A DNA stretch of 64,000 bases from Arenimonas caeni (GTDB lineage Bacteria; Pseudomonadota; Gammaproteobacteria; Xanthomonadales; Xanthomonadaceae), in assembly GCF_003024235.1 (NCBI RefSeq), contig NZ_KZ679087.1, positions 62,001 to 126,000 of the forward strand, written 5' to 3'. Both the position numbers and the translations under genes were made by a program. Below, one piece after another: positions 1 through 64,000 of this stretch. The notes below the pieces were generated by a model. That model was given only the letters and a program-made list of their open reading frames with translations, had not been told where the DNA came from and ran no database searches. Numbering within the stretch: position 1 is the stretch's first letter; each line of letters opens with the position of its first letter.

Positions 1-71
1 GTCCGTCCGTAGGGAATCAGTCCCCACAGATGGTGCCAGTTGCGGCCCGACTCAAGCCAATCCGGCCGGGT

Positions 72-4081
<4,010 letters not shown>

Positions 4082-4085
4082 GCCC

Positions 4086-4577
4086 ATGCGCAATTTGCTG
4101 ATCGTGCTTTGCCTGTCCCTGCTGGCCGCCGGCTGCGGCTTCAAGCCGCGCGCCTCGCTGGCCGTGGCCACCGAGCTGGGCCCGGTCGCGGTGTCGGCCA
4201 GCGACCGGTTCAGCCCGCTGGCCCGCGACCTGGCCGCGGCGCTCACCCGCGCCGGCGCCGAGCCGGCGGTCGAGGGCGAGCCCGCGTCCACGCTCAAGCT
4301 GCTGCGCGAGCGCCGCAGCAGCCGCCCGCTCACCTATGAACGCGGCGCCGGCGTGCGCGAGTACGAGATCACCTACGAGGTGGAGTTCGAACTGCGTGCC
4401 GCCGACGGCAGCGTGCGGGTGCCGAAGCAGCGGGTCGAACTGTCGCGCGACTACACCTACGACGCGCGCGGCGCGATCGGCTCGCCGGCCGAAGAGCGCC
4501 TGCTCGACGAGGAGCTGCGCCGCGGCATGGTCGCGGCGGTGATGCGCCGGCTCGACGCAGCCCTGCGCGCCGACTGA
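4086..4577 (+). CDS. lptE: LPS-assembly lipoprotein LptE
   Basis: Outer-membrane lipoprotein that plugs and stabilises the LptD translocon, which delivers lipopolysaccharide to the cell surface. The 163-residue product has a short hydrophobic signal and a lipobox LAAGC with the lipidated Cys at residue 17. The rest is a small alpha/beta domain ending in a helix, as in the LptE family (sequence conservation is low). Position between leuS and holA is the strongest support. Its TGA stop overlaps the ATG of holA by one base, which suggests translational coupling. Confidence 0.92.
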   Translation: MRNLLIVLCLSLLAAGCGFKPRASLAVATELGPVAVSASDRFSPLARDLAAALTRAGAEPAVEGEPASTLKLLRERRSSRPLTYERGAGVREYEITYEVEFELRAADGSVRVPKQRVELSRDYTYDARGAIGSPAEERLLDEELRRGMVAAVMRRLDAALRAD

Positions 4578-5608
4578 TGGAACTGCGGCCGGCCCAGTTC
4601 GAGCGCCAGCTCGGTGCCGAGCCGCTGCGGCCGGCCTACCTGGTGGCCGGTTCCGAGCCGCTGCTGGTGCAGGAGGCCGCCGACGCGCTGCGCGCCCGGG
4701 CCCGCGAGGAGGGTTACGGCGAGCGCGAAGTCTTCGACGTCGACGCCGACTTCGACTGGAACCGGCTCAGCCAGGGCATGGCCTCGATGAGCCTGTTCGC
4801 CAGCCGCCGCCTGTTCGAGCTGCGCATGCCCTCGGGCAAGCCCGGCAAGGAGGGCGCGGAGGCGCTGCGCGAGTACTGCGCCAAGCCGCCGCCCGATACG
4901 GTGCTGCTCATCACCACCCAGGACTGGAGCCGCAAGCACGCCGGCAAGTGGACCGAGGCCATCGCCGCCGCCGGCCACCTGGTGGTGTTCTGGCCGCTCA
5001 AGTCGCACGAGCTGGGTGACTGGCTGCAGCGCCGCCTGCGCAGCCGCGGGCTGGTGGCGACGCCGGACGCGGTGCAGCAGCTGGCCGACCGGGTCGAGGG
5101 CAACCTGCTGGCGGCCGCGCAGGAAGTCGACAAGCTGGCCCTGCTGGCCGGCGGCAGCCGCGAGGCCATCGACGCCGTGCGCATGGAGCAGCTGGTCGCC
5201 GACTCCTCGCGCTTCGACGTCTTCGCCATGGTCGACGCCGCCCTGGCCGGGGAGCCGGCGCGCGCCGTGCGCATGCTGGCCGCACTGCGCGCCGAGGGCG
5301 AGCAGGTGGCCGGGCTGATGCCCATGGTGGCCAAGGAAGTGCTGGCGCTGTGCAAACTCTCGCGCGCCGCCGAAGCCGGCAGGCTGGCGGCGGCCATGCG
5401 CGAACTGCATGTCTGGGAGAGCAAGCAGGCGGCCTACCGGCGCGCCGCCGAGCGGCACCCGCCCTCGCGCTGGGAGGCCTTCGCCGCCGAATGCGGCCGC
5501 ATCGACCGCAGCGCCAAGGGCCGCGGCGACGGCGACCCCTGGCTGCAGCTCGAGCGCCTGCTGGTGGCCATCGCCGACGCCCGGGCCCGCCGCCTGCTGG
5601 CCTCGTGA
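4577..5608 (+). CDS. holA: DNA polymerase III subunit delta
   Basis: Delta subunit of the clamp loader, which opens the beta sliding clamp. The 343-residue product has the family layout: an N-terminal region with YLVAGSEPLLVQEAADALR, a middle ATPase-like fold without a functional P-loop, and a C-terminal helical collar domain. Length matches E. coli HolA (343). The ATG overlaps the lptE stop, and the last codons overlap the GTG start of nadD (GTGA), so lptE-holA-nadD is probably one coupled transcript. Confidence 0.96.
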   Translation: MELRPAQFERQLGAEPLRPAYLVAGSEPLLVQEAADALRARAREEGYGEREVFDVDADFDWNRLSQGMASMSLFASRRLFELRMPSGKPGKEGAEALREYCAKPPPDTVLLITTQDWSRKHAGKWTEAIAAAGHLVVFWPLKSHELGDWLQRRLRSRGLVATPDAVQQLADRVEGNLLAAAQEVDKLALLAGGSREAIDAVRMEQLVADSSRFDVFAMVDAALAGEPARAVRMLAALRAEGEQVAGLMPMVAKEVLALCKLSRAAEAGRLAAAMRELHVWESKQAAYRRAAERHPPSRWEAFAAECGRIDRSAKGRGDGDPWLQLERLLVAIADARARRLLAS

Positions 5609-6246
5609 GCCTGCGCATCCTCTACGGCGGCACCTTCGACCCGGTGCACGCCGGCCACCTGGCGGTGGCGCGCGCCGCCCGCGACACCTTCGGCGTGCCC
5701 GTGCACCTGCTGCCCGCGGCCGACCCGCCGCACCGCGGCGCCCCCGGCGCCAGCGCCCGCGACCGCGCCGACCTGCTGGCCCTGGCGCTGGCCGGCGAGC
5801 CCGGCCTGGCCGTGGACGAGCGCGAACTGCACCGCCCGGGCCCGTCCTGGACCGTCGACACCCTGCGCGAGCTGCGTGCCGAAGCCGGCCCGGAAACCCC
5901 GCTGGCCTGGCTGCTGGGCGCCGATGCCTTCCGCGGCCTGCCGTCCTGGCACGAGTGGCCGGCGCTGGCCGGCCTGGCCCACTTCATCGTGGCCGTGCGA
6001 CCCGGGCACGAGACCGAGAACCTGCCGGCGGCGCTGGAAGCCGCCTGCACCGGCCGCTGGGCCGATTCGCCGCTGGCGCTGGCCGCGGCCCCGGCGGGGC
6101 GCCTGTTCAGGCTCAGGCTGCCGCCGCACCCGGCCTCGGCCACCGAACTGCGCCGGCGCCTGGCCGCGGGCGAAGCCACCGGGGACTGGCTGGCACCCGC
6201 CGTGGCGGACGAGATCGCCCGGCGCGGCCTGTACCGGGCGGGCTGA
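5605..6246 (+). CDS. nadD: Nicotinate-nucleotide adenylyltransferase
   Basis: Adenylates nicotinate mononucleotide to deamido-NAD in NAD biosynthesis. The 213-residue product begins SLRILYGGTFDPVHAGH, the nucleotidyltransferase N-terminus with the HxGH motif at residues 15-18. The conserved C-terminal region with SATELRRR stands in for the ISSTxxR motif. I use the GTG at 5605, which overlaps the holA stop by 4 nt, because it puts the GGTFDPVH motif at the usual distance from the N-terminus. The open frame extends upstream inside holA but is not used. Confidence 0.95.
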   Translation: MSLRILYGGTFDPVHAGHLAVARAARDTFGVPVHLLPAADPPHRGAPGASARDRADLLALALAGEPGLAVDERELHRPGPSWTVDTLRELRAEAGPETPLAWLLGADAFRGLPSWHEWPALAGLAHFIVAVRPGHETENLPAALEAACTGRWADSPLALAAAPAGRLFRLRLPPHPASATELRRRLAAGEATGDWLAPAVADEIARRGLYRAG

Positions 6247-6258
6247 GCGCCAGGGGCG

Positions 6259-6264
6259 TATAAT
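6259..6264 (+). promoter_or_regulatory. -10 box of a promoter for rsfS-rlmH
   Basis: A perfect TATAAT lies 12 nt after the nadD stop. No good -35 hexamer is present at 16-18 nt upstream, so strength is uncertain. Transcription would start near 6271, about 25 nt before the proposed rsfS start. It would give rsfS, rlmH and perhaps maf expression independent of the upstream leuS transcript. Confidence 0.5.
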
Positions 6265-6295
6265 CGGCCCCCTTTCTTTCCGACCGAGCCGCCCG

Positions 6296-6697
6296 TTGAC
6301 CAGCCAAGCCCACGTCATCAAGACCCAGATGCCCGACCCGGCCCCGTCGCCGGAGGCCCTGCTCAAGCAGGTGCACGCCGCGCTGGAGGAAATGAAGGCC
6401 AAGGACGCCGTCGAGATCGACGTGCGCGGCAAGACGAGCATCGCCGACTACCTGGTGCTTGCCTCCGGCACGTCCACCCGTCACGTGAAGTCGGTGGCCG
6501 ACGAGGTGGTCAAGTTCGCCAAGAAGTGCGGCGTGATGCCGCTGGGCGTGGAAGGCGAGCGCGAGGCCGAGTGGGTGCTGGTCGACCTGGGCGACGTGAT
6601 CGTGCACGTCATGCTGCCGCGCGTGCGTGAGTTCTACGCCCTCGAGCGCCTCTGGACCGTCGGCGACCAACCCCCCGAGGAACCGTCGGCCTCCTGA
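6296..6697 (+). CDS. rsfS: Ribosome silencing factor RsfS
   Basis: Binds ribosomal protein L14 on the large subunit and blocks subunit joining when nutrients are short. The RsfS/DUF143 domain is clear: VEIDVRGKTSIADYLVLASG followed by STRHVKSVADEVV and the C-terminal REFYALERLW. I chose the TTG at 6296 (133 residues) because homologues I recall begin MTSQ..VIKT; the ATG at 6329 (122 residues) is the alternative. The usual nadD-rsfS-rlmH order is kept, and rlmH begins 2 nt after the stop. Confidence 0.93.
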   Translation: MTSQAHVIKTQMPDPAPSPEALLKQVHAALEEMKAKDAVEIDVRGKTSIADYLVLASGTSTRHVKSVADEVVKFAKKCGVMPLGVEGEREAEWVLVDLGDVIVHVMLPRVREFYALERLWTVGDQPPEEPSAS

Positions 6698-6698
6698 G

Positions 6699-7169
6699 AT
6701 GAAGGCGCGCCTGGTCGCGGTGGGGGAGAAGGCGCCCGTATGGGTGGCCGAGGGCTTCGCCGAATACCAGAAGCGGCTCTCGCACTGGCTGCCGCTGGAG
6801 CTGGTCGAGGTTGCGCCCGGGCTGCGCGGCAAGGGCCGTGACGCCGCGCGCGCCATGGCCGACGAGGGCGGGCGGGTGCAGGCGGCGCTGCCGCGGGGCG
6901 GCTGGGTCGTCGCGCTCGATGGGCGGGGCAAGGCCCATTCCTCCGAACAGCTGGCCGCGCGCCTGGAGCACTGGCGCCAGCAGGGCCGCGACCTGGCCTT
7001 CCTCATCGGCGGCCCCGAGGGCCACGCCCCGGAGGTGCTGGCGGCGGCCGACGAAACCTGGTCGCTGGGCCCGCTGACCCTGCCGCACATGCTGGTGCGG
7101 CTGGTGCTGGCCGAACAGCTGTACCGCGCCTGCAGCCTGCTCGCGAACCATCCCTACCACCGGGCCTGA
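6699..7169 (+). CDS. rlmH: 23S rRNA (pseudouridine-1915-N3) methyltransferase
   Basis: SPOUT-class methyltransferase that methylates pseudouridine 1915 in helix 69 of 23S rRNA on assembled 70S ribosomes. The 156-residue product carries the SAM-binding loop FLIGGPEGH and the C-terminal knot segment [22 protein letters not shown]. It ends in HPYHRA, close to the HPYH ending typical of the family. Length matches E. coli RlmH (155). Confidence 0.97.
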
Positions 7170-7174
7170 GCGGA

Positions 7175-7189
7175 TATCCTTGGGCGATG
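7175..7189 (+). promoter_or_regulatory. -10 box directly before maf (possible leaderless start)
   Basis: TATCCT (7175-7180) is followed by six bases and then the maf ATG (7187). With normal spacing from a -10 box to the first transcribed base, transcription would begin at or next to the A of ATG. No Shine-Dalgarno sequence is visible and no good -35 is seen, so support rests on the spacing shared with map and the asnB leader peptide. Confidence 0.35.
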
Positions 7190-7756
7190 CTTTACCTCGC
7201 CTCGCAATCCCCGCGCCGCCGCGAGCTGCTCGCCCAGCTCGGCCTGTCCTTTGGCCTGCTTGACGTGGACGTGCCCGAGGTCCGCCAGCCCGGCGAGCCG
7301 CCCGAGGCCTACGTCAGCCGCGTGGCCCGCGAGAAGGCCGGTGCCGGCCTGCTGGCGGTGGTGGCCAACCCCGGCGCCGTGGTCCTGGGCGCCGACACCG
7401 AGGTGGTGCTCGACGACGAGGTGTTCGGCAAGCCCGTCGATGCCGACGATGCCGCGCGCATGCTCGGCAGGCTTTCGGGGCGCACGCACCGCTGCATCTC
7501 CACCGTCTGGCTGGTCAGCGCCGGACGCGAGGCCCAGGCCACCTGCATCACCGAGGTGCGCTTCGAGGAACTCACCGCCGCGCGCATCGCCGCCTACGTC
7601 GCAACCGGCGAGTGCTTCGGCAAGGCCGGCGCCTACGCCATCCAGGGCCGCGCCGCGGCCTTCGTCGCCCACCTGGCCGGCAGCCATTCCGGCGTGATGG
7701 GCCTGCCCCTGCATGAAACCGCGCGGCTGCTGCGCGGCTTCGGCCTCATGGACTGA
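7187..7756 (+). CDS. Maf family nucleotide pyrophosphatase
   Basis: House-cleaning enzyme that hydrolyses dTTP, UTP or modified nucleoside triphosphates to monophosphates. The 189-residue product has the N-terminal [11 protein letters not shown] motif and the conserved acidic segment [16 protein letters not shown]. The C-terminal part has [13 protein letters not shown] and [11 protein letters not shown]. This pattern matches the YhdE/dTTP-UTP pyrophosphatase subgroup rather than YceF. It sits immediately before rng, the same neighbourhood as in many gammaproteobacteria. Confidence 0.94.
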
Positions 7757-7765
7757 GGAGCCCCC

Positions 7766-9259
7766 ATGTCGGAAGAGATCCTGATCAACGTCACCCCGCG
7801 CGAGACCCGCGTGGCCGTGGTCGAGAACGGCATGCTGCAGGAACTGCACATCGAACGCGCCTCGCGCCGCGGCGTGGTCGGCAACATCTACAAGGGCCGG
7901 GTGCAGCGGGTGATGCCCGGCATGCAGGCCGCCTTCGTCGAGATCGGCCTCGAGCGCGCCGCCTTCCTGCACGCCTCGGACATCCTCAAGCTGCCGGCCG
8001 CGCAGCCTGGCGAGGCCGAGCCCGAGGGCGATCCGTCGTCGGCCCCGGCGCCCGCGCCGGCCATCACCTCGCTGGTGCACGAGGGCCAGGAGATCGTGGT
8101 GCAGGTGGTCAAGGACCCGATCGGCAGCAAGGGCGCGCGCCTGACCACGCAGATCTCGATCCCTTCGCGCTACCTGGTGTTCCTGCCGCACTCGCGCGTG
8201 CTGGGCGTGTCGGCGCGAATCGAGGACGAGGCCGAGCGCAACCGGCTCAAGGCGATCGTCGGCGAACTGGCCAACGGCAGCGGCCAGGGTTACATCGTGC
8301 GCACCAACGCCGAGGGCCAGCCGGCCGAAGCCCTGGCCGAGGACGTGGACTACCTGCGCAAGGCCTGGGAGGCCGTGCGCGAGGCCAGCGCCAGCCGCCA
8401 GGTCGGCCAGCGCATCTACGAGGACCTCTCGCTGCCGATGCGCACCGTGCGCGACCTGATGCGCAAGAACGTCGACAGCGTACGGGTCGATTCGCGCGAG
8501 GCCTATGAAAAGCTCAGCGCCTTCGCCCGCCAGTTCATGCCCGGGCTGGCCGAACGCATCGAGCACTACGGCGGCGAAAGGCCGATCTTCGACCTCTACG
8601 GCGTCGAGGATGAGATCCAGCGCGCGCTGCAGAAGGAGGTCCCGCTCAAGTCCGGCGGTTACCTGGTGATCGACCAGACCGAGGCCATGGCCACGATCGA
8701 CGTCAACACCGGCAGCTTCCTGGGCCAGCGCAACCTCGAGGAAACCGTCTACCGCACCAACCTCGAGGCGGCCCAGGCGGTGGCGCGGCAGCTGCGCCTG
8801 CGCAACCTCGGCGGCATCATCATCATCGACTTCATCGACATGACCGACGACGAGCACAAGCGCCAGGTGCTGCGCACGCTCGAGAAGGGCCTGGCGCACG
8901 ACCACGCGCGCACCTCGGTGCACGATTTCTCGCCGCTGGGCCTGGTGGAGATGACCCGCAAGCGCACCACCGACAGCCTCGAGCGCCAGCTCTGCGAGCC
9001 CTGCCACGAGTGCGGCGGCCGCGGCACGCTCAAGACCACCGAGACCCTGACCTACGAGATCTTCCGCGAGATCACCCGCGCGGTGCGCCAGTTCGAGGCC
9101 CAGCAGCTGCTGGTGATCGCATCGCCCAAGGTCGTCAACAAGATCACCGACGAGGAGTCGGCGGCGGTGGCCGAGCTCGAGGAGTTCCTCGGCAAGTCCA
9201 TCCGTTTCCAGGCCGACGACCAGTACGCGCAGGAGCAGTACGACGTGGTCCTGCTCTGA
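7766..9259 (+). CDS. rng: Ribonuclease G
   Basis: Endoribonuclease of the RNase E/G family, needed for 5' maturation of 16S rRNA and mRNA decay. The 497-residue product lacks the long C-terminal scaffold of RNase E. An S1 RNA-binding domain spans about residues 35-125. The two catalytic metal-binding aspartates are in ATIDVNTG (Asp312) and IIIDFIDM (Asp355). The zinc-link cysteines are C410 and C413 in CEPCHECGGRG. A Shine-Dalgarno GAGGAG lies before the ATG. yhdP follows within 7 nt. Confidence 0.97.
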   Translation: MSEEILINVTPRETRVAVVENGMLQELHIERASRRGVVGNIYKGRVQRVMPGMQAAFVEIGLERAAFLHASDILKLPAAQPGEAEPEGDPSSAPAPAPAITSLVHEGQEIVVQVVKDPIGSKGARLTTQISIPSRYLVFLPHSRVLGVSARIEDEAERNRLKAIVGELANGSGQGYIVRTNAEGQPAEALAEDVDYLRKAWEAVREASASRQVGQRIYEDLSLPMRTVRDLMRKNVDSVRVDSREAYEKLSAFARQFMPGLAERIEHYGGERPIFDLYGVEDEIQRALQKEVPLKSGGYLVIDQTEAMATIDVNTGSFLGQRNLEETVYRTNLEAAQAVARQLRLRNLGGIIIIDFIDMTDDEHKRQVLRTLEKGLAHDHARTSVHDFSPLGLVEMTRKRTTDSLERQLCEPCHECGGRGTLKTTETLTYEIFREITRAVRQFEAQQLLVIASPKVVNKITDEESAAVAELEEFLGKSIRFQADDQYAQEQYDVVLL

Positions 9260-9265
9260 CCTGCG

Positions 9266-12200
9266 ATGGGCAGCCCGCTGCGCCGCCGGATCCGCCACGC
9301 CCGTCGCTTCGTCGGCTACGGGCTGCTGGTGGTGCTGATTCTGCTGGCCACCGCGGTTGGCGCGCTCAACCAGCTGCTGCCGCTGGTCGAGCGCAACCCG
9401 GCCCGCGTCGCCGACTGGCTGAGCGAGCGCATCGGCCAGCCCGTGGCCTTCGAGGGCGCGCGGGGTGAGTGGACCCGGCGCGGCCCGCGCTTCACCCTGC
9501 GCGGCCTGAGCATCGGCGCCGGCGAGCGCCGGCTGCAGATCGGCGAGGCCGAGCTGCTGGTGGCGGTGTACTCCGGCCTGCTGCCGGGCGAGCCGCTGAC
9601 CGCCCTGAAGGTGCGCGACCTCTCGCTGGTGCTCGAGCAGGGCGAGGACCGGCGCTGGCGGCTGGCCGGCCTGCCTTTCGAGCCCGCGCCCGGCGTCGAT
9701 CCGCTCGATACGCTGCAGGGCCTGGGTGAACTGCAGGTCGAGCACGCGCGCCTGACCGTGCGTTCACCGGCCCTGCGCGGGCCGCTGGAACTGCCGCGGG
9801 TGGACCTGCGCCTGCGGGTCGATGGCGACGAGGTGCGCGCCGGCGTGCGCGCCTGGGCCGACCCGCAATCTCCGCCGCTGACGGCGGTGGCCGAACTGCG
9901 CCGCGGCGACTGGTCGGGCCGGCTCTGGGCCGGTGGCGAGCGCCTCGACCTGTCCGCCTGGTCCGGGCTGATGGCCGATACCGGCCTGGTGCTGGCGGGC
10001 AGCGGCCGCGTCGACCTGTGGGCCGGCATCCAGGGCCAGCGCGTGACCGACGTGCGCAGCCGCGCCGACCTGGCGCCCCTGGCCCTGGGCGCGCGCCGCC
10101 CCTGGCTGGTCGGCGAGGACGGCAGCCTGGCCTCGCCGCCGGTGGCCTACGAGCGCGCCAACCTGCTGGCGCGCTGGCAGGCCAACGAGGAGGGCGACTG
10201 GCAGCTGCACGCCCCGGAACTGCATTTCCACGAGCCCGGACGCAGCGAACCGCACCGGCTCGACGGCCTGTGGCTGGCCGGCGGCCGGCGCTTCGCGCTG
10301 CAGGCGCCGCGCCTGGACCTGGTGCCGGTGCGGCAGTGGGCCGCGCTGGGCGGGCAGGTGCCCGACGGCCTGCGCCAGTGGCTGCACCGCGCCGCGCCGG
10401 AAGGCGAACTGCGCAACGTCCGAGCCGAGGGCGACGAGACGGCCTGGCGCGGCGAGGCGGCGCTGGCCGACCTGGCCTGGCAGGCCAATGCCGGCCGGCC
10501 CGGCATGCAGGGCCTGGCCGGCCACGCCGCCTTCGACCAGCACGGCGGCGTGCTGCAGCTCACCCGTGGCCCGGCCCGCTTCGAATGGCCCGGGCGCTTC
10601 CGGGCGCCGCTGGAGTTCGAACTCGGTGGCCTGCTCGGCTGGTGGCGCAGCGAGGACGGCTGGACGCTGGGCGCCAGCGGCCTGCAGGTACGCGGCGCCG
10701 ACTTCGGCACCCACCTGCGCGCCGAACTGGCCTTCGGCAGCGGGGACAGCCCCCGCCTGGACCTGGCTGCCGACGTCGACACCACGCCGGTCACGGCCGC
10801 CAGCCGCTTCTGGGTGGAGGGCAAGATGTCGCCGAACGCCATCGACTGGCTCGACACCGCCCTGGTCGAAGGCGAAGTGCGCGAGGGCCGCGTCAGCCTC
10901 GGCGGCGAACTCGTGAACTGGCCTTTCCGCGATGGCGATGGCCGCTTCGATGCGCGCGCGAAAGTGGCGCAGGCGCGCGTGCGCTTCAATCCCGAGTGGC
11001 CCGACGCCGAATCGATGGAGCTCGAGGTCGCCTTCGACGGCCCGGGCATGACGCTCGAGGGGGCCGGTGCGATCGCCGGGAACACGGTGGATCGCGTGGC
11101 CGGCGGCATCGCCGACTTCAAGGACCCGCGCCTGCTGCTCGACGTCCGTTCGTCGACCCGGGCCGAGAACCTGCAGGCGCTGATGCTGGCCAGTCCGCTG
11201 GCGCAGGAGCATGGCGAGCACCTGCGCCAGGCCCGCCTGGCCGGCGGCGCCCGCGTCGAGATGGTGCTGGACCTGCCGCTCGCCGAGCGCCTGGGCGGTC
11301 GCCGCATCGAGGGCCGGCTTGACCTGGCCGACGCGCGCCTGGCCGACCCGCGCTGGCAGGTCGAGTTCACCGGCGTCTCGGGGCGCACGCAGTTCAGCGC
11401 CGGCGGCTTCTACACCCAGGACCTGCAGGTTTCCTTCGACGGCCGTCCGGGTGTGTTCAACCTGGCGGTGGGCCACGACACCGACGATCCGGCCCTGGCC
11501 GCGCGGGCGCGCCTGCAGGGCGAGTTCCCGATCGCCGGGCTGGTGGCCCGGCACGAACCCCTGCACTGGCTGCAGCCGCACGTGGCCGGCGCCGCCCGCT
11601 GGGACATCCGCGTCGACGTGCCGGCGGGCGCGCCCGGGAAGCCGGCGCCGCCGTCGCGGCTGCGGGTGGACAGCGACCTCGCCGGCGTCGCGCTGGCGCT
11701 GCCGGCGCCCCTGGCCAAGCCCGCCGAGGTCGGCCTGCCGATGCGGCTCGACGTGCCGCTGCCGGTCAGCGCCGGCGAGGTGCAGCTGCGCCTGGGCGAG
11801 CTGGCCCGGATGCGCGGGCGCTTCGGCGAGCAGGGCGAACTGGCCGGCGTGCTGCAGATGGGCGACGAGGAAGGCAGCCTGGACCTGCCCGACAGCGGGC
11901 TGGTGGTGGAGGGCCGCAGCCCCACGCTCGACGCCGCCGGCTGGATGGCCTTCGCCAGCGCCCGCGAGCCCGCGGGCGAAGGCGCGCCGGGCGGGGAGCC
12001 GCGCGCCGCGCTGCTGCGTTCGGTGGACCTGCAGGTGGCCACGCTCGACCTGATGGGTTCGCCCTTCGCCGATACCCGCGTGCGCCTGTGGCGCCAGCCG
12101 CAGCTGCTGCAGCTGAGCCTCGACGGCCCGGGCGTGGCCGGTACGGTGGAGGTGCCTTCAGCCGCGGACGCCCCGGTCCGGGGCCGGTTCGCCCGGCTGC

Positions 12201-13195
12201 ACTGGCCCGGCAAGGCCATGCTCGGGCAGGACCCGAGCACCGATCCCGGCCTTGTCGGCCCCGAGCGCCTGGCGACCCCGGGCGAATCCCAGGCGGCGCT
12301 GCCGGCGGCCGAGGCGGAGGAGCCCGCCCCGGGCCAGGATCCGGCCTCGATGCCGGCCCTGGACTTCGAGATCACCGACCTGAGGGTGGGCGACCTGCAG
12401 CTCGGCGAGGCGCAGCTGCGCGCGCAGCCCCACGCCCAGGGCCTGCGCATCGAACGGTTCCGCACCCGCTCGCAGGGCTACACGCTCGACGCCAGCGGCG
12501 ACTGGCGCCGGACCAGCGCCGGGCACTCGCGTTCCGAGTTCGTGGTCGATTTCACCGCCGACGCGCTCGGCAACCTGCTCACGGCCTTCGGCCTGGGCGG
12601 GATGGTCAAGGATGGCCCGACCAAGGCACGCCTCGATGGCTACTGGCAGGGCTCGCCGGGCGAGTTCTCGCTGGCGCGCTTCAACGGTCGCTTCCGGGTG
12701 GAAGTGGGCGAGGGCGCGCTGCTCGAGGTCGAGCCCGGCGGCGGTGGCCGCGTGCTGGGCCTGATTTCGCTGGCCGAGATCCCGCGGCGCCTGACGCTCG
12801 ACTTCAAGGATTTCTTCAGCAAGGGCTTCGGCTTCAACAGCATGGCCGGCGAATTCGTGTTCGCCAACGGCATGGCCAGTACCGATCTGCTGGAGATCAA
12901 CGGCCCGGCGGCGGAAATCCGCGTCAGCGGATCGACCGACCTGCGCCGGCAGCAGTACGACCAGCGCATCGAAGTCCTGCCCAAGGCCGGCGGCGTGCTG
13001 CCGGCGATCGGCGCCATCGCCGGCGGGCCGGTGGGCGCGGCCGTGGGTGCGGTGGCGCAGGCGGTGCTGCAGCAGCCGCTCAAGGAGGCCGCGCGCACGG
13101 TCTACCATGTCACCGGCCCCTGGGGCGACCCGCAGGTGGAAGTGATCGAGAAGGGACCGCCGCCGCAGGCGCCAGCGCAGCCTCGCCAGCCTTGA
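9266..13195 (+). CDS. yhdP: YhdP family AsmA-like envelope protein
   Basis: Large inner-membrane-anchored protein of the AsmA-like group, implicated in moving phospholipids across the periplasm to the outer membrane. The 1309-residue product has one N-terminal transmembrane helix (about residues 15-37) and a very long periplasmic part of repetitive beta character. A conserved C-terminal region has RVLGLISLAEIPRRLTLDF and the late segment TVYHVTGPWGDPQVEVI, as in the TIGR02099 family. It lies between rng and tldD, its usual place. The C-terminus is proline- and glutamine-rich. Confidence 0.93.
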   Translation: MGSPLRRRIRHARRFVGYGLLVVLILLATAVGALNQLLPLVERNPARVADWLSERIGQPVAFEGARGEWTRRGPRFTLRGLSIGAGERRLQIGEAELLVAVYSGLLPGEPLTALKVRDLSLVLEQGEDRRWRLAGLPFEPAPGVDPLDTLQGLGELQVEHARLTVRSPALRGPLELPRVDLRLRVDGDEVRAGVRAWADPQSPPLTAVAELRRGDWSGRLWAGGERLDLSAWSGLMADTGLVLAGSGRVDLWAGIQGQRVTDVRSRADLAPLALGARRPWLVGEDGSLASPPVAYERANLLARWQANEEGDWQLHAPELHFHEPGRSEPHRLDGLWLAGGRRFALQAPRLDLVPVRQWAALGGQVPDGLRQWLHRAAPEGELRNVRAEGDETAWRGEAALADLAWQANAGRPGMQGLAGHAAFDQHGGVLQLTRGPARFEWPGRFRAPLEFELGGLLGWWRSEDGWTLGASGLQVRGADFGTHLRAELAFGSGDSPRLDLAADVDTTPVTAASRFWVEGKMSPNAIDWLDTALVEGEVREGRVSLGGELVNWPFRDGDGRFDARAKVAQARVRFNPEWPDAESMELEVAFDGPGMTLEGAGAIAGNTVDRVAGGIADFKDPRLLLDVRSSTRAENLQALMLASPLAQEHGEHLRQARLAGGARVEMVLDLPLAERLGGRRIEGRLDLADARLADPRWQVEFTGVSGRTQFSAGGFYTQDLQVSFDGRPGVFNLAVGHDTDDPALAARARLQGEFPIAGLVARHEPLHWLQPHVAGAARWDIRVDVPAGAPGKPAPPSRLRVDSDLAGVALALPAPLAKPAEVGLPMRLDVPLPVSAGEVQLRLGELARMRGRFGEQGELAGVLQMGDEEGSLDLPDSGLVVEGRSPTLDAAGWMAFASAREPAGEGAPGGEPRAALLRSVDLQVATLDLMGSPFADTRVRLWRQPQLLQLSLDGPGVAGTVEVPSAADAPVRGRFARLHWPGKAMLGQDPSTDPGLVGPERLATPGESQAALPAAEAEEPAPGQDPASMPALDFEITDLRVGDLQLGEAQLRAQPHAQGLRIERFRTRSQGYTLDASGDWRRTSAGHSRSEFVVDFTADALGNLLTAFGLGGMVKDGPTKARLDGYWQGSPGEFSLARFNGRFRVEVGEGALLEVEPGGGGRVLGLISLAEIPRRLTLDFKDFFSKGFGFNSMAGEFVFANGMASTDLLEINGPAAEIRVSGSTDLRRQQYDQRIEVLPKAGGVLPAIGAIAGGPVGAAVGAVAQAVLQQPLKEAARTVYHVTGPWGDPQVEVIEKGPPPQAPAQPRQP

Positions 13196-13253
13196 AGCAG
13201 GCGGTCCGGGCCCGCATCTGGGAGACTAGTCCTTTCCCCTGCAGAGCCCCCGG

Positions 13254-14696
13254 ATGACCTCCCCGCTTGCCCTGGCGCAGTCGCGCCTGCTCACCCCCAC
13301 CGGGCTCGGCCTGGACGCGCTCGACGACGCCTTCGGCCGTCTGATGGGCCCGGGCGTGGATTTCGGCGACCTGTATTTCCAGCACAGCCGGCGCGAGGGC
13401 TGGGTGGTCGAGGATGGCATCGTCAAGGACGGCTCGCATTCGATCGAACAGGGCGTGGGCGTGCGCGCGGTGAGCGGCGAGAAGACCGGCTTCGCCTATT
13501 CCGACGACATCCGCGCCGAGGCCCTGCTCGAATCGGCGGCGGCCGCGCGCGCGATCAGTCGCGACGGCCGGCCCCGGGACGCGGGCCAGCGGGTGGTGGT
13601 GCCGGGCCGCGCGCTGTATCCGGCGCTCGACCCGGTCGAGGGCATGCCCGCAGACGCCAAGATCGCCGCGCTGCGCGAGGTCGACCAGTGGCTGCGCGAC
13701 GCCGACCCGCGCGTCCGGCAGGTGGTCGTCAGCCTCTCTGGCGGCGTGGACACCGTGCTCGTGGCGCGCAGCGACGGCGTGCTCGCCGCCGACGTGCGGC
13801 CGCTGGTGCGCTTCAACGTGCAGGTGATCGTCGAACAGGGCGGCCGGCGCGAGCAGGGCTACGCCGGCGCCGGCGGGCGCTACGGCTACGAGGTGCTGCT
13901 GGCGGGCGACAAGCCGCGCGAGGTGGCGCGCGAGGCGCTGCGCCAGGCCCTGGTGGCGCTGGAAGCGGGCGACGCCCCGGCCGGCACCATGCCGGTGGTG
14001 CTGGGCCCGGGCTGGCCGGGCGTGCTGCTGCACGAGGCCGTCGGCCACGGCCTGGAGGGCGACTTCAACCGCAAGGGCACCTCGGTCTACGCCGGCCGCA
14101 TCGGCGAGCGCGTGGCGGCCCCCGGCGTGACCATCGTCGACGACGGCACCCTGGCCGGGCGCCGCGGCTCGCTCAACATCGACGACGAGGGCACGCCGAC
14201 GCAGTGCACCACGCTGATCGAGGACGGCATCCTGCGCGGCTACCTGCAGGACACGCTCAACGCGCGCCTGATGGGCATGGCGCCGACCGGCAACGGCCGC
14301 CGCGAGAGTTTCGCGCAGCTGACCATGCCGCGCATGACCAATACCTACATGCTCGCCGGCTCGCACGACCCGGGCGAGATCATCGCCTCGGTCGAAAAGG
14401 GCCTTTACGCGCCGAACTTCGGCGGCGGCCAGGTCGACATCACCAGCGGCAAGTTCGTGTTCTCGGCCACCGAGGCCTACCTGATCGAAAACGGCCGCAT
14501 CACCCGCCCGGTCAAGGGCGCCACGCTGATCGGCAACGGCCCCGAGGCCATGACCCGCGTCTCGATGGTCGGCAACGACCTCAAGCTCGACGAGGGCGTG
14601 GGCATCTGCGGCAAGGACGGCCAGTCGGTGCCCGTCGGCGTCGGCCAGCCGACCCTGCGCATCGACGCCATGACCGTCGGCGGCACCCGGGCGTGA
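13254..14696 (+). CDS. tldD: Metalloprotease TldD
   Basis: Catalytic subunit of the TldD/TldE (PmbA) heterodimeric zinc protease, which degrades small peptides and matures some modified peptides. The 480-residue product carries the HExxxH zinc motif as HEAVGH at residues 260-265, followed by [19 protein letters not shown]. Length matches E. coli TldD (481). Its partner pmbA lies 584 nt downstream, with darP transcribed in the opposite direction between them. Confidence 0.96.
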
Positions 14697-14701
14697 GTGC
14701 C

Positions 14702-15244
14702 TCAGTCGCCGTCCGGCGAATCGGCGAGCAGGTCGCGCAGTTCGCGGAAGAGTTCGCGGTAGGCGTGCGGCGGCTTGTTCTTGAGTTTTTCCTGGTGCGC
14801 ATTGCGCGCCAGCTGGCGCAGGTGCTGGCGGTCGGCCGTCGGGTGCTCGGCGAGCAGTTCGGCCAGGGCCGCGTCGCCTTCGTCGACCAGGCGGTCGCGC
14901 CAGTGCTCGACCCGGTGCAGGGCCTGGGCCTCGCGCCGGTGGTCGGCGCGGTCGTGGTCGAGCGCGGCGCGGATCAGCGCCAGGGCCTCGTCGTCCTCGC
15001 GCCGCATGTGCTTGGCCAGGAACTGGATCTGGCGTTTGCGGGCGATCTGCGCGGTGATCCTGCGCGAGGCCAGCACCAGCTCGCGCAGGTCCTCGTCCAT
15101 CGGGATCTGGGCGATGCGGGCCTCGCTCTGCTCGACCAGGCGGCGCGCCAGGTCCAGCACTTCCAGCGCCTCGCGGCGGCGTTCGCTGCGGCTGGGGCCG
15201 AAGTCGCCCGCCTCGTCGTCGTCGAATTGATCGTCCTGTTGCAT
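14702..15244 (-). CDS. darP: Ribosome-associated protein DarP (YjgA, DUF615)
   Basis: Late 50S-subunit biogenesis factor. The 180-residue product is highly charged and helical, with the family core RSERRREALEVLDLARRL and the C-terminal RQLARNAHQEKLKNKPPHAYRELFRELR. Both ends are typical of the DUF615 family. It converges with tldD (6-nt gap) and diverges from pmbA (35-nt gap), the latter arrangement being conserved with E. coli yjgA-pmbA. The start is the only ATG that keeps the acidic N-terminus MQQDDQFDDDE. Confidence 0.94.
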   Translation of the reverse strand: MQQDDQFDDDEAGDFGPSRSERRREALEVLDLARRLVEQSEARIAQIPMDEDLRELVLASRRITAQIARKRQIQFLAKHMRREDDEALALIRAALDHDRADHRREAQALHRVEHWRDRLVDEGDAALAELLAEHPTADRQHLRQLARNAHQEKLKNKPPHAYRELFRELRDLLADSPDGD

Positions 15245-15279
15245 CGTCCACCTTCCTTCCGGAGCGAAAGGATACGCCC

Positions 15280-16638
15280 ATGAGCCCTGCCATCGCAGCC
15301 ACCGACGATTCCGCCCCGCGCCTGGCGCGCCTGTCCGAGGCCGCCCGCGAGGTGCTGCGCCTGGCCGCCGCCCGTGGCGCCAGCCAGGCCGACGTGCTGC
15401 TCAACGACGACACCGGCCTGTCGGTGAACGTGCGCATGGGCGAGGTCGAGACCGTCGAGCGCACCCGCGACCGGGGCGTGGCGGTGACCGTCTATTTCGG
15501 CAACCGCAAGGGCAACGCCAGCACCGCCGACCTGCAGCCGGGCAGCCTGGAGGCCACCGTCGAGCAGGCCTGCGCCATCGCCCGCCACACCGAACCCGAC
15601 CCCTGCAACGGCCTGGCCGACGCCGACCGCATGGCCACCGAGGTACGCGAATTCGACGGCTGGCACCCGTGGACGCTCGACGCCGACGGCGCCATCGCCC
15701 TGGCGCTGGAGGCCGAGGCCGCGGGCCGCGAGGCCGATGCCCGCATCGCCAATTCCGACGGCGCCTCGGTGCACACCGGCGACAGCGTGTCGGTTTACGC
15801 CAACAGCCATGGCTTCCTGGGCGCCGAGCGCGGCACCAGCCACTCGATCAGCCTTTCGCTGATCGCCGGCCGCGGCGACCGCATGCAGCGCGATTACTGG
15901 TACACCAGCGCGCTCTCGCCTGACGACCTCGAGTCGCCGGTGCAGGTGGGCCGCAAGGCCGCCGAACGCACCGTGGCCCGGCTCGGGCCGCGGCCGATCC
16001 GCACCGGCGAGTACCCGGTGCTGTTCGTGCCGGAGATGGCGCGAAGCTTCGTAGGCCACCTGCTGGGCGCGGTGTCGGGCGGCGCGCTCTACCGCAAGGC
16101 CAGCTTCCTGCTCGACCACGCCGGCAAGCGGATCTTCCCCGACTGGCTGGGCATCGAGGAGCGCCCGCACCTGCCGCGCGGCCTGCGCTCGACCAGCTTC
16201 GACCACGAGGGCGTGGCCACGGTCGATTCCGACCTGGTGCGGGACGGCGTGCTCGTGCGCTACCTGCTCTCGAGCTACTCGGCGCGCAAGCTGGGCCTGC
16301 AGAGCACCGGCAATGCCGGCGGCGTGCACAACCTCCGGGTCGGCGCCAATGCCCGCGACCTCGACGAGATGGTGCGCGGCATGGGCACCGGCCTGCTGGT
16401 GACCGAGATGATGGGGCAGGGCGCCAACACCGTCACCGGCGATTACTCGCGTGGCGCCTCGGGTTTCTGGGTCGAGGACGGCCGCATCGTGCACCCGGTG
16501 GACGAACTCACCATCGCCGGCCGCCTGCCCGAGATGTTCCAGTCCATCGAGGCCATCGGCGCCGACGTCGACCCGCGCTCGCACATCGCCATGGGCTCGC
16601 TGCTGATCGGGCGGATGATGGTGGCCGGCGAGGCGTGA
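15280..16638 (+). CDS. pmbA: Metalloprotease subunit PmbA (TldE)
   Basis: Partner of TldD in the TldD/E protease; this subunit lacks the zinc-binding motif. The 452-residue product shows the family fold with LSVNVRMGEVETVERTRDRG near the N-terminus and RKASFLLDHAGKRIFPD in the C-terminal half. The terminal GSLLIGRMMVAGEA is also family-typical. Homologues are 446-456 residues. AAAGG lies 8 nt before the ATG. Confidence 0.95.
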   Translation: MSPAIAATDDSAPRLARLSEAAREVLRLAAARGASQADVLLNDDTGLSVNVRMGEVETVERTRDRGVAVTVYFGNRKGNASTADLQPGSLEATVEQACAIARHTEPDPCNGLADADRMATEVREFDGWHPWTLDADGAIALALEAEAAGREADARIANSDGASVHTGDSVSVYANSHGFLGAERGTSHSISLSLIAGRGDRMQRDYWYTSALSPDDLESPVQVGRKAAERTVARLGPRPIRTGEYPVLFVPEMARSFVGHLLGAVSGGALYRKASFLLDHAGKRIFPDWLGIEERPHLPRGLRSTSFDHEGVATVDSDLVRDGVLVRYLLSSYSARKLGLQSTGNAGGVHNLRVGANARDLDEMVRGMGTGLLVTEMMGQGANTVTGDYSRGASGFWVEDGRIVHPVDELTIAGRLPEMFQSIEAIGADVDPRSHIAMGSLLIGRMMVAGEA

Positions 16639-16652
16639 CGGCCGTCACGAGG

Positions 16653-16667
16653 GGAGAATAATTCTCA
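16653..16667. promoter_or_regulatory. Fur-like box
   Basis: The sequence GGAGAATAATTCTCA is a 7-1-7 palindrome that matches the Fur consensus form TGAGAATNATTCTCA at every specified base except the first. It lies 14 nt after the pmbA stop and about 95 nt before the DUF4282 gene, upstream of a possible -10 (TAGATT, 16691-16696). A larger inverted repeat (GAGGGGA at 16649-16655, TCCCCTC at 16672-16678) encloses it, so a pmbA 3' hairpin is an alternative reading. Confidence 0.45.
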
Positions 16668-16761
16668 GGCGTCCCCTCCGGGTTTCCGCCTAGATTCGCC
16701 TGGCGGGCTCCTTGCATGGCCCGCTCAAAGGCCCGCGCCGCGGGCGATACCAGGGGGAGAC

Positions 16762-17034
16762 ATGCGGGAATTCTTTTTCTTCGATTCGATGATCACGCCG
16801 AAGGTCATCACGTTCGTCTATTGGCTGCTGCTTGCCGCCGTGGCCCTCGGCGGCCTCATGGGCGTCTTTTCTGCCTTCGGCACGATGAAGTACAGCGTGT
16901 GGGCCGGCCTCGGCTCGCTGGTCCTCGTGCCGGTCGGCGTCATCCTCGGCGTGATCGGTGCGCGCATTTACTGCGAGCTGATGATCGTACTGTTCCGCGT
17001 CTATGAAACCCTGGTCCAGATCCGTGACAAGTAA
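16762..17034 (+). CDS. DUF4282 family small membrane protein
   Basis: A 90-residue inner-membrane protein with two transmembrane segments (about residues 14-37 and 43-66) and a conserved pattern after the second, RIYCELMIVLFRVYETL, typical of DUF4282. Function is unknown in the family. A strong ribosome-binding site (GGGGGAGA) precedes the ATG. The end overlaps the next reading frame by 32 nt, so the two are probably co-translated. A Fur-like box lies upstream. Confidence 0.8.
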   Translation: MREFFFFDSMITPKVITFVYWLLLAAVALGGLMGVFSAFGTMKYSVWAGLGSLVLVPVGVILGVIGARIYCELMIVLFRVYETLVQIRDK

Positions 17035-17386
17035 TCGCGCCGTCCGTAGGCCCGCGAGGGCGGCCGTCGCCGCGCTCGCCGTGCTGGTTCCGCTCGGCCT
17101 GCTTTCCGGCTGCGGTGCCATGGGTGGCCTGCCCACCTGCGGGGGGTCGGACACGAAGGACCTCGTCGGTGAAATCGTCAACGACATGCTCGACGAGGCC
17201 GGCTTCGAGGACGAGCGGTTCGTGCGCCTGAGGGATATCGAGGAGCTCGGGTACAACCCGAAGGACGAGCTGCGCTCGTGCTACGCCGTCCTGGTGACGA
17301 CGGACGGCGAGGCCGAGGTGCAGTACTCCATCCGATGGACCGACAAGGCCAAGGGCGAGTACTGGGTGGAAGCCTCCATCCTCTAG
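17003..17386 (+). CDS. Putative lipoprotein of unknown function
   Basis: A 127-residue predicted lipoprotein. After a basic N-terminus comes the hydrophobic segment AAVAALAVLVPLGLLSGC with a lipobox whose cysteine is residue 37. The mature part is acidic and contains two further cysteines, GLPTCGGSDT and ELRSCYAVL, that could form a disulphide. The ATG at 17003 overlaps the DUF4282 gene by 32 nt; a GTG at 17024 would shorten the overlap and give a more usual signal peptide. I do not recognise the family. Confidence 0.65.
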   Translation: MKPWSRSVTSNRAVRRPARAAVAALAVLVPLGLLSGCGAMGGLPTCGGSDTKDLVGEIVNDMLDEAGFEDERFVRLRDIEELGYNPKDELRSCYAVLVTTDGEAEVQYSIRWTDKAKGEYWVEASIL

Positions 17387-17492
17387 TCCCCGGCCATCCG
17401 GACTGGCCTGGCCGGGACCGCCGCTCGGGCCAGCCATACGCACCCTTCCTGCCATCCGGCGGGAGGGGGCCTTCGCGTGGCCGGGGCGCGGC

Positions 17493-17524
17493 TTGACACT
17501 GTCTTCACGAGACCGGACAGTGTC
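17493..17524 (+). promoter_or_regulatory. Promoter with overlapping inverted-repeat operator
   Basis: A consensus -35 TTGACA (17493-17498) is followed at 17 nt by a poor -10 GACAGT (17516-17521). A perfect 9-bp inverted repeat, GACACTGTC (17495-17503) and GACAGTGTC (17516-17524), overlaps both elements with a 12-nt centre. This looks like an operator for a dimeric regulator of the DUF4870 gene 45 nt downstream. The spacing does not fit LexA (CTGT-N8-ACAG). Confidence 0.5.
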
Positions 17525-17568
17525 CGGGTCGCGGCGCGTGGTGTGCCGCCCTGACCCAGGGGAATGCA

Positions 17569-17934
17569 ATGAGCGAAGTGAGCCAAGACGACAAGACCAT
17601 GGGCCTGGTCGCCCATCTCTCCGCACTGGTGACGATCGGCCCGCTGATCATGTGGCTGATCCACAAGGACAAGCCCGAGCGCGCCTTCGTGACCGAGCAC
17701 TCCAAGGAGGCGCTCAACTTCGTCATCACGCTCTGGATCATCATGATCGGCGTGTTCATCATCAGCGCCATCCTGGGCTTCATCCCGGTGCTGGGCTGGA
17801 TCGCCGCCATCCTGATCTGGCTGGCCATGATGGCCGTCGGCATCGCCGCGTTCGTATTCATCATCCTGGCGGCCATCGCGGCCAACAAGGGCAATGAATA
17901 CCGCTATCCGTTCGCGCTGCGCCTGATCGCCTGA
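17569..17934 (+). CDS. DUF4870 (Tic20-like) membrane protein
   Basis: A 121-residue membrane protein with the DUF4870 pattern: an N-terminal LVAHLSALVTIGPLIMWLIH segment, HSKEALNFVIT, and two further transmembrane helices ending in NKGNEYRYPFALRLI. Proteins of this family are small four-helix membrane proteins of unknown role. AGGGGA precedes the ATG. The gene has its own promoter and terminator and so looks monocistronic. Confidence 0.85.
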   Translation: MSEVSQDDKTMGLVAHLSALVTIGPLIMWLIHKDKPERAFVTEHSKEALNFVITLWIIMIGVFIISAILGFIPVLGWIAAILIWLAMMAVGIAAFVFIILAAIAANKGNEYRYPFALRLIA

Positions 17935-17958
17935 TCGCGGCGCCAGCAGTGGAGGAGG

Positions 17959-17985
17959 AAGGCGGCCCCCGGGCCGCCTTTTTCT
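17959..17985 (+). terminator. Rho-independent terminator after the DUF4870 gene
   Basis: An 8-bp stem AAGGCGGC/GCCGCCTT with a six-base loop (CCCCGG) is followed by TTTCTT. It lies 25 nt after the stop codon. Confidence 0.8.
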
Positions 17986-18133
17986 TGGCCGGCCTTCGCC
18001 GCTGCCGGGCCGGTGCAGGTCCGCTTCCATGAGCGTCCCCCGGCCCCGGAAAGAGGCCTTCATCACGCCTGGGACTTTTTCTTTCGCGCCGGCCTCCTGC
18101 TTCGATGTAGCGTGGTCCGAACAAGGGGGTGGC

Positions 18134-19075
18134 ATGTCGGTACAGGATGCATATTGCGTCGTTCTTACGGGCGATCTCGAGCCAGGCGCCGACGCATCGA
18201 CGGCGTGGGACGGCGCGTCGAAGCTGCTGGGGCTGGAGGCTCCGGCGTTCGAATCGGACATCCTCGGCCGCGCTCCCCTGGTGCTCGAAGGCGAAGGCCG
18301 GGCGGCCGAGATGGAGTCGCGCGCCGCCAGGCTCAGGCAGTGCGGCGTATCGGCCGTGTGCCTGAAGCTGGGGGCGCCGATGGTGCGCATCCGCCGGGGC
18401 GGGCGATTGCTCGGACCGGTGCCGCAGCCCTTTGCCCTGCGCGTCCTGCGCGAGGGCGACGCCATCGAGCCGGATGCGGCGCCGGGGGCGCCACCCTCCG
18501 CGGCTCCCGGGCCGCAGGCCGTGCCGCCACCGCCCCTCGCGGTTTGGCTCTCCCGCGCAGGCACGAGTTACGGGCCCTATACGCTGGGGCAGCTGAGGGG
18601 ATGGCTGCAGGAAGGATCCGTGTCACGCATGGATTTCGCCAGCACGGACGGCACGGCCTGGGTTCCGCTGGGCAGCCTGCTGGGAAGTCCGGCCGCGCCT
18701 GCCCTGGTTGCGCGGGAAAGCTCCGACGAGGCGACCATCCGGCGCATTGCCGAGTACGAACGCATCTCGGCGATCGTGTGGACGGTCATCGCCGTCGTCC
18801 AGATCCTCACGCTGGTGGCCATCATCGCCGGCCTCTGGAACCTCTATGCGGCCTGGACGCGGTTCCGCATCGTTCCGCATATCCACGCCCGCAACTGCCA
18901 GGTGCCCGAGGCTTTCGAGAGCATCACCGGGCTGGTGGTCATCGGCCTGATCAATCTCTTCCTCGGCGGCGTGGTCGGCGTGGTCGGCATCGTGCTCGAC
19001 TTCGTCGTACGCGACCACGTCCTGAAGAACCGCCACCTTTTCGACCAGGTGTCCGACGAGCAGTTGCCGGTCTAG
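18134..19075 (+). CDS. GYF_2-domain membrane protein
   Basis: A 313-residue protein. The N-terminal 100 residues are unassigned and have a compact alpha/beta look. A Pro/Ala-rich linker (about 115-138) leads to a GYF_2 (DUF4339) domain at about 140-190, with YGPYTLGQLRGWLQEG and DGTAWVPL. Two transmembrane helices close the protein (about 215-240 and 262-292). GYF_2 domains are thought to bind proline-rich partners and often occur in membrane proteins of unknown role. I chose the ATG at 18134 because GGGGGT lies just upstream; an earlier in-frame ATG at 18029 has no ribosome-binding site. Confidence 0.7.
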   Translation: MSVQDAYCVVLTGDLEPGADASTAWDGASKLLGLEAPAFESDILGRAPLVLEGEGRAAEMESRAARLRQCGVSAVCLKLGAPMVRIRRGGRLLGPVPQPFALRVLREGDAIEPDAAPGAPPSAAPGPQAVPPPPLAVWLSRAGTSYGPYTLGQLRGWLQEGSVSRMDFASTDGTAWVPLGSLLGSPAAPALVARESSDEATIRRIAEYERISAIVWTVIAVVQILTLVAIIAGLWNLYAAWTRFRIVPHIHARNCQVPEAFESITGLVVIGLINLFLGGVVGVVGIVLDFVVRDHVLKNRHLFDQVSDEQLPV

Positions 19076-19113
19076 GCCGGGTGGTTTTCCCCACACGTGA
19101 ACTGGAGAAGAAA

Positions 19114-19500
19114 TTGACCGGCATGAAGCGACTCCTTGGCTGGGCCCTGCAGGTCCTGGCCGCCGTGGCCTTCGTCGTATTCCTCTTCCAGTCCAAGTCG
19201 CAGGGGTTCGGGGCGACGACCGTGGGAGGCCTCCTCGTTTCCGCGGTCACGGCGGTCTACGGGCGGACATTCTTCTCAGAGCGCAGGGAAGGAGAGGCGG
19301 ATGCGGTGTCCCAGAGGCGAGGCGCGAAACGCATCGGTTGGGTCGGCGGCCTCGTTTCCGTACCGGTGCTGGTCGGCCTGATGATGGGTCAGGGTGCGGA
19401 ATTCGGCGCCGCCGCCATCATGGCCGCGTTCGGGGGCGCGGCCGCCGGGTTGCTCTGCTGGATCCTCGCGGCCTTCTGGATGAACAGCGCGCCGAAGTAG
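19114..19500 (+). CDS. Hypothetical small membrane protein
   Basis: A 128-residue protein with about four hydrophobic segments (LLGWALQVLAAVAFVVFLF, VGGLLVSAVTAVYG, VGGLVSVPVLVGLMMG, GAAAGLLCWILAAFWM) and a charged loop between the second and third. I recognise no family. I use the TTG at 19114 because GGAGAAG lies 5 nt upstream; the ATG at 19123 is the alternative. It begins 38 nt after the GYF_2 gene and converges with ispA. Confidence 0.6.
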   Translation: MTGMKRLLGWALQVLAAVAFVVFLFQSKSQGFGATTVGGLLVSAVTAVYGRTFFSERREGEADAVSQRRGAKRIGWVGGLVSVPVLVGLMMGQGAEFGAAAIMAAFGGAAAGLLCWILAAFWMNSAPK

Positions 19501-19524
19501 GCGGCCGCTGCGCCAGACGGCAGG

Positions 19525-20406
19525 TCAGTGCTGCCGCTCCACCGCAAGGCGGCCGAGCGCCAGCAGGGCGCTGGTGTCGCCCGCCAGCCGCCCGAGCGCG
19601 TCGACCATGCCATCGGCCTGCACGCGCAGAGCCTGCCTGGCACCGTCCACGCCCAGCAGGGCGGGATAGGTGGACTTGGCCTGCGCCGCGTCCTTGCCGG
19701 CGGTCTTGCCGAGCTGTTCGCTGCTGGCTTCGATGTCGAGCAGGTCGTCGCGGATCTGGAAGGCCAGGCCCAGGGCCGAGGCGTAGTCGTCGAGCGCGGC
19801 CAGGGTGGCGGCGTCGGCGTGGCCGGCCAGCGCGCCCAGGCGCACGGCGGCGCGGATCAGCGCGCCGGTCTTGAGCGCGTGCAGGCGTTCGAGTTCGGCC
19901 AGCGCCAGCGCATTGCCGGTGCCGTCCATGTCCAGGGCCTGGCCGCCGCACATGCCGGCGGCGCCGGTGGCCTGGGCGAGGCAGGCCAGCCAGCCCACGC
20001 GCAGCCCATCGTGGGCGCGCGTTTCCTCGGCCAGCACGGTGAAGGCCAGCGCCTGCAGCGCGTCGCCGGCGAGGATGGCGGTGGCTTCGTCGAAGGCGAC
20101 GTGTACGGTGGGCCGGCCGCGGCGCAGGTCGTCGTCGTCCATGGCCGGCAGGTCGTCGTGCACCAGCGAAAAGGCGTGCACCAGTTCGACCGCGGCGGCC
20201 GGCGCGTCGAGCAGGGATTCGTCGGCGCCGGTGGCTGCACCGGCGGCGTACACCAGCAGCGGACGCAGGCGCTTGCCGCCGCCGAGCACGGCGTGTCGCA
20301 TGGCGCGGTGCAGGCCCTGCGGGGATTGGTCGGAGGCCGGCAGCGCGGCCTCGAGGCGGGCCTCGACGCGCTGCAGCCAGCGCGCCAGGCGCGGCTCAGC
20401 CTGCAT
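19525..20406 (-). CDS. ispA: Farnesyl diphosphate synthase
   Basis: Condenses dimethylallyl and isopentenyl diphosphates to farnesyl diphosphate, the precursor that UppS (also in this window) extends to undecaprenyl diphosphate. The 293-residue product has both aspartate-rich motifs: the first with D84, D85 and D90 in [15 protein letters not shown], the second DDLLD (D220, D221, D224). GGGKRLRP is the diphosphate-binding segment. Its start overlaps the end of xseB by 11 nt. The dxs gene that often follows is absent here. Confidence 0.95.
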
Positions 20407-20653
20407 CGGGAGCGAAGGGCTGGGCGCTGTCGGGATCGGCCGGGTCGGTGAGCAGCCGGACCCGCAGTTCGGCCTGCTCGAGTGCGCCCTGGCACTGCCG
20501 GTAAAGGTTCACGCCGCGTTCGTAGGCCGCGAGCGACTCGTCGAGCGACATTTCGCCCTTTTCCATCTTCTGGACGAGCTGCTCGAGCTCGTCGAGCGAG
20601 GATTCGAACTGCGCGACGGGCGACGGCGGCGGTGCGGGGGTCTTGGCGGCCAT
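20396..20653 (-). CDS. xseB: Exodeoxyribonuclease VII small subunit
   Basis: Small subunit of exonuclease VII, which degrades single-stranded DNA together with XseA. The 85-residue product carries the signature [20 protein letters not shown] followed by [20 protein letters not shown]. The start at 20653 ([10 protein letters not shown]) is the first ATG; the frame is open a little further upstream with only a TTG. The gene overlaps ispA, the normal xseB-ispA pair. Confidence 0.95.
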
Positions 20654-20716
20654 CCACGAAGTTTGCTGGCTCCCGCCCCACTGGGTCAACGGGCTGTTTT
20701 TTGCCGCAACCGCTCC

Positions 20717-22024
20717 TCAGCCCACGATCCAGCGCAGCCGGACGGCGCGGGTGGCGAGCCAGTCGGCGAGGAGGGCGGAGATGATGAGGTCGCCGGCGGC
20801 GAGCAGGGTGCCGTCATCGGCCGAGAGCAGGGGCAGGCGGGCGCGCTCCCAGGGCGGGACGCCGAGGTCCTGCAGGGCGTGCTTGAGTTCGCTGTGGTGC
20901 TGGCGGCCGGGCAGCACCAGGCGTTCGCCGCCCTGGCGGGCGTGCACGCGCAACGGCCGGTCGAAGCGGGCCGGCGGCTCCAGCGACAGGGTGTCGCCGG
21001 TGGGCAGGGCCAGCGGGCTTTCGCCGCTCCACTGCGCCGACCAGTCGGCCGGCAGCGCCGGACGCTCCGGGCCGGCGTGCAGCAGGTCGCGCCAGCGGTG
21101 GATGACGGCGCCGGACCACGCGAAACGGGCGCTGGCGTCGGGGCGCGCCGGCAACAGCTCGGCCCCGATCGTCGCCGTGGCATCGGCCGGCAGCGGCGGT
21201 AGCCCCAGGCCGGCGAGCCAGGCGCGCAGCAGGCGCGCGCGCCAGGCCGGCGGCTCGGCAAGCAGTGCCGGCACCGACAGCGTCGCCGGGTCCAGTCCCT
21301 GCACCTGCGCCAGGCGTCGCGCATCCTCGCCGGCCAGCAGGTCGGCCTGGGTGGCCAGCAGCGCCGCGCTTCGGGCCAGGGCGGCACCGGCCTGCGGCCA
21401 GCGCTCCTGCAGCCGCGGCAGCACGTGGTGGCGCAGGAAGTTGCGGTCGTGCCGGTCGCTGGCGTTGGACGGATCCTCGACCCAGTGCAGCGCGTGCCGG
21501 CGGGCATAGGATTCGATCCAGGCACGCGGTCGCTCCAGCAGCGGCCGCCAGAGCCAGCCGCTGCCGAAGGGTCGGATCGGCCGCATCGCAGCCAGCCCGT
21601 CGCCGGCGCCCCGCAGCAGGCGCAGCAGCACGGTTTCTGCCTGGTCGTCGCGGTGGTGGGCCAGGGCCAGTACTTCGCCCGGGCGCTGCAGCTCGGCGAA
21701 TGCCGCGTACCGGGCATCGCGTGCCGCGGCCTCCAGCCCCTCGCCGGCGTCGCGCACGACGACGCGCCGGAGCATCATCTCCAGGCCAAGCGCCTCGCAG
21801 TTCGAACGGCAGGCCTCGGCCCATTCCGCCGATTGCGGGTGCAGGCCGTGGTCGACGTGGATCACCCGCAATCCGCGGGTCCGGAGTGCCGGCCCGGCGG
21901 CGAGCCAGTGCAGCAGGACGGTTGAATCGAGCCCCCCGCTGCAGGCGATCGCCACCGGACCCGTGCCGGGCGCAGCCGGCACCCCGGGTTCGCCAGCGCC
22001 AGTGTCCCGGCCTGGCGTCGCCAT
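20717..22024 (-). CDS. tilS: tRNA(Ile)-lysidine synthase
   Basis: Modifies C34 of the CAU-anticodon tRNA-Ile to lysidine, which switches both its codon and its amino-acid identity. The 435-residue product has the PP-loop motif SGGLDS at residues 29-34 near the N-terminus and then HVDHGLHPQSAEWA and ALAHHRDDQAETVLLRLLRG. The TilS substrate-binding and C-terminal domains follow. Length matches the E. coli protein (432). It lies downstream of accA, separated by one small membrane-protein gene. Confidence 0.95.
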   Translation of the reverse strand: MATPGRDTGAGEPGVPAAPGTGPVAIACSGGLDSTVLLHWLAAGPALRTRGLRVIHVDHGLHPQSAEWAEACRSNCEALGLEMMLRRVVVRDAGEGLEAAARDARYAAFAELQRPGEVLALAHHRDDQAETVLLRLLRGAGDGLAAMRPIRPFGSGWLWRPLLERPRAWIESYARRHALHWVEDPSNASDRHDRNFLRHHVLPRLQERWPQAGAALARSAALLATQADLLAGEDARRLAQVQGLDPATLSVPALLAEPPAWRARLLRAWLAGLGLPPLPADATATIGAELLPARPDASARFAWSGAVIHRWRDLLHAGPERPALPADWSAQWSGESPLALPTGDTLSLEPPARFDRPLRVHARQGGERLVLPGRQHHSELKHALQDLGVPPWERARLPLLSADDGTLLAAGDLIISALLADWLATRAVRLRWIVG

Positions 22025-22028
22025 GGGA

Positions 22029-22334
22029 TCAGCTGGCCTCGATTTCCAGGCCGCCTGCGAACCGCGCGGCCAGGTTGAAGAACAGCGCCGAGATCAGGCC
22101 GCCGATGAAACCGAGGATGCCGTAGAGGATCGGAAGCACGATCACCGCCGCCACGCCCAGGCCCATCATCATGCCGCCGCCCAGGGCGGCGTCGCCGGAG
22201 CCGGCCGCCATCATGGCGCCGCCGCCGATCAGGGCGAACAGCGCGTAAAGCAGGCCGAACAGCGCGCCGATGAGCGCGTACATGATCGCCATCAGCTTGC
22301 CCAGCGAAAGCACCCCGATTTTCCTGATCACCAT
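22029..22334 (-). CDS. Small membrane protein (DUF3566-like)
   Basis: A 101-residue protein with two or three long hydrophobic stretches rich in Gly and Met (about residues 13-45 and 54-85), ending in FFNLAARFAGGLEIEAS. The C-terminal NLAARFAGGLEIE pattern recalls DUF3566-type transmembrane proteins, but I cannot confirm this. It sits 4 nt before tilS and 55 nt after accA, so it may be co-transcribed with both. GGGAAG lies before the ATG. Confidence 0.65.
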   Translation of the reverse strand: MVIRKIGVLSLGKLMAIMYALIGALFGLLYALFALIGGGAMMAAGSGDAALGGGMMMGLGVAAVIVLPILYGILGFIGGLISALFFNLAARFAGGLEIEAS

Positions 22335-22389
22335 GGTTTCTTCCCCTCGAAACGCCCGTGATTGGGCGGTGTCCCCTGGCCCGGCCGCG

Positions 22390-23349
<960 letters not shown>

Positions 23350-23415
23350 TCGGTTCTCGTCCGGGCTCCCGGCCAGCCTGGGGCGGCCGACTGGAGCAAA
23401 TACTCAAGAGCCGGG

Positions 23416-23440
23416 ATTCTACCGGGCCGGGGGAGGGCCG

Positions 23441-23444
<4 letters not shown>
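23416..23444 (-). promoter_or_regulatory. Candidate accA promoter
   Basis: Read on the minus strand, CTGACG (23444-23439) and TAGAAT (23421-23416) are separated by 17 nt and lie about 65 nt upstream of the accA ATG, overlapping the dnaE stop. Four of six -35 bases and five of six -10 bases match consensus. Confidence 0.5.
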
Positions 23445-26956
<3,512 letters not shown>

Positions 26957-27061
26957 GCCGGGGACCGTGGGTCAGCCGGCAGTTTACCCCGAGGGTGGGG
27001 GCGGACAAGGCTTGACAGTCCCTGTTGCCAAGCCCCGCCGCCCCGCCCGTTGGAGAGTTCG

Positions 27062-27685
27062 TCAGGACACGCGGAAATGCAGCGGCAGCGGCGCCGGTGC
27101 GGCGTAGCTGCGCGCGCGGACGTCGCGGCGCTGCTGCAGCAGCGCGGCCTCGGCCAGGCAGGCGTTTTCCCAGGCCAGGCGGCGCTCGTAGGCGCTGCCG
27201 CGCGGGCGCCGCTCGCTCAGGAAGCGGCAGTAGTCGCCATAGTCCAGGGTCTCCTCGCGGAAGGCCGGCCAGGCCAGCTCCACCAGCAGCGCGTCGTCGA
27301 GGTGGCCGACCAGGGGCTGGTCGTCCGGGATCAGGTCGTCGACCTGCTGCAGGTAGCTGATCAGCATGCGCGAGCGCTCGCGCAGCTCGGCGTCGACCTC
27401 CCAGTCGCCGTCGTTGAGCATGCGGCGCAGCCGCTCCACGCGCGCCAGGCGCTCGGACAGGATGGCGACGGCGCGTTCGCGCGGCAGGTCCTGCAGCCAG
27501 CGCGCCAGGGTCACCACCTGGTCGGCGCTGATGCGCGGCGCGTTCGGGTCGATGTGCGCAAGCACGGTGTTGAAGCGCTCGACCTGGCTGTCTTCCAGCG
27601 CCAGGCCGGCCACCTGGCGGCGGCGCGACGCGGGCGATTCCGGCGGCAGTCGAAGGGCGAGCGTGTCGTGGCGAAGGCTGTTCAT
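27062..27685 (-). CDS. YkvA-like (DUF1232) protein, copy 1
   Basis: A 207-residue protein with no signal peptide. The recognisable core is DDLIPDDQPLVGHLDDALLV (roughly residues 115-135), which matches the DUF1232/YkvA pattern (DLIPD..P..G.LDD). An N-terminal helical region precedes it and a charged C-terminal tail follows. Function is unknown. It is paralogous to the gene directly upstream, which has the same length; the shared core continues as VELAWP..E. Both lie between rnhB and dnaE. The ATG at 27685 has GGGAA upstream. Confidence 0.75.
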   Translation of the reverse strand: MNSLRHDTLALRLPPESPASRRRQVAGLALEDSQVERFNTVLAHIDPNAPRISADQVVTLARWLQDLPRERAVAILSERLARVERLRRMLNDGDWEVDAELRERSRMLISYLQQVDDLIPDDQPLVGHLDDALLVELAWPAFREETLDYGDYCRFLSERRPRGSAYERRLAWENACLAEAALLQQRRDVRARSYAAPAPLPLHFRVS

Positions 27686-27837
27686 GGCGTATTCCCGGCA
27701 GTGGCGGCGGAACCGATTCCCGCGCGCCCATCTGTCCTGATGCGCCACCATGGTGGACGGTTGCAGGCGTGCGGTCGCGTTCCGGAAGTCGCCGTGACCT
27801 TCGGCCCAATTCAGGATCCCGACAGCTTCCCGCCGCC

Positions 27838-28461
27838 TCACACCACGCGCAGGCCACCCTCGAGCGGTCCGTAGTCGACGTAGTGCTGGTGCCGCACGCG
27901 ATGCAGCTGCTCCCAGAGCGCGCCCTCCTCGAGCCGCGTGCGCAGCCAGTCCTCGCGGCGCGGATGGCCGCCGAAGCCCGCGCCGGACTCCTCGCGGAAA
28001 CGCTGGAAGTCGCGGTAGTCCTCGAGTTCCTCGGCCACCATCGGCCAGGCCAGTTCGACCAGCAGGGCATCGTCGAGCCGGCCGATGCGCGGCACGTCGT
28101 CGGGGATCAGGTCGCGTTCGCGATCGACGTAGGCGACGAGCCGGCGGATGCGCTTGCCCAGCGCCGGTTCGATCGCCCAGTCGGGGTCGGCGGCCATCGC
28201 CTGCAGCTCGGCCAGGCGTCCCAGCCGCGCCTGCAGCAGGGCGTCGGCCTGCGGCTGGGGCAGGGACTGCAGCCACTGCGCCACGCTGGCCACGGCGTCG
28301 TGGTCGAGGTGCGGGGCATCGGGATGCAGTTCGTGCAGCAGGTCGTTGAATTCCGCGATCGCCGTCGCGTCCAGGGGCACCGGTGCTTCGACCGGGCCCG
28401 GCAGCGGCGCGCGGGGCAGCGGCAGGGGCGTGCCTGCCGGAAGGGGAGGGTCGTGTCGCAT
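27838..28461 (-). CDS. YkvA-like (DUF1232) protein, copy 2
   Basis: A 207-residue paralogue of the downstream gene. It shares the N-terminal pattern FNDLLHELHPDAPHLDHDAV...WLQSLP and the core RDLIPDDVPRIGRLDDALLV followed by VELAWP. The N-terminal 30 residues are Pro-rich and differ from copy 1. Divergence is large, so the duplication is old. GAGGAC lies before the ATG. The 152-nt gap to copy 1 holds no gene. Function is unknown. Confidence 0.75.
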   Translation of the reverse strand: MRHDPPLPAGTPLPLPRAPLPGPVEAPVPLDATAIAEFNDLLHELHPDAPHLDHDAVASVAQWLQSLPQPQADALLQARLGRLAELQAMAADPDWAIEPALGKRIRRLVAYVDRERDLIPDDVPRIGRLDDALLVELAWPMVAEELEDYRDFQRFREESGAGFGGHPRREDWLRTRLEEGALWEQLHRVRHQHYVDYGPLEGGLRVV

Positions 28462-28592
28462 GGCAGTCCTCGCAGCCGGCCGGTGGGGGGCGCGGTGCGC
28501 GGCTGGTCGGCGGGGGCCGCGGGCCGCCGCATCCGCCGGGATGCAGGCTAAGGTCTACGCCCGCCGAGGGGGCCTGTCCAGTGCCGGCCCGT

Positions 28593-29183
28593 TCAGTCGA
28601 GCAGCGAGGGTGCCAGCAGCGCGCGCACCGGCGCGAAGCTGCGGCGGTGCTCGGCGCAGGGGCCGAGCCGGCGCAGCGCCTCGAGGTGCTCGGGCGTGGG
28701 GTAGCCCTTGTGCAGGGCGAAGCCGTAGCCGGGGAAGCGCTGGTCGAGCGCGCGCATGTGCTCGTCGCGCGCCACCTTGGCGAGGATGGAGGCGGCCATG
28801 ATTGCCGGCTCGCGCGCGTCGCCCTTCACCAGGGCCTGCGCCGGGCAGGGCAGGTCGCGCGGCAGGCGGTTGCCGTCCACCAGCGCCGAGCGCGGCGCCG
28901 GGCGCAGTGCGCGCAGGGCGCGCGACATGCCGGCCAGCGTGGCCTGCAGGATGTTGATGCGGTCGATCTCGGCCGGGTGCACCCACTCCAGGTGCCAGGC
29001 CAGCGCGTACTCGCGCACCAGCGGCGCCAGCGCTTCGCGCCGGGCCTCGGACAGGGCCTTGGAATCACCCAGGCCGGCGATCGGGCGCGTCGGGTCGAGG
29101 ATGACCGCGGCAACCGCCACCGGGCCGGCCAGTGGGCCGCGCCCGGCCTCGTCGACGCCGGCGACCAGGTCGGTGGGGTTCAC
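28593..29183 (-). CDS. rnhB: Ribonuclease HII
   Basis: Removes ribonucleotides from RNA-DNA hybrids and single embedded ribonucleotides. The 196-residue product carries the type 2 RNase H active site: D11 and E12 in AGVDEAGRG, with a further aspartate in [10 protein letters not shown] and the [15 protein letters not shown] region. I use the GTG at 29183, which overlaps the lpxB stop by 4 nt, since it places the active site at the usual distance from the N-terminus. Confidence 0.95.
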
Positions 29184-30331
29184 CTGGCAAGCAGGCCGGC
29201 GACGGCCTCGGCAGCGGCCTTCGAGGCATCGCCGCGCAGCTTGGCGTGGATGTGTTCGTAGCGCGGCAGCAGGGCGGCGCGCGCCTCCGGGTCGCGGAAC
29301 CAGGTCATCACCGCGCCGGCCAGGTTCTCCGGCGTGCAGTCGCGCTGCATCAGCTCGGGTACGATCGGTTCGTTGGCCAGTACGTTCGGCAGGCTGTAGC
29401 GGCTGGTGCGCATCATGCCCAGCGACATCACCAGCCGGTAGGTGAGCGCCGAGATGCGGTAGCCCACCACCATCGGCCGCTTGGCCAGCATGGCTTCGAG
29501 CGCCGCCGTGCCCGAGGCCAGCATCACCACGTCGGCCGCGACCATCACGTCGTGGGCCTGGCCGTCGAAGATGGCCACGTTGGCCAGCTGCGAGCCGTCC
29601 AGGCCTTTCTCGATGGCCGCGCGGCAGGCCGGGTCGGCGGCCGGCACGGCCACCACCAGGCCCGGCACCTGCAGCGTGAGCAGCTTCGTGGCCTCGATGA
29701 AGACCGGCCAGAGCCGGCGGATTTCGCCCAGGCGGCTGCCGGGCAGTACCGCCAGCACCGGCGCATCCGCCGGCAGGCCCAGGCGCGCGCGCGCGGCGGC
29801 GCGGTCCGGTTGGGCCGGGAAGGCGTCGGCCAGCGGGTGGCCGACGAAGCGCGCGTCGACGCCGTGGCGCTGGTAGATCGGTGGCTCCATCGGGAACAGG
29901 CAGAGCACCAGGTCGGCGCTGCGGCCGATCTTCGCCGCGCGGCCCTCGCGCCAGGCCCAGACCGAGGGGCTGACGTAGTGCACGGTGCGCAGGCCCGCCT
30001 GCTTGAGCCGGCGCTCGAGGCCGAGGTTGAAGTCCGGGGCGTCGATGCCGATGAAGACGTCGGGCTTCCAGTCCAGCAGGCGGCGACACAGGTTGCGGCG
30101 CAGGCGCAGCAGGCGCGGCAGGTGGCGCAGCACCTCGGCCAGCCCCATCACCGCCAGCTCGCCGCTGTCGTGCCAGGCGTCGAAACCCTCGGCCCGCATG
30201 CGCGGGCCGCCGATGCCGGCGAACGTGGCGCCGGGGAAGCGCTGCTTCAGTTCGGCTACCAGGCCCGCCCCGAGCAGGTCGCCCGAGGCCTCGCCGGCCA
30301 CCAGCGCGATGCGCGGGGCGCGGCCGTCCAT
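29180..30331 (-). CDS. lpxB: Lipid-A-disaccharide synthase
   Basis: Glycosyltransferase that joins UDP-diacylglucosamine and lipid X to form the lipid A disaccharide at the inner membrane. The 383-residue product matches E. coli LpxB (382). It has the N-terminal [19 protein letters not shown] and [14 protein letters not shown] motifs, and later [14 protein letters not shown] and the C-terminal [20 protein letters not shown] nucleotide-sugar site. It lies between lpxA (7-nt gap) and rnhB (4-nt overlap). Confidence 0.97.
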
Positions 30332-30338
30332 GCCCGGC

Positions 30339-31109
30339 TCAGCGCAGCAGGCCGCGCGCGCTGTGCTCGATGAAATCGAGCATCAGCCGCACGTCCTGCG
30401 ATTCGTCGGCACCCGTGGCGAGCTGCTCGCGCACCTCGGCCAGCGGTTTGCCCGACAGGTACAGCGCCCGGTAGGCGCGCTTGATCGCGGCGATGCGGGT
30501 GGCATCGAAGCCGCGGCGCTTGAGGCCCTCGCTGTTGATGCCGCGCGGGGCCGCGTACTTGTCGGCCACCATCACGAAGGGCGGCACGTCGGCGTTGACC
30601 AGGCTGCCCATGCCTACGAAGGCATGCGCGCCGATCTTGCAGAACTGGTGGATGCCGGCGAATCCGCCGAGGATCGCCCAGTCGCCCAGCTCGGCGTGGC
30701 CGGCGAGTGTGGCGTTGTTGGCAAGGATGCAGTGGTCGCCGACGATGCAGTCGTGGGCGATGTGCACGTAGGCCATGATCCAGTTGTGGTTGCCGATGCG
30801 GGTGGCGCCGCCACCGTCGCCGGTGCCGCGGCTGATGGTGGTGAACTCGAAGAAGGTGTTGCCGTCGCCCACCACCAGTTCGGTGCGTTCGCCGGCGAAC
30901 TTCTTGTCCTGCGGGTCGTTGCCGAGCGTGGCGTGGGCGTGCACCACGTTGTCCCGGCCCAGCCGGGTCGGGCCGGTGATGACCACGTGCGGGCCGATGC
31001 GGCAGCCGTCGCCGATCTCGACGTCGGCGCCGATGATCGCGTAGGGCCCGACCTGCACCCCGTCGCCGAGGCGGGCGCCCGGGTCCACCAGGGCCGTGGG
31101 GTGGATCAC
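30339..31109 (-). CDS. lpxA: UDP-N-acetylglucosamine O-acyltransferase
   Basis: First enzyme of lipid A synthesis. It moves an R-3-hydroxyacyl chain from ACP to UDP-GlcNAc. The 256-residue product is a left-handed beta-helix built of hexapeptide repeats. The catalytic histidine corresponds to H119 in YVHIAHDC, with H138 in NNATLAGH. E. coli LpxA is 262 residues. I use the GTG at 31109, overlapping the fabZ stop by 4 nt; the open frame upstream is inside fabZ. Confidence 0.96.
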
Positions 31110-31570
31110 TCCTTGCCCTCGGCGCACAGGATCTCGGCGCTGGCGACCACCTGGCCGTTGACGCGCGCAGCGCATTCGTACAGGGCCATGTTGCGGATGA
31201 GCCGCTTGACCTTGACCTCGATGTCGAGCTGGTCGCCCGGCACCACCATGCGGTTGAAGCGGGCGTTGTCCACCTTCACCAGATAGAACAGCTTGCCCTC
31301 GCTGAGCTGGTCGCGCGGCAGCGAGAGCTGGGTGAGCAGGCCGCCGGCCTGGGCCATGGCCTCGATGACGAGCACACCGGGCATCACCGGGCGGCCGGGG
31401 AAGTGGCCCTGGAAGAACGGCTCGTTGAAGGTGACGTTCTTGATGGCGCGGATGCGCTGGCCGGCCTCGAGCTCGACCACGCGGTCCACCAGCAGGAACG
31501 GATAACGGTGCGGCAGCAGGTGCAGGATGCAGGCGACATCCACGGGCAACTTGATGGCGTCTTGGCTCAT
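31106..31570 (-). CDS. fabZ: 3-hydroxyacyl-ACP dehydratase FabZ
   Basis: Dehydrates 3-hydroxyacyl-ACP in fatty-acid elongation and so competes with LpxA for the same hydroxyacyl-ACP pool. The 154-residue hot-dog-fold protein has [10 protein letters not shown], and the catalytic pair H56 in QGHFPGRP and E70 in [11 protein letters not shown], spaced 14 apart as in E. coli. It keeps the usual lpxD-fabZ-lpxA order. Confidence 0.97.
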
Positions 31571-31588
31571 CCTGGGTCTTCCTCGGGT

Positions 31589-32611
31589 TCAGTCTTTGTC
31601 GGGGGCGCCCATTCTACGCACCAGCCCGTCCAATTGCCGGAAACGCGCCGCGTTCCGGCGCCAGCGCCGGCTTTCCTGCACCGTCATGGCCGACGAGTAT
31701 TCGCCGGGCTCGGTGATCGAGGCCGTCACCAAGCTCATGGCGGTGATGGTGGCCTTGTCGCAGATCGACAGGTGGCCGGCGATGCCGGCGCCGCCGCCGA
31801 CCAGGCAGTAGCGGCCGATCCGCGCCGAACCGGCCACCGCAACGCAGCCGGCCATGGCCGTGTGCGCGCCGATGCGGACGTTGTGGCCGACCTGCACGAG
31901 GTTGTCCAGGCGCACGTCCTGTTCGAGCACGGTGTCCTCGATGGCGCCGCGGTCGATGCAGGTGTTGGCGCCGATCTCGCAGTCGTCGCCGACCACCACG
32001 CCGCCCAGCTGCGGCACCTTGACCCAGTTCCCCGCGTCCATGGCCAGGCCGAAGCCCTCGGCGCCGAGCACGGCGCCCGGGTGGATGCGCACGCGCGCGC
32101 CCAGGCGCACCCGCGTCACCAGGGTGACGCGGCCGAGCAGCTCGCAGCCCGGGCCGACGTGGTTGTCCTCGCCGACATGGCAGCCCGGGCCGAGGATGGC
32201 GCCGGCCGCGACGTGGCTGCGGGCACCGACGTAGCAGAACGGACCGACCTGGGCGCCCGGGTCGACCACGGCGTCGGGTTCGACGACCGCGGAAGGATGG
32301 ATGCCCGGCGCCGCCACCGGCGGCGGGTCGAACAGTGCGGCGATGCGCGCGAAGGCCACGTAGGGCGACTTCGCGACCAGGCAGGGAACGGGGCAGTCTG
32401 CGGCGTCGGCTTCGGCCAGCACCACCGCCGAGGCGGCAGTGCCGGCCAGTTCGCGGCGGTAGCGCGGATTGGCCAGGAAGGCCAGCCGGCCGGGCGTGGC
32501 GCCGGCGAGGGTGGCGACGCCGGTGATCCGGACGTCGCCCTTACCCTGCAGCCGCAGGCCGAAGCGCTCCGCCAGTTCGGCAAGGCTTGGTGCCGGGGCG
32601 GAAGCCGACAT
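31589..32611 (-). CDS. lpxD: UDP-3-O-(3-hydroxyacyl)glucosamine N-acyltransferase
   Basis: Adds the second hydroxyacyl chain in lipid A synthesis. The 340-residue product has an N-terminal uridine-binding domain (about 1-100) and a hexapeptide-repeat beta-helix. The catalytic histidine is H243 in [13 protein letters not shown]. It begins 9 nt after the bamA stop; in many gammaproteobacteria skp (ompH) sits between these two genes, and here it is missing. Confidence 0.97.
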
Positions 32612-32620
32612 CGCCGTGGC

Positions 32621-35125
32621 TCAGAAGCTGCCGCCGAAGGTGAACTGCAGGCGCTCGATCTGGTCGGAACGCTCGCGCTGGAGCGGCAGGGCATAGCTGA
32701 TCTGGATCGGACCCATCGGCGACTGCCACTGCAGCGCAAGGCCGGTGGAGATGCGCAGCGTCTTGGCCTCCCAGTCGTCGAAGCCCAGGTACACGTTGCC
32801 GTAGTCGATGAAGGCCGACAGGCGCGTGCCGCGCGATTCGAACAGGCCGGGGAAGAAGAACTCGAAGGTGCCCGCGGTCTTGAGCGAACCACCCAGCGGC
32901 TGGCGGAAGCCGTCGCCGGTGAACTGGTAGCTCGGGCCGACCGTGTTGACCTCGAAGCCGCGCACCGAGCTGGGGCCGCCCGCGTAGTAGTTGCGGAAGA
33001 AGGGCAGGCCGCAGTCGTTGCTGGCGATGATGATGTCGCCTTCGTTGTCGAAGGTCGGGCAGGTGGCCTTGGCAGTGTCGCCGTAGGCGTCGCCGTAGCC
33101 CAGCTCGGCGCCGATCTTCAACACCATCCAGCTGGTGAGCGGCATGTAGTGTTCGAAGTTGTAGCCGATGCGGTAGTACTCGAGGTCGCTGCCCGGCAGT
33201 ACGAACTCGCCGTTGATGCGGTGGTAGGTGCCGCGCGTCGGCATCAGGAAGTCGTTGCGCGAGTCGCGCACCCAGCCGGCCTGCAGGCGCCAGGCGTTGA
33301 TGTTCCAGCGTCGCGAGAGACCGTAGTTCAGCGGGTCGGTGGTGGACGGGTCGTTGTCGTCGTTGTCGATCGGGGTTTCCGGATCGTTGTCGTCGTCGAA
33401 ATGGAAGGCCGGGCCGCGCTGGCGGTCGCCCATGGTGGCCACCAGGTACTGGATCAGCGGTTCGGGCGTGAAGCCGTCCTGGGTGGTGATGCCGTTCCGG
33501 TCGATGCCGAGCGAGAACTGCACCGAGTCGGTCTCGGTGAGCGGCAGGCCGACCAGCACCTCGCCGGACGCGACCTCGTTGTTGTACTGGGCGAGGTTGG
33601 CGTCGCGACGCGAGTAGTTGAAGTCGCTGTAGGCCAGGTTGTAGCCGACGCTGACGCCGCTGTCGGTGAAGTAGGGGTCGGTGAATCCGAACGTGTACTG
33701 CTTGGAGAACGTGTTGTTTTGCACGGCCACCGCGACGCGGTTGCCGGTGCCCAGGAAGTTGTTCTGCACCAGCTGCAGGCTGGTGATCAGTCCGTAGGTC
33801 TGCTGGTAGCCCAGGCCGAAGGTGAACTGGCCCGAGTTGCGTTCCTTGACGTTGACCACGACGTCGACCTGGTCGGGCGCGCCGGCGACCTCGGGGGTCT
33901 CGATGTCGACGGTTTCGAAGAAGCCCAGTCGCTGCAGGCGGATCTTCGAGCGGTCGATCGCTGCCTGCGAGAACCAGGCGCCCTCGAACTGGCGCATCTC
34001 GCGGCGCAGCACCTCGTCGGCGGTGCCGGTGTTGCCCTTGAAGACGATGCGGCGGACCTGCACGCGCGGGCCCGGCTCGACGAAGAAGTTCAGGCCGACC
34101 ACGCGGTTCTCGCGGTCGATGTCCGGGATGGCGTTGACCTGGGCGAAGGCGAAGCCGATGTTGCCCAGCGTGGCGATCATCGCGTCGGTGGTCATCTCGA
34201 CGCGGGCGCGCGAGAAGGTGCTGCCTTCGGCGAGGAAGACCAGCTTCTCCATCTCCTCGACCGGCAGCACGGTGTCGCCGGTGACCTTGACCGTGCCGAC
34301 CGTGTAGACCTCGCCCTCGGCGACGTTGGCGGTGACGAAGATGTCGCGCTTGTCGGGGCTGATCGCGACCTGGGTGGACTCGACGTTGAAGTCGACGTAA
34401 CCGCGGTCGAGGTAGTAGTTGTTGAGCTTTTCCAGGTCGCCCGAGAGCTTCTCGCGCGAGTACTGGTCGTCGCGGCGGTACCACGACAGCCAGTTGCTGG
34501 TGTCCGATTCCCAGGTCTTGCGCAGGTCCTCGTCCAGGTAGGTCTCGTTGCCGACGATGTTGATGTCGCGGATGCGCGCCGCCTTGCCTTCGGCCACCAC
34601 GATGGTGATGTCGACGCGGTTGCGGTCGAGGTCGCGGATCGACGGCGTGATCGAGACGTTGTACTTGCCGCGGTTGTTGTACTGGCGGGTCAGTTCCTGG
34701 GTGACGCGGTCGAGGTTGAGCGGGTTGAAGGTCTCGCCCTCGGCCAGGCCGATGCTGCGCAGGCCGACCAGCAGGTCCTCGGTCTTGACGTCCTTGTTGC
34801 CGGTCAGGGTGATCGAGTTGATCGCCGGGCGTTCGGTGACCACGACCACCAGGATGTCGCCCTGGCGCTCAAGCCGCACGTCGCTGAAGAAGCCGGTGCG
34901 GAACAGGGCACGGATGGCGTCGCCGGAGCGGCTGCGGTCGAGCAGGTCGCCGCGCTCGACCGGGAGGTAGGTGAACACCGTGCCCGCCGAGATGCGCTGC
35001 AGGCCCTCGACGCGGATGTCGGCGACCTGGAATGCCTCGTAGTTCTGGGCGTGGGCGGGGCCGGCGAGGGCGGCGGCGAGCGCTATGCTCAGGAGGCAGC
35101 GGCGGACATTGGGTCGCGTCATCAT
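32621..35125 (-). CDS. bamA: Outer membrane protein assembly factor BamA
   Basis: Central beta-barrel of the BAM complex that inserts outer-membrane proteins. The 834-residue product has a signal peptide ending PAHA, five POTRA domains (starting VADIRVEGLQRIS), and a 16-strand barrel ending in FTFGGSF with the terminal Phe. The loop-6 motif is VRGFEV. Two features stand out: an Asp/Pro-rich insert in an extracellular loop near residues 575-600 (33330-33402) and a cysteine pair in the loop before VRGF (KATCPTFDNEG, NDCGLPF). Tandem ATGs occur at 35125 and 35122. Confidence 0.97.
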   Translation of the reverse strand: MMTRPNVRRCLLSIALAAALAGPAHAQNYEAFQVADIRVEGLQRISAGTVFTYLPVERGDLLDRSRSGDAIRALFRTGFFSDVRLERQGDILVVVVTERPAINSITLTGNKDVKTEDLLVGLRSIGLAEGETFNPLNLDRVTQELTRQYNNRGKYNVSITPSIRDLDRNRVDITIVVAEGKAARIRDINIVGNETYLDEDLRKTWESDTSNWLSWYRRDDQYSREKLSGDLEKLNNYYLDRGYVDFNVESTQVAISPDKRDIFVTANVAEGEVYTVGTVKVTGDTVLPVEEMEKLVFLAEGSTFSRARVEMTTDAMIATLGNIGFAFAQVNAIPDIDRENRVVGLNFFVEPGPRVQVRRIVFKGNTGTADEVLRREMRQFEGAWFSQAAIDRSKIRLQRLGFFETVDIETPEVAGAPDQVDVVVNVKERNSGQFTFGLGYQQTYGLITSLQLVQNNFLGTGNRVAVAVQNNTFSKQYTFGFTDPYFTDSGVSVGYNLAYSDFNYSRRDANLAQYNNEVASGEVLVGLPLTETDSVQFSLGIDRNGITTQDGFTPEPLIQYLVATMGDRQRGPAFHFDDDNDPETPIDNDDNDPSTTDPLNYGLSRRWNINAWRLQAGWVRDSRNDFLMPTRGTYHRINGEFVLPGSDLEYYRIGYNFEHYMPLTSWMVLKIGAELGYGDAYGDTAKATCPTFDNEGDIIIASNDCGLPFFRNYYAGGPSSVRGFEVNTVGPSYQFTGDGFRQPLGGSLKTAGTFEFFFPGLFESRGTRLSAFIDYGNVYLGFDDWEAKTLRISTGLALQWQSPMGPIQISYALPLQRERSDQIERLQFTFGGSF

Positions 35126-35169
35126 CAATCCGTGGAAACCGGGCGGAAACGCCCGCAAAGGGTGGGAGC

Positions 35170-36504
35170 TCAGGAGCCGAGCCGGAGAATGTCGTTGTAG
35201 AAAGCCAATCCCATCAGTCCGGCGAGCAGCGCCAGCCCGATGTATTGGCCCGCCACGAGACCACGCTCGCCGACCGGGCTGCCCTTGACCAATTCGATAA
35301 GGTAATACAGCAGGTGCCCACCATCCAAGACGGGGATGGGCAGCAGGTTCATGATGAACAGGCTCAGGGAGAGCACGGCGAGGAAATTGAGGAACCAGGC
35401 CGGGCCCAGGCTGGCGCTGCCGTTGGCGACCCGGGCGATGGTGATCGGGCCGGAAATATTCTTCAGCGAAGCCTCGCCGGTGACCATGCGCCAGAGCATG
35501 CCCACCACGTCCGAGGTCATCTGGCGGGTCTCGGACAGGGCGGCCGGCAAGGCCTGCAGCGGGTTGAAGCGCAGCAGCGCGTCCTGCTCGACCGGCGCGG
35601 CGCCGATGCCCAGCTGCCAGGCCGGGCGGCCGTCGCGCTCGACCTGGCGCGGCTCGACCGCCACCGACTGCAGGCGGCCGTCGCGCTCGATCGCGATGGT
35701 CAGCTCGCGCCCCGGCCCGGCCAGTTCCTGCAGCAGCGGGCCGATCCGGTCGAAGCTGTGCACCGGCCGGCCGGCGATCGAGACGATGCGGTCGCCGCTG
35801 CGCAGTCGGCCCTCGGCCGCCGAGCCCGGCGCGACCTCGCCGACCACCGGCGGCCAGACCGGCCGCAGGCCGATGCTGGTGAAGGGCTGCTCCTCGTCCA
35901 GGGCCAGGCCCGGGCGATCGAGCGGCAGCACGCGCACGACTTCGGCGCCGCTGGCGTCGCGCACCCGCACCGGGGTGGGCTCGCGGTCGATGACGGCCTT
36001 GGTCAGGGCGATGCCGGCCTCGGTCCAGGTGCGGACCTGGCGGCCGTCGATGTCGACCAGGCGGTCGCCGGGCGCGAAGCCGGCCTCGGCGGCGACGCCC
36101 TCGGCGCTGCCGATGTCGGGCTGGAAGTCGGGCTTGCCGACCACGAACATCAGCCACAGCAGGCCGACGCAGAGCACGAGGTTGGCCAGCGGGCCGGCGG
36201 CGACGATGGCGATGCGCTGCCAGACCGTCTTGGCGTTGAAGCTTTCGTGGCGCTCGTGCGGGGCGACTTCCACCTCGCGTTCGTCGAGCATCTTCACGTA
36301 GCCGCCCAGGGGGATCCAGGCCACCACGTATTCGGTGCCGTCCTTGCCCAGGCGCTTCCAGAGCGGCTTGCCGAAGCCCACCGAGAAGCGCAGCACGCGC
36401 ACGCCGCAGCGGCGGGCCACCCAGTAATGGCCGAACTCGTGGAAGGTGACCAGCAGGCCGAGGCTGACGATGAGCCACCAGACCGAGCCGAAGAATTCGT
36501 TCAT
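35170..36504 (-). CDS. rseP: Site-2 metalloprotease RseP
   Basis: Intramembrane zinc protease that cleaves anti-sigma factor RseA in the envelope stress response and clears signal-peptide remnants. The 444-residue product has the HEFGH zinc motif at residues 22-26 in the first membrane helix, two PDZ domains in the middle (around [12 protein letters not shown] and [12 protein letters not shown]), and the C-terminal [12 protein letters not shown] motif with the third zinc ligand. It overlaps the dxr stop by 4 nt. Confidence 0.97.
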
Positions 36505-37685
36505 CGCCTCTCCATTCCCGCCATCAGTTGCCCGGCCCGGCGCCGGGTATCGGCGTCCACTTCGAGCAAGTGTCCCAGACTGTCGGCCGGGCCGCCCGCG
36601 TGGGCGTCGAGGCAGGCCTGGATCAGGACCGGGATGTCCAGAAAGCCCAGACGCCCCTGAAGGAAGCCTGAAACCGCCACTTCGTTGGCGGCGTTGAGCG
36701 CGGCCGGCGCGCTGCCGCCGGCGGCCATGGCCCGGTAGGCCAGGCCGAGGCAGGGGAAGGCGTCGAGGTCGGGCTTCTCGAAGTCGAAGCGTGCCAGCGC
36801 CGGCAGGTCCAGCGGCGCCACGCCCGAGTCGATGCGCTCGGGCCAGGCCAGGCCGTGCGCGAGCGCGGTGCGCATGTCGGGGTTGCCCAGCTGGGCCAGC
36901 ACCGAACCATCGATGTAGTCCACCAGCGAGTGGATGACCGACTGCGGGTGCACCACCACCTCGATGCGCTCGGGCGGCAGGCCGAACAGGTGCCGGGCCT
37001 CGATGACCTCCAGGCCCTTGTTCATCAGCGTGGCCGAATCGACCGAAATCTTGGGGCCCATCGACCAGTTCGGGTGGGCGCAGGCCTGGGCCGGCGTGAC
37101 CGCGGCCAGGTCCTCGCGGCGGCGGCCGCGGAAGGGCCCGCCCGAGGCGGTCAGCAGCAGCCGGCGCACGCCCTGGCGGCCGCCGTCGGCCGGCAGGCAC
37201 TGGAAGATGGCGTTGTGTTCGCTGTCGACCGGCAGCAGGGTGGCGCCGCCTTCGCGGGCGGCCTGCAGGAGCAGGTCGCCGGCCAGGACCACCGATTCTT
37301 TGTTGGCCAGCAGGATGCGCTTGCCGGCGCGGGCCGCGGCCAGGGTGGAGGCCATGCCGGCGGCGCCGACGATGGCGGCCACGACGGTGTCGTTGGCCGG
37401 GTCGGCGGCCACTTCCTCGAGCGCGGCGGCGCCGGCCAGGGCGCGCGTGGCCAGGCCGCGGGCAGCCAGGCCCTCGCGCAGGGCCGGCCAGGCGGTTTCG
37501 TCGGCCACCACGGCGGCGTCGGGGCGGAAGCTTTCGCACAGGGCCAGCAGTTCCTCGACGCGGCCGTTGGCGGTGAGCGCGCCGATGCGGAAGCGCCCGG
37601 GATGGCGGGCGACCACGTCCAGGGTGGAGCCGCCGATCGAACCCGTGGCCCCCAGCAGCGCGAGGGTCCTCAGAGGCCCAGCCAT
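36501..37685 (-). CDS. dxr: 1-deoxy-D-xylulose-5-phosphate reductoisomerase
   Basis: Makes 2-C-methyl-D-erythritol 4-phosphate in the MEP isoprenoid pathway. The 394-residue product has the NADPH-binding GATGSIG at residues 12-18, NKESVVLAG, the metal site in [10 protein letters not shown], and the flexible-loop segment [22 protein letters not shown]. coli Dxr has 398 residues. The first 16 nt overlap the end of cdsA, and the last 4 nt overlap the start of rseP. Confidence 0.97.
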
Positions 37686-38497
37686 GCCTTGCCCACCACG
37701 AACACCGGCAGCGCCGCGAGGATGCTGTCGAGCCGGTCCATCATGCCGCCGTGTCCCGGGAACAGGTCGCCCGAGTCCTTCACGCCCGAATGCCGCTTCA
37801 TCAGGCTTTCGAACAGGTCGCCGACCACCGAGGCGCCGGCCACCACCAGGGTCACCAGTACCAGCGCCGGTAGCTGGCTCCAGCCCAGGCCCAGCAGGGG
37901 CAGGGCGGGCACGGCCAGCAGCGCGGTGGCGGCCAGGCCGCCGTAGACGCCTTCCCAGGTCTTGCCCGGGCTGATCGAGGGCGCCAGCTTGTTGCGGCCC
38001 CACTTGGAACCGGCGAAATAGGCGCCGCTGTCGGCGGCCCAGACGATGGCCAGCGCGAACAGGGTCCAGCGCGCGCCGTACGGGTCCTCGGAATGCAGCC
38101 AGCCGAGGGCGCACCAGGCCGGCAGCACGCACAGGGTCCCGGCGAGCAGCTTCATGGCGCGGTTGTGGGCATTGTCGGCGGCGCCGAAGCCGCCCTGGCG
38201 CAGCCAGGCCAGCACGACCAGCCACCACAGCGCGCCCACCAGCGACACCACCTTGAGGGTGAACAGCGCCGGCCCGGCGGCCCAGACCAGGGCCGCCATC
38301 AGCAGGGCATTGGCGGCCAGGAAGGCGGCCCGCGGCAGGGGCTCGTGGATGCCGGCGAAGCGGGTCCACTCCCACAGGCCGCCCAGCATGACCAGGGCCA
38401 CCGCGGCGGCCAGCCAGGGCGTGGGCAGCAGCAGCACCGCCAGGATCGGCAGCGGCGCCAGGATCAGGGCGGTGGTGATGCGCTGGCGGCGGCTCAC
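37670..38497 (-). CDS. cdsA: Phosphatidate cytidylyltransferase
   Basis: Converts phosphatidate and CTP to CDP-diacylglycerol, the branch point of phospholipid synthesis, in the inner membrane. The 275-residue product has about eight transmembrane helices and ends with the family signature [20 protein letters not shown] followed by GMMDRLDS. The start is a GTG that overlaps the uppS stop by 4 nt, and the end overlaps dxr by 16 nt. Confidence 0.96.
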
Positions 38498-39240
38498 GTC
38501 GCGCCCCCCGCCACCTGGGCGCTGGTGAGGCCGAAGCGGCGCTCGCGGTCGGCGAAGGCCGCCATCGCGGCGTCGAGCACGCCGGTGTCGAGGTCGGGCC
38601 AGAGCGTCTCGGTGAAATACAGCTCGGTGTAGGCCAGCTGCCAGAGCAGGAAATTGCTGATGCGCAGGTCTCCGCCGGTGCGTATGAACAGGTCAGGCGC
38701 CGGCAGGCCGGCCAGGCTGATGCGGCTGCCGAGCAGTGCCTCGTCGATGGTCTCCGGATCGATCCGGCCGGCGGCGGCGTCGGCCGCCAGCGAGCGGCAG
38801 GCCTGGGTGATGTCCCAGCGGCCACCGTAGCCGGCGGCGATGGTGAGCACGAGCCGCTCGTCGGCCGGCTGCACGGCCTCGGCCTGCGCCATGCGCTCGC
38901 GGATCAACGGGGGGAAGCCGGCGCGGTCGCCGATGAAGGCCACGCGCACGCCGCGTCGGTGCAGTTCGCCGACCTCGGACTCGAGCATGCGCAGGAACAG
39001 CTTCATCAGCGCCCCGACTTCGTCCTCGGGGCGGTTCCAGTTCTCGCTGGAGAAGGCGAACAGGGTCAGCGCGCCGATGCCGCGCTCGAGGCAATAGTCG
39101 ACGCAGACCTGCACGGCCTTGGCGCCGGCGCGGTGGCCGAGCGTGCGCGGACGGTTGCGGCGCTGCGCCCAGCGGCCGTTGCCGTCCATGATGACGGCGA
39201 CGTGGCGGGGCAGGCGCGAAGGGGCGGGCGGGGCGGACAT
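38494..39240 (-). CDS. uppS: Undecaprenyl diphosphate synthase
   Basis: Cis-prenyltransferase that extends farnesyl diphosphate (made by IspA in this window) to the undecaprenyl carrier for peptidoglycan and O-antigen. The 248-residue product has the catalytic aspartate D19 in [13 protein letters not shown], then [19 protein letters not shown] and the C-terminal [20 protein letters not shown]. It sits between frr and cdsA as usual. Confidence 0.97.
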
Positions 39241-39254
39241 CCGGATGGCCGGCC

Positions 39255-39812
39255 TCAGACCGCCATCAGCTCCTGCTCCTTGGCCTTGACCACGTCATCG
39301 ACGTCCTTGACGGCCTTGTCGGTGAGCTTCTGGATCTCGTCCTCGGAGCGACGCACGTCGTCCTCGGTGACCTGCTTGTCCTTGAGCAGTTCCTTGACCT
39401 GCTGGATGGCGTCGCGGCGCACGTTGCGGATGGCCACCTTGGCGTTCTCGCCCTCGGCGTGCACGTGCTTGGACAGCTCCTTGCGGCGCTCCTCGGTGAG
39501 CGGCGGCAGGTTGATGCGGATGACCGTGCCGGCGGTGTTCGGGGTCAGGCCCAGGTCGGAGGCCAGGATGGCCTTCTCGACGGCGGCGACCATGCCCTTC
39601 TCCCACGGGGTGATGGTGAGCGAACGGGCGTCGGAGACCGAGACCGTGGCGACCTGGGTCAGCGGCATGTCCGAACCGTAGTAGTTCACCTTCAGGTGGT
39701 CGACCAGGGCCGTGGTGGCGCGCCCGGTGCGCAGCTTGGTCAGGTCGTGGCGGAAGGCCTCGACGGACTTGTTCATGCGGTTCTGGGCGTCTTTCTTGAT
39801 TTCGTTGAGCAT
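39255..39812 (-). CDS. frr: Ribosome recycling factor
   Basis: Splits post-termination ribosomes together with EF-G. The 185-residue product is full length (E. coli 185) and has the helical-bundle and wedge pattern: LRTGRATTALVDHLKVNYYG, LTITPWEKGM and RRDAIQQVKELLKDK. It follows pyrH by 69 nt and has a perfect -10 box upstream. Confidence 0.97.
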   Translation of the reverse strand: MLNEIKKDAQNRMNKSVEAFRHDLTKLRTGRATTALVDHLKVNYYGSDMPLTQVATVSVSDARSLTITPWEKGMVAAVEKAILASDLGLTPNTAGTVIRINLPPLTEERRKELSKHVHAEGENAKVAIRNVRRDAIQQVKELLKDKQVTEDDVRRSEDEIQKLTDKAVKDVDDVVKAKEQELMAV

Positions 39813-39854
39813 CGCTGGCTCCGCGGGCAGGGCGGTATGAAGGGCAAGCCGGGG

Positions 39855-39860
39855 ATTATA
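39855..39860 (-). promoter_or_regulatory. -10 box upstream of frr
   Basis: TATAAT on the minus strand lies 42 nt upstream of the frr ATG, just after the pyrH stop. No convincing -35 is visible at 16-18 nt. Confidence 0.4.
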
Positions 39861-39881
39861 GGCGTTGGGGGCGGGCGCTGC

Positions 39882-40607
39882 TCAGCCGGCGTCGACGAGG
39901 GTGCCCAGCGGTTCGCCGCGCAGGATCCGCATCAGCGCACCGGGCTGCATCATGTCGTAGATGCGCAGCGGCACCTTGTTGTCGCGGCACAGGGCGAAGG
40001 CGGCGGTGTCCATCACCTGCAGGTTGCGGGCGATGACCTCGTCGTAGCTCAGGTGGTCGAAGCGCTTGGCGCCGGGGTTCTTCTTCGGGTCGGCGTCGTA
40101 GATGCCGTCGACCTTGGTGGCCTTGAGCAGCAGGTCGGCGCCGACTTCGCTGGCGCGCAGGGCGGCGGCCGAGTCGGTGGTGAAGAAGGGGTTGCCGGTG
40201 CCGGCGGCGAACAGGGCGATGCGGCCCTTCTCCATGTGCCGGATCGCGCGGCGCCGGATGTAGTCCTCGCAGACTTCGTTGATCTTGATGGCGCTCATCA
40301 CCCGGGCGTAGCCGCCGGCCTTCTCGAGGGCGTCGGCCATGGCCAGGGCGTTGATGACGGTGGCCAGCATGCCCATGTGGTCGCCGGTGACGCGGTCCAT
40401 GCCGGCCTCGGCCAGGCCGGCGCCGCGGAAGATGTTGCCGCCGCCGATCACCAGCCCGATCTCGGCGCCGGCGCGCTGGGCCTCGACGATGTCGGTGGCC
40501 ATGGCCTGGATGACCTTGGGGTCGATGCCGTAGTCCTCGTTGCCCATGAGGGCTTCGCCGGAGAGTTTGAGCAGGATGCGGCGGTACTTCAGGGGCTGGG
40601 CGCTCAT
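39882..40607 (-). CDS. pyrH: Uridylate kinase
   Basis: Phosphorylates UMP to UDP. It belongs to the amino-acid-kinase family and is a hexameric, GTP-regulated enzyme. The 241-residue product matches E. coli PyrH (241). It has [13 protein letters not shown], the glycine-rich [19 protein letters not shown], and [26 protein letters not shown] (40638-40643, minus) lies 30 nt upstream and may serve as a -10. Confidence 0.97.
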
Positions 40608-40739
40608 GGGGCTCTCCGGTGGCGGGCAAACAGCGGAATTCTAGCCGATCCGCGGCCACCCCGGCGGCCCTTTCGGCCGGGCTGCCTGGCGGCGCCACTG
40701 CGGTGGTCACCCGGCCGGAAGGGTCAACGCGAGCAAAAA

Positions 40740-40764
40740 CTTCGCGCCTGAAGTCGCTCCTACA
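40740..40764. repeat. REP-like palindromic sequence
   Basis: Read on the minus strand it is TGTAGGAGCGACTTCAGGCG followed by CGAAG, nearly the form (GTAGGAGCG.CTTCAG.CGCGAAG) seen as dispersed repeats in xanthomonads and pseudomonads. One copy is in this window, between tsf and pyrH and just after the tsf terminator. Confidence 0.6.
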
Positions 40765-40789
40765 GGGGGGGGCGGAGGCTGGAATGAAG

Positions 40790-40824
40790 AAGGGCCGCGG
40801 ATTGCGCCGCGGCCCTTCGGGTAT
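40790..40824 (-). terminator. Terminator after tsf
   Basis: On the minus strand an 11-bp stem, AAGGGCCGCGG/CCGCGGCCCTT, with a six-base loop (CGCAAT) is followed by CTTCATT. It ends about 50 nt after the tsf stop and probably closes the rpsB-tsf transcript. Confidence 0.75.
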
Positions 40825-40840
40825 TGCGTGGAGCGGGAGG

Positions 40841-41716
40841 TCAGACCGCCATCGCCTTCATCACTTCGGCGGCGTAGTCCTCGACCACCTTCTCAATGCC
40901 CTCGCCGACGGCCAGGCGCTGGAACTGCACCACGTCGGCGCCGGCGGCCTTGACCGCCTGCTCGACCGTCTGGTCGGTGTTGAGCACGTACGGCTGGCCG
41001 TACAGGGTGACCTCGTTGACGATCTTGGCGACCTTGCCGGCCATGATCTTCTCGAGGATCTCGGCGGGCTTGGACTTGTCCTTGTCGGACATCTTGGCCA
41101 GCTCGATTTCCTTTTCCTTGGCCACGAACTCGGCCGGCACGTCGGCGGCCTTGTTGTAGGGCGGGTTCATCGCCGCCACGTGCATCGCGATGCCGCGGGC
41201 CAGCTCGGCGTCGCCGCCCTTGAGCTCGACCAGCACGCCGATGCGGCCGCCGTGGATGTAGGCAGCGACGTGATTGCCGCTCTCGACCCGGGCCAGGCGA
41301 CGGACCTGCACGTTCTCGCCGACCTTGGCGATGACGGCGGCGCGGGCTTCCTCGACGGTGTCGCCCGAGGCGATCTTCGCGGCCTTCAGGGCCTCGATGT
41401 CGGCGGCGCCGGAGGCCAGGGCGGCCTGGGCGACGGCATCGGTGAAGGCGACGAAGTTGTCGTCCTTGGCCACGAAGTCGGTCTCGGAGTTGATCTCGAC
41501 CAGCACGGCCTTGCCGCCGTCCTGGGCGGCCACGATGCGGCCTTCGGCGGCCACGCGGCCGGCCTTCTTGTCGGCCTTGGCCAGGCCCGACTTGCGCAGG
41601 GCTTCAGCGGCGGCGTCGATGTCGCCGTTGGTCTCGGCCAGGGCCTTCTTGCACTCCATCATGCCGGCGCCGGTGCGCTCGCGCAGTTCCTTGACCAGGG
41701 AGGCGGTGATTTCCAT
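40841..41716 (-). CDS. tsf: Translation elongation factor Ts
   Basis: Nucleotide-exchange factor for EF-Tu. The 291-residue product has the UBA-like N-terminus with [20 protein letters not shown], the core [13 protein letters not shown], and the C-terminal [14 protein letters not shown]. The start MEITASLVK (ATG 41716) is the family start; the open frame continues upstream but has no support. It follows rpsB after 97 nt that contain a strong hairpin. Confidence 0.97.
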
Positions 41717-41775
41717 GGGGGTCTCCAGATTCAATGGGTGGCCCACCGGCAGGATGCCGACGGGCACGAACAGGT

Positions 41776-41801
41776 GCCGCGGCGCCGGGAGGCGCCGCGG
41801 C
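41776..41801 (-). promoter_or_regulatory. Strong hairpin between rpsB and tsf
   Basis: A perfect 11-bp stem, GCCGCGGCGCC/GGCGCCGCGGC, with a four-base loop lies in the rpsB-tsf spacer. There is no T-tract, so it is more likely a pausing, partial-termination or processing element that sets the ratio of S2 to EF-Ts than a full terminator. Confidence 0.5.
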
Positions 41802-41813
41802 GGGCAGCCGCGC

Positions 41814-42623
<810 letters not shown>

Positions 42624-42868
42624 GGTGTTTCCTTTGCGAACGGGAGCCGGCCGCGCTCTGGCGGCATCGAAGCTCCGGGGTTGGGCCTCCGCCAGGCCGC
42701 CGCCTCGAACCTCGAAACCATGGTCTGACCGTGGTTCCGGGGCACCCCGGGGCGGGGGATTGCCTGGCGTGTGAATTCGCCGGTGACGCCCGGCGTGGGC
42801 GGTCGGAGGGCCGGCAAGCCGGTTTTCCGAGCTGCGGGATTATAGCCGGCTGGCCCAAGTGGCCGCAA
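42624..42868 (-). promoter_or_regulatory. rpsB promoter and long 5' leader
   Basis: On the minus strand TTGCGG (42868-42863) and a perfect TATAAT (42844-42839) are 18 nt apart. Transcription would start near 42832 and leave a 5' leader of about 208 nt before rpsB. The leader can form hairpins, for example AACCACGG/CCATGGTT (42736-42716, one mismatch). Such a long leader fits S2 autoregulation, as known for E. coli rpsB. Confidence 0.5.
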
Positions 42869-42874
42869 CTGTTG

Positions 42875-42889
42875 GATAATCCGGCCATG
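42875..42889 (+). promoter_or_regulatory. -10 box directly before map (possible leaderless start)
   Basis: GATAAT (42875-42880) is followed by six bases and the map ATG (42887). Transcription would then begin at the start codon. No Shine-Dalgarno sequence lies between them, and the -35 region is poor. Confidence 0.45.
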
Positions 42890-43663
42890 CATATCAGCCT
42901 CAAGAGTCCCGAAGACATCGAGCGCATGCGCGTGGCCGGCCGCCTGGCCGCCGAAGTGCTGCAGGTGGTGGCCCCGCACGTGAAGCCCGGCGTCACCACC
43001 GCCGAGCTCGACCGCATCTGCCACGACCACATCGTCAACGTCCAGGGCGCCATCCCGGCCAACGTCGGCTACAAGGGTTTCCCGGCGACGGTCTGCACCT
43101 CGGTCAACAACGTCATCTGCCACGGCATCCCGAGCGAAGCGAAGGTCCTCAAGGATGGCGACATCATCAACATCGACGTCACCGTCATCAAGGACGGCTG
43201 GCACGGCGACACCAGCCGGATGTACCTCGTGGGCGAGCCCAACGTGCTGGCCCGGCGCCTGGTCGACGTGACCCGCGAGGCCATGTTCCGCGGCATCCGT
43301 GCCGTGCGCCCGGGCGCCACGCTGGGCGACATCGGCCACGCCATCCAGCAGTACGCCGAGTCCGAGCGCTTCTCGGTGGTGCGCGAGTACTGCGGCCACG
43401 GCATCGGCAAGATCTACCACGAAGACCCGCAGGTGCTGCATTACGGCCAGCCGGGCACGGGCGTGGTGCTCAAGAAGGGCATGACCTTCACGATCGAGCC
43501 GATGATCAACGCCGGCAGCCGCCAGACCAAGCTGCTGGGCGACGGCTGGACCGTGGTCACCCGCGACAAGTCGCTGTCGGCGCAGTGGGAGCACACGGTG
43601 GCGGTGACCGACGACGGCGTCGAGATCCTCACCCGGCTGCCCGGCGACGACAACGACCTGTGA
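42887..43663 (+). CDS. map: Methionine aminopeptidase, type I
   Basis: Removes the N-terminal methionine from new proteins. The 258-residue product has all five metal ligands at the same positions as E. coli Map: D97, D108, H171, E204 and E235. Motifs are NIDVTVIKDGWHGDTSRMY, CGHGIGKIYHEDPQVLHYG and FTIEPMIN. The ATG at 42887 is preceded by a -10-like box rather than a ribosome-binding site. It diverges from rpsB, the usual arrangement. Confidence 0.97.
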   Translation: MHISLKSPEDIERMRVAGRLAAEVLQVVAPHVKPGVTTAELDRICHDHIVNVQGAIPANVGYKGFPATVCTSVNNVICHGIPSEAKVLKDGDIINIDVTVIKDGWHGDTSRMYLVGEPNVLARRLVDVTREAMFRGIRAVRPGATLGDIGHAIQQYAESERFSVVREYCGHGIGKIYHEDPQVLHYGQPGTGVVLKKGMTFTIEPMINAGSRQTKLLGDGWTVVTRDKSLSAQWEHTVAVTDDGVEILTRLPGDDNDL

Positions 43664-43676
43664 CCGGGGCCGGCCC

Positions 43677-46331
43677 GTGAGCGCCGCCCCCGACACCCCC
43701 CAAGCCGACCTGCCGGCGGCCCTGGCCGCCGCCACCGACGAGGCCGCCTGGCGCGAGGTCGCCAAGGCCGGCCTGGTGTCGGGCCGTGCCTTGCTGCGGC
43801 AGCGCTTCGAGGCCGGCGAGGTGGCCGACCGCCTGGCGTCGCGCTGGTGCGCGGTGGCCGACGACATCGTCCGCTCGGCCTGGGCGCGCTGCCTGGGCGA
43901 ACCCGAAGGCATCGACCTGCTGGCCACCGGCGGTTACGGCCGCGGCGAGCTCTACCCGCAGTCCGACATCGACCTGCTGGTGCTGGCCGGGCCGGAGGTG
44001 CAGCAGGCGCGCCAGGCCGACATCGGCCGCTTCTTCTCGATGCTCTGGGATGCCGGCCTGGCCACCAGCCAGGCCGTGCGCTCGACCGGCCAGTGCGTCG
44101 AGGCCGCCCGCGAGGACATCACGGTGCTCACCGCGCTGATGGAGTGCCGCGTGCTGGCCGGCGACGAGGGCGCGGTGGCGCGCCTGGCCGCGGCGCTGTC
44201 GCCCGAGGCCCTGTGGCCGCCGAAGGACTACTTCGCCGCCAAGCGCGAGGAACAGCGCGCCCGCCACGCCCGCTTCCACGACACCGCCCACAACCTCGAA
44301 CCGAGCATCAAGGAGGGTCCGGGCGGGCTGCGCGACCTGCAGACCGTCACCTGGATGGGCATGCGCCTGTACGGCGTGCCCGGCCTGCGCGCCCTGGTGC
44401 CGCTGGGCCTGCTGGGCGAGGACGAGTGCGCCAGCCTCGAGCGCGAATGGCGGGTGCTGGCGCGGCTGCGCTTCGGCCTGCACCTGCTGGCCAACCGGCG
44501 CGAGGAGCGGCTGGGCTTCGACTACCAGAAGAACCTGGCCGCGATGCTGGGCCTGAAGGACGAGCGCCGCGACAACCTCGCCGTCGAGCAGATGATGCAG
44601 GGCTTCTTCCGCAGCGCGGCCACGGTGATGCGCATCAACGACCGGCTGCTGCAGCGCTTCGAGGAACAGCTGTCGGGGCAGGAGCCGCCGCAGCCGCTGG
44701 GCGACGGCTTCGAGCTGCGCCACGGCTACCTGGCCATGGCCGAGCCGGCGCGGCTGGGCCGCGGCTTCGACGCGGTGCTGGCCCTGTTCGAGGCCTGGGA
44801 CGTCCAGCCCGGCGCCCGCGGCCTGCATTCGGAAACGGCGCGGGCACTGGGCGAGTCGCTGGGGGCGATCCGGCCCTATCCGGAGCAGCCCGAGGGGCTG
44901 CGCCAGCGCTTCATGGTCCTGATGCAGTCGCCGCAGGCGGTGGCGGCGCTCACCCGCATGGCGCGCCTGGGCGTGCTGGCGCGCTACCTGCCGGCCTTCG
45001 GCAAGGTGGCCGGGCGCATGCAGTACGACCTGTTCCACGTCTACACCGTCGACCAGCACACGCTCACCGTGCTGGCCCACATCGACGGCTTCGCGCGCAA
45101 GGCCGACGAGCGCTTCGGCATCGCCCACGAAGTCTGGCCGCGCCTGCGCAAGCCGCACCTGCTGCTGCTGGCCGGCCTGTTCCACGACATCGCCAAGGGC
45201 CGCGGCGGCGACCACAGCGAACTGGGCGCGGTGGACGCGCGCGAGTTCGCCGGGGCGCACGCGCTGCCCGGGGCCGACGCCGACCTGCTGGCCTGGCTGG
45301 TCGAACAGCACCTGCTGATGTCGGTGACGGCCCAGCGCCAGGACATCTCCGATCCGGACGTGGTGGCGCGCTTCGCCAACAAGGTGGCCGACCGCGAACA
45401 CCTGGACTACCTCTACCTGCTGACCTGCGCCGACATCGCCGGCACCAGCCCCAAGCTCTGGAACGCCTGGAAGGACCGGCTGCTGGCCGACCTGTACTCG
45501 GCCACCCGCTTCGCGCTGCGGCGCGGCCTGGAGAACCCGGTGCACGCCACCGAGATCATGGCCGAGACCCGCGCCGCGGCGCTCGAGCGCCTGCTCGGCG
45601 AAGGCCTGGCGCAGGAGGACGTGGAGCGGATCTGGGCGGCCTACCCGGACGTGGGCTTCCTGCGCTACCGGCCCGAGCAGATCGCCTGGCAGACCCAGGG
45701 CATCGCCGCCTCGGGCGGCGCCGACACGCTGGTGCTGGCGCGCCCGCACCTGCACGACGGCGGGCTGGAGGTGTTCGTGCGCACGCCCGACCGCGACGGC
45801 CTGTTCGCAGCGCTGGTGGCCACCTTCGACCGCCTGGGCCTGAACGTGCTCGAGGCACGGGTGCTCAATTCCAGCGATGGCTTCGCGCTCGACAACTTCC
45901 AGCTGATCGCCCCGCTGGGCCGCGCGCCCGAGCCGGCGGCGGTGGAGTCGGCGCTGCGCAACGCGCTGCGCGATCCCGGGAAGGTCCGGCCGCCGCGCCG
46001 CGCCGCGCCGCGGCAGCTGCGCCATTTCCGGGTGCCGGCGCGGGTGGATTTCGACGCCTCGGCCGACGGCCGCCGCACCCGCATGAGCCTGGTCTGCACC
46101 GACCAGCCCGGGCTGCTGGCCGGCGTGGCCCAGGTGCTGCGCCGCTTCCACCTGCGCGTGCACGACGCCCGCATCGCCACCTTCGGCGAGAAGGTGGAGG
46201 ATTTCTTCCTGCTCACCGACGAGCGTGACCAGCCCGTCGCCGACCAGGCCCTGTTGGACGAACTGCGCGCCGCCATCGTGGCCGGCGTGGATGGAGAGAG
46301 CCGAGATGGCAAGAAAGAAGCCGAACATTGA
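43677..46331 (+). CDS. glnD: PII uridylyltransferase/uridylyl-removing enzyme
   Basis: Senses glutamine and adds or removes UMP on PII proteins, so it controls nitrogen assimilation. The 884-residue product has the nucleotidyltransferase site [19 protein letters not shown], the GlnD linker with [11 protein letters not shown], the HD domain with [19 protein letters not shown], and two C-terminal ACT domains. The start is a GTG 13 nt after the map stop. The end overlaps dapD by 26 nt. Confidence 0.97.
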
Positions 46332-47154
46332 GCAGTTGCAGGCGATCATCGAAGACGCCTTCGAGCGCCGCGCCAGCCTGACCGCCGCCGAGATCGAGGG
46401 CTCCACCCGCCCGGCGGTGGAGGAGGCGATCGACCTGCTCGAGTCGGGCAAGGCCCGCGTCGCGGCGCCGCACGGCAAGCGCTGGGAGGTCAACGAGTGG
46501 CTCAAGAAGGCCGTGCTGCTGTATTTCCGCGTCAACGACATGCAGCAGATGGAAGGCTTCCCGGCCGCGTACTGGGACAAGGTGCGCCTGCGCTTCGACA
46601 ACTACGACGAGGCCGACTTCCAGAAGCTCGGCGCGCGCATCGTGCCCGGCGCGATCGTGCGCACCGGCGCGCACATCGGCAAGGACGTGGTGCTGATGCC
46701 CAGCTTCATCAACATCGGCGCCTACGTCGGCGCCGGCACCATGGTCGACACCTGGGCCACCATCGGCAGCTGCGCGCAGGTGGGCAAGCACTGCCACATC
46801 AGCGGCGGCGCCGGCATCGGCGGCGTGCTCGAGCCGCTGCAGGCCAGCCCGACCATCATCGAGGACGACTGCTTCATCGGCGCCCGTTCGGAGGTCGTCG
46901 AGGGCGTCATCGTCGAGAAGGGCAGCGTGATCGGCATGGGCGTGTTCCTGGGCCAGTCCACCCGCATCTACAACCGCATGACCGGCGAGATCCTGCAGGG
47001 CCGCGTGCCGGCCGGCTCGGTGGTGGTGCCCGGCTCGCTGCCGTCGGCCGACGGCAAGTACTCGCTGTCGTGCGCGGTCATCGTCAAGCAGGTGGACGCC
47101 AAGACGCGCGCCAAGACCTCGGTGAACGAACTGCTGCGGGGTGCCGTGGAATGA
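46306..47154 (+). CDS. dapD: Tetrahydrodipicolinate N-succinyltransferase
   Basis: Succinylates tetrahydrodipicolinate in the lysine and diaminopimelate pathway. The 282-residue product has an N-terminal helical domain and a hexapeptide beta-helix with [20 protein letters not shown] and [16 protein letters not shown]. The ATG at 46306 has GGAGAG just upstream and lies inside the end of glnD. E. coli DapD has 274 residues. The stop overlaps the ATG of the Spx-like gene. Confidence 0.96.
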
Positions 47155-47510
47155 CCACGCTCTACGGCCTCGACAACTGCGACACCTGCCGCAAGGCGCG
47201 CAACTGGCTCAAGCGCTTCGAGGTGGAGCACGCCTTCGTGGACTACCGCGCCAACCGCGTGCCGCCGGAAACGCTCAAGGCCTGGGCGGCGCAGCTGGGC
47301 GGCTGGGAGAAGCTGGTGAACAAGGCCTCCACCACCTGGCGCCAGCTGCCGGAGGCGCGCAAGTCGCCGGCGTCCGGCCCGGAGTGGACCCTGCTGCTGC
47401 GCGAGCACCCGGCGCTGGTCAAGCGCCCGGTGGTGGTCACCGCCGATGGCGCGGTGTCGGTGGGCTTCACCGACAACGGCTTCAAGCAGCGCTTCGGGGT
47501 GGGCAAGTGA
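47151..47510 (+). CDS. Spx/ArsC-like thioredoxin-fold protein
   Basis: A 119-residue protein of the ArsC/Spx family (YffB type). It has the CxxC motif C10-D-T-C13 after TLYGLDN, the KKAxxWL-like helix, and the conserved KRPVVV segment. Most proteins of this type are of unknown role; a reductase or Spx-like function is possible. It overlaps dapD and dapE by 4 nt each. The same position upstream of dapE is seen in E. coli (yffB). Confidence 0.9.
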
Positions 47511-48637
47511 GCGAGGTGCTGGCCCTGGCGCGCGCGCTGATCGCCCGGCCCTCGGTGACGCCCGACGACGCCGGCTGCCAGGACCTGGTGGCGGCGCGGC
47601 TGGCCCGGGCCGGCTTCCGCGTCGAGTGGTTCGACCACGGCGCCGTGCGCAACCTCTGGGCCACGCACGGCGAGGGCGGCGAAGTGCTTTGCCTGCTGGG
47701 CCACACCGACGTGGTGCCGCCCGGCCCGCGCGAGGCCTGGGACAGCGATCCCTTCGAGCCCACCGAGCGCGACGGCCACCTCTACGGCCGCGGCGCCGCC
47801 GACATGAAGGGCAGCGTGGCCGCCTTCGTCGTGGCCGCCGAACAGTTCGTGGCCGCGCATCCGGATCATCCGGGCACGCTGGCCATCCTGCTGACCTCGG
47901 ACGAGGAGGGCGACGCCATCGACGGCGTGCGCAAGGTGGCCGATCGCTTCAAGGCCGAAGGCCGGCCGATCCACTACTGCATCACCGGCGAGCCCTCGTC
48001 GAAGGAAGCGCTGGGCGACCTGCTGCGGGTCGGACGCCGCGGCACGCTCTCGGGCGTGCTCAGGGTGAAGGGCATCCAGGGCCACGTGGCCTACCCGGAA
48101 AAGGCGCGCAACCCGATCCACCAGGCGATGCCGGCGCTGGCCGAGCTGTGCGCGCGGGCCTGGGACGAGGGCTACCCGGAATTCCCGCCCTCGAGCTTCC
48201 AGGTCTCGAACATCCACGCGGGCACCGGCGCCAACAACGTCATCCCGGGCCACTGCGAGGTGGTGTTCAACTTCCGCTTCAACCCCGGCTGGCAGGCCGC
48301 GCAGCTCGAAGCCGAGGTCGAGGCCGTGCTGGCCCGCCATGGCCTGGAGTACGACCTGCTCTGGCACCGTGGCGGCGAACCCTTCCTGACCGGCGAAGGC
48401 CGCCTGCGCGCGGCGGCGCGCGAGGTCATCAGGGAACAACTGGGTCTCGTGCCGGAGGAAAACACCGGCGGCGGCACCTCGGACGCCCGCTTCATCGCGC
48501 CTCTCGGCGCCGAGGTGGTGGAGCTGGGGCCCATCAACTCCAGCATCCACAAGGTCAATGAACGCGTCGCACTGGCTGAGCTCGAGCGCCTCCCCGCGCT
48601 TTACCGAGCCATTGCCGAGCGACTGCTGCTCTCCTGA
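47507..48637 (+). CDS. dapE: Succinyl-diaminopimelate desuccinylase
   Basis: Removes the succinyl group to give LL-diaminopimelate. The 376-residue product is an M20-family dizinc enzyme with [42 protein letters not shown], and the C-terminal [10 protein letters not shown] and SSIHKVNE. E. coli DapE is 375 residues. The GTG at 47507 overlaps the Spx-like gene stop by 4 nt. map-glnD-dapD-spx-dapE probably form one transcript. Confidence 0.97.
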
Positions 48638-48664
48638 ACCCTCCGCACTCCTCCCCGGTGTTCG

Positions 48665-49099
48665 TCAGGCCGCGGCCTTGAACCAGGCCGCCTCGGCGGC
48701 CGGCGTGGACTTGGACGACTCGCGCAGTTCGCGCAGCAGGCCCAGCACCTGGCGATGCACGCCCTGCAGGCCCGCATGCGGCGTCTGCCGGGTCTCGTGG
48801 TAGACCACGGCCAGCCACAGCGCGGTGCTGCGCAGGCGCAGCTGGATCGAGCGGTCGTTGCAGCGCCGGGCGGCGGTGCCGGCGACCGGGCTCCAGGGCC
48901 GGTACATCATCGGTTCGCTGCAGCCGTGCCAGTGCGGCTGGGGCAGCACGGCGGCGGCCTGGATCTCGGCCAGGGTCTGGTCCGCGGTGGCTTTGCGCTG
49001 GCTGGGGTCCATCGCCCGGATGGCCTTGGCGACGGCCTTGGCCTGGCGTTGCAGCATCATCTGGCGCGCCTGCGCCAGGAGGGTGACCATCATTTCCAT
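48665..49099 (-). CDS. Hypothetical protein behind a CRP/Clp-type promoter
   Basis: A 144-residue soluble, mostly helical protein that I do not recognise. The N-terminus is Met/Gln-rich (MMVTLLAQARQMMLQRQAKA) and followed by a basic stretch. The middle has HWHGCSEPMMYRP and a lone RRCNDRS; the end is KSTPAAEAAWFKAAA. GAGGTAGG lies 5 nt before the ATG. Upstream sits a promoter and a perfect CRP/Clp box, so expression is probably cAMP- or c-di-GMP-linked. It converges with dapE (27-nt gap). Confidence 0.65.
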   Translation of the reverse strand: MEMMVTLLAQARQMMLQRQAKAVAKAIRAMDPSQRKATADQTLAEIQAAAVLPQPHWHGCSEPMMYRPWSPVAGTAARRCNDRSIQLRLRSTALWLAVVYHETRQTPHAGLQGVHRQVLGLLRELRESSKSTPAAEAAWFKAAA

Positions 49100-49200
49100 T
49101 CCAACCTACCTCGCCGAAAGAAGTTCGGTGCGGTAGATCGCTCCCCCTGACGGCGATCTCTCCGTCCCTGCACCGGCGGAGCGCACCGTGCAGCGCCTCG

Positions 49201-49229
49201 TTTATGGCGCAAAACGTGACGCCTGTCAG
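49201..49229 (-). promoter_or_regulatory. Promoter for the 144-residue hypothetical gene
   Basis: On the minus strand CTGACA (49229-49224) and CATAAA (49206-49201) are 17 nt apart: five of six and four of six consensus bases. Transcription would start near 49194, about 95 nt before the ATG. A 7-bp hairpin, AGATCGC/GCGATCT (49159-49135), lies in the leader. Confidence 0.6.
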
Positions 49230-49238
49230 GTTCCTTAA

Positions 49239-49268
49239 CCGGAAATGTGAACCAGCTCACATTTCCGG
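49239..49268. promoter_or_regulatory. Perfect CRP/Clp-type binding site
   Basis: AAATGTGA-N6-TCACATTT (49243-49264) agrees with the E. coli CRP consensus at all 16 half-site bases, and the palindrome extends to 12-bp arms. Its centre is about 60 bp upstream of the predicted start at 49194, close to the class I activation distance. The right half-site includes the stop codon of the acylase gene, and on its mRNA the same palindrome would form a 12-bp hairpin without a clear T-tract. Confidence 0.65.
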
Positions 49269-51638
49269 CACGAGCCGCAGTTGGTGGTGGGCCTCGCCGG
49301 GCAGGAAGGGCGAGGGCTCGCCGCGCACCCAGTCGCCGTGGCCGGCGCCCCAGAACGGCGACATCGGGTGGCCGCTCTGGCCGCCGGGCATGTGCGCGTA
49401 GCCCTCGGCCTCGCGGCCGGGCGAAACCACCATGCGCTCGCTGGCGCCGAAGCCCGGGCCCTGCACCAGCGGCATGTTGCCGTCGCCGCGCAGCGGCTCG
49501 GCCGGCATGCACAGCAGCGAACCGACCGGCCCCAGCGCGCCGGCCAGCGGGTGGCAGATGGCGGCGGTGTTGCGTTCGCCCCAGGTGCGCTCGGCCAGCG
49601 GGCCGGCTTCGCCGAGCCGGGCGCGGATGTCGCGCGCGGCGTCGGCCAGCAGCGCCTCCCAGCTGCCGAACTTGCGCGGCAGCAGGTGCACGGGGCGCTG
49701 CTGCAGCAGCGGCCAGGCATAGGACTCGGCCTGGGGCAGGTCGGGCATCACGAAGTCCTCGCCGAGCGCAGCCTGGGCCGGGGCCAGCAGGCCGTTGCTG
49801 ATGCGTTCGATGACGGCCAGGCGCCAGGCGCGCACGATGCGGTAGTCCACGGCATCGACGCTGGCCCGGCCGGTCCAGGTCGCGCTGGCCTCGGCGAGCG
49901 CGCGCAGGTCGCTGCTGGGATTGCGCGCGGCTTCTTCCTGCAGCAGCGCGTGCCAGCGCCGGAGGAAGATCGCGCGGTCGTCGAGCTGCAGCGCCAGCAG
50001 GTCACCCTCGGTGAACTGCGGCTTCTCGCGCAGGAAATCGCGGATCTGGCGCGCGCGGGCGCCGTTGGCGTAGCCGGCATCGCCGACCAGGGCCAGCGCC
50101 GCGCCGTCGACCACGCGGGCGTTGGCCGTCCACAGCACGCCGTCGGCCGGGTCGACCACGCTGGGGTTCTCGGTGGGCGCCAGCCAGCCGACCCAGCGGC
50201 AGGCCTGTTCGATGCGCAGCGGCACCTGCGGCGTGCAGTCGCCGGCGCGCTCCGGCACCTGGCCGGTCAGGCGCCAGGCGATGCGGCCGTGGCGATCGCC
50301 GATTATCAGGTTTTGGGCCGGGATGCCGGCCTGGTCGGCGACGGCCAGGCCTTCGTCCAGGCTGCCGGCGCGGGCCATGTCGCCCAGGCCGAAGTTGAGC
50401 GCGCCGGGCAGCTGCGCGGTCCAGCGCAGGGCCAGGGCGCTGCCGTCGTCGAGTTCGACGGTGACCGGGCCCCAGCGCGTCTCGCGCACCTTCAGCTCCA
50501 CCGGCTCGGCGCCCTTGACCGCGATCCACTCGCTGTCCACGCGCAGCGCCGCCTCGCCCTCGGGCACGCGGTACCTGAGCCGGTCGGCGTCGGTGAACTC
50601 GACGCGGTAGAAGTCGAGCCAGTCGCCGTAGCTGTTGGTGAAGCCCCAGGCCACGTGGCCGTTGCTGCCGACGATGACCGCGGGGATGCCGGGCAGGGTG
50701 AAGCCGGAGACGTCGACCTGGCCGCCGGGGGCGCGCGCGTCCGGGTAGCGCAGGCGGGCGCGGAACCAGATGTTCGGGGCGCGCAGGCCCAGGTGCATGT
50801 CGTTGGCGACGATGGCGCGGCCGTCGGCGGTGCGGCTGCCGGCGACGGCGAAGTTGTTGCTGCCCGGTGCGGCGGGCTCGGACACGGCATAGTCGCCGTT
50901 CTCCTCCGGCACCGGCAGCCGGCGCAGGTCGACCTCGTCGGCGCCGGGCAACACGGCGTTGCCGCGCGGCTCGCCCTGCAGCGGCGCGTCCCACTCGCTG
51001 CCGTCCACGGCGACCAGGTCGTACAGCGCCGGCGGCAGCGCCTCGCGGATGCGCCACAGTGCCAGCTCGCGCGAGTTCGACTCGTCCTGCAGGTCGAAGA
51101 ACATGGCGTAGCCAGCCAGCATCGAGTCTTCGAGCGTCCAGGGCTCGGGCCGGGCGCGCAGCAGCAGGTAGGGCCAGGGGCGTGCGCCGAGCGCCAGCAG
51201 GCCGTCGTTGACGCCGTCGCGATAGGCCTCGAGCGCGGCGAGGTGGCCATCGACGGAACTGCCCAGGTGTTCGGCCAGGCGCGCGCGCAGGCGGTGCACG
51301 CGGATCTCCTTGTCGCGCTCGATGGCCACCGGCCCGAACAGCGCCGACAGCTCGCCGGCGGCCGAGCGGCGCAGCAGGTCCATCTCGAAGTAGCGCTCCT
51401 GCGCGTGCACGAAGCCCAGCGCGCGAGCCGCGTCGGCCTCGTTGGCCGCCTGAATGGTGGCGATGCCGCGCTCGTCGCGGCTGACCATCACCGGCGCCGA
51501 AAGACCCTCGAGCGCCAGTTCGCCCTCGACCGCCGGCAGGCTGGCCCGAATGGCCCACAGGCCCGCGAACAGCGCCAGCACGGCGAGGATGACGAGGGCG
51601 GCCAACAGGCGGACGGTGAAACGAACGGCCTTGCGCAT
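49257..51638 (-). CDS. Penicillin acylase family protein (Ntn-hydrolase)
   Basis: A 793-residue N-terminal-nucleophile amidohydrolase of the penicillin/AHL acylase family. An N-terminal transmembrane or signal helix (residues 8-29) directs it to the envelope. The alpha-chain region is followed by the self-processing site, where G259 precedes nucleophile S260 in APGSNNFAVAG. The beta chain has NDMHLGLRAPNIW and GSNGHVAWGFTNSYGD. Substrate may be acyl-homoserine lactones, penicillins or other amides; sequence does not decide. The ATG at 51638 has GGAG upstream. It diverges from the asnB leader. Confidence 0.9.
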   Translation of the reverse strand: MRKAVRFTVRLLAALVILAVLALFAGLWAIRASLPAVEGELALEGLSAPVMVSRDERGIATIQAANEADAARALGFVHAQERYFEMDLLRRSAAGELSALFGPVAIERDKEIRVHRLRARLAEHLGSSVDGHLAALEAYRDGVNDGLLALGARPWPYLLLRARPEPWTLEDSMLAGYAMFFDLQDESNSRELALWRIREALPPALYDLVAVDGSEWDAPLQGEPRGNAVLPGADEVDLRRLPVPEENGDYAVSEPAAPGSNNFAVAGSRTADGRAIVANDMHLGLRAPNIWFRARLRYPDARAPGGQVDVSGFTLPGIPAVIVGSNGHVAWGFTNSYGDWLDFYRVEFTDADRLRYRVPEGEAALRVDSEWIAVKGAEPVELKVRETRWGPVTVELDDGSALALRWTAQLPGALNFGLGDMARAGSLDEGLAVADQAGIPAQNLIIGDRHGRIAWRLTGQVPERAGDCTPQVPLRIEQACRWVGWLAPTENPSVVDPADGVLWTANARVVDGAALALVGDAGYANGARARQIRDFLREKPQFTEGDLLALQLDDRAIFLRRWHALLQEEAARNPSSDLRALAEASATWTGRASVDAVDYRIVRAWRLAVIERISNGLLAPAQAALGEDFVMPDLPQAESYAWPLLQQRPVHLLPRKFGSWEALLADAARDIRARLGEAGPLAERTWGERNTAAICHPLAGALGPVGSLLCMPAEPLRGDGNMPLVQGPGFGASERMVVSPGREAEGYAHMPGGQSGHPMSPFWGAGHGDWVRGEPSPFLPGEAHHQLRLVPEM

Positions 51639-51706
51639 GCAGCGGCTCCGGGTGGGTGCAAACCCCGCCAAGGATGGCCGAAGCGGCGCGCCACCGCCAC
51701 GGGGGC

Positions 51707-51736
51707 TTGCCAAGTTCTCCGGCCCGGGCCTACTAT
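51707..51736 (+). promoter_or_regulatory. asnB promoter
   Basis: TTGCCA (51707-51712) and TACTAT (51731-51736) are 18 nt apart. The predicted first transcribed base is about 51742-51743, at the ATG of the leader peptide. No ribosome-binding site lies between promoter and ATG. Confidence 0.7.
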
Positions 51737-51742
51737 CGGCCC

Positions 51743-51808
51743 ATGCGCGCGATCGTCGTGAACAACGCCAACAACAACAATCGTCCCCCACCGCGGGTCG
51801 ACGACTAG
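51743..51808 (+). CDS. Asparagine-rich leader peptide of asnB
   Basis: A 21-codon frame, MRAIVVNNANNNNRPPPRVDD then TAG shortened here to its key part: codons 7-13 read N-N-A-N-N-N-N. Six asparagine codons in seven is far above chance and stands directly upstream of an asparagine synthetase gene. The ATG lies six bases after the -10 box, so the mRNA is probably leaderless. A ribosome slowed at the Asn codons for lack of charged tRNA-Asn would leave 51793-51800 free to pair with the terminator. Too short for routine gene finding. Confidence 0.8.
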   Translation: MRAIVVNNANNNNRPPPRVDD

Positions 51809-51850
51809 GCGCGCTACAAGAAAAAACTGCCCCAGTCCCGAACGGCCCGC
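51793..51850 (+). promoter_or_regulatory. Antiterminator pairing of the asnB attenuator
   Basis: GCGGGTCG (51793-51800), in the last codons of the leader peptide, can pair with CGGCCCGC (51843-51850), the core of the 5' arm of the terminator: eight base pairs including one G-U. The upstream strand begins 12 nt after the last Asn codon. A ribosome at the stop codon (51806-51808) would cover it, while one stalled on the first Asn codons would not. This is inferred from base pairing by eye, without energy calculation. Confidence 0.6.
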
Positions 51851-51878
51851 ATCCCAAAGATGCGGGCCGTTTCCTTTT
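51841..51878 (+). terminator. Attenuator terminator upstream of asnB
   Basis: A perfect 13-bp stem, AACGGCCCGCATC/GATGCGGGCCGTT, with loop CCAAA is followed by TCCTTTT. It lies between the leader peptide stop and asnB (30 nt before its ATG), so by default it would stop transcription before the gene. Confidence 0.85.
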
Positions 51879-51907
51879 GCGCGATCGAAAACCCAGGAGA
51901 CCTGCCC

Positions 51908-53605
51908 ATGTGTTCCATCCTCGGCGTCCACGACGCCCGCCCCGATGCCGACGTCCGCCCGCTGCGGCCGCTGGCGCTGTCGCTTTCGGCCCTGCAGCGC
52001 CACCGTGGCCCGGACTGGTCCGGCGTGTTCGAAGCGCCGGCCTGCCTGGTGGTGCACGAGCGCCTGGCCATCGTGGATCCGGCCGGCGGCGCCCAGCCGC
52101 TGCGATCCGCCGACGGCCGGCTGGCGCTGGCGGTGAACGGCGAGATCTACAACCACCGCGAGCTGGCCGGCTCGCTTGCCGCACCCTGGGAGTTCACCAG
52201 CGGTTCGGACTGCGAGGTCATCAACGCGCTTTACCGGCAGGAAGGCCCGGGCGCAGTGGCGAAACTCAACGGCATCTTCGCCTTCGCGCTGTGGGACGAG
52301 GACGCGAAGCGGCTGGTGGTGGCGCGCGACCCGCTGGGCGTGTGCCCGCTGTACTGGGGCCACGACGGTGCCGGCCGGCTGTGGGTGGCGTCGGAGATGA
52401 AGGCGCTGGCGCGGCTGTGCAGCGACGTGGCGATCTTCCCGCCCGGCCACGTCTATGACAGCGCCAGCGGGGAACTGGTGCGTTACTTCGAGCCCGGCTG
52501 GCGCGATTACGCGGCCACGCAGGGCAGGCTGGCCGCCCCGGGCGAGCTGCGCGAAGCCTTCGAGCAGGCCGTGCACCGCCAGCTGATGACCGACGTGCCC
52601 TACGGCGTGCTGCTCAGCGGCGGCCTGGATTCTTCGCTGGTGGCGGCCTGCGCGGCGAAGTTCGCGCGCCAGCGCATCGAGGACGGCGACCGCAGCGAGG
52701 CCTGGTGGCCGCGCCTGCACAGCTTCGCCATCGGCCTGCCGGGTTCACCCGACCTGGCCGCCGCGCAGACCGCCGCCGCGGCACTCGGCACCGTGCACCA
52801 CGGATTCACCTACACGCTCGAGGAAGGCCTGGACGCGCTGCCGGAGGTGATCCGCCACATCGAAAGTTTCGACGTCACCACCGTGCGCGCCTCCACGCCG
52901 ATGTTCCTGCTGGCGCGGCGCATCAAGGCCATGGGCGTGAAGATGGTGCTCAGCGGCGAGGGCAGCGACGAGATCTTCGGCGGCTACCTGTACTTCCACA
53001 AGGCGCCGGACGCACGCGAGTTCCACGCCGAGTGCGTGCGCAAGCTCGATGCCCTGCACCAGTTCGACTGCCTTCGCGCCAACAAGGCCATGATGGCCTG
53101 GGGCGTGGAGGCGCGGGTGCCTTTCCTGGACCTCGAATTCCTCGCTCTCGCGATGTCGCTCGATGCCGAGGCCAAGCGCTGTGGAAACGGGCGCATCGAG
53201 AAGGCGCTGCTGCGCGAAGCCTTCGCCGGCGCCTTGCCCGACGACATCCTGTGGCGGCAGAAGGAGCAGTTCAGCGACGGAGTCGGTTACGGCTGGATCG
53301 ACGGGCTCAAGGCCTCCGCCGAGGCACGCATCAGCGACACGATGCTGGCCGAAGCGCCGCTGCGTTTCCCGGTGAACCCGCCGGCGACGAAAGAGGCGTA
53401 CTGGTACCGCGAGCTGTTCGAGCGCCACTTCCCCGGCGAGGCTTGCGCGCGCACGGTGCCGGCCGGCAGGTCGATCGCGTGTTCGTCACCGGCGGCGATC
53501 GCCTGGGACGCGGCTTTCGCCGCCGCCGCCGACCCCTCGGGGCGGGCGGTGGCCGGCGTGCATGCGGCGGCTCAGGGCGTCGCGCCGATCTCGATATGCG
53601 CTTAA
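51908..53605 (+). CDS. asnB: Asparagine synthetase B (glutamine-hydrolysing)
   Basis: Makes asparagine from aspartate, glutamine and ATP. The 565-residue product begins MCSILGVHD, giving the catalytic Cys2 of the class II glutaminase domain (about 2-190; NGEIYNHREL). The synthetase domain has the PP-loop SGGLDSS (237-243) and SGEGSDEIFGGYLYF. E. coli AsnB has 554 residues. AGGAGA precedes the ATG; the frame is open upstream through the terminator but Cys2 fixes the start. It follows dapE, as in xanthomonads, and has an Asn-rich leader peptide and terminator upstream. Confidence 0.97.
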   Translation: MCSILGVHDARPDADVRPLRPLALSLSALQRHRGPDWSGVFEAPACLVVHERLAIVDPAGGAQPLRSADGRLALAVNGEIYNHRELAGSLAAPWEFTSGSDCEVINALYRQEGPGAVAKLNGIFAFALWDEDAKRLVVARDPLGVCPLYWGHDGAGRLWVASEMKALARLCSDVAIFPPGHVYDSASGELVRYFEPGWRDYAATQGRLAAPGELREAFEQAVHRQLMTDVPYGVLLSGGLDSSLVAACAAKFARQRIEDGDRSEAWWPRLHSFAIGLPGSPDLAAAQTAAAALGTVHHGFTYTLEEGLDALPEVIRHIESFDVTTVRASTPMFLLARRIKAMGVKMVLSGEGSDEIFGGYLYFHKAPDAREFHAECVRKLDALHQFDCLRANKAMMAWGVEARVPFLDLEFLALAMSLDAEAKRCGNGRIEKALLREAFAGALPDDILWRQKEQFSDGVGYGWIDGLKASAEARISDTMLAEAPLRFPVNPPATKEAYWYRELFERHFPGEACARTVPAGRSIACSSPAAIAWDAAFAAAADPSGRAVAGVHAAAQGVAPISICA

Positions 53606-53739
53606 CGCTCGCGGGCGCCGCGGGCGATGCGGCAGGTGACCGGCACGTCGCCGCCGCCGGCGCGCAGGAACACGCGCTCGGGCTGGACGGCGGGGACGGG
53701 AGAAACGACGGCGAGGGCCAGGGTCAGCGGCAGGATCAT
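53602..53739 (-). CDS. Small secreted protein candidate
   Basis: A 45-residue frame with a signal-peptide-like start, MILPLTLALAVVSPVPA, then a short basic remainder VPVTCRIARGARER with one cysteine. Its stop overlaps the asnB stop on the other strand by 4 nt. No strong ribosome-binding site is visible. It could be a remnant of a larger secreted protein. Confidence 0.3.
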   Translation of the reverse strand: MILPLTLALAVVSPVPAVQPERVFLRAGGGDVPVTCRIARGARER

Positions 53740-53827
53740 GTTGGCAGGCTCGGCGGGATCGTTCCCGGAACAATCCGACGGCCGCCCGGTGCCGTCAAGC
53801 GAGGCCCCGCCGGGGTTGACTGGGGAT

Positions 53828-54787
53828 TCAGCCGGCGGCCGCCGCGCGGATTGCCTCGAACTCGGCCACGTGCCGGCCCAGCCGGTCGGCGTCGCAGTGC
53901 GCGCACAGCCAGGGTTTGCCCTTGCCGGTAAGCATGTGCTGCGTGTACTGCCGGCAGCGTTTGCAGGAAAGCGAAGCCACCGGGCCACTGGTGGGAGCGA
54001 ACGAGCCACACTCGATGTCCGGGCGGCGCCCGGCCAGGCGCGCGACTTCCTCCATCGGGAACGCATTGCACAAGTCCAGCCAGCGAAGCTTCGGCAGCGC
54101 CGCCAGCGGCGCCAGCGAGCCGTCCTCGACCCGCACCGTGGTCAGGCTGAGTTTTTCGATCGATTGCAGCGCCGCCAACGGTGCCAGCGTCGGCAGCCTG
54201 AGCGGCTTGATCGAATTGGAATCGCCGGCGATTCCCAGGGCCTGCAGGTTCTCCATGCCGGCCAGGAAAGCCAGGTCGGCGGCCTCGCGGACGTTGTGGA
54301 TCTCCAAATCCACCAGCGCCGGCATCCGGCCCAGCGCCCCGAGCCCGGTGGCCGAGGGCGCGCTGCCGATGTGCAGGTGCGCCAGCGACGGGTGGCCGGC
54401 GAGCGGGGCCAGCGAGGTGATGCCGCTCCACTTGATGTACAGGCCCTCGAGACCCGGCATGGCGCAGGCGGCTTCGAACATCTCCTGGGTCACCTTGCTC
54501 TGGAACCACAGCACCTTCACCCCGGGCAGTCCCGGCAGCAAGGCGCACCAGCGCTGCACCAGCTTGCGCTGCTCGCCGGCGCTCAGCGAGGTCTGGGTGA
54601 TGGCTAGGGACAGATGCGGCCCGCCCTGGTAGTCGTCCGGGTCGCGGATGGCCCGCGGCGGGAAGTCGCGCTGCGGGCGGTGGAACCAGTAGCTGTCGCC
54701 GGGCAGCACGAGCTCGGCCCGCAGGCGCTGCTGGACCAGCATTGGTTCGAGGGCCTGCTGCAGGGTGTCCTTCAGGTCACTGTCCAT
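53828..54787 (-). CDS. Leucine-rich-repeat protein with C-terminal zinc ribbon
   Basis: A 319-residue cytoplasmic protein. Residues about 90-255 hold leucine-rich repeats of about 22-25 residues (LAPLAGHPSLAHLHIG, LGRMPALVDLEIHNV, LAGMENLQALGIAG, LAALPKLRWLDL). The C-terminus has two CxxC knuckles, C275/C278 and C295/C298, separated by 16 residues, a likely zinc ribbon. I do not recognise this combination as a named family. The N-terminal 80 residues are unassigned. The gene downstream of DUF924 ends 7 nt before it and may be co-transcribed. Confidence 0.75.
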   Translation of the reverse strand: MDSDLKDTLQQALEPMLVQQRLRAELVLPGDSYWFHRPQRDFPPRAIRDPDDYQGGPHLSLAITQTSLSAGEQRKLVQRWCALLPGLPGVKVLWFQSKVTQEMFEAACAMPGLEGLYIKWSGITSLAPLAGHPSLAHLHIGSAPSATGLGALGRMPALVDLEIHNVREAADLAFLAGMENLQALGIAGDSNSIKPLRLPTLAPLAALQSIEKLSLTTVRVEDGSLAPLAALPKLRWLDLCNAFPMEEVARLAGRRPDIECGSFAPTSGPVASLSCKRCRQYTQHMLTGKGKPWLCAHCDADRLGRHVAEFEAIRAAAAG

Positions 54788-54794
54788 TCGTTCG

Positions 54795-55346
54795 TCAGAA
54801 ACTCGAGCCGGGTTGATTGAGGAACCCGATCTCCTCGGCCGTGGATTCGCGGCCGAGGATGGCGTTGCGGTGCGGGTAGCGGCCGAAGCGGTCGACGATG
54901 GCCTTGTGGCGCAGCTCGAAGTCGAGGTTTTCGGGCGGGGCGTGCTCGCGGTAGAGCGCCTCCGCGATCTCGTGGATGAGGCGCGACTCGCTGTGCATGT
55001 AGGGCAGCAGCAGGAAACTGCGCTCGACCGGCGTGAGCGCGGCCAGTGCGCCGCCGGCCACGGCTTCCTGCGCCAGGCCCAGGGCCAGCGGGTCGCAGGC
55101 GAAGGCCGCCGGCGTGCCGCGGTGGATGTTGCGCGGGAACTGGTCGAGCGCGATCACCTCGGCCAGCCGGCCGCGGGGGCTGGCGCGCCAGCCGTGGAGT
55201 TCGCAGGCCGCCGCCCGCCGCAGCAGGCCACCGAAGCGATCGCGGATGAGCGCATCGAAGGCCGGATCAACTTTCCACCAGCGTTCCGGGGGCGTCTGTT
55301 CGAACCAGAAGCCGAGGACGTCCTCCGGCCCCGCGTGACTGGTCAT
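54795..55346 (-). CDS. DUF924 family protein
   Basis: A 183-residue TPR-like helical protein of the DUF924 family, with VLGFWFEQTPPERWWKVDPA, the conserved ALDQFPRNIHRGTPAAFA, FLLLPYMHSE, and C-terminal FGRYPHRNAILGRESTAEE. Function is unknown. The ATG at 55346 overlaps the stop of the upstream membrane-protein gene by 4 nt. Confidence 0.92.
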   Translation of the reverse strand: MTSHAGPEDVLGFWFEQTPPERWWKVDPAFDALIRDRFGGLLRRAAACELHGWRASPRGRLAEVIALDQFPRNIHRGTPAAFACDPLALGLAQEAVAGGALAALTPVERSFLLLPYMHSESRLIHEIAEALYREHAPPENLDFELRHKAIVDRFGRYPHRNAILGRESTAEEIGFLNQPGSSF

Positions 55347-55555
55347 GCGACGGCCGGGCGATGGCCGAGCAGGCGGGCGGGCAGGAACAGCACGGCCTTG
55401 AGCAGCGCGAACACCACATCGACCGCGATGCCCAGCGCGCGGAAGGGCAGGCTGAGCAGCCACAGCACCGGCCAGAGCACCAGCACCAGCAGCGCCAGCG
55501 GCCAGGCCAGCACGAACAGCAGGCACCAGAGCACGGCGACGAGCAGGGTCTTCAT
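55343..55555 (-). CDS. Small hydrophobic membrane protein
   Basis: A 70-residue protein that is almost entirely hydrophobic, with two or three transmembrane stretches (LLVAVLWCLLFVLAWPLALL, LWPVLWLLSLPF, VVFALLKAVLFLPARLL) and a basic C-terminus. I recognise no family. It overlaps the DUF924 gene by 4 nt. Confidence 0.6.
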   Translation of the reverse strand: MKTLLVAVLWCLLFVLAWPLALLVLVLWPVLWLLSLPFRALGIAVDVVFALLKAVLFLPARLLGHRPAVA

Positions 55556-55633
55556 GGCGAGGCCTCCGTCGGTGGATGCCGGGCAGTCTCCGACGAAGGC
55601 CGGCCCGGCGCCAGTGTCAAAGGGTGGGGCGCC

Positions 55634-55918
55634 TCAGGCCTGGGCGATTTCCCGCTTCAGACGCCGGTCGAGCAGCACGAAGCCGAAGGGAACGACCGAG
55701 CTCAGCAGCGCCAGCAGCCAGGCGCCCACCGACCACTTGCGCAGGTGGCTGACGACCAGCGACGCCAGCACGTAGGCCAGCCAGAGCACGCCATGGGTCA
55801 TGCCCACGGGCCAGACGAAGTCATGGCCGAACTGGTACTTGGCCGGCATGGCCACGAACAGCAGCACGAGCAGGGACAGGCCTTCAATCAGGCTGAGCAG
55901 GCGGAAGCTTCGGAGCAT
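55634..55918 (-). CDS. DUF3817 family membrane protein
   Basis: A 94-residue inner-membrane protein with three transmembrane helices. The pattern RLLSLIEGLSLLVLLFVAMP, GHDFVWPVGMTHGVLWLAYV and SSVVPFGFVLLDRRLKRE is typical of DUF3817. Function is unknown. Confidence 0.88.
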   Translation of the reverse strand: MLRSFRLLSLIEGLSLLVLLFVAMPAKYQFGHDFVWPVGMTHGVLWLAYVLASLVVSHLRKWSVGAWLLALLSSVVPFGFVLLDRRLKREIAQA

Positions 55919-55957
55919 GTTGGGTTCCGTTGGGCGGTAAACCGAGAAGCCGGGAGT

Positions 55958-56272
55958 TTAGCCCGGCATTGGTGCCGGCGACTGCCGCCAGAAACTGATG
56001 TCCGGCGGACCGGCCAGGAAAGCGCCGGCCTTCCGGATGAAGGCCTGGATGTGCGGCTGCTGCATGTGCGGCCCCAGGAAGACTTCCGCGCTCGGCCAGC
56101 GCTCGAGCAGGGTGAACAGGCTCGGGTCGGCGGTGTCCTGCACGATCTGGATGCCGCCGCATTCCGGCTCGGCGGCCAGCACGGCCTGCACCAAGGCGGT
56201 GATCTCGCTGCGGGCGGTCTCCACCTGGCCGGGCTGGGCCCGGTAGGCGACGAGGACGAGGGTCTGGCTCAT
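55958..56272 (-). CDS. Antibiotic biosynthesis monooxygenase (ABM) domain protein
   Basis: A 104-residue dimeric ferredoxin-like-fold protein of the ABM/quinol-monooxygenase type, with LVLVAYRAQPGQVETARSEI, ECGGIQIVQDTADPSLFTLL and ERWPSAEVFLGPHMQQPHIQ. Typically such proteins oxidise quinols or handle small reactive aromatics without a cofactor; the substrate here is unknown. Confidence 0.82.
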   Translation of the reverse strand: MSQTLVLVAYRAQPGQVETARSEITALVQAVLAAEPECGGIQIVQDTADPSLFTLLERWPSAEVFLGPHMQQPHIQAFIRKAGAFLAGPPDISFWRQSPAPMPG

Positions 56273-56387
56273 GGTGGGCTCCGTGGGTTGCGGGATGTGG
56301 TGCGCTGCCTGGACCCGTGCAGCACCGAGCAGGCCAACGCGGCAGGGGCTGCAAACAGGACCAGCGCGGTGAGCCCGGGCCGGCGCA

Positions 56388-56801
56388 TCATCCGGTCAGC
56401 GCCGCAGCCATGCCCGAGTGCGCCAGCCAGGCGAAGAGCCCCAGGTTGGCGACCACGGTCAGCCAGAAGACCACCTGGAAGGGCTGCTTGATGGTCTTGT
56501 GCCGGAACTGCTGCTGGGCGAGCAGGGCGCCGGGCCAGCCGCCGAGCAGGCCGGCCAGGTGCAGGGTGTTCTCGGGGATGCGGCGGGCGCCGCGTCCGGC
56601 CGCCGCCTTGTCGGCCCAGTACATGAGGTAGGCGACGGCGCTGGCGACCAGCCAGGCCAGCCCGAGCATGGCGGGCAGCAGGCCCACCTGCACCAGCGCG
56701 CCCGCCGTGGCCAGCGCGGCCAGGCCGATGGCGGCGCGGGGTGTCTTCGTTCGCTTGCGCGGTGGTTCGACCATGTTCCACTCGATGATGCGGCCGGCCA
56801 T
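56388..56801 (-). CDS. DUF1294 family membrane protein
   Basis: A 137-residue protein with four hydrophobic segments and the full DUF1294 signature: YWADKAAAGRGARRIPENTL, HLAGLLGGWPGALLAQQQFR and HKTIKQPFQVVFW. The N-terminus, MAGRIIEWN followed by a basic stretch, looks like the first strand of a cold-shock domain, which often precedes DUF1294; the rest of that domain is absent. The ATG at 56774 is an alternative start with GAGTGG upstream. Function is unknown. Confidence 0.82.
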   Translation of the reverse strand: MAGRIIEWNMVEPPRKRTKTPRAAIGLAALATAGALVQVGLLPAMLGLAWLVASAVAYLMYWADKAAAGRGARRIPENTLHLAGLLGGWPGALLAQQQFRHKTIKQPFQVVFWLTVVANLGLFAWLAHSGMAAALTG

Positions 56802-56827
56802 TTGGATGGGAGCCACCAGGATTGATT

Positions 56828-57388
56828 TCAGCCGGCGGCCTCGTAGGCGAGCTTGATCCAACCGGCCAGCTCGGCATCGACCTGGGCGGCGTCGGTGAGT
56901 TTTACGCGGTAGTTGCACATCTGCCCGGCGGGCAGCTTCTCAAGGCGCGGGGAATCGGGTAGCAACTTGATGTTCAGGCCCAGCTCGACGCGGCTGTTGG
57001 CAGGCGGGCCGATCATGGCGAACTGCTTCTTGCGCCGGTAGCTGATGTATTTCTGTTTCGGCGCGGCTTCGAACGCGCCCAGTTTGCCCATGTGCTTGAG
57101 AAGCGCCTCGTGGATCGGGCGCAGGGCGGCCTTCGGCCCGGCGTAGAGCGCGTCGAGCGGGTCGCCCTCGTCTGCGGCCGGCGCGCTGCCGGCCTGTTTG
57201 GCCACGTGGGCCAGGGTATTGGCATCACCGTGCCCGAGGCCCAGGTCGGCCTTGAGCATGGCCACGATTTCGCCGTGTTTGACCAGTCCGCTGCCTTTGA
57301 CCAGCGCCACCAGTTCGTCCAGCGATTTGCCGGTGCGGGCCTGGATGTTGCGCAACTGGGTTCCGAGTGCCTGCTTGGGGTCGGCCAT
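56828..57388 (-). CDS. DUF4287/DUF5655 domain protein
   Basis: A 186-residue soluble protein. The N-terminal domain (about 5-62), NIQARTGKSLDELVALVKGS followed by GHGDANTLAHV, is DUF4287. The C-terminal half (about 80-183), with KLGAFEAAPKQKYISYRRKK and QFAMIGPPANSRVELGLNIK, is DUF5655, thought to bind a ligand or nucleic acid. No function is established. Confidence 0.88.
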   Translation of the reverse strand: MADPKQALGTQLRNIQARTGKSLDELVALVKGSGLVKHGEIVAMLKADLGLGHGDANTLAHVAKQAGSAPAADEGDPLDALYAGPKAALRPIHEALLKHMGKLGAFEAAPKQKYISYRRKKQFAMIGPPANSRVELGLNIKLLPDSPRLEKLPAGQMCNYRVKLTDAAQVDAELAGWIKLAYEAAG

Positions 57389-57424
57389 GGCGCGCTCCTC
57401 GGTGGCTACGTGGGCGGATTTCTC

Positions 57425-57772
57425 TCAGCGTTCGACGATGCGGCCGGACCCGCCGGAGGTGCATTCAAGTACGTAACTGCGGCCCGCCTCGAAGTTGGAC
57501 TTCACCGTGGGATAGGTATCCATGGTGATGGTGTCGGGGCAGTTGTACTCGATGGTGTGCTTGCCCGCCGGCACTCGGATGACGGCCGGCAACCCCGCGA
57601 TGTGCCTGCCGTCGAGCGCGGTGAACCGGCCCGGCAGGCCGCCCGGCGAGCCCGGATCGGCAAAGGCCAGCTCGGCCGAGTTGGATTCGTCGAGCGTGGC
57701 GGGCGTGCTGGCGCAGGCGGTGGCGAGGCTGAGGGCCAGGAGCGCGGTGAGTGGTCGGAAGGTCAGTGGCAT
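57425..57772 (-). CDS. Putative lipoprotein
   Basis: A 115-residue predicted lipoprotein. The signal is LTALLALSLATAC with Cys20 as lipidation site. The mature part has a PEGA-like feel (GLPAVIRVPAGKHTIEYNCP) with two cysteines that could pair. I start at the ATG 57772; an in-frame start 12 codons upstream would bury the signal peptide. No family is recognised with confidence. Confidence 0.6.
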   Translation of the reverse strand: MPLTFRPLTALLALSLATACASTPATLDESNSAELAFADPGSPGGLPGRFTALDGRHIAGLPAVIRVPAGKHTIEYNCPDTITMDTYPTVKSNFEAGRSYVLECTSGGSGRIVER

Positions 57773-57829
57773 CACGGCGTCCTGGGCGGTCGGGGGCGGG
57801 GAAAGCATGCCACGACGCGCGGTCTGGCT

Positions 57830-58243
57830 TCAGGCCTTGCGGGCAAGCAGCCGGTGCCCGAGCCAGGCCGCGGGCAGGTAGGCCAGCAGCAGGTCCAGGG
57901 CGATGAACCACGCGGGTGCCGGAAGCATGAAGGCGGTGGCGATGCCGCCGGCCAGGAACAGGATGCCAACCGCCCACGCCGGCCCTGGGCTGCGCAGCGG
58001 GGCAAGCAGCGTGGCCAGCGCGGCCCCCGCCAGCGTGCCGAGGCTGTGCGCCAGGAACGGGAACAGGAAGTGCCGGGGCTCGAAAAGGTGCAGCGAGGCC
58101 CTGAGCCCCTCGACCGAAGTAGTGTCGGCGCCGGCCGGCGGTGGGATGACGATGCCGCTGAGCTGGACCAGCGCCATGTTCACGACGCTGCCTGCGATAT
58201 AGCCCGCGACTCCGGCGAGTATGAGTCGGACGGTTCGGTGCAT
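57830..58243 (-). CDS. Hypothetical membrane protein
   Basis: A 137-residue protein with four predicted transmembrane helices (LILAGVAGYIAGSVVNMALV, FLFPFLAHSLGTLAGAALAT, AWAVGILFLAGGIATAFML, WFIALDLLLAYLPAAWLG). The GSVVNM, FLAHSLGTLAGA and LPAAWLG positions look conserved, but I cannot name the family. It starts 25 nt after the next membrane protein. Confidence 0.65.
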   Translation of the reverse strand: MHRTVRLILAGVAGYIAGSVVNMALVQLSGIVIPPPAGADTTSVEGLRASLHLFEPRHFLFPFLAHSLGTLAGAALATLLAPLRSPGPAWAVGILFLAGGIATAFMLPAPAWFIALDLLLAYLPAAWLGHRLLARKA

Positions 58244-58268
58244 TGTTCTCTCCCAGGGGTTGAGCGTC

Positions 58269-58670
58269 TCAGGCCGACGGCCGACGCAGCACCCGGCCGA
58301 CCAACAAGGATCCGGCGATGGCCCCGCCGAGCGCCGCCCACCACAGCGACCAGGCGCCGATCACATGGCTGAGCGCACCGGCGATTCCGAGCCCGACGAC
58401 CAGGAACAGCCACAATACATTCAACTTCCGGGACGGTGCGACCGATACCGCAACCACAAGGACCACGAGCGCTGAAAGGGCAACCCCGGTATGCGTCAGG
58501 ACCTCGAGGGCGACCCTGATGGTGGGGTTCCCGCACATCCCCGACACCATGTCCGCGGGCGGGCAGAGCCGCGAGCCCACGACGGCGTGGGCGGCCAGCG
58601 AGGCAAACGCGACCAGGGACCAGGCGGCGACTGCGGCCGGGAGGACAAGGAGCCATCGGATTGTGTGCAT
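58269..58670 (-). CDS. Hypothetical membrane protein
   Basis: A 133-residue protein with four hydrophobic helices. Two cysteines flank a short loop (RLCPPADMVSGMCGNP) and probably form a periplasmic disulphide. The ATG at 58670 was preferred; a TTG three codons earlier is possible. I recognise no family. It lies upstream of another four-helix membrane protein and may be co-transcribed with it. Confidence 0.55.
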   Translation of the reverse strand: MHTIRWLLVLPAAVAAWSLVAFASLAAHAVVGSRLCPPADMVSGMCGNPTIRVALEVLTHTGVALSALVVLVVAVSVAPSRKLNVLWLFLVVGLGIAGALSHVIGAWSLWWAALGGAIAGSLLVGRVLRRPSA

Positions 58671-58739
58671 GCTCTTCAAGTGGCTGGTTTTCGGCTGAGT
58701 CTGGCCGCGCCGCGAAGCGACTCCGGCTTGAGGGGGTCG

Positions 58740-59354
58740 TCAGCCACCTGCGCCAGGTGCCTGAGGGCAATGCAAATAATTGTCCAGCGACTCGTCCCAG
58801 CCGGACGCCTCATCAAAGCCTGGAACAAGGCCGTCGCCGGAACCGGGGCCAGACAGGAAGGCGCCTATGCCATGTTGGACCATGTAGCGAGGGTAGTAAT
58901 TGGGCGGTCCCAGCTTGCGTATCTCCGCACAGACTGCCGCGAAGGCCTTCTCGTCCTGGAGCATGCGCCCTGCTTCCGTACGGAACTGGTCGTACTTCTC
59001 CTCGGCTATGGGCCAGAGATTCTCCATTTGCAGGGCAGGAAGTGCTTGATGCGCGGTCTTGTCCAAGACACGCAGAGTATCAAAGCGACCATAGACGCCG
59101 GCGAGGGCGAAAAGCAGCACGCCATCTGCGAAGTTCCCGGTCTCCACGCAGTCTGCAACTGCCCTGTACAGGTCGGCCGGGGTATGTGTGTTCTTTGCTT
59201 CCACTAAAGGAATGCACGCCAGCTCGGTGGTGGACTCGAGGTTTCCTTCGGTCCTGTAGTCCGTGATTCCTGGTGTCCCTTGGGCGGCCTCGTCCGCGTG
59301 CAGGAAGATCGCAAGCAGCGCGGCAGGGATGGCGACGGCGCTGGGCTTGTTCAT
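58740..59354 (-). CDS. Hypothetical exported protein
   Basis: A 204-residue protein with an N-terminal signal segment (MNKPSAVAIPAALLAIFLHA). The mature part has Cys pairs in TTELACIPL and AVADCVE, and the segment LGPPNYYPRYMVQHGIGAF near the C-terminus. GC content is lower than in neighbouring genes, which hints at recent acquisition. The frame is open 53 codons further upstream, but only the ATG at 59354 begins the signal peptide. No family recognised. Confidence 0.6.
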   Translation of the reverse strand: MNKPSAVAIPAALLAIFLHADEAAQGTPGITDYRTEGNLESTTELACIPLVEAKNTHTPADLYRAVADCVETGNFADGVLLFALAGVYGRFDTLRVLDKTAHQALPALQMENLWPIAEEKYDQFRTEAGRMLQDEKAFAAVCAEIRKLGPPNYYPRYMVQHGIGAFLSGPGSGDGLVPGFDEASGWDESLDNYLHCPQAPGAGG

Positions 59355-59705
59355 GGCGTTTCGGTATCCCCTTTGAATCGATGAAGGCTGCTGCGATGCC
59401 TGGTGCCAGGTTTGCGTCACGCCGCCACGCGGCGTCGACTTGAAAGAGGTGTCAGGCCTTCTTTGGCTTGAATCGTGGCATGAGCGCGAACACGCCCCAA
59501 CCCAAGTATTCACGCGTGTAGGTTGCGTGGCGCTCAGGCTCTGTGTTCAGCCTGGAATGGATTTCCCCGGCCAACCCATCCTCTCAAGGTTTGGAGCCTC
59601 CGGGAAAGCCGGGGCGATTCAATTGGCCGGATAGTGCCGCATAAGCGGAAATAGCCTGGAGTTGCGGCCCGGTGTTATCCGGGCTGTCGGGCCTGAGACT
59701 ATTTC
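59355..59705. other. Gene-free stretch of 351 nt
   Basis: No intact gene is visible. The stretch has lower GC than its surroundings. A minus-strand frame without a start codon ends in VFALMPRFKPKKA and a stop at 59453, which looks like the tail of a lost gene. It also contains an insertion-sequence end (59576-59621) and, next to the yjdM stop, a small inverted repeat (CTGAGA/TCTCAG, 59693-59709). Confidence 0.5.
59576..59621 (-). mobile_element. Probable remnant of an IS3-family terminal repeat
   Basis: On the minus strand it begins TGAATCGCCCCGGCTTTCCC and continues GGAGGCTCCAAACC, then TTGAGAGGATGG. From memory this resembles the terminal repeat and pre-orfA region of IS3-family elements whose ends start TGAACCGCCCCGG. 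No transposase reading frame follows, so only an end is left. A partner end is not certain. Confidence 0.4.
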
Positions 59706-60053
59706 TCAGCCCGCGTCTTTCTTCACGAACTCCGACTTCAGCTTCATCGCGCCGATGCCGTCGATGCGGCAGTCGATGTCGTGGTCGCCGTCGACGATGC
59801 GGATGTTGCGCACCTTGGTGCCCACCTTCACCACGGAGGACGAGCCCTTGATCTTCAGGTCCTTGACCACGATGACGGTGTCGCCGTCGGCGAGCGGGTT
59901 GCCGTTGGCATCGCGCACCACCCGGGTTTCCTCGGCGGTTTCGGTGGCCTCGCCCGGCGACCACTCGTGGGCGCATTCGGGGCAGACTAGCATCAGGCCG
60001 TCTTCGTAGGTGAATTCCGAGCCGCAGGCGGGGCAGGGGGGCAGGGTGCTCAC
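59706..60053 (-). CDS. yjdM: YjdM (PhnA) family zinc-ribbon protein
   Basis: A 115-residue protein once called PhnA. It has an N-terminal zinc ribbon ([20 protein letters not shown]) and an SH3-like C-terminal domain with [20 protein letters not shown] and [20 protein letters not shown]. Its role is unknown in spite of the old link to alkylphosphonates. The start is a GTG that overlaps the parC stop by 4 nt, so it is coupled to parC. Confidence 0.95.
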
Positions 60054-62299
60054 GCATTCGTCTCCACGCGATCAACCTTGGTGAAACCACGCGGCAGCAG
60101 GTTGCCGCGGCTGGCGCGGCTGCCCTCGTAGGCCTGCAGGTCACGCCAGCCGAGCACGAGCTTCTGCTTGCCGCTGTGGATGGTCAGCTCGCCACCCTGG
60201 CGAACGCTGGCGATGGCCACCACCTTTTCCTGGCCGGCCTTGAGTTTTGCCGGCGGGATCTGGATGAGCTTGTTGCCCTTGCCCTTGTCCAGCTCCGGCA
60301 GTTCGGCGAGCGGGAAGGCCAGCAGGTGGCCGGCGCTGGTGATGGTGACGACCCAGTCGGTGGCCACGTCGGCCACCGGCACCGGCGCCAGCACCTCGCC
60401 GTCGCCCGGGTTGAGCAGGGCCTTGCCGGCCTTGTTGCGGCCGGTGAAGTTCTCGAAGCGGGTGACGAAGCCGTAGCCGTGCGAGGAGGCCAGCACGAAG
60501 CGGGCGTCGTTCTCGCCGGCGGCCAGGGACACGAAGCCGGCGCCCGAGGGCGGGCTGAAGCGGCCGCTCAGCGGCTCGCCGTTGCCGCGGGCGCTGGGCA
60601 GGGTGTGCGCCAGCGTGGAATAGCTGCGGCCGGTGGAGTCGAGGAAGGCCACCTGCTGGGTGGTGCGGCCGCGCACGGCCTGCAGCAGGCCGTCGCCGTC
60701 GCGGTAGCTCAGCGCGGCGGCGTCCACGTCGTGGCCCTTGGCGGCGCGCACCCAACCCTTCTTCGACAGCACCACCGTCACCGGCTCGCTCGGCACCAGC
60801 TCGGTTTCGCTGATGGCCTGGGCGGCCTCGCGCTGCACCAGCGGCGAGCGGCGCTCGTCGCCGAACTTCTTCGCGTCGGCCAGCAGCTCGTCCTTCACCT
60901 GCTTCTTGAGCTTGGCCTTGCTGCCGAGCGTGGCGACGATCTTCTCGCGCTCCTTCGCCAGCTCGTCCTGCTCGCCGCGGATCTTCATTTCCTCCAGGCG
61001 CGCCAGCTGCTTGAGCTTGGTGTCGAGGATGTAGTCGGCCTGCTCCTCGCTCAGCCCGAAGCGCGCCATCAGCACCGGCTTGGGCTCGTCCTCGGTGCGG
61101 ATGATGCGGATCACCTCGTCGAGGTTGAGGAAGGCCACCAGCAGGCCCTCGAGCAGGTGCAGGCGGCGCTCGACCTTGTCCAGGCGGTGCTTCAGGCGCC
61201 GCGCCACGGTGTCGGTGCGGAACAGCAGCCACTCGGCCAGGAACTCGCGCAGGTTCTTCACCTGCGGCCGGCCGTCGAGGCCGATGATGTTGAAGTTCAC
61301 CCGGAAGCTCTTCTCGAGGTCCGTGGTGGCGAACAGGTGGCCCATCAGGCCCTCGAAGTCCACGCGGTTGCTGCGCGGCACCAGCACCAGGCGCACCGGG
61401 TTCTCGTGGTCGGACTCGTCGCGCAGGTCCTCGAGCCAGGGCAGCTTCTTGGCGCGCATCTGCTGCGCCACCTGCTCCATGATCTTCGAGGGCGAGACCT
61501 GGTAGGGCAGGTTGGTGATGACGATGTTCGCGCCTTCGCGGGCCCAGGTGGCGCGGGCGCGCACGCTGCCGTTGCCGGTTTCGTAGATGGCGCGCAGGTC
61601 GTCGGGCGCGGTGATGATCTCGGCGCCGGTCGGGTAGTCCGGGCCGCGCACGTGCTCGCACAGGTCGCGCACGGTCGCGTCGGGGTCGTCGAGCAGGCGC
61701 ACGGCCGCGCTCACCACCTCGTTGAGGTTGTGCGGCGGGATGTCGGTGGCCATGCCCACGGCGATGCCGGTGGTGCCGTTGAGCAGCAGGTGCGGCAGGC
61801 GCGCCGGCAGCCAGCTCGGCTCCTGCAGGGTGCCGTCGAAGTTCGGCACCCAGTCCACCGTGCCCTGGCCCAGCTCGCCCAGCAGCACCTCGGCGATGGG
61901 CGTGAGCTTGGACTCGGTGTAGCGCATGGCAGCGAACGACTTGGGGTCGTCGGTGGAGCCGAAGTTGCCCTGGCCCTCGATCAGCGGGTAGCGGTACGAA
62001 AACGGCTGGGCCATCAGCACCAGCGCCTCGTAGCAGGCGCTGTCGCCGTGCGGGTGGAACTTGCCGATCACGTCGCCGACGGTGCGTGCGCTCTTCTTGG
62101 GCTTGGCGGTGGCGCCCAGGCCCAGCTCGCTCATGGCGTAGATGATGCGCCGCTGCACGGGCTTGAGGCCGTCGCCCAGGAAGGGCAGGGCGCGGTCCAG
62201 CACCACGTACATCGAGTAATCCAGGTAGGCGCGCTCGGCGTACTCGCGCAGCGGGATCTGTTCGAAGCCGTGGAAGGCGGGGCGGGCGGGCTCGGTCAT
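60050..62299 (-). CDS. parC: DNA topoisomerase IV subunit A
   Basis: Breaks and rejoins DNA to decatenate daughter chromosomes, together with ParE. The 749-residue product has the catalytic tyrosine Y127 in [11 protein letters not shown]. The quinolone-determining region [13 protein letters not shown] keeps the drug-sensitive Ser87 and Glu91 (E. coli Ser80/Glu84). A C-terminal beta-pinwheel completes it. Length fits ParC (E. coli 752) rather than GyrA, and the GyrA-box is absent. A TAGAAT (62336-62341, minus) lies 37 nt upstream. parE is not in the window. Confidence 0.96.
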
Positions 62300-62355
62300 G
62301 CGGGGGCGTGCTCGGTGGATCGAAGGAAGACCCCGATTCTACCGGCCCCGGCGGC

Positions 62356-64000
62356 CTAGGGTTCGGCCAGCGCGTCGTTCCACTGGCGGGCCCGGCGCGA
62401 ATCGGCGTCGCCGGCGTGGGCCGGGTCGTCGCCCACCACGCGGTTGCGGCCGGCGCGCTTGGCCCGGAACAGGGCGGTGTCGGCGCGGTGGAACAGGTCG
62501 CCGGCGTCGTAACCCTTGCCCAGGTCGGCCACGGCCACGCCCACGCTCAGGCTCAGGCCGGGCATGGGCGGGGTGGCGTCGGGGGCGCGCCAGACCAGGT
62601 CGAAACGAAGCTGCTCGGCCAGGGCTTCGGCGGCGGGCTGGTCCAGGCCTTCGCAGGCCACCAGGAACTCGTCGCCGCCGAAGCGGCCCAGCAGGTCGTC
62701 GCTGCGCAGCTTGCCGCGGGCGATGCCGGTGGCCAGGCGCAGGGCCTCGTCGCCGGCCAGGTGGCCGTGCTGGTCGTTGATGGTCTTGAAGTTGTCGAGG
62801 TCGAAGACCAGCAGGGCGACAGAGCGGCCGTGGTTCTCGGCGTGGCGCAGCAGCGTGGCGAGTTCGGCGGCGAAGGCCTGGCGGGTCAGTGCGCCGGTGA
62901 GCGGGTCGAGTGCCACGCGTTCGCGCAGGGCCTGGTGTTCGTTCTCCAGCGCCTGCTGGCGGTCGGCGATCTGGCGCTTCTCGTCGCGCAGGTGGCGGGC
63001 GTGGCGCAGCACGCGCACCAGGCCCCAGGCCAGCAGCAGGGTGGGCAGGGCGAGCGCCCAGGTCCAGGTCGGCAGGCCGTTGGTGCCGGCGGTGGACACC
63101 GGGCGCGCCGCAGGGGCATCGGCCACGCCGGCATCGAGCGCCATGAATCGCGCGCGGGCGCTGCCGTTGTCGGCCGCCAGCCGGCCCAGCTGGTCGAAGC
63201 GCGAAAGCCGGCTGCGGAACTCGAAGGCACGCTTGCTGGCGGCCAGTGCCTCGGCGGTGCGGCCGAGTGCGGAATAGGCCTTCTCCAGTTCCAGCGAGAC
63301 GTCCTGGCGCAGGCGGTCGAGCCCCAGCTCGTCGCCGATGGCCTCGGCGTGGCGCAGCGGGGCGATGGCCTCGGCCGGGCGGCCCATGGCCACCAGCGCT
63401 TCGCCCTCGGCCAGGGCCAGGTCTGATTCGAGCAGGCGTTCGCCGAGCTTCGCGGCCAGGGCGCGGCCCTCGCGCAGCGTGGCCAGGCCCTGCGCGTGCT
63501 GGTCGTTGGCGACCTGCGCGCGGCCCAGCGCCAGGCTGCCCAGCGCGGTGCCCATGTCGCCGCCGTTGCGCCGGAAGGCCGCCATCGAGGCCTCGCCATC
63601 GGCCAGGGCGGCGGCGTGGTCGCCCAGCTCGAGCTGCAGCTGGGCGCGCAGCATCAGGTTCAGGCCCAGCGGGAAGTCGGGCGGGTTTTGGCCCATCAGC
63701 GCGATGGCCTGGTTGGTGCCCTGCAAGGCGGCCGGGTAGTCCTCGAGGTTCTGGAACAGCTTGGCCAGCGAGTAATAACTCTCCGACTGGTCGATCGGGC
63801 GGCCCACGCGCCGCAGGGTTTCGAGCGCGCTCACTTGCAGTTCGACCGCCTCGGCGTAGTGGCCGCGGCTTTCCTTGGCCCGCGCCAGCGCGCGTTCGGC
63901 CATGGCCACCTGGCGCTCGTGGCCGGTGCCGCGCCAGATGCGGATCGCCTCATCGAAGCGGCGTTCGGCGTCGTCGAGCGCGCCGGTCGCCACGTCGGCC
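62356..64000 (-). CDS. TPR-GGDEF diguanylate cyclase (5' end outside window)
   Basis: Partial: the frame runs off the window at 64000, so the true start is not visible. The visible part (about 548 residues) has TPR-like helical repeats, one transmembrane helix (WTWALALPTLLLAWGLV), a coiled coil, and a GGDEF domain. The active site GGDEF is at 62665-62679. An RxxD inhibitory site (RSDD) lies five residues before it, so product inhibition by c-di-GMP is likely. The TPR part is probably periplasmic. It ends 57 nt upstream of parC. Confidence 0.93.
   Translation of the reverse strand, partial: ADVATGALDDAERRFDEAIRIWRGTGHERQVAMAERALARAKESRGHYAEAVELQVSALETLRRVGRPIDQSESYYSLAKLFQNLEDYPAALQGTNQAIALMGQNPPDFPLGLNLMLRAQLQLELGDHAAALADGEASMAAFRRNGGDMGTALGSLALGRAQVANDQHAQGLATLREGRALAAKLGERLLESDLALAEGEALVAMGRPAEAIAPLRHAEAIGDELGLDRLRQDVSLELEKAYSALGRTAEALAASKRAFEFRSRLSRFDQLGRLAADNGSARARFMALDAGVADAPAARPVSTAGTNGLPTWTWALALPTLLLAWGLVRVLRHARHLRDEKRQIADRQQALENEHQALRERVALDPLTGALTRQAFAAELATLLRHAENHGRSVALLVFDLDNFKTINDQHGHLAGDEALRLATGIARGKLRSDDLLGRFGGDEFLVACEGLDQPAAEALAEQLRFDLVWRAPDATPPMPGLSLSVGVAVADLGKGYDAGDLFHRADTALFRAKRAGRNRVVGDDPAHAGDADSRRARQWNDALAEP

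Follow-up and report, generated by a model that had tools for sequence, protein, structure and literature searches.

We suggest that asnB in the window, the 64-kb stretch of Arenimonas caeni DNA analysed here, is controlled by a ribosome-mediated transcription attenuator that is specific for asparagine and would sense the charging of tRNA-Asn. We assign this reading a probability of roughly 0.9. At the level of sequence, comparison among relatives establishes the parts of the switch, their conservation, both of the alternative pairings, the spacing between the Asn codons and the antiterminator, selection on the Asn codons and the link to asnB.

Results

A leader with six Asn codons precedes asnB

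In the window, all parts of the candidate attenuator lie on the plus strand. A sigma-70-type promoter occupies 51707-51736, with the -35 element TTGCCA at 51707-51712, an 18-nt spacer and the -10 element TACTAT at 51731-51736; it is the sole promoter-like site in 51500-52100, where shuffled sequences have a mean of 0.0. The -10 element ends 6 nt upstream of the ATG of a 21-codon leader ORF (51743-51808) encoding MRAIVVNNANNNNRPPPRVDD and closed by a stop codon, and transcription is predicted to start at 51743, i.e. on the A of this ATG or at most about one base away from it. The predicted regulatory Asn codons are codons 7, 8 and 10-13 (51761-51781; AAC AAC GCC AAC AAC AAC AAT). Of the 302 short ORFs of 8-70 codons that the two strands of the window contain, no other has at least four Asn in eight codons. 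Its final codons contain region 2, the antiterminator strand GCGGGTCG (51793-51800), which can form eight pairs, one of them G-U, with CGGCCCGC (51843-51850). The latter lies within region 3 (51840-51853), the 5' arm of the terminator, which is common to terminator and antiterminator. Region 4, the 3' arm (51859-51872), completes a hairpin of 14 pairs with the loop CCAAA, of which the outermost pair is G-U (13 pairs without it), and the sequence 3' of the hairpin is CCTTTTGC, a T-rich tail reaching to 51878. A simple terminator scan called no site at this hairpin because the T tail is interrupted. After the Shine-Dalgarno sequence AGGAG (51895-51899) follows asnB (51908-53602), the gene for the glutamine-hydrolysing asparagine synthetase B and the predicted controlled gene (NF006949, 813.6 bits vs a cut-off of 499). 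The original prediction, made from this DNA alone, had named the promoter, the frame with six Asn codons among codons 7-13, a perfect 13-bp terminator with a T-rich tail, the pairing of region 2 with the terminator arm and asnB downstream; all are present, with the outermost G-U pair and the interrupted tail as refinements. It had also proposed folding 51743-51880, and this segment is more stable than its shuffled versions (-52.3 vs -37.8 kcal/mol, z -3.9).

The upstream neighbour (49257-51638) is a weak match to the acylase PvdQ (NF051460, 45 bits vs a cut-off of 950). It lies on the minus strand and is divergent, and the possibility that the hairpin is the terminator of this upstream gene was rejected. 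No Rfam 15 family reached its gathering score in 51500-52100 or in six relatives scanned at E 0.1. Two partial matches were set aside: Thr_leader (RF00506) scored 25 bits vs a gathering score of 55 and covered the terminator part only, and ctRNA_p42d matched the terminator hairpin only, far below its gathering score.

The leader is conserved upstream of asnB among relatives of Xanthomonas

AsnB was found in 220 of 247 genomes of the GTDB family at E 1e-150, the 247 having been drawn from a larger group, and from among the family matches listed, the upstream regions of 162 asnB loci in 49 genera were examined. To pass the scan, a locus needed an ORF whose last 26 codons include at least three Asn, followed by a hairpin at most 70 nt past the stop. 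The original prediction had proposed aligning relatives, and the Asn run, the terminator and the antiterminator strand are indeed kept upstream of asnB: 146 of the 162 upstream regions, from 39 genera, pass the scan, and inspection by eye adds L037, in which the leader is clipped by the 500-nt limit, and L156, which represents a 40th genus, giving 148 of 162 with a leader and terminator. Twelve of the 14 remaining loci (L159-L170, from the nine genera g15, g19, g23, g28, g34, g37, g41, g42 and g54) form one separate AsnB lineage with 61-65% identity and a tree support of 100, and they lack the Asn leader. In the other two, either asnB is present and no leader was found by scan or by eye (L046) or the upstream sequence is of poor quality (L005).

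A contig scan of relatives covered the best 80 of 592. The leader is present in 37 of the first 40 of these loci, in Xanthomonas, Stenotrophomonas, Lysobacter, Luteimonas, Thermomonas, Pseudoxanthomonas, Rhodanobacter, Dyella, Fulvimonas, Frateuria, Arenimonas and further relatives, and is absent in L174, L182 and L195. The other 40 come from Vibrio, Shewanella, Pseudoalteromonas, Colwellia, Aeromonas and others, and of the three that pass the scan only L216 is convincing; in L243 (Vibrio) and L252 (Shewanella) the ORF and hairpin are unlike the rest, and these passes are taken as chance. Judged by its sequence elements, the switch is thus retained in most of the sampled relatives of Xanthomonas.

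A covariance model built on 57 aligned leaders matches 226 of the 247 family genomes at E 1e-5; in genomes of the AsnB clade without an Asn leader, matches at this threshold are likely bare hairpins. All 150 matches listed (E 1.5e-19 or better) precede asnB: 130 lie 18-276 nt upstream of an already placed asnB, and for the other 20 the N-terminus of AsnB was recognized by pattern in 19 and AsnB residues by eye in one (L310). Across the class, 34 of 369 genomes match at E 1e-5, and the four strong matches (E 4.8e-20 or better) are all in the leader's own family. Matches outside the family were set aside on the reading of two loci: by eye, the best, in G720 (E 1.6e-10), has no ORF recognizable as AsnB at its locus (L283), and L286 has none either. 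The other weak matches include one in G740 of the same order as that in G720.

Several observations concern individual genomes. Within the genus, AsnB was matched at E 1e-100 in 18 of 27 genomes; the nine without a match are G001, G004, G009 and six others, some of them incomplete. L182 (Rhodococcus sp. RD6.2), L174 and L195 carry an AsnB of the Lysobacterales clade, without the leader, in records titled Actinomycetota, Myxococcota and Acidobacteriota; either gene transfer or misbinned contigs would account for this placement. In genus g14 (L028, L031, L032, L033 and L068-L073), the hairpin lacks a T run of at least four at all ten loci, and a second hairpin made from the loop and the 3' arm of the terminator scores better in at least three of them; the hairpins of L028, L032 and L073 were anchored by hand. 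Finally, one MAG has the leader and the asnB start on two contigs (L328, G056:C147; L153, G056:C505), one of which ends 129 nt past the leader, pointing to a duplicate or mixed assembly.

The terminator arm changes together with the antiterminator strand

At the 146 loci that pass the scan, the best duplex between the ORF end and the terminator 5' arm ranges from -12.2 to -25.8 kcal/mol. It is weaker than -14 kcal/mol at ten loci (six from g14, three from g26 and one from g49), which is near the -11 to -13 kcal/mol of control segments. With one locus per genus (n=39), a strand paired with its own arm gives -18.53 kcal/mol vs -16.12 kcal/mol for strands and arms mixed between genera, and none of 10,000 permutations is as good; the same holds for all 146 loci and for 117 non-redundant loci. 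Segments upstream and downstream show no such gain. At a typical locus, a median of 0.24 to 0.29 of the arms from other genera pair as well as its own.

A single substitution illustrates the coordination. At all 17 loci with CCTGC instead of CCCGC in region 3, which come from seven genera, region 2 carries A instead of G, and the G-to-A change is seen as Arg to Gln in the leader peptide. The terminator's own 3' arm stays G at 14 of these 17 loci, and the change therefore tracks the antiterminator more closely than the terminator. Since the registers of these duplexes were chosen by folding, which favours pairing, the strings were also checked without folding: CAGG accompanies all 17 CCTG arms and CGGG alone accompanies 108 CCCG arms, while 17 CCCG loci also contain CAGG somewhere in the stretch and four loci fit neither pattern.

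Pairs were also counted in an alignment of 57 of the 59 chosen leaders (L028 and L185 were left out), in which counts reflect related sequences and not independent events. The terminator is 90.1% paired vs at most 57.6% when slid, with 97 two-sided cells vs 35.0 in shuffles. The antiterminator is 77.5% paired, compared with 71.6% in shuffles and no more than 39.1% when slid, and has 28 two-sided cells vs 16.2 in shuffles; its outer pairs fail in many rows of the alignment, and two of five measures are not above the shuffles (two-sided-change pairs, 177/500; further types, 500/500). Thus, the co-variation that the original prediction had asked for is found in both helices beyond the shuffled and slid controls, with the exception of these two antiterminator measures.

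Asn codons are retained through synonymous change

The last 20 codons of the 146 leaders contain 379 AAC, 366 AAT, 5 AAA and 1 AAG codons. In these leaders, the third base is swapped freely if Asn is kept and hardly ever if Asn would be lost, a pattern indicative of selection for the amino acid. Over the last 26 codons, the counts are 450 AAC and 413 AAT, so that AAT makes up nearly half; in 24 long ORFs of the window with high GC3, AAT is 9.6% of Asn codons, and in the window's own leader it is one of six.

In an alternative reading, the sensor would be the nascent peptide instead of tRNA charging, with the leader peptide arresting the ribosome by binding free asparagine or through its own sequence. 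TnaC, a leader peptide that arrests the ribosome with tryptophan, works in this manner, and the leaders do have short conserved C-terminal motifs, NNRNNASLPRAGD and ANNRARPMRVCD. However, the residues of these motifs overlie region 2 and change together with the terminator arm, the leaders vary from 20 to 60 codons in length and from 3 to 10 in the number of Asn within the last 26 codons, and an arrest by free asparagine would turn synthesis on when asparagine is plentiful, i.e. it has the wrong sign. We therefore regard peptide arrest as highly improbable and favour sensing of tRNA-Asn charging by the translating ribosome.

The spacing matches a ribosome and the choice of fold appears kinetic

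A ribosome covers the mRNA to approximately 12 nt beyond the first base of its A-site codon. The distance from the start of the last Asn codon to the core of region 2 is 14 or 17 nt at 120 of the 146 loci, and with this assumed footprint, there are at all 146 loci at least three Asn codons on which a ribosome would leave the core free. Once the stop codon occupies the A site, the footprint would span the whole core at 107 of 146. At the remaining 39, the core starts at least 18 nt before the stop (38 of 39 in the tally), so that masking there would occur while the ribosome is still moving, or would be partial. Thus, on the assumed footprint, the spacing from the Asn codons to the antiterminator fits a ribosome in most loci.

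The window's leader was also folded in steps. With a stalled ribosome and before the 3' arm is made, the predicted fold is the antiterminator (-22.8), as it is for the partial transcript with only the 5' arm and no ribosome (-28.2); with the ribosome at the stop codon, it is the terminator (-28.1). For the full leader at equilibrium, the terminator is predicted even with a stalled ribosome (-38.3). As the terminator still wins at equilibrium with a stalled ribosome, the choice between the folds must be kinetic. A protector-type (1:2) helix is found in the whole-leader fold and is absent from the fold of the partial transcript.

That the terminator is the strongest structure at equilibrium is also what would be expected of a constitutive leader terminator that merely lowers asnB expression, with the Asn-rich ORF being incidental. 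This explanation leaves unaccounted for why Asn codons are kept through synonymous change, why region 2 stays complementary to the terminator arm, why the spacing has the length of a ribosome and why the arrangement occurs a second time in another phylum (see below). We consider it extremely improbable. Rather, conservation, the coordinated change of the helices and the footprint spacing together support the attenuation reading of the original prediction, in which a shortage of charged tRNA-Asn would stall the ribosome and allow asnB to be read.

The leader mRNA is probably leaderless

A -35/-10 promoter whose -10 element ends 4-9 nt upstream of an in-frame ATG or GTG is present in 178 of 182 leaders, vs 4.2 expected from an equal number of random ATG or GTG triplets of the same stretch; the promoter score is our own, and the start is the best of on average 1.9 in-frame candidates, which the control matches. 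The full set of 183 leaders includes repeats (11 of 37 named loci equal a locus from the genome set), and removal of 14 repeats and of one leader without a usable start leaves 168 distinct leaders, of which 164 have such a promoter, 154 of them at a distance of 6 or 7 nt. Under a stricter TANNNT rule, the numbers are 96 of 183 leaders vs 4 of 773 control ATGs. Shine-Dalgarno-like 4-mers precede 53 of 179 leader starts vs 145 of 162 asnB starts. Because of the position of the -10 element and the scarcity of Shine-Dalgarno-like 4-mers, transcription should begin on the first base of the leader ATG or directly beside it, and the leader mRNA is probably leaderless. According to passages of PMC7298713, the attenuated trpL RNA of S. 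meliloti likewise starts with the ATG of its leader ORF.

Attenuation would release a short leaderless mRNA, which might act as a small RNA, or encode a small protein, that functions in trans, with or without attenuation; the same passages of PMC7298713 describe products of S. meliloti trpL that act in trans. Here, however, the N-terminal part of the peptide is variable in sequence and length, conservation resides in the Asn codons and the helices, and a trans role would add to a role in cis and not replace it. We hold little expectation of a trans-acting product and retain attenuation in cis as the preferred reading.

A second occurrence in Rubrivirga-like Rhodothermales

In L216, from a Rubrivirga MAG (found a second time as L255), and in four relatives whose AsnB is 78-95% identical, the Asn leader is unlike that described above: it has 3-5 Asn codons, its terminator has GCGGCCCCTCC-type arms, and its region 2 is able to pair with this terminator. 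All five members of this clade pass the scan, and by eye L276, a close relative in which AsnB was split in the search, makes it six of six among the members whose sequence includes the asnB start. For 24 Rhodothermales loci in total (21 scanned; L276-L278 assessed by eye), no such leader was found in the other 18 (16 by scan; L277 and L278 by eye). In the Rubrivirga-like leaders, there is no difference between own duplexes (-20.2) and swapped ones (-19.9, n=5), and the pairing in this clade is thus conserved without support from covariation. Judged by eye, their promoters are further from the likely start codons, and leaderlessness therefore seems not to apply in this clade.

In an AsnB tree of 75 rows, made with a quick method, the five Rubrivirga-like rows form a clade (support 99) apart from the Lysobacterales clade (99); L145, L179, L229 and L247 are absent because they yielded no protein for it, and L037 and L156 were set as leader-bearing by hand. 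Leader presence requires five changes on this tree, a count that cannot tell gain from loss. We read the five changes as two gains plus losses on the branches of L174, L182 and L195. In this reading, an unrelated group of another phylum seems to have evolved the switch independently.

Discussion

Combining these observations, we propose the following model for the control of asnB, in which we infer where transcription starts, that the ribosome stalls, that the choice between the folds is kinetic and that asnB responds to asparagine. RNA polymerase would start at the leader ATG, on its A or the adjacent base, and as a consequence of this start a ribosome would load on the leaderless mRNA and trail the polymerase. 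With enough Asn-tRNA, the ribosome would reach the stop codon and cover region 2, terminator 3:4 would form and transcription would end before asnB. With scarce Asn-tRNA, the ribosome would wait on the Asn codons with its front edge just short of region 2, region 2 would pair with region 3 once the latter is made, the terminator would come too late and asnB would be transcribed. The genome encodes an asparaginyl-tRNA synthetase (TIGR00457, 632.7 bits vs 342.6), and tRNA-Asn can thus be charged from free asparagine.

We lean, if only slightly, toward a broader proposal, namely that attenuation extends to asparagine, that a leaderless leader mRNA is the rule in the Xanthomonadaceae-Rhodanobacteraceae AsnB clade and that the switch arose twice, the second time in Rubrivirga-like Rhodothermales, so that in these bacteria asparagine synthesis would be controlled by tRNA-Asn charging alone, with no regulator protein.

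The original prediction held that an asparagine attenuator of this kind may be undescribed. Our literature search agrees, in that we found no published leader-peptide attenuator for asparagine or asnB; this falls short of proof, as the key surveys Vitreschak 2004 and Lopatovskaya 2010 were outside its scope. The main texts of PMC2965389, PMC4833913 and PMC1262725, in the portions consulted, do not mention asparagine, and PMC5009743 was rejected as a prior report because the asparagine codons in the relevant portion of that paper concern tRNA decoding. An asparagine attenuator is therefore likely new to the literature.

If the model is correct, asparagine joins the amino acids whose synthesis is set by stalling of the ribosome, and asnB control would be explained in a group that includes Xanthomonas, Stenotrophomonas, Lysobacter and Rhodanobacter. 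The leaders would also provide an extensive natural collection of terminator and antiterminator arms that evolve under coding constraint. The leaderless start offers a testable case of how polymerase is coupled with ribosome loading on an AUG at the extreme 5' end, and the independent occurrence in Rhodothermales would indicate the ease with which a switch of this type evolves.

Classical ribosome-mediated attenuators control the his, thr, leu, ilv, phe and trp operons. The asnB leader resembles them in its short leader ORF rich in codons for the amino acid product, in the antiterminator strand at the end of this ORF and in the terminator before the first structural gene. It differs in that asparagine is the amino acid predicted to be sensed and asnB the gene controlled, and in that the leader mRNA is probably leaderless. 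With T-box riboswitches, the predicted switch would share both the signal, uncharged tRNA, and the outcome, antitermination. However, a T-box recognizes the tRNA itself and has no need of a leader ORF, while the asnB leader has one. Asparagine T-boxes occur in Firmicutes; a T-box was rejected here, with no match at E up to 1 in 51500-52100 or in six relatives at E 0.1. The closest parallel for the predicted start is trpL/trpE(G) of S. meliloti, with an RNA that, according to passages of PMC7298713, begins at the ATG of the leader ORF, as is predicted for asnB; that system differs from the asnB leader in that it responds to Trp, belongs to an alphaproteobacterium and has a different leader.
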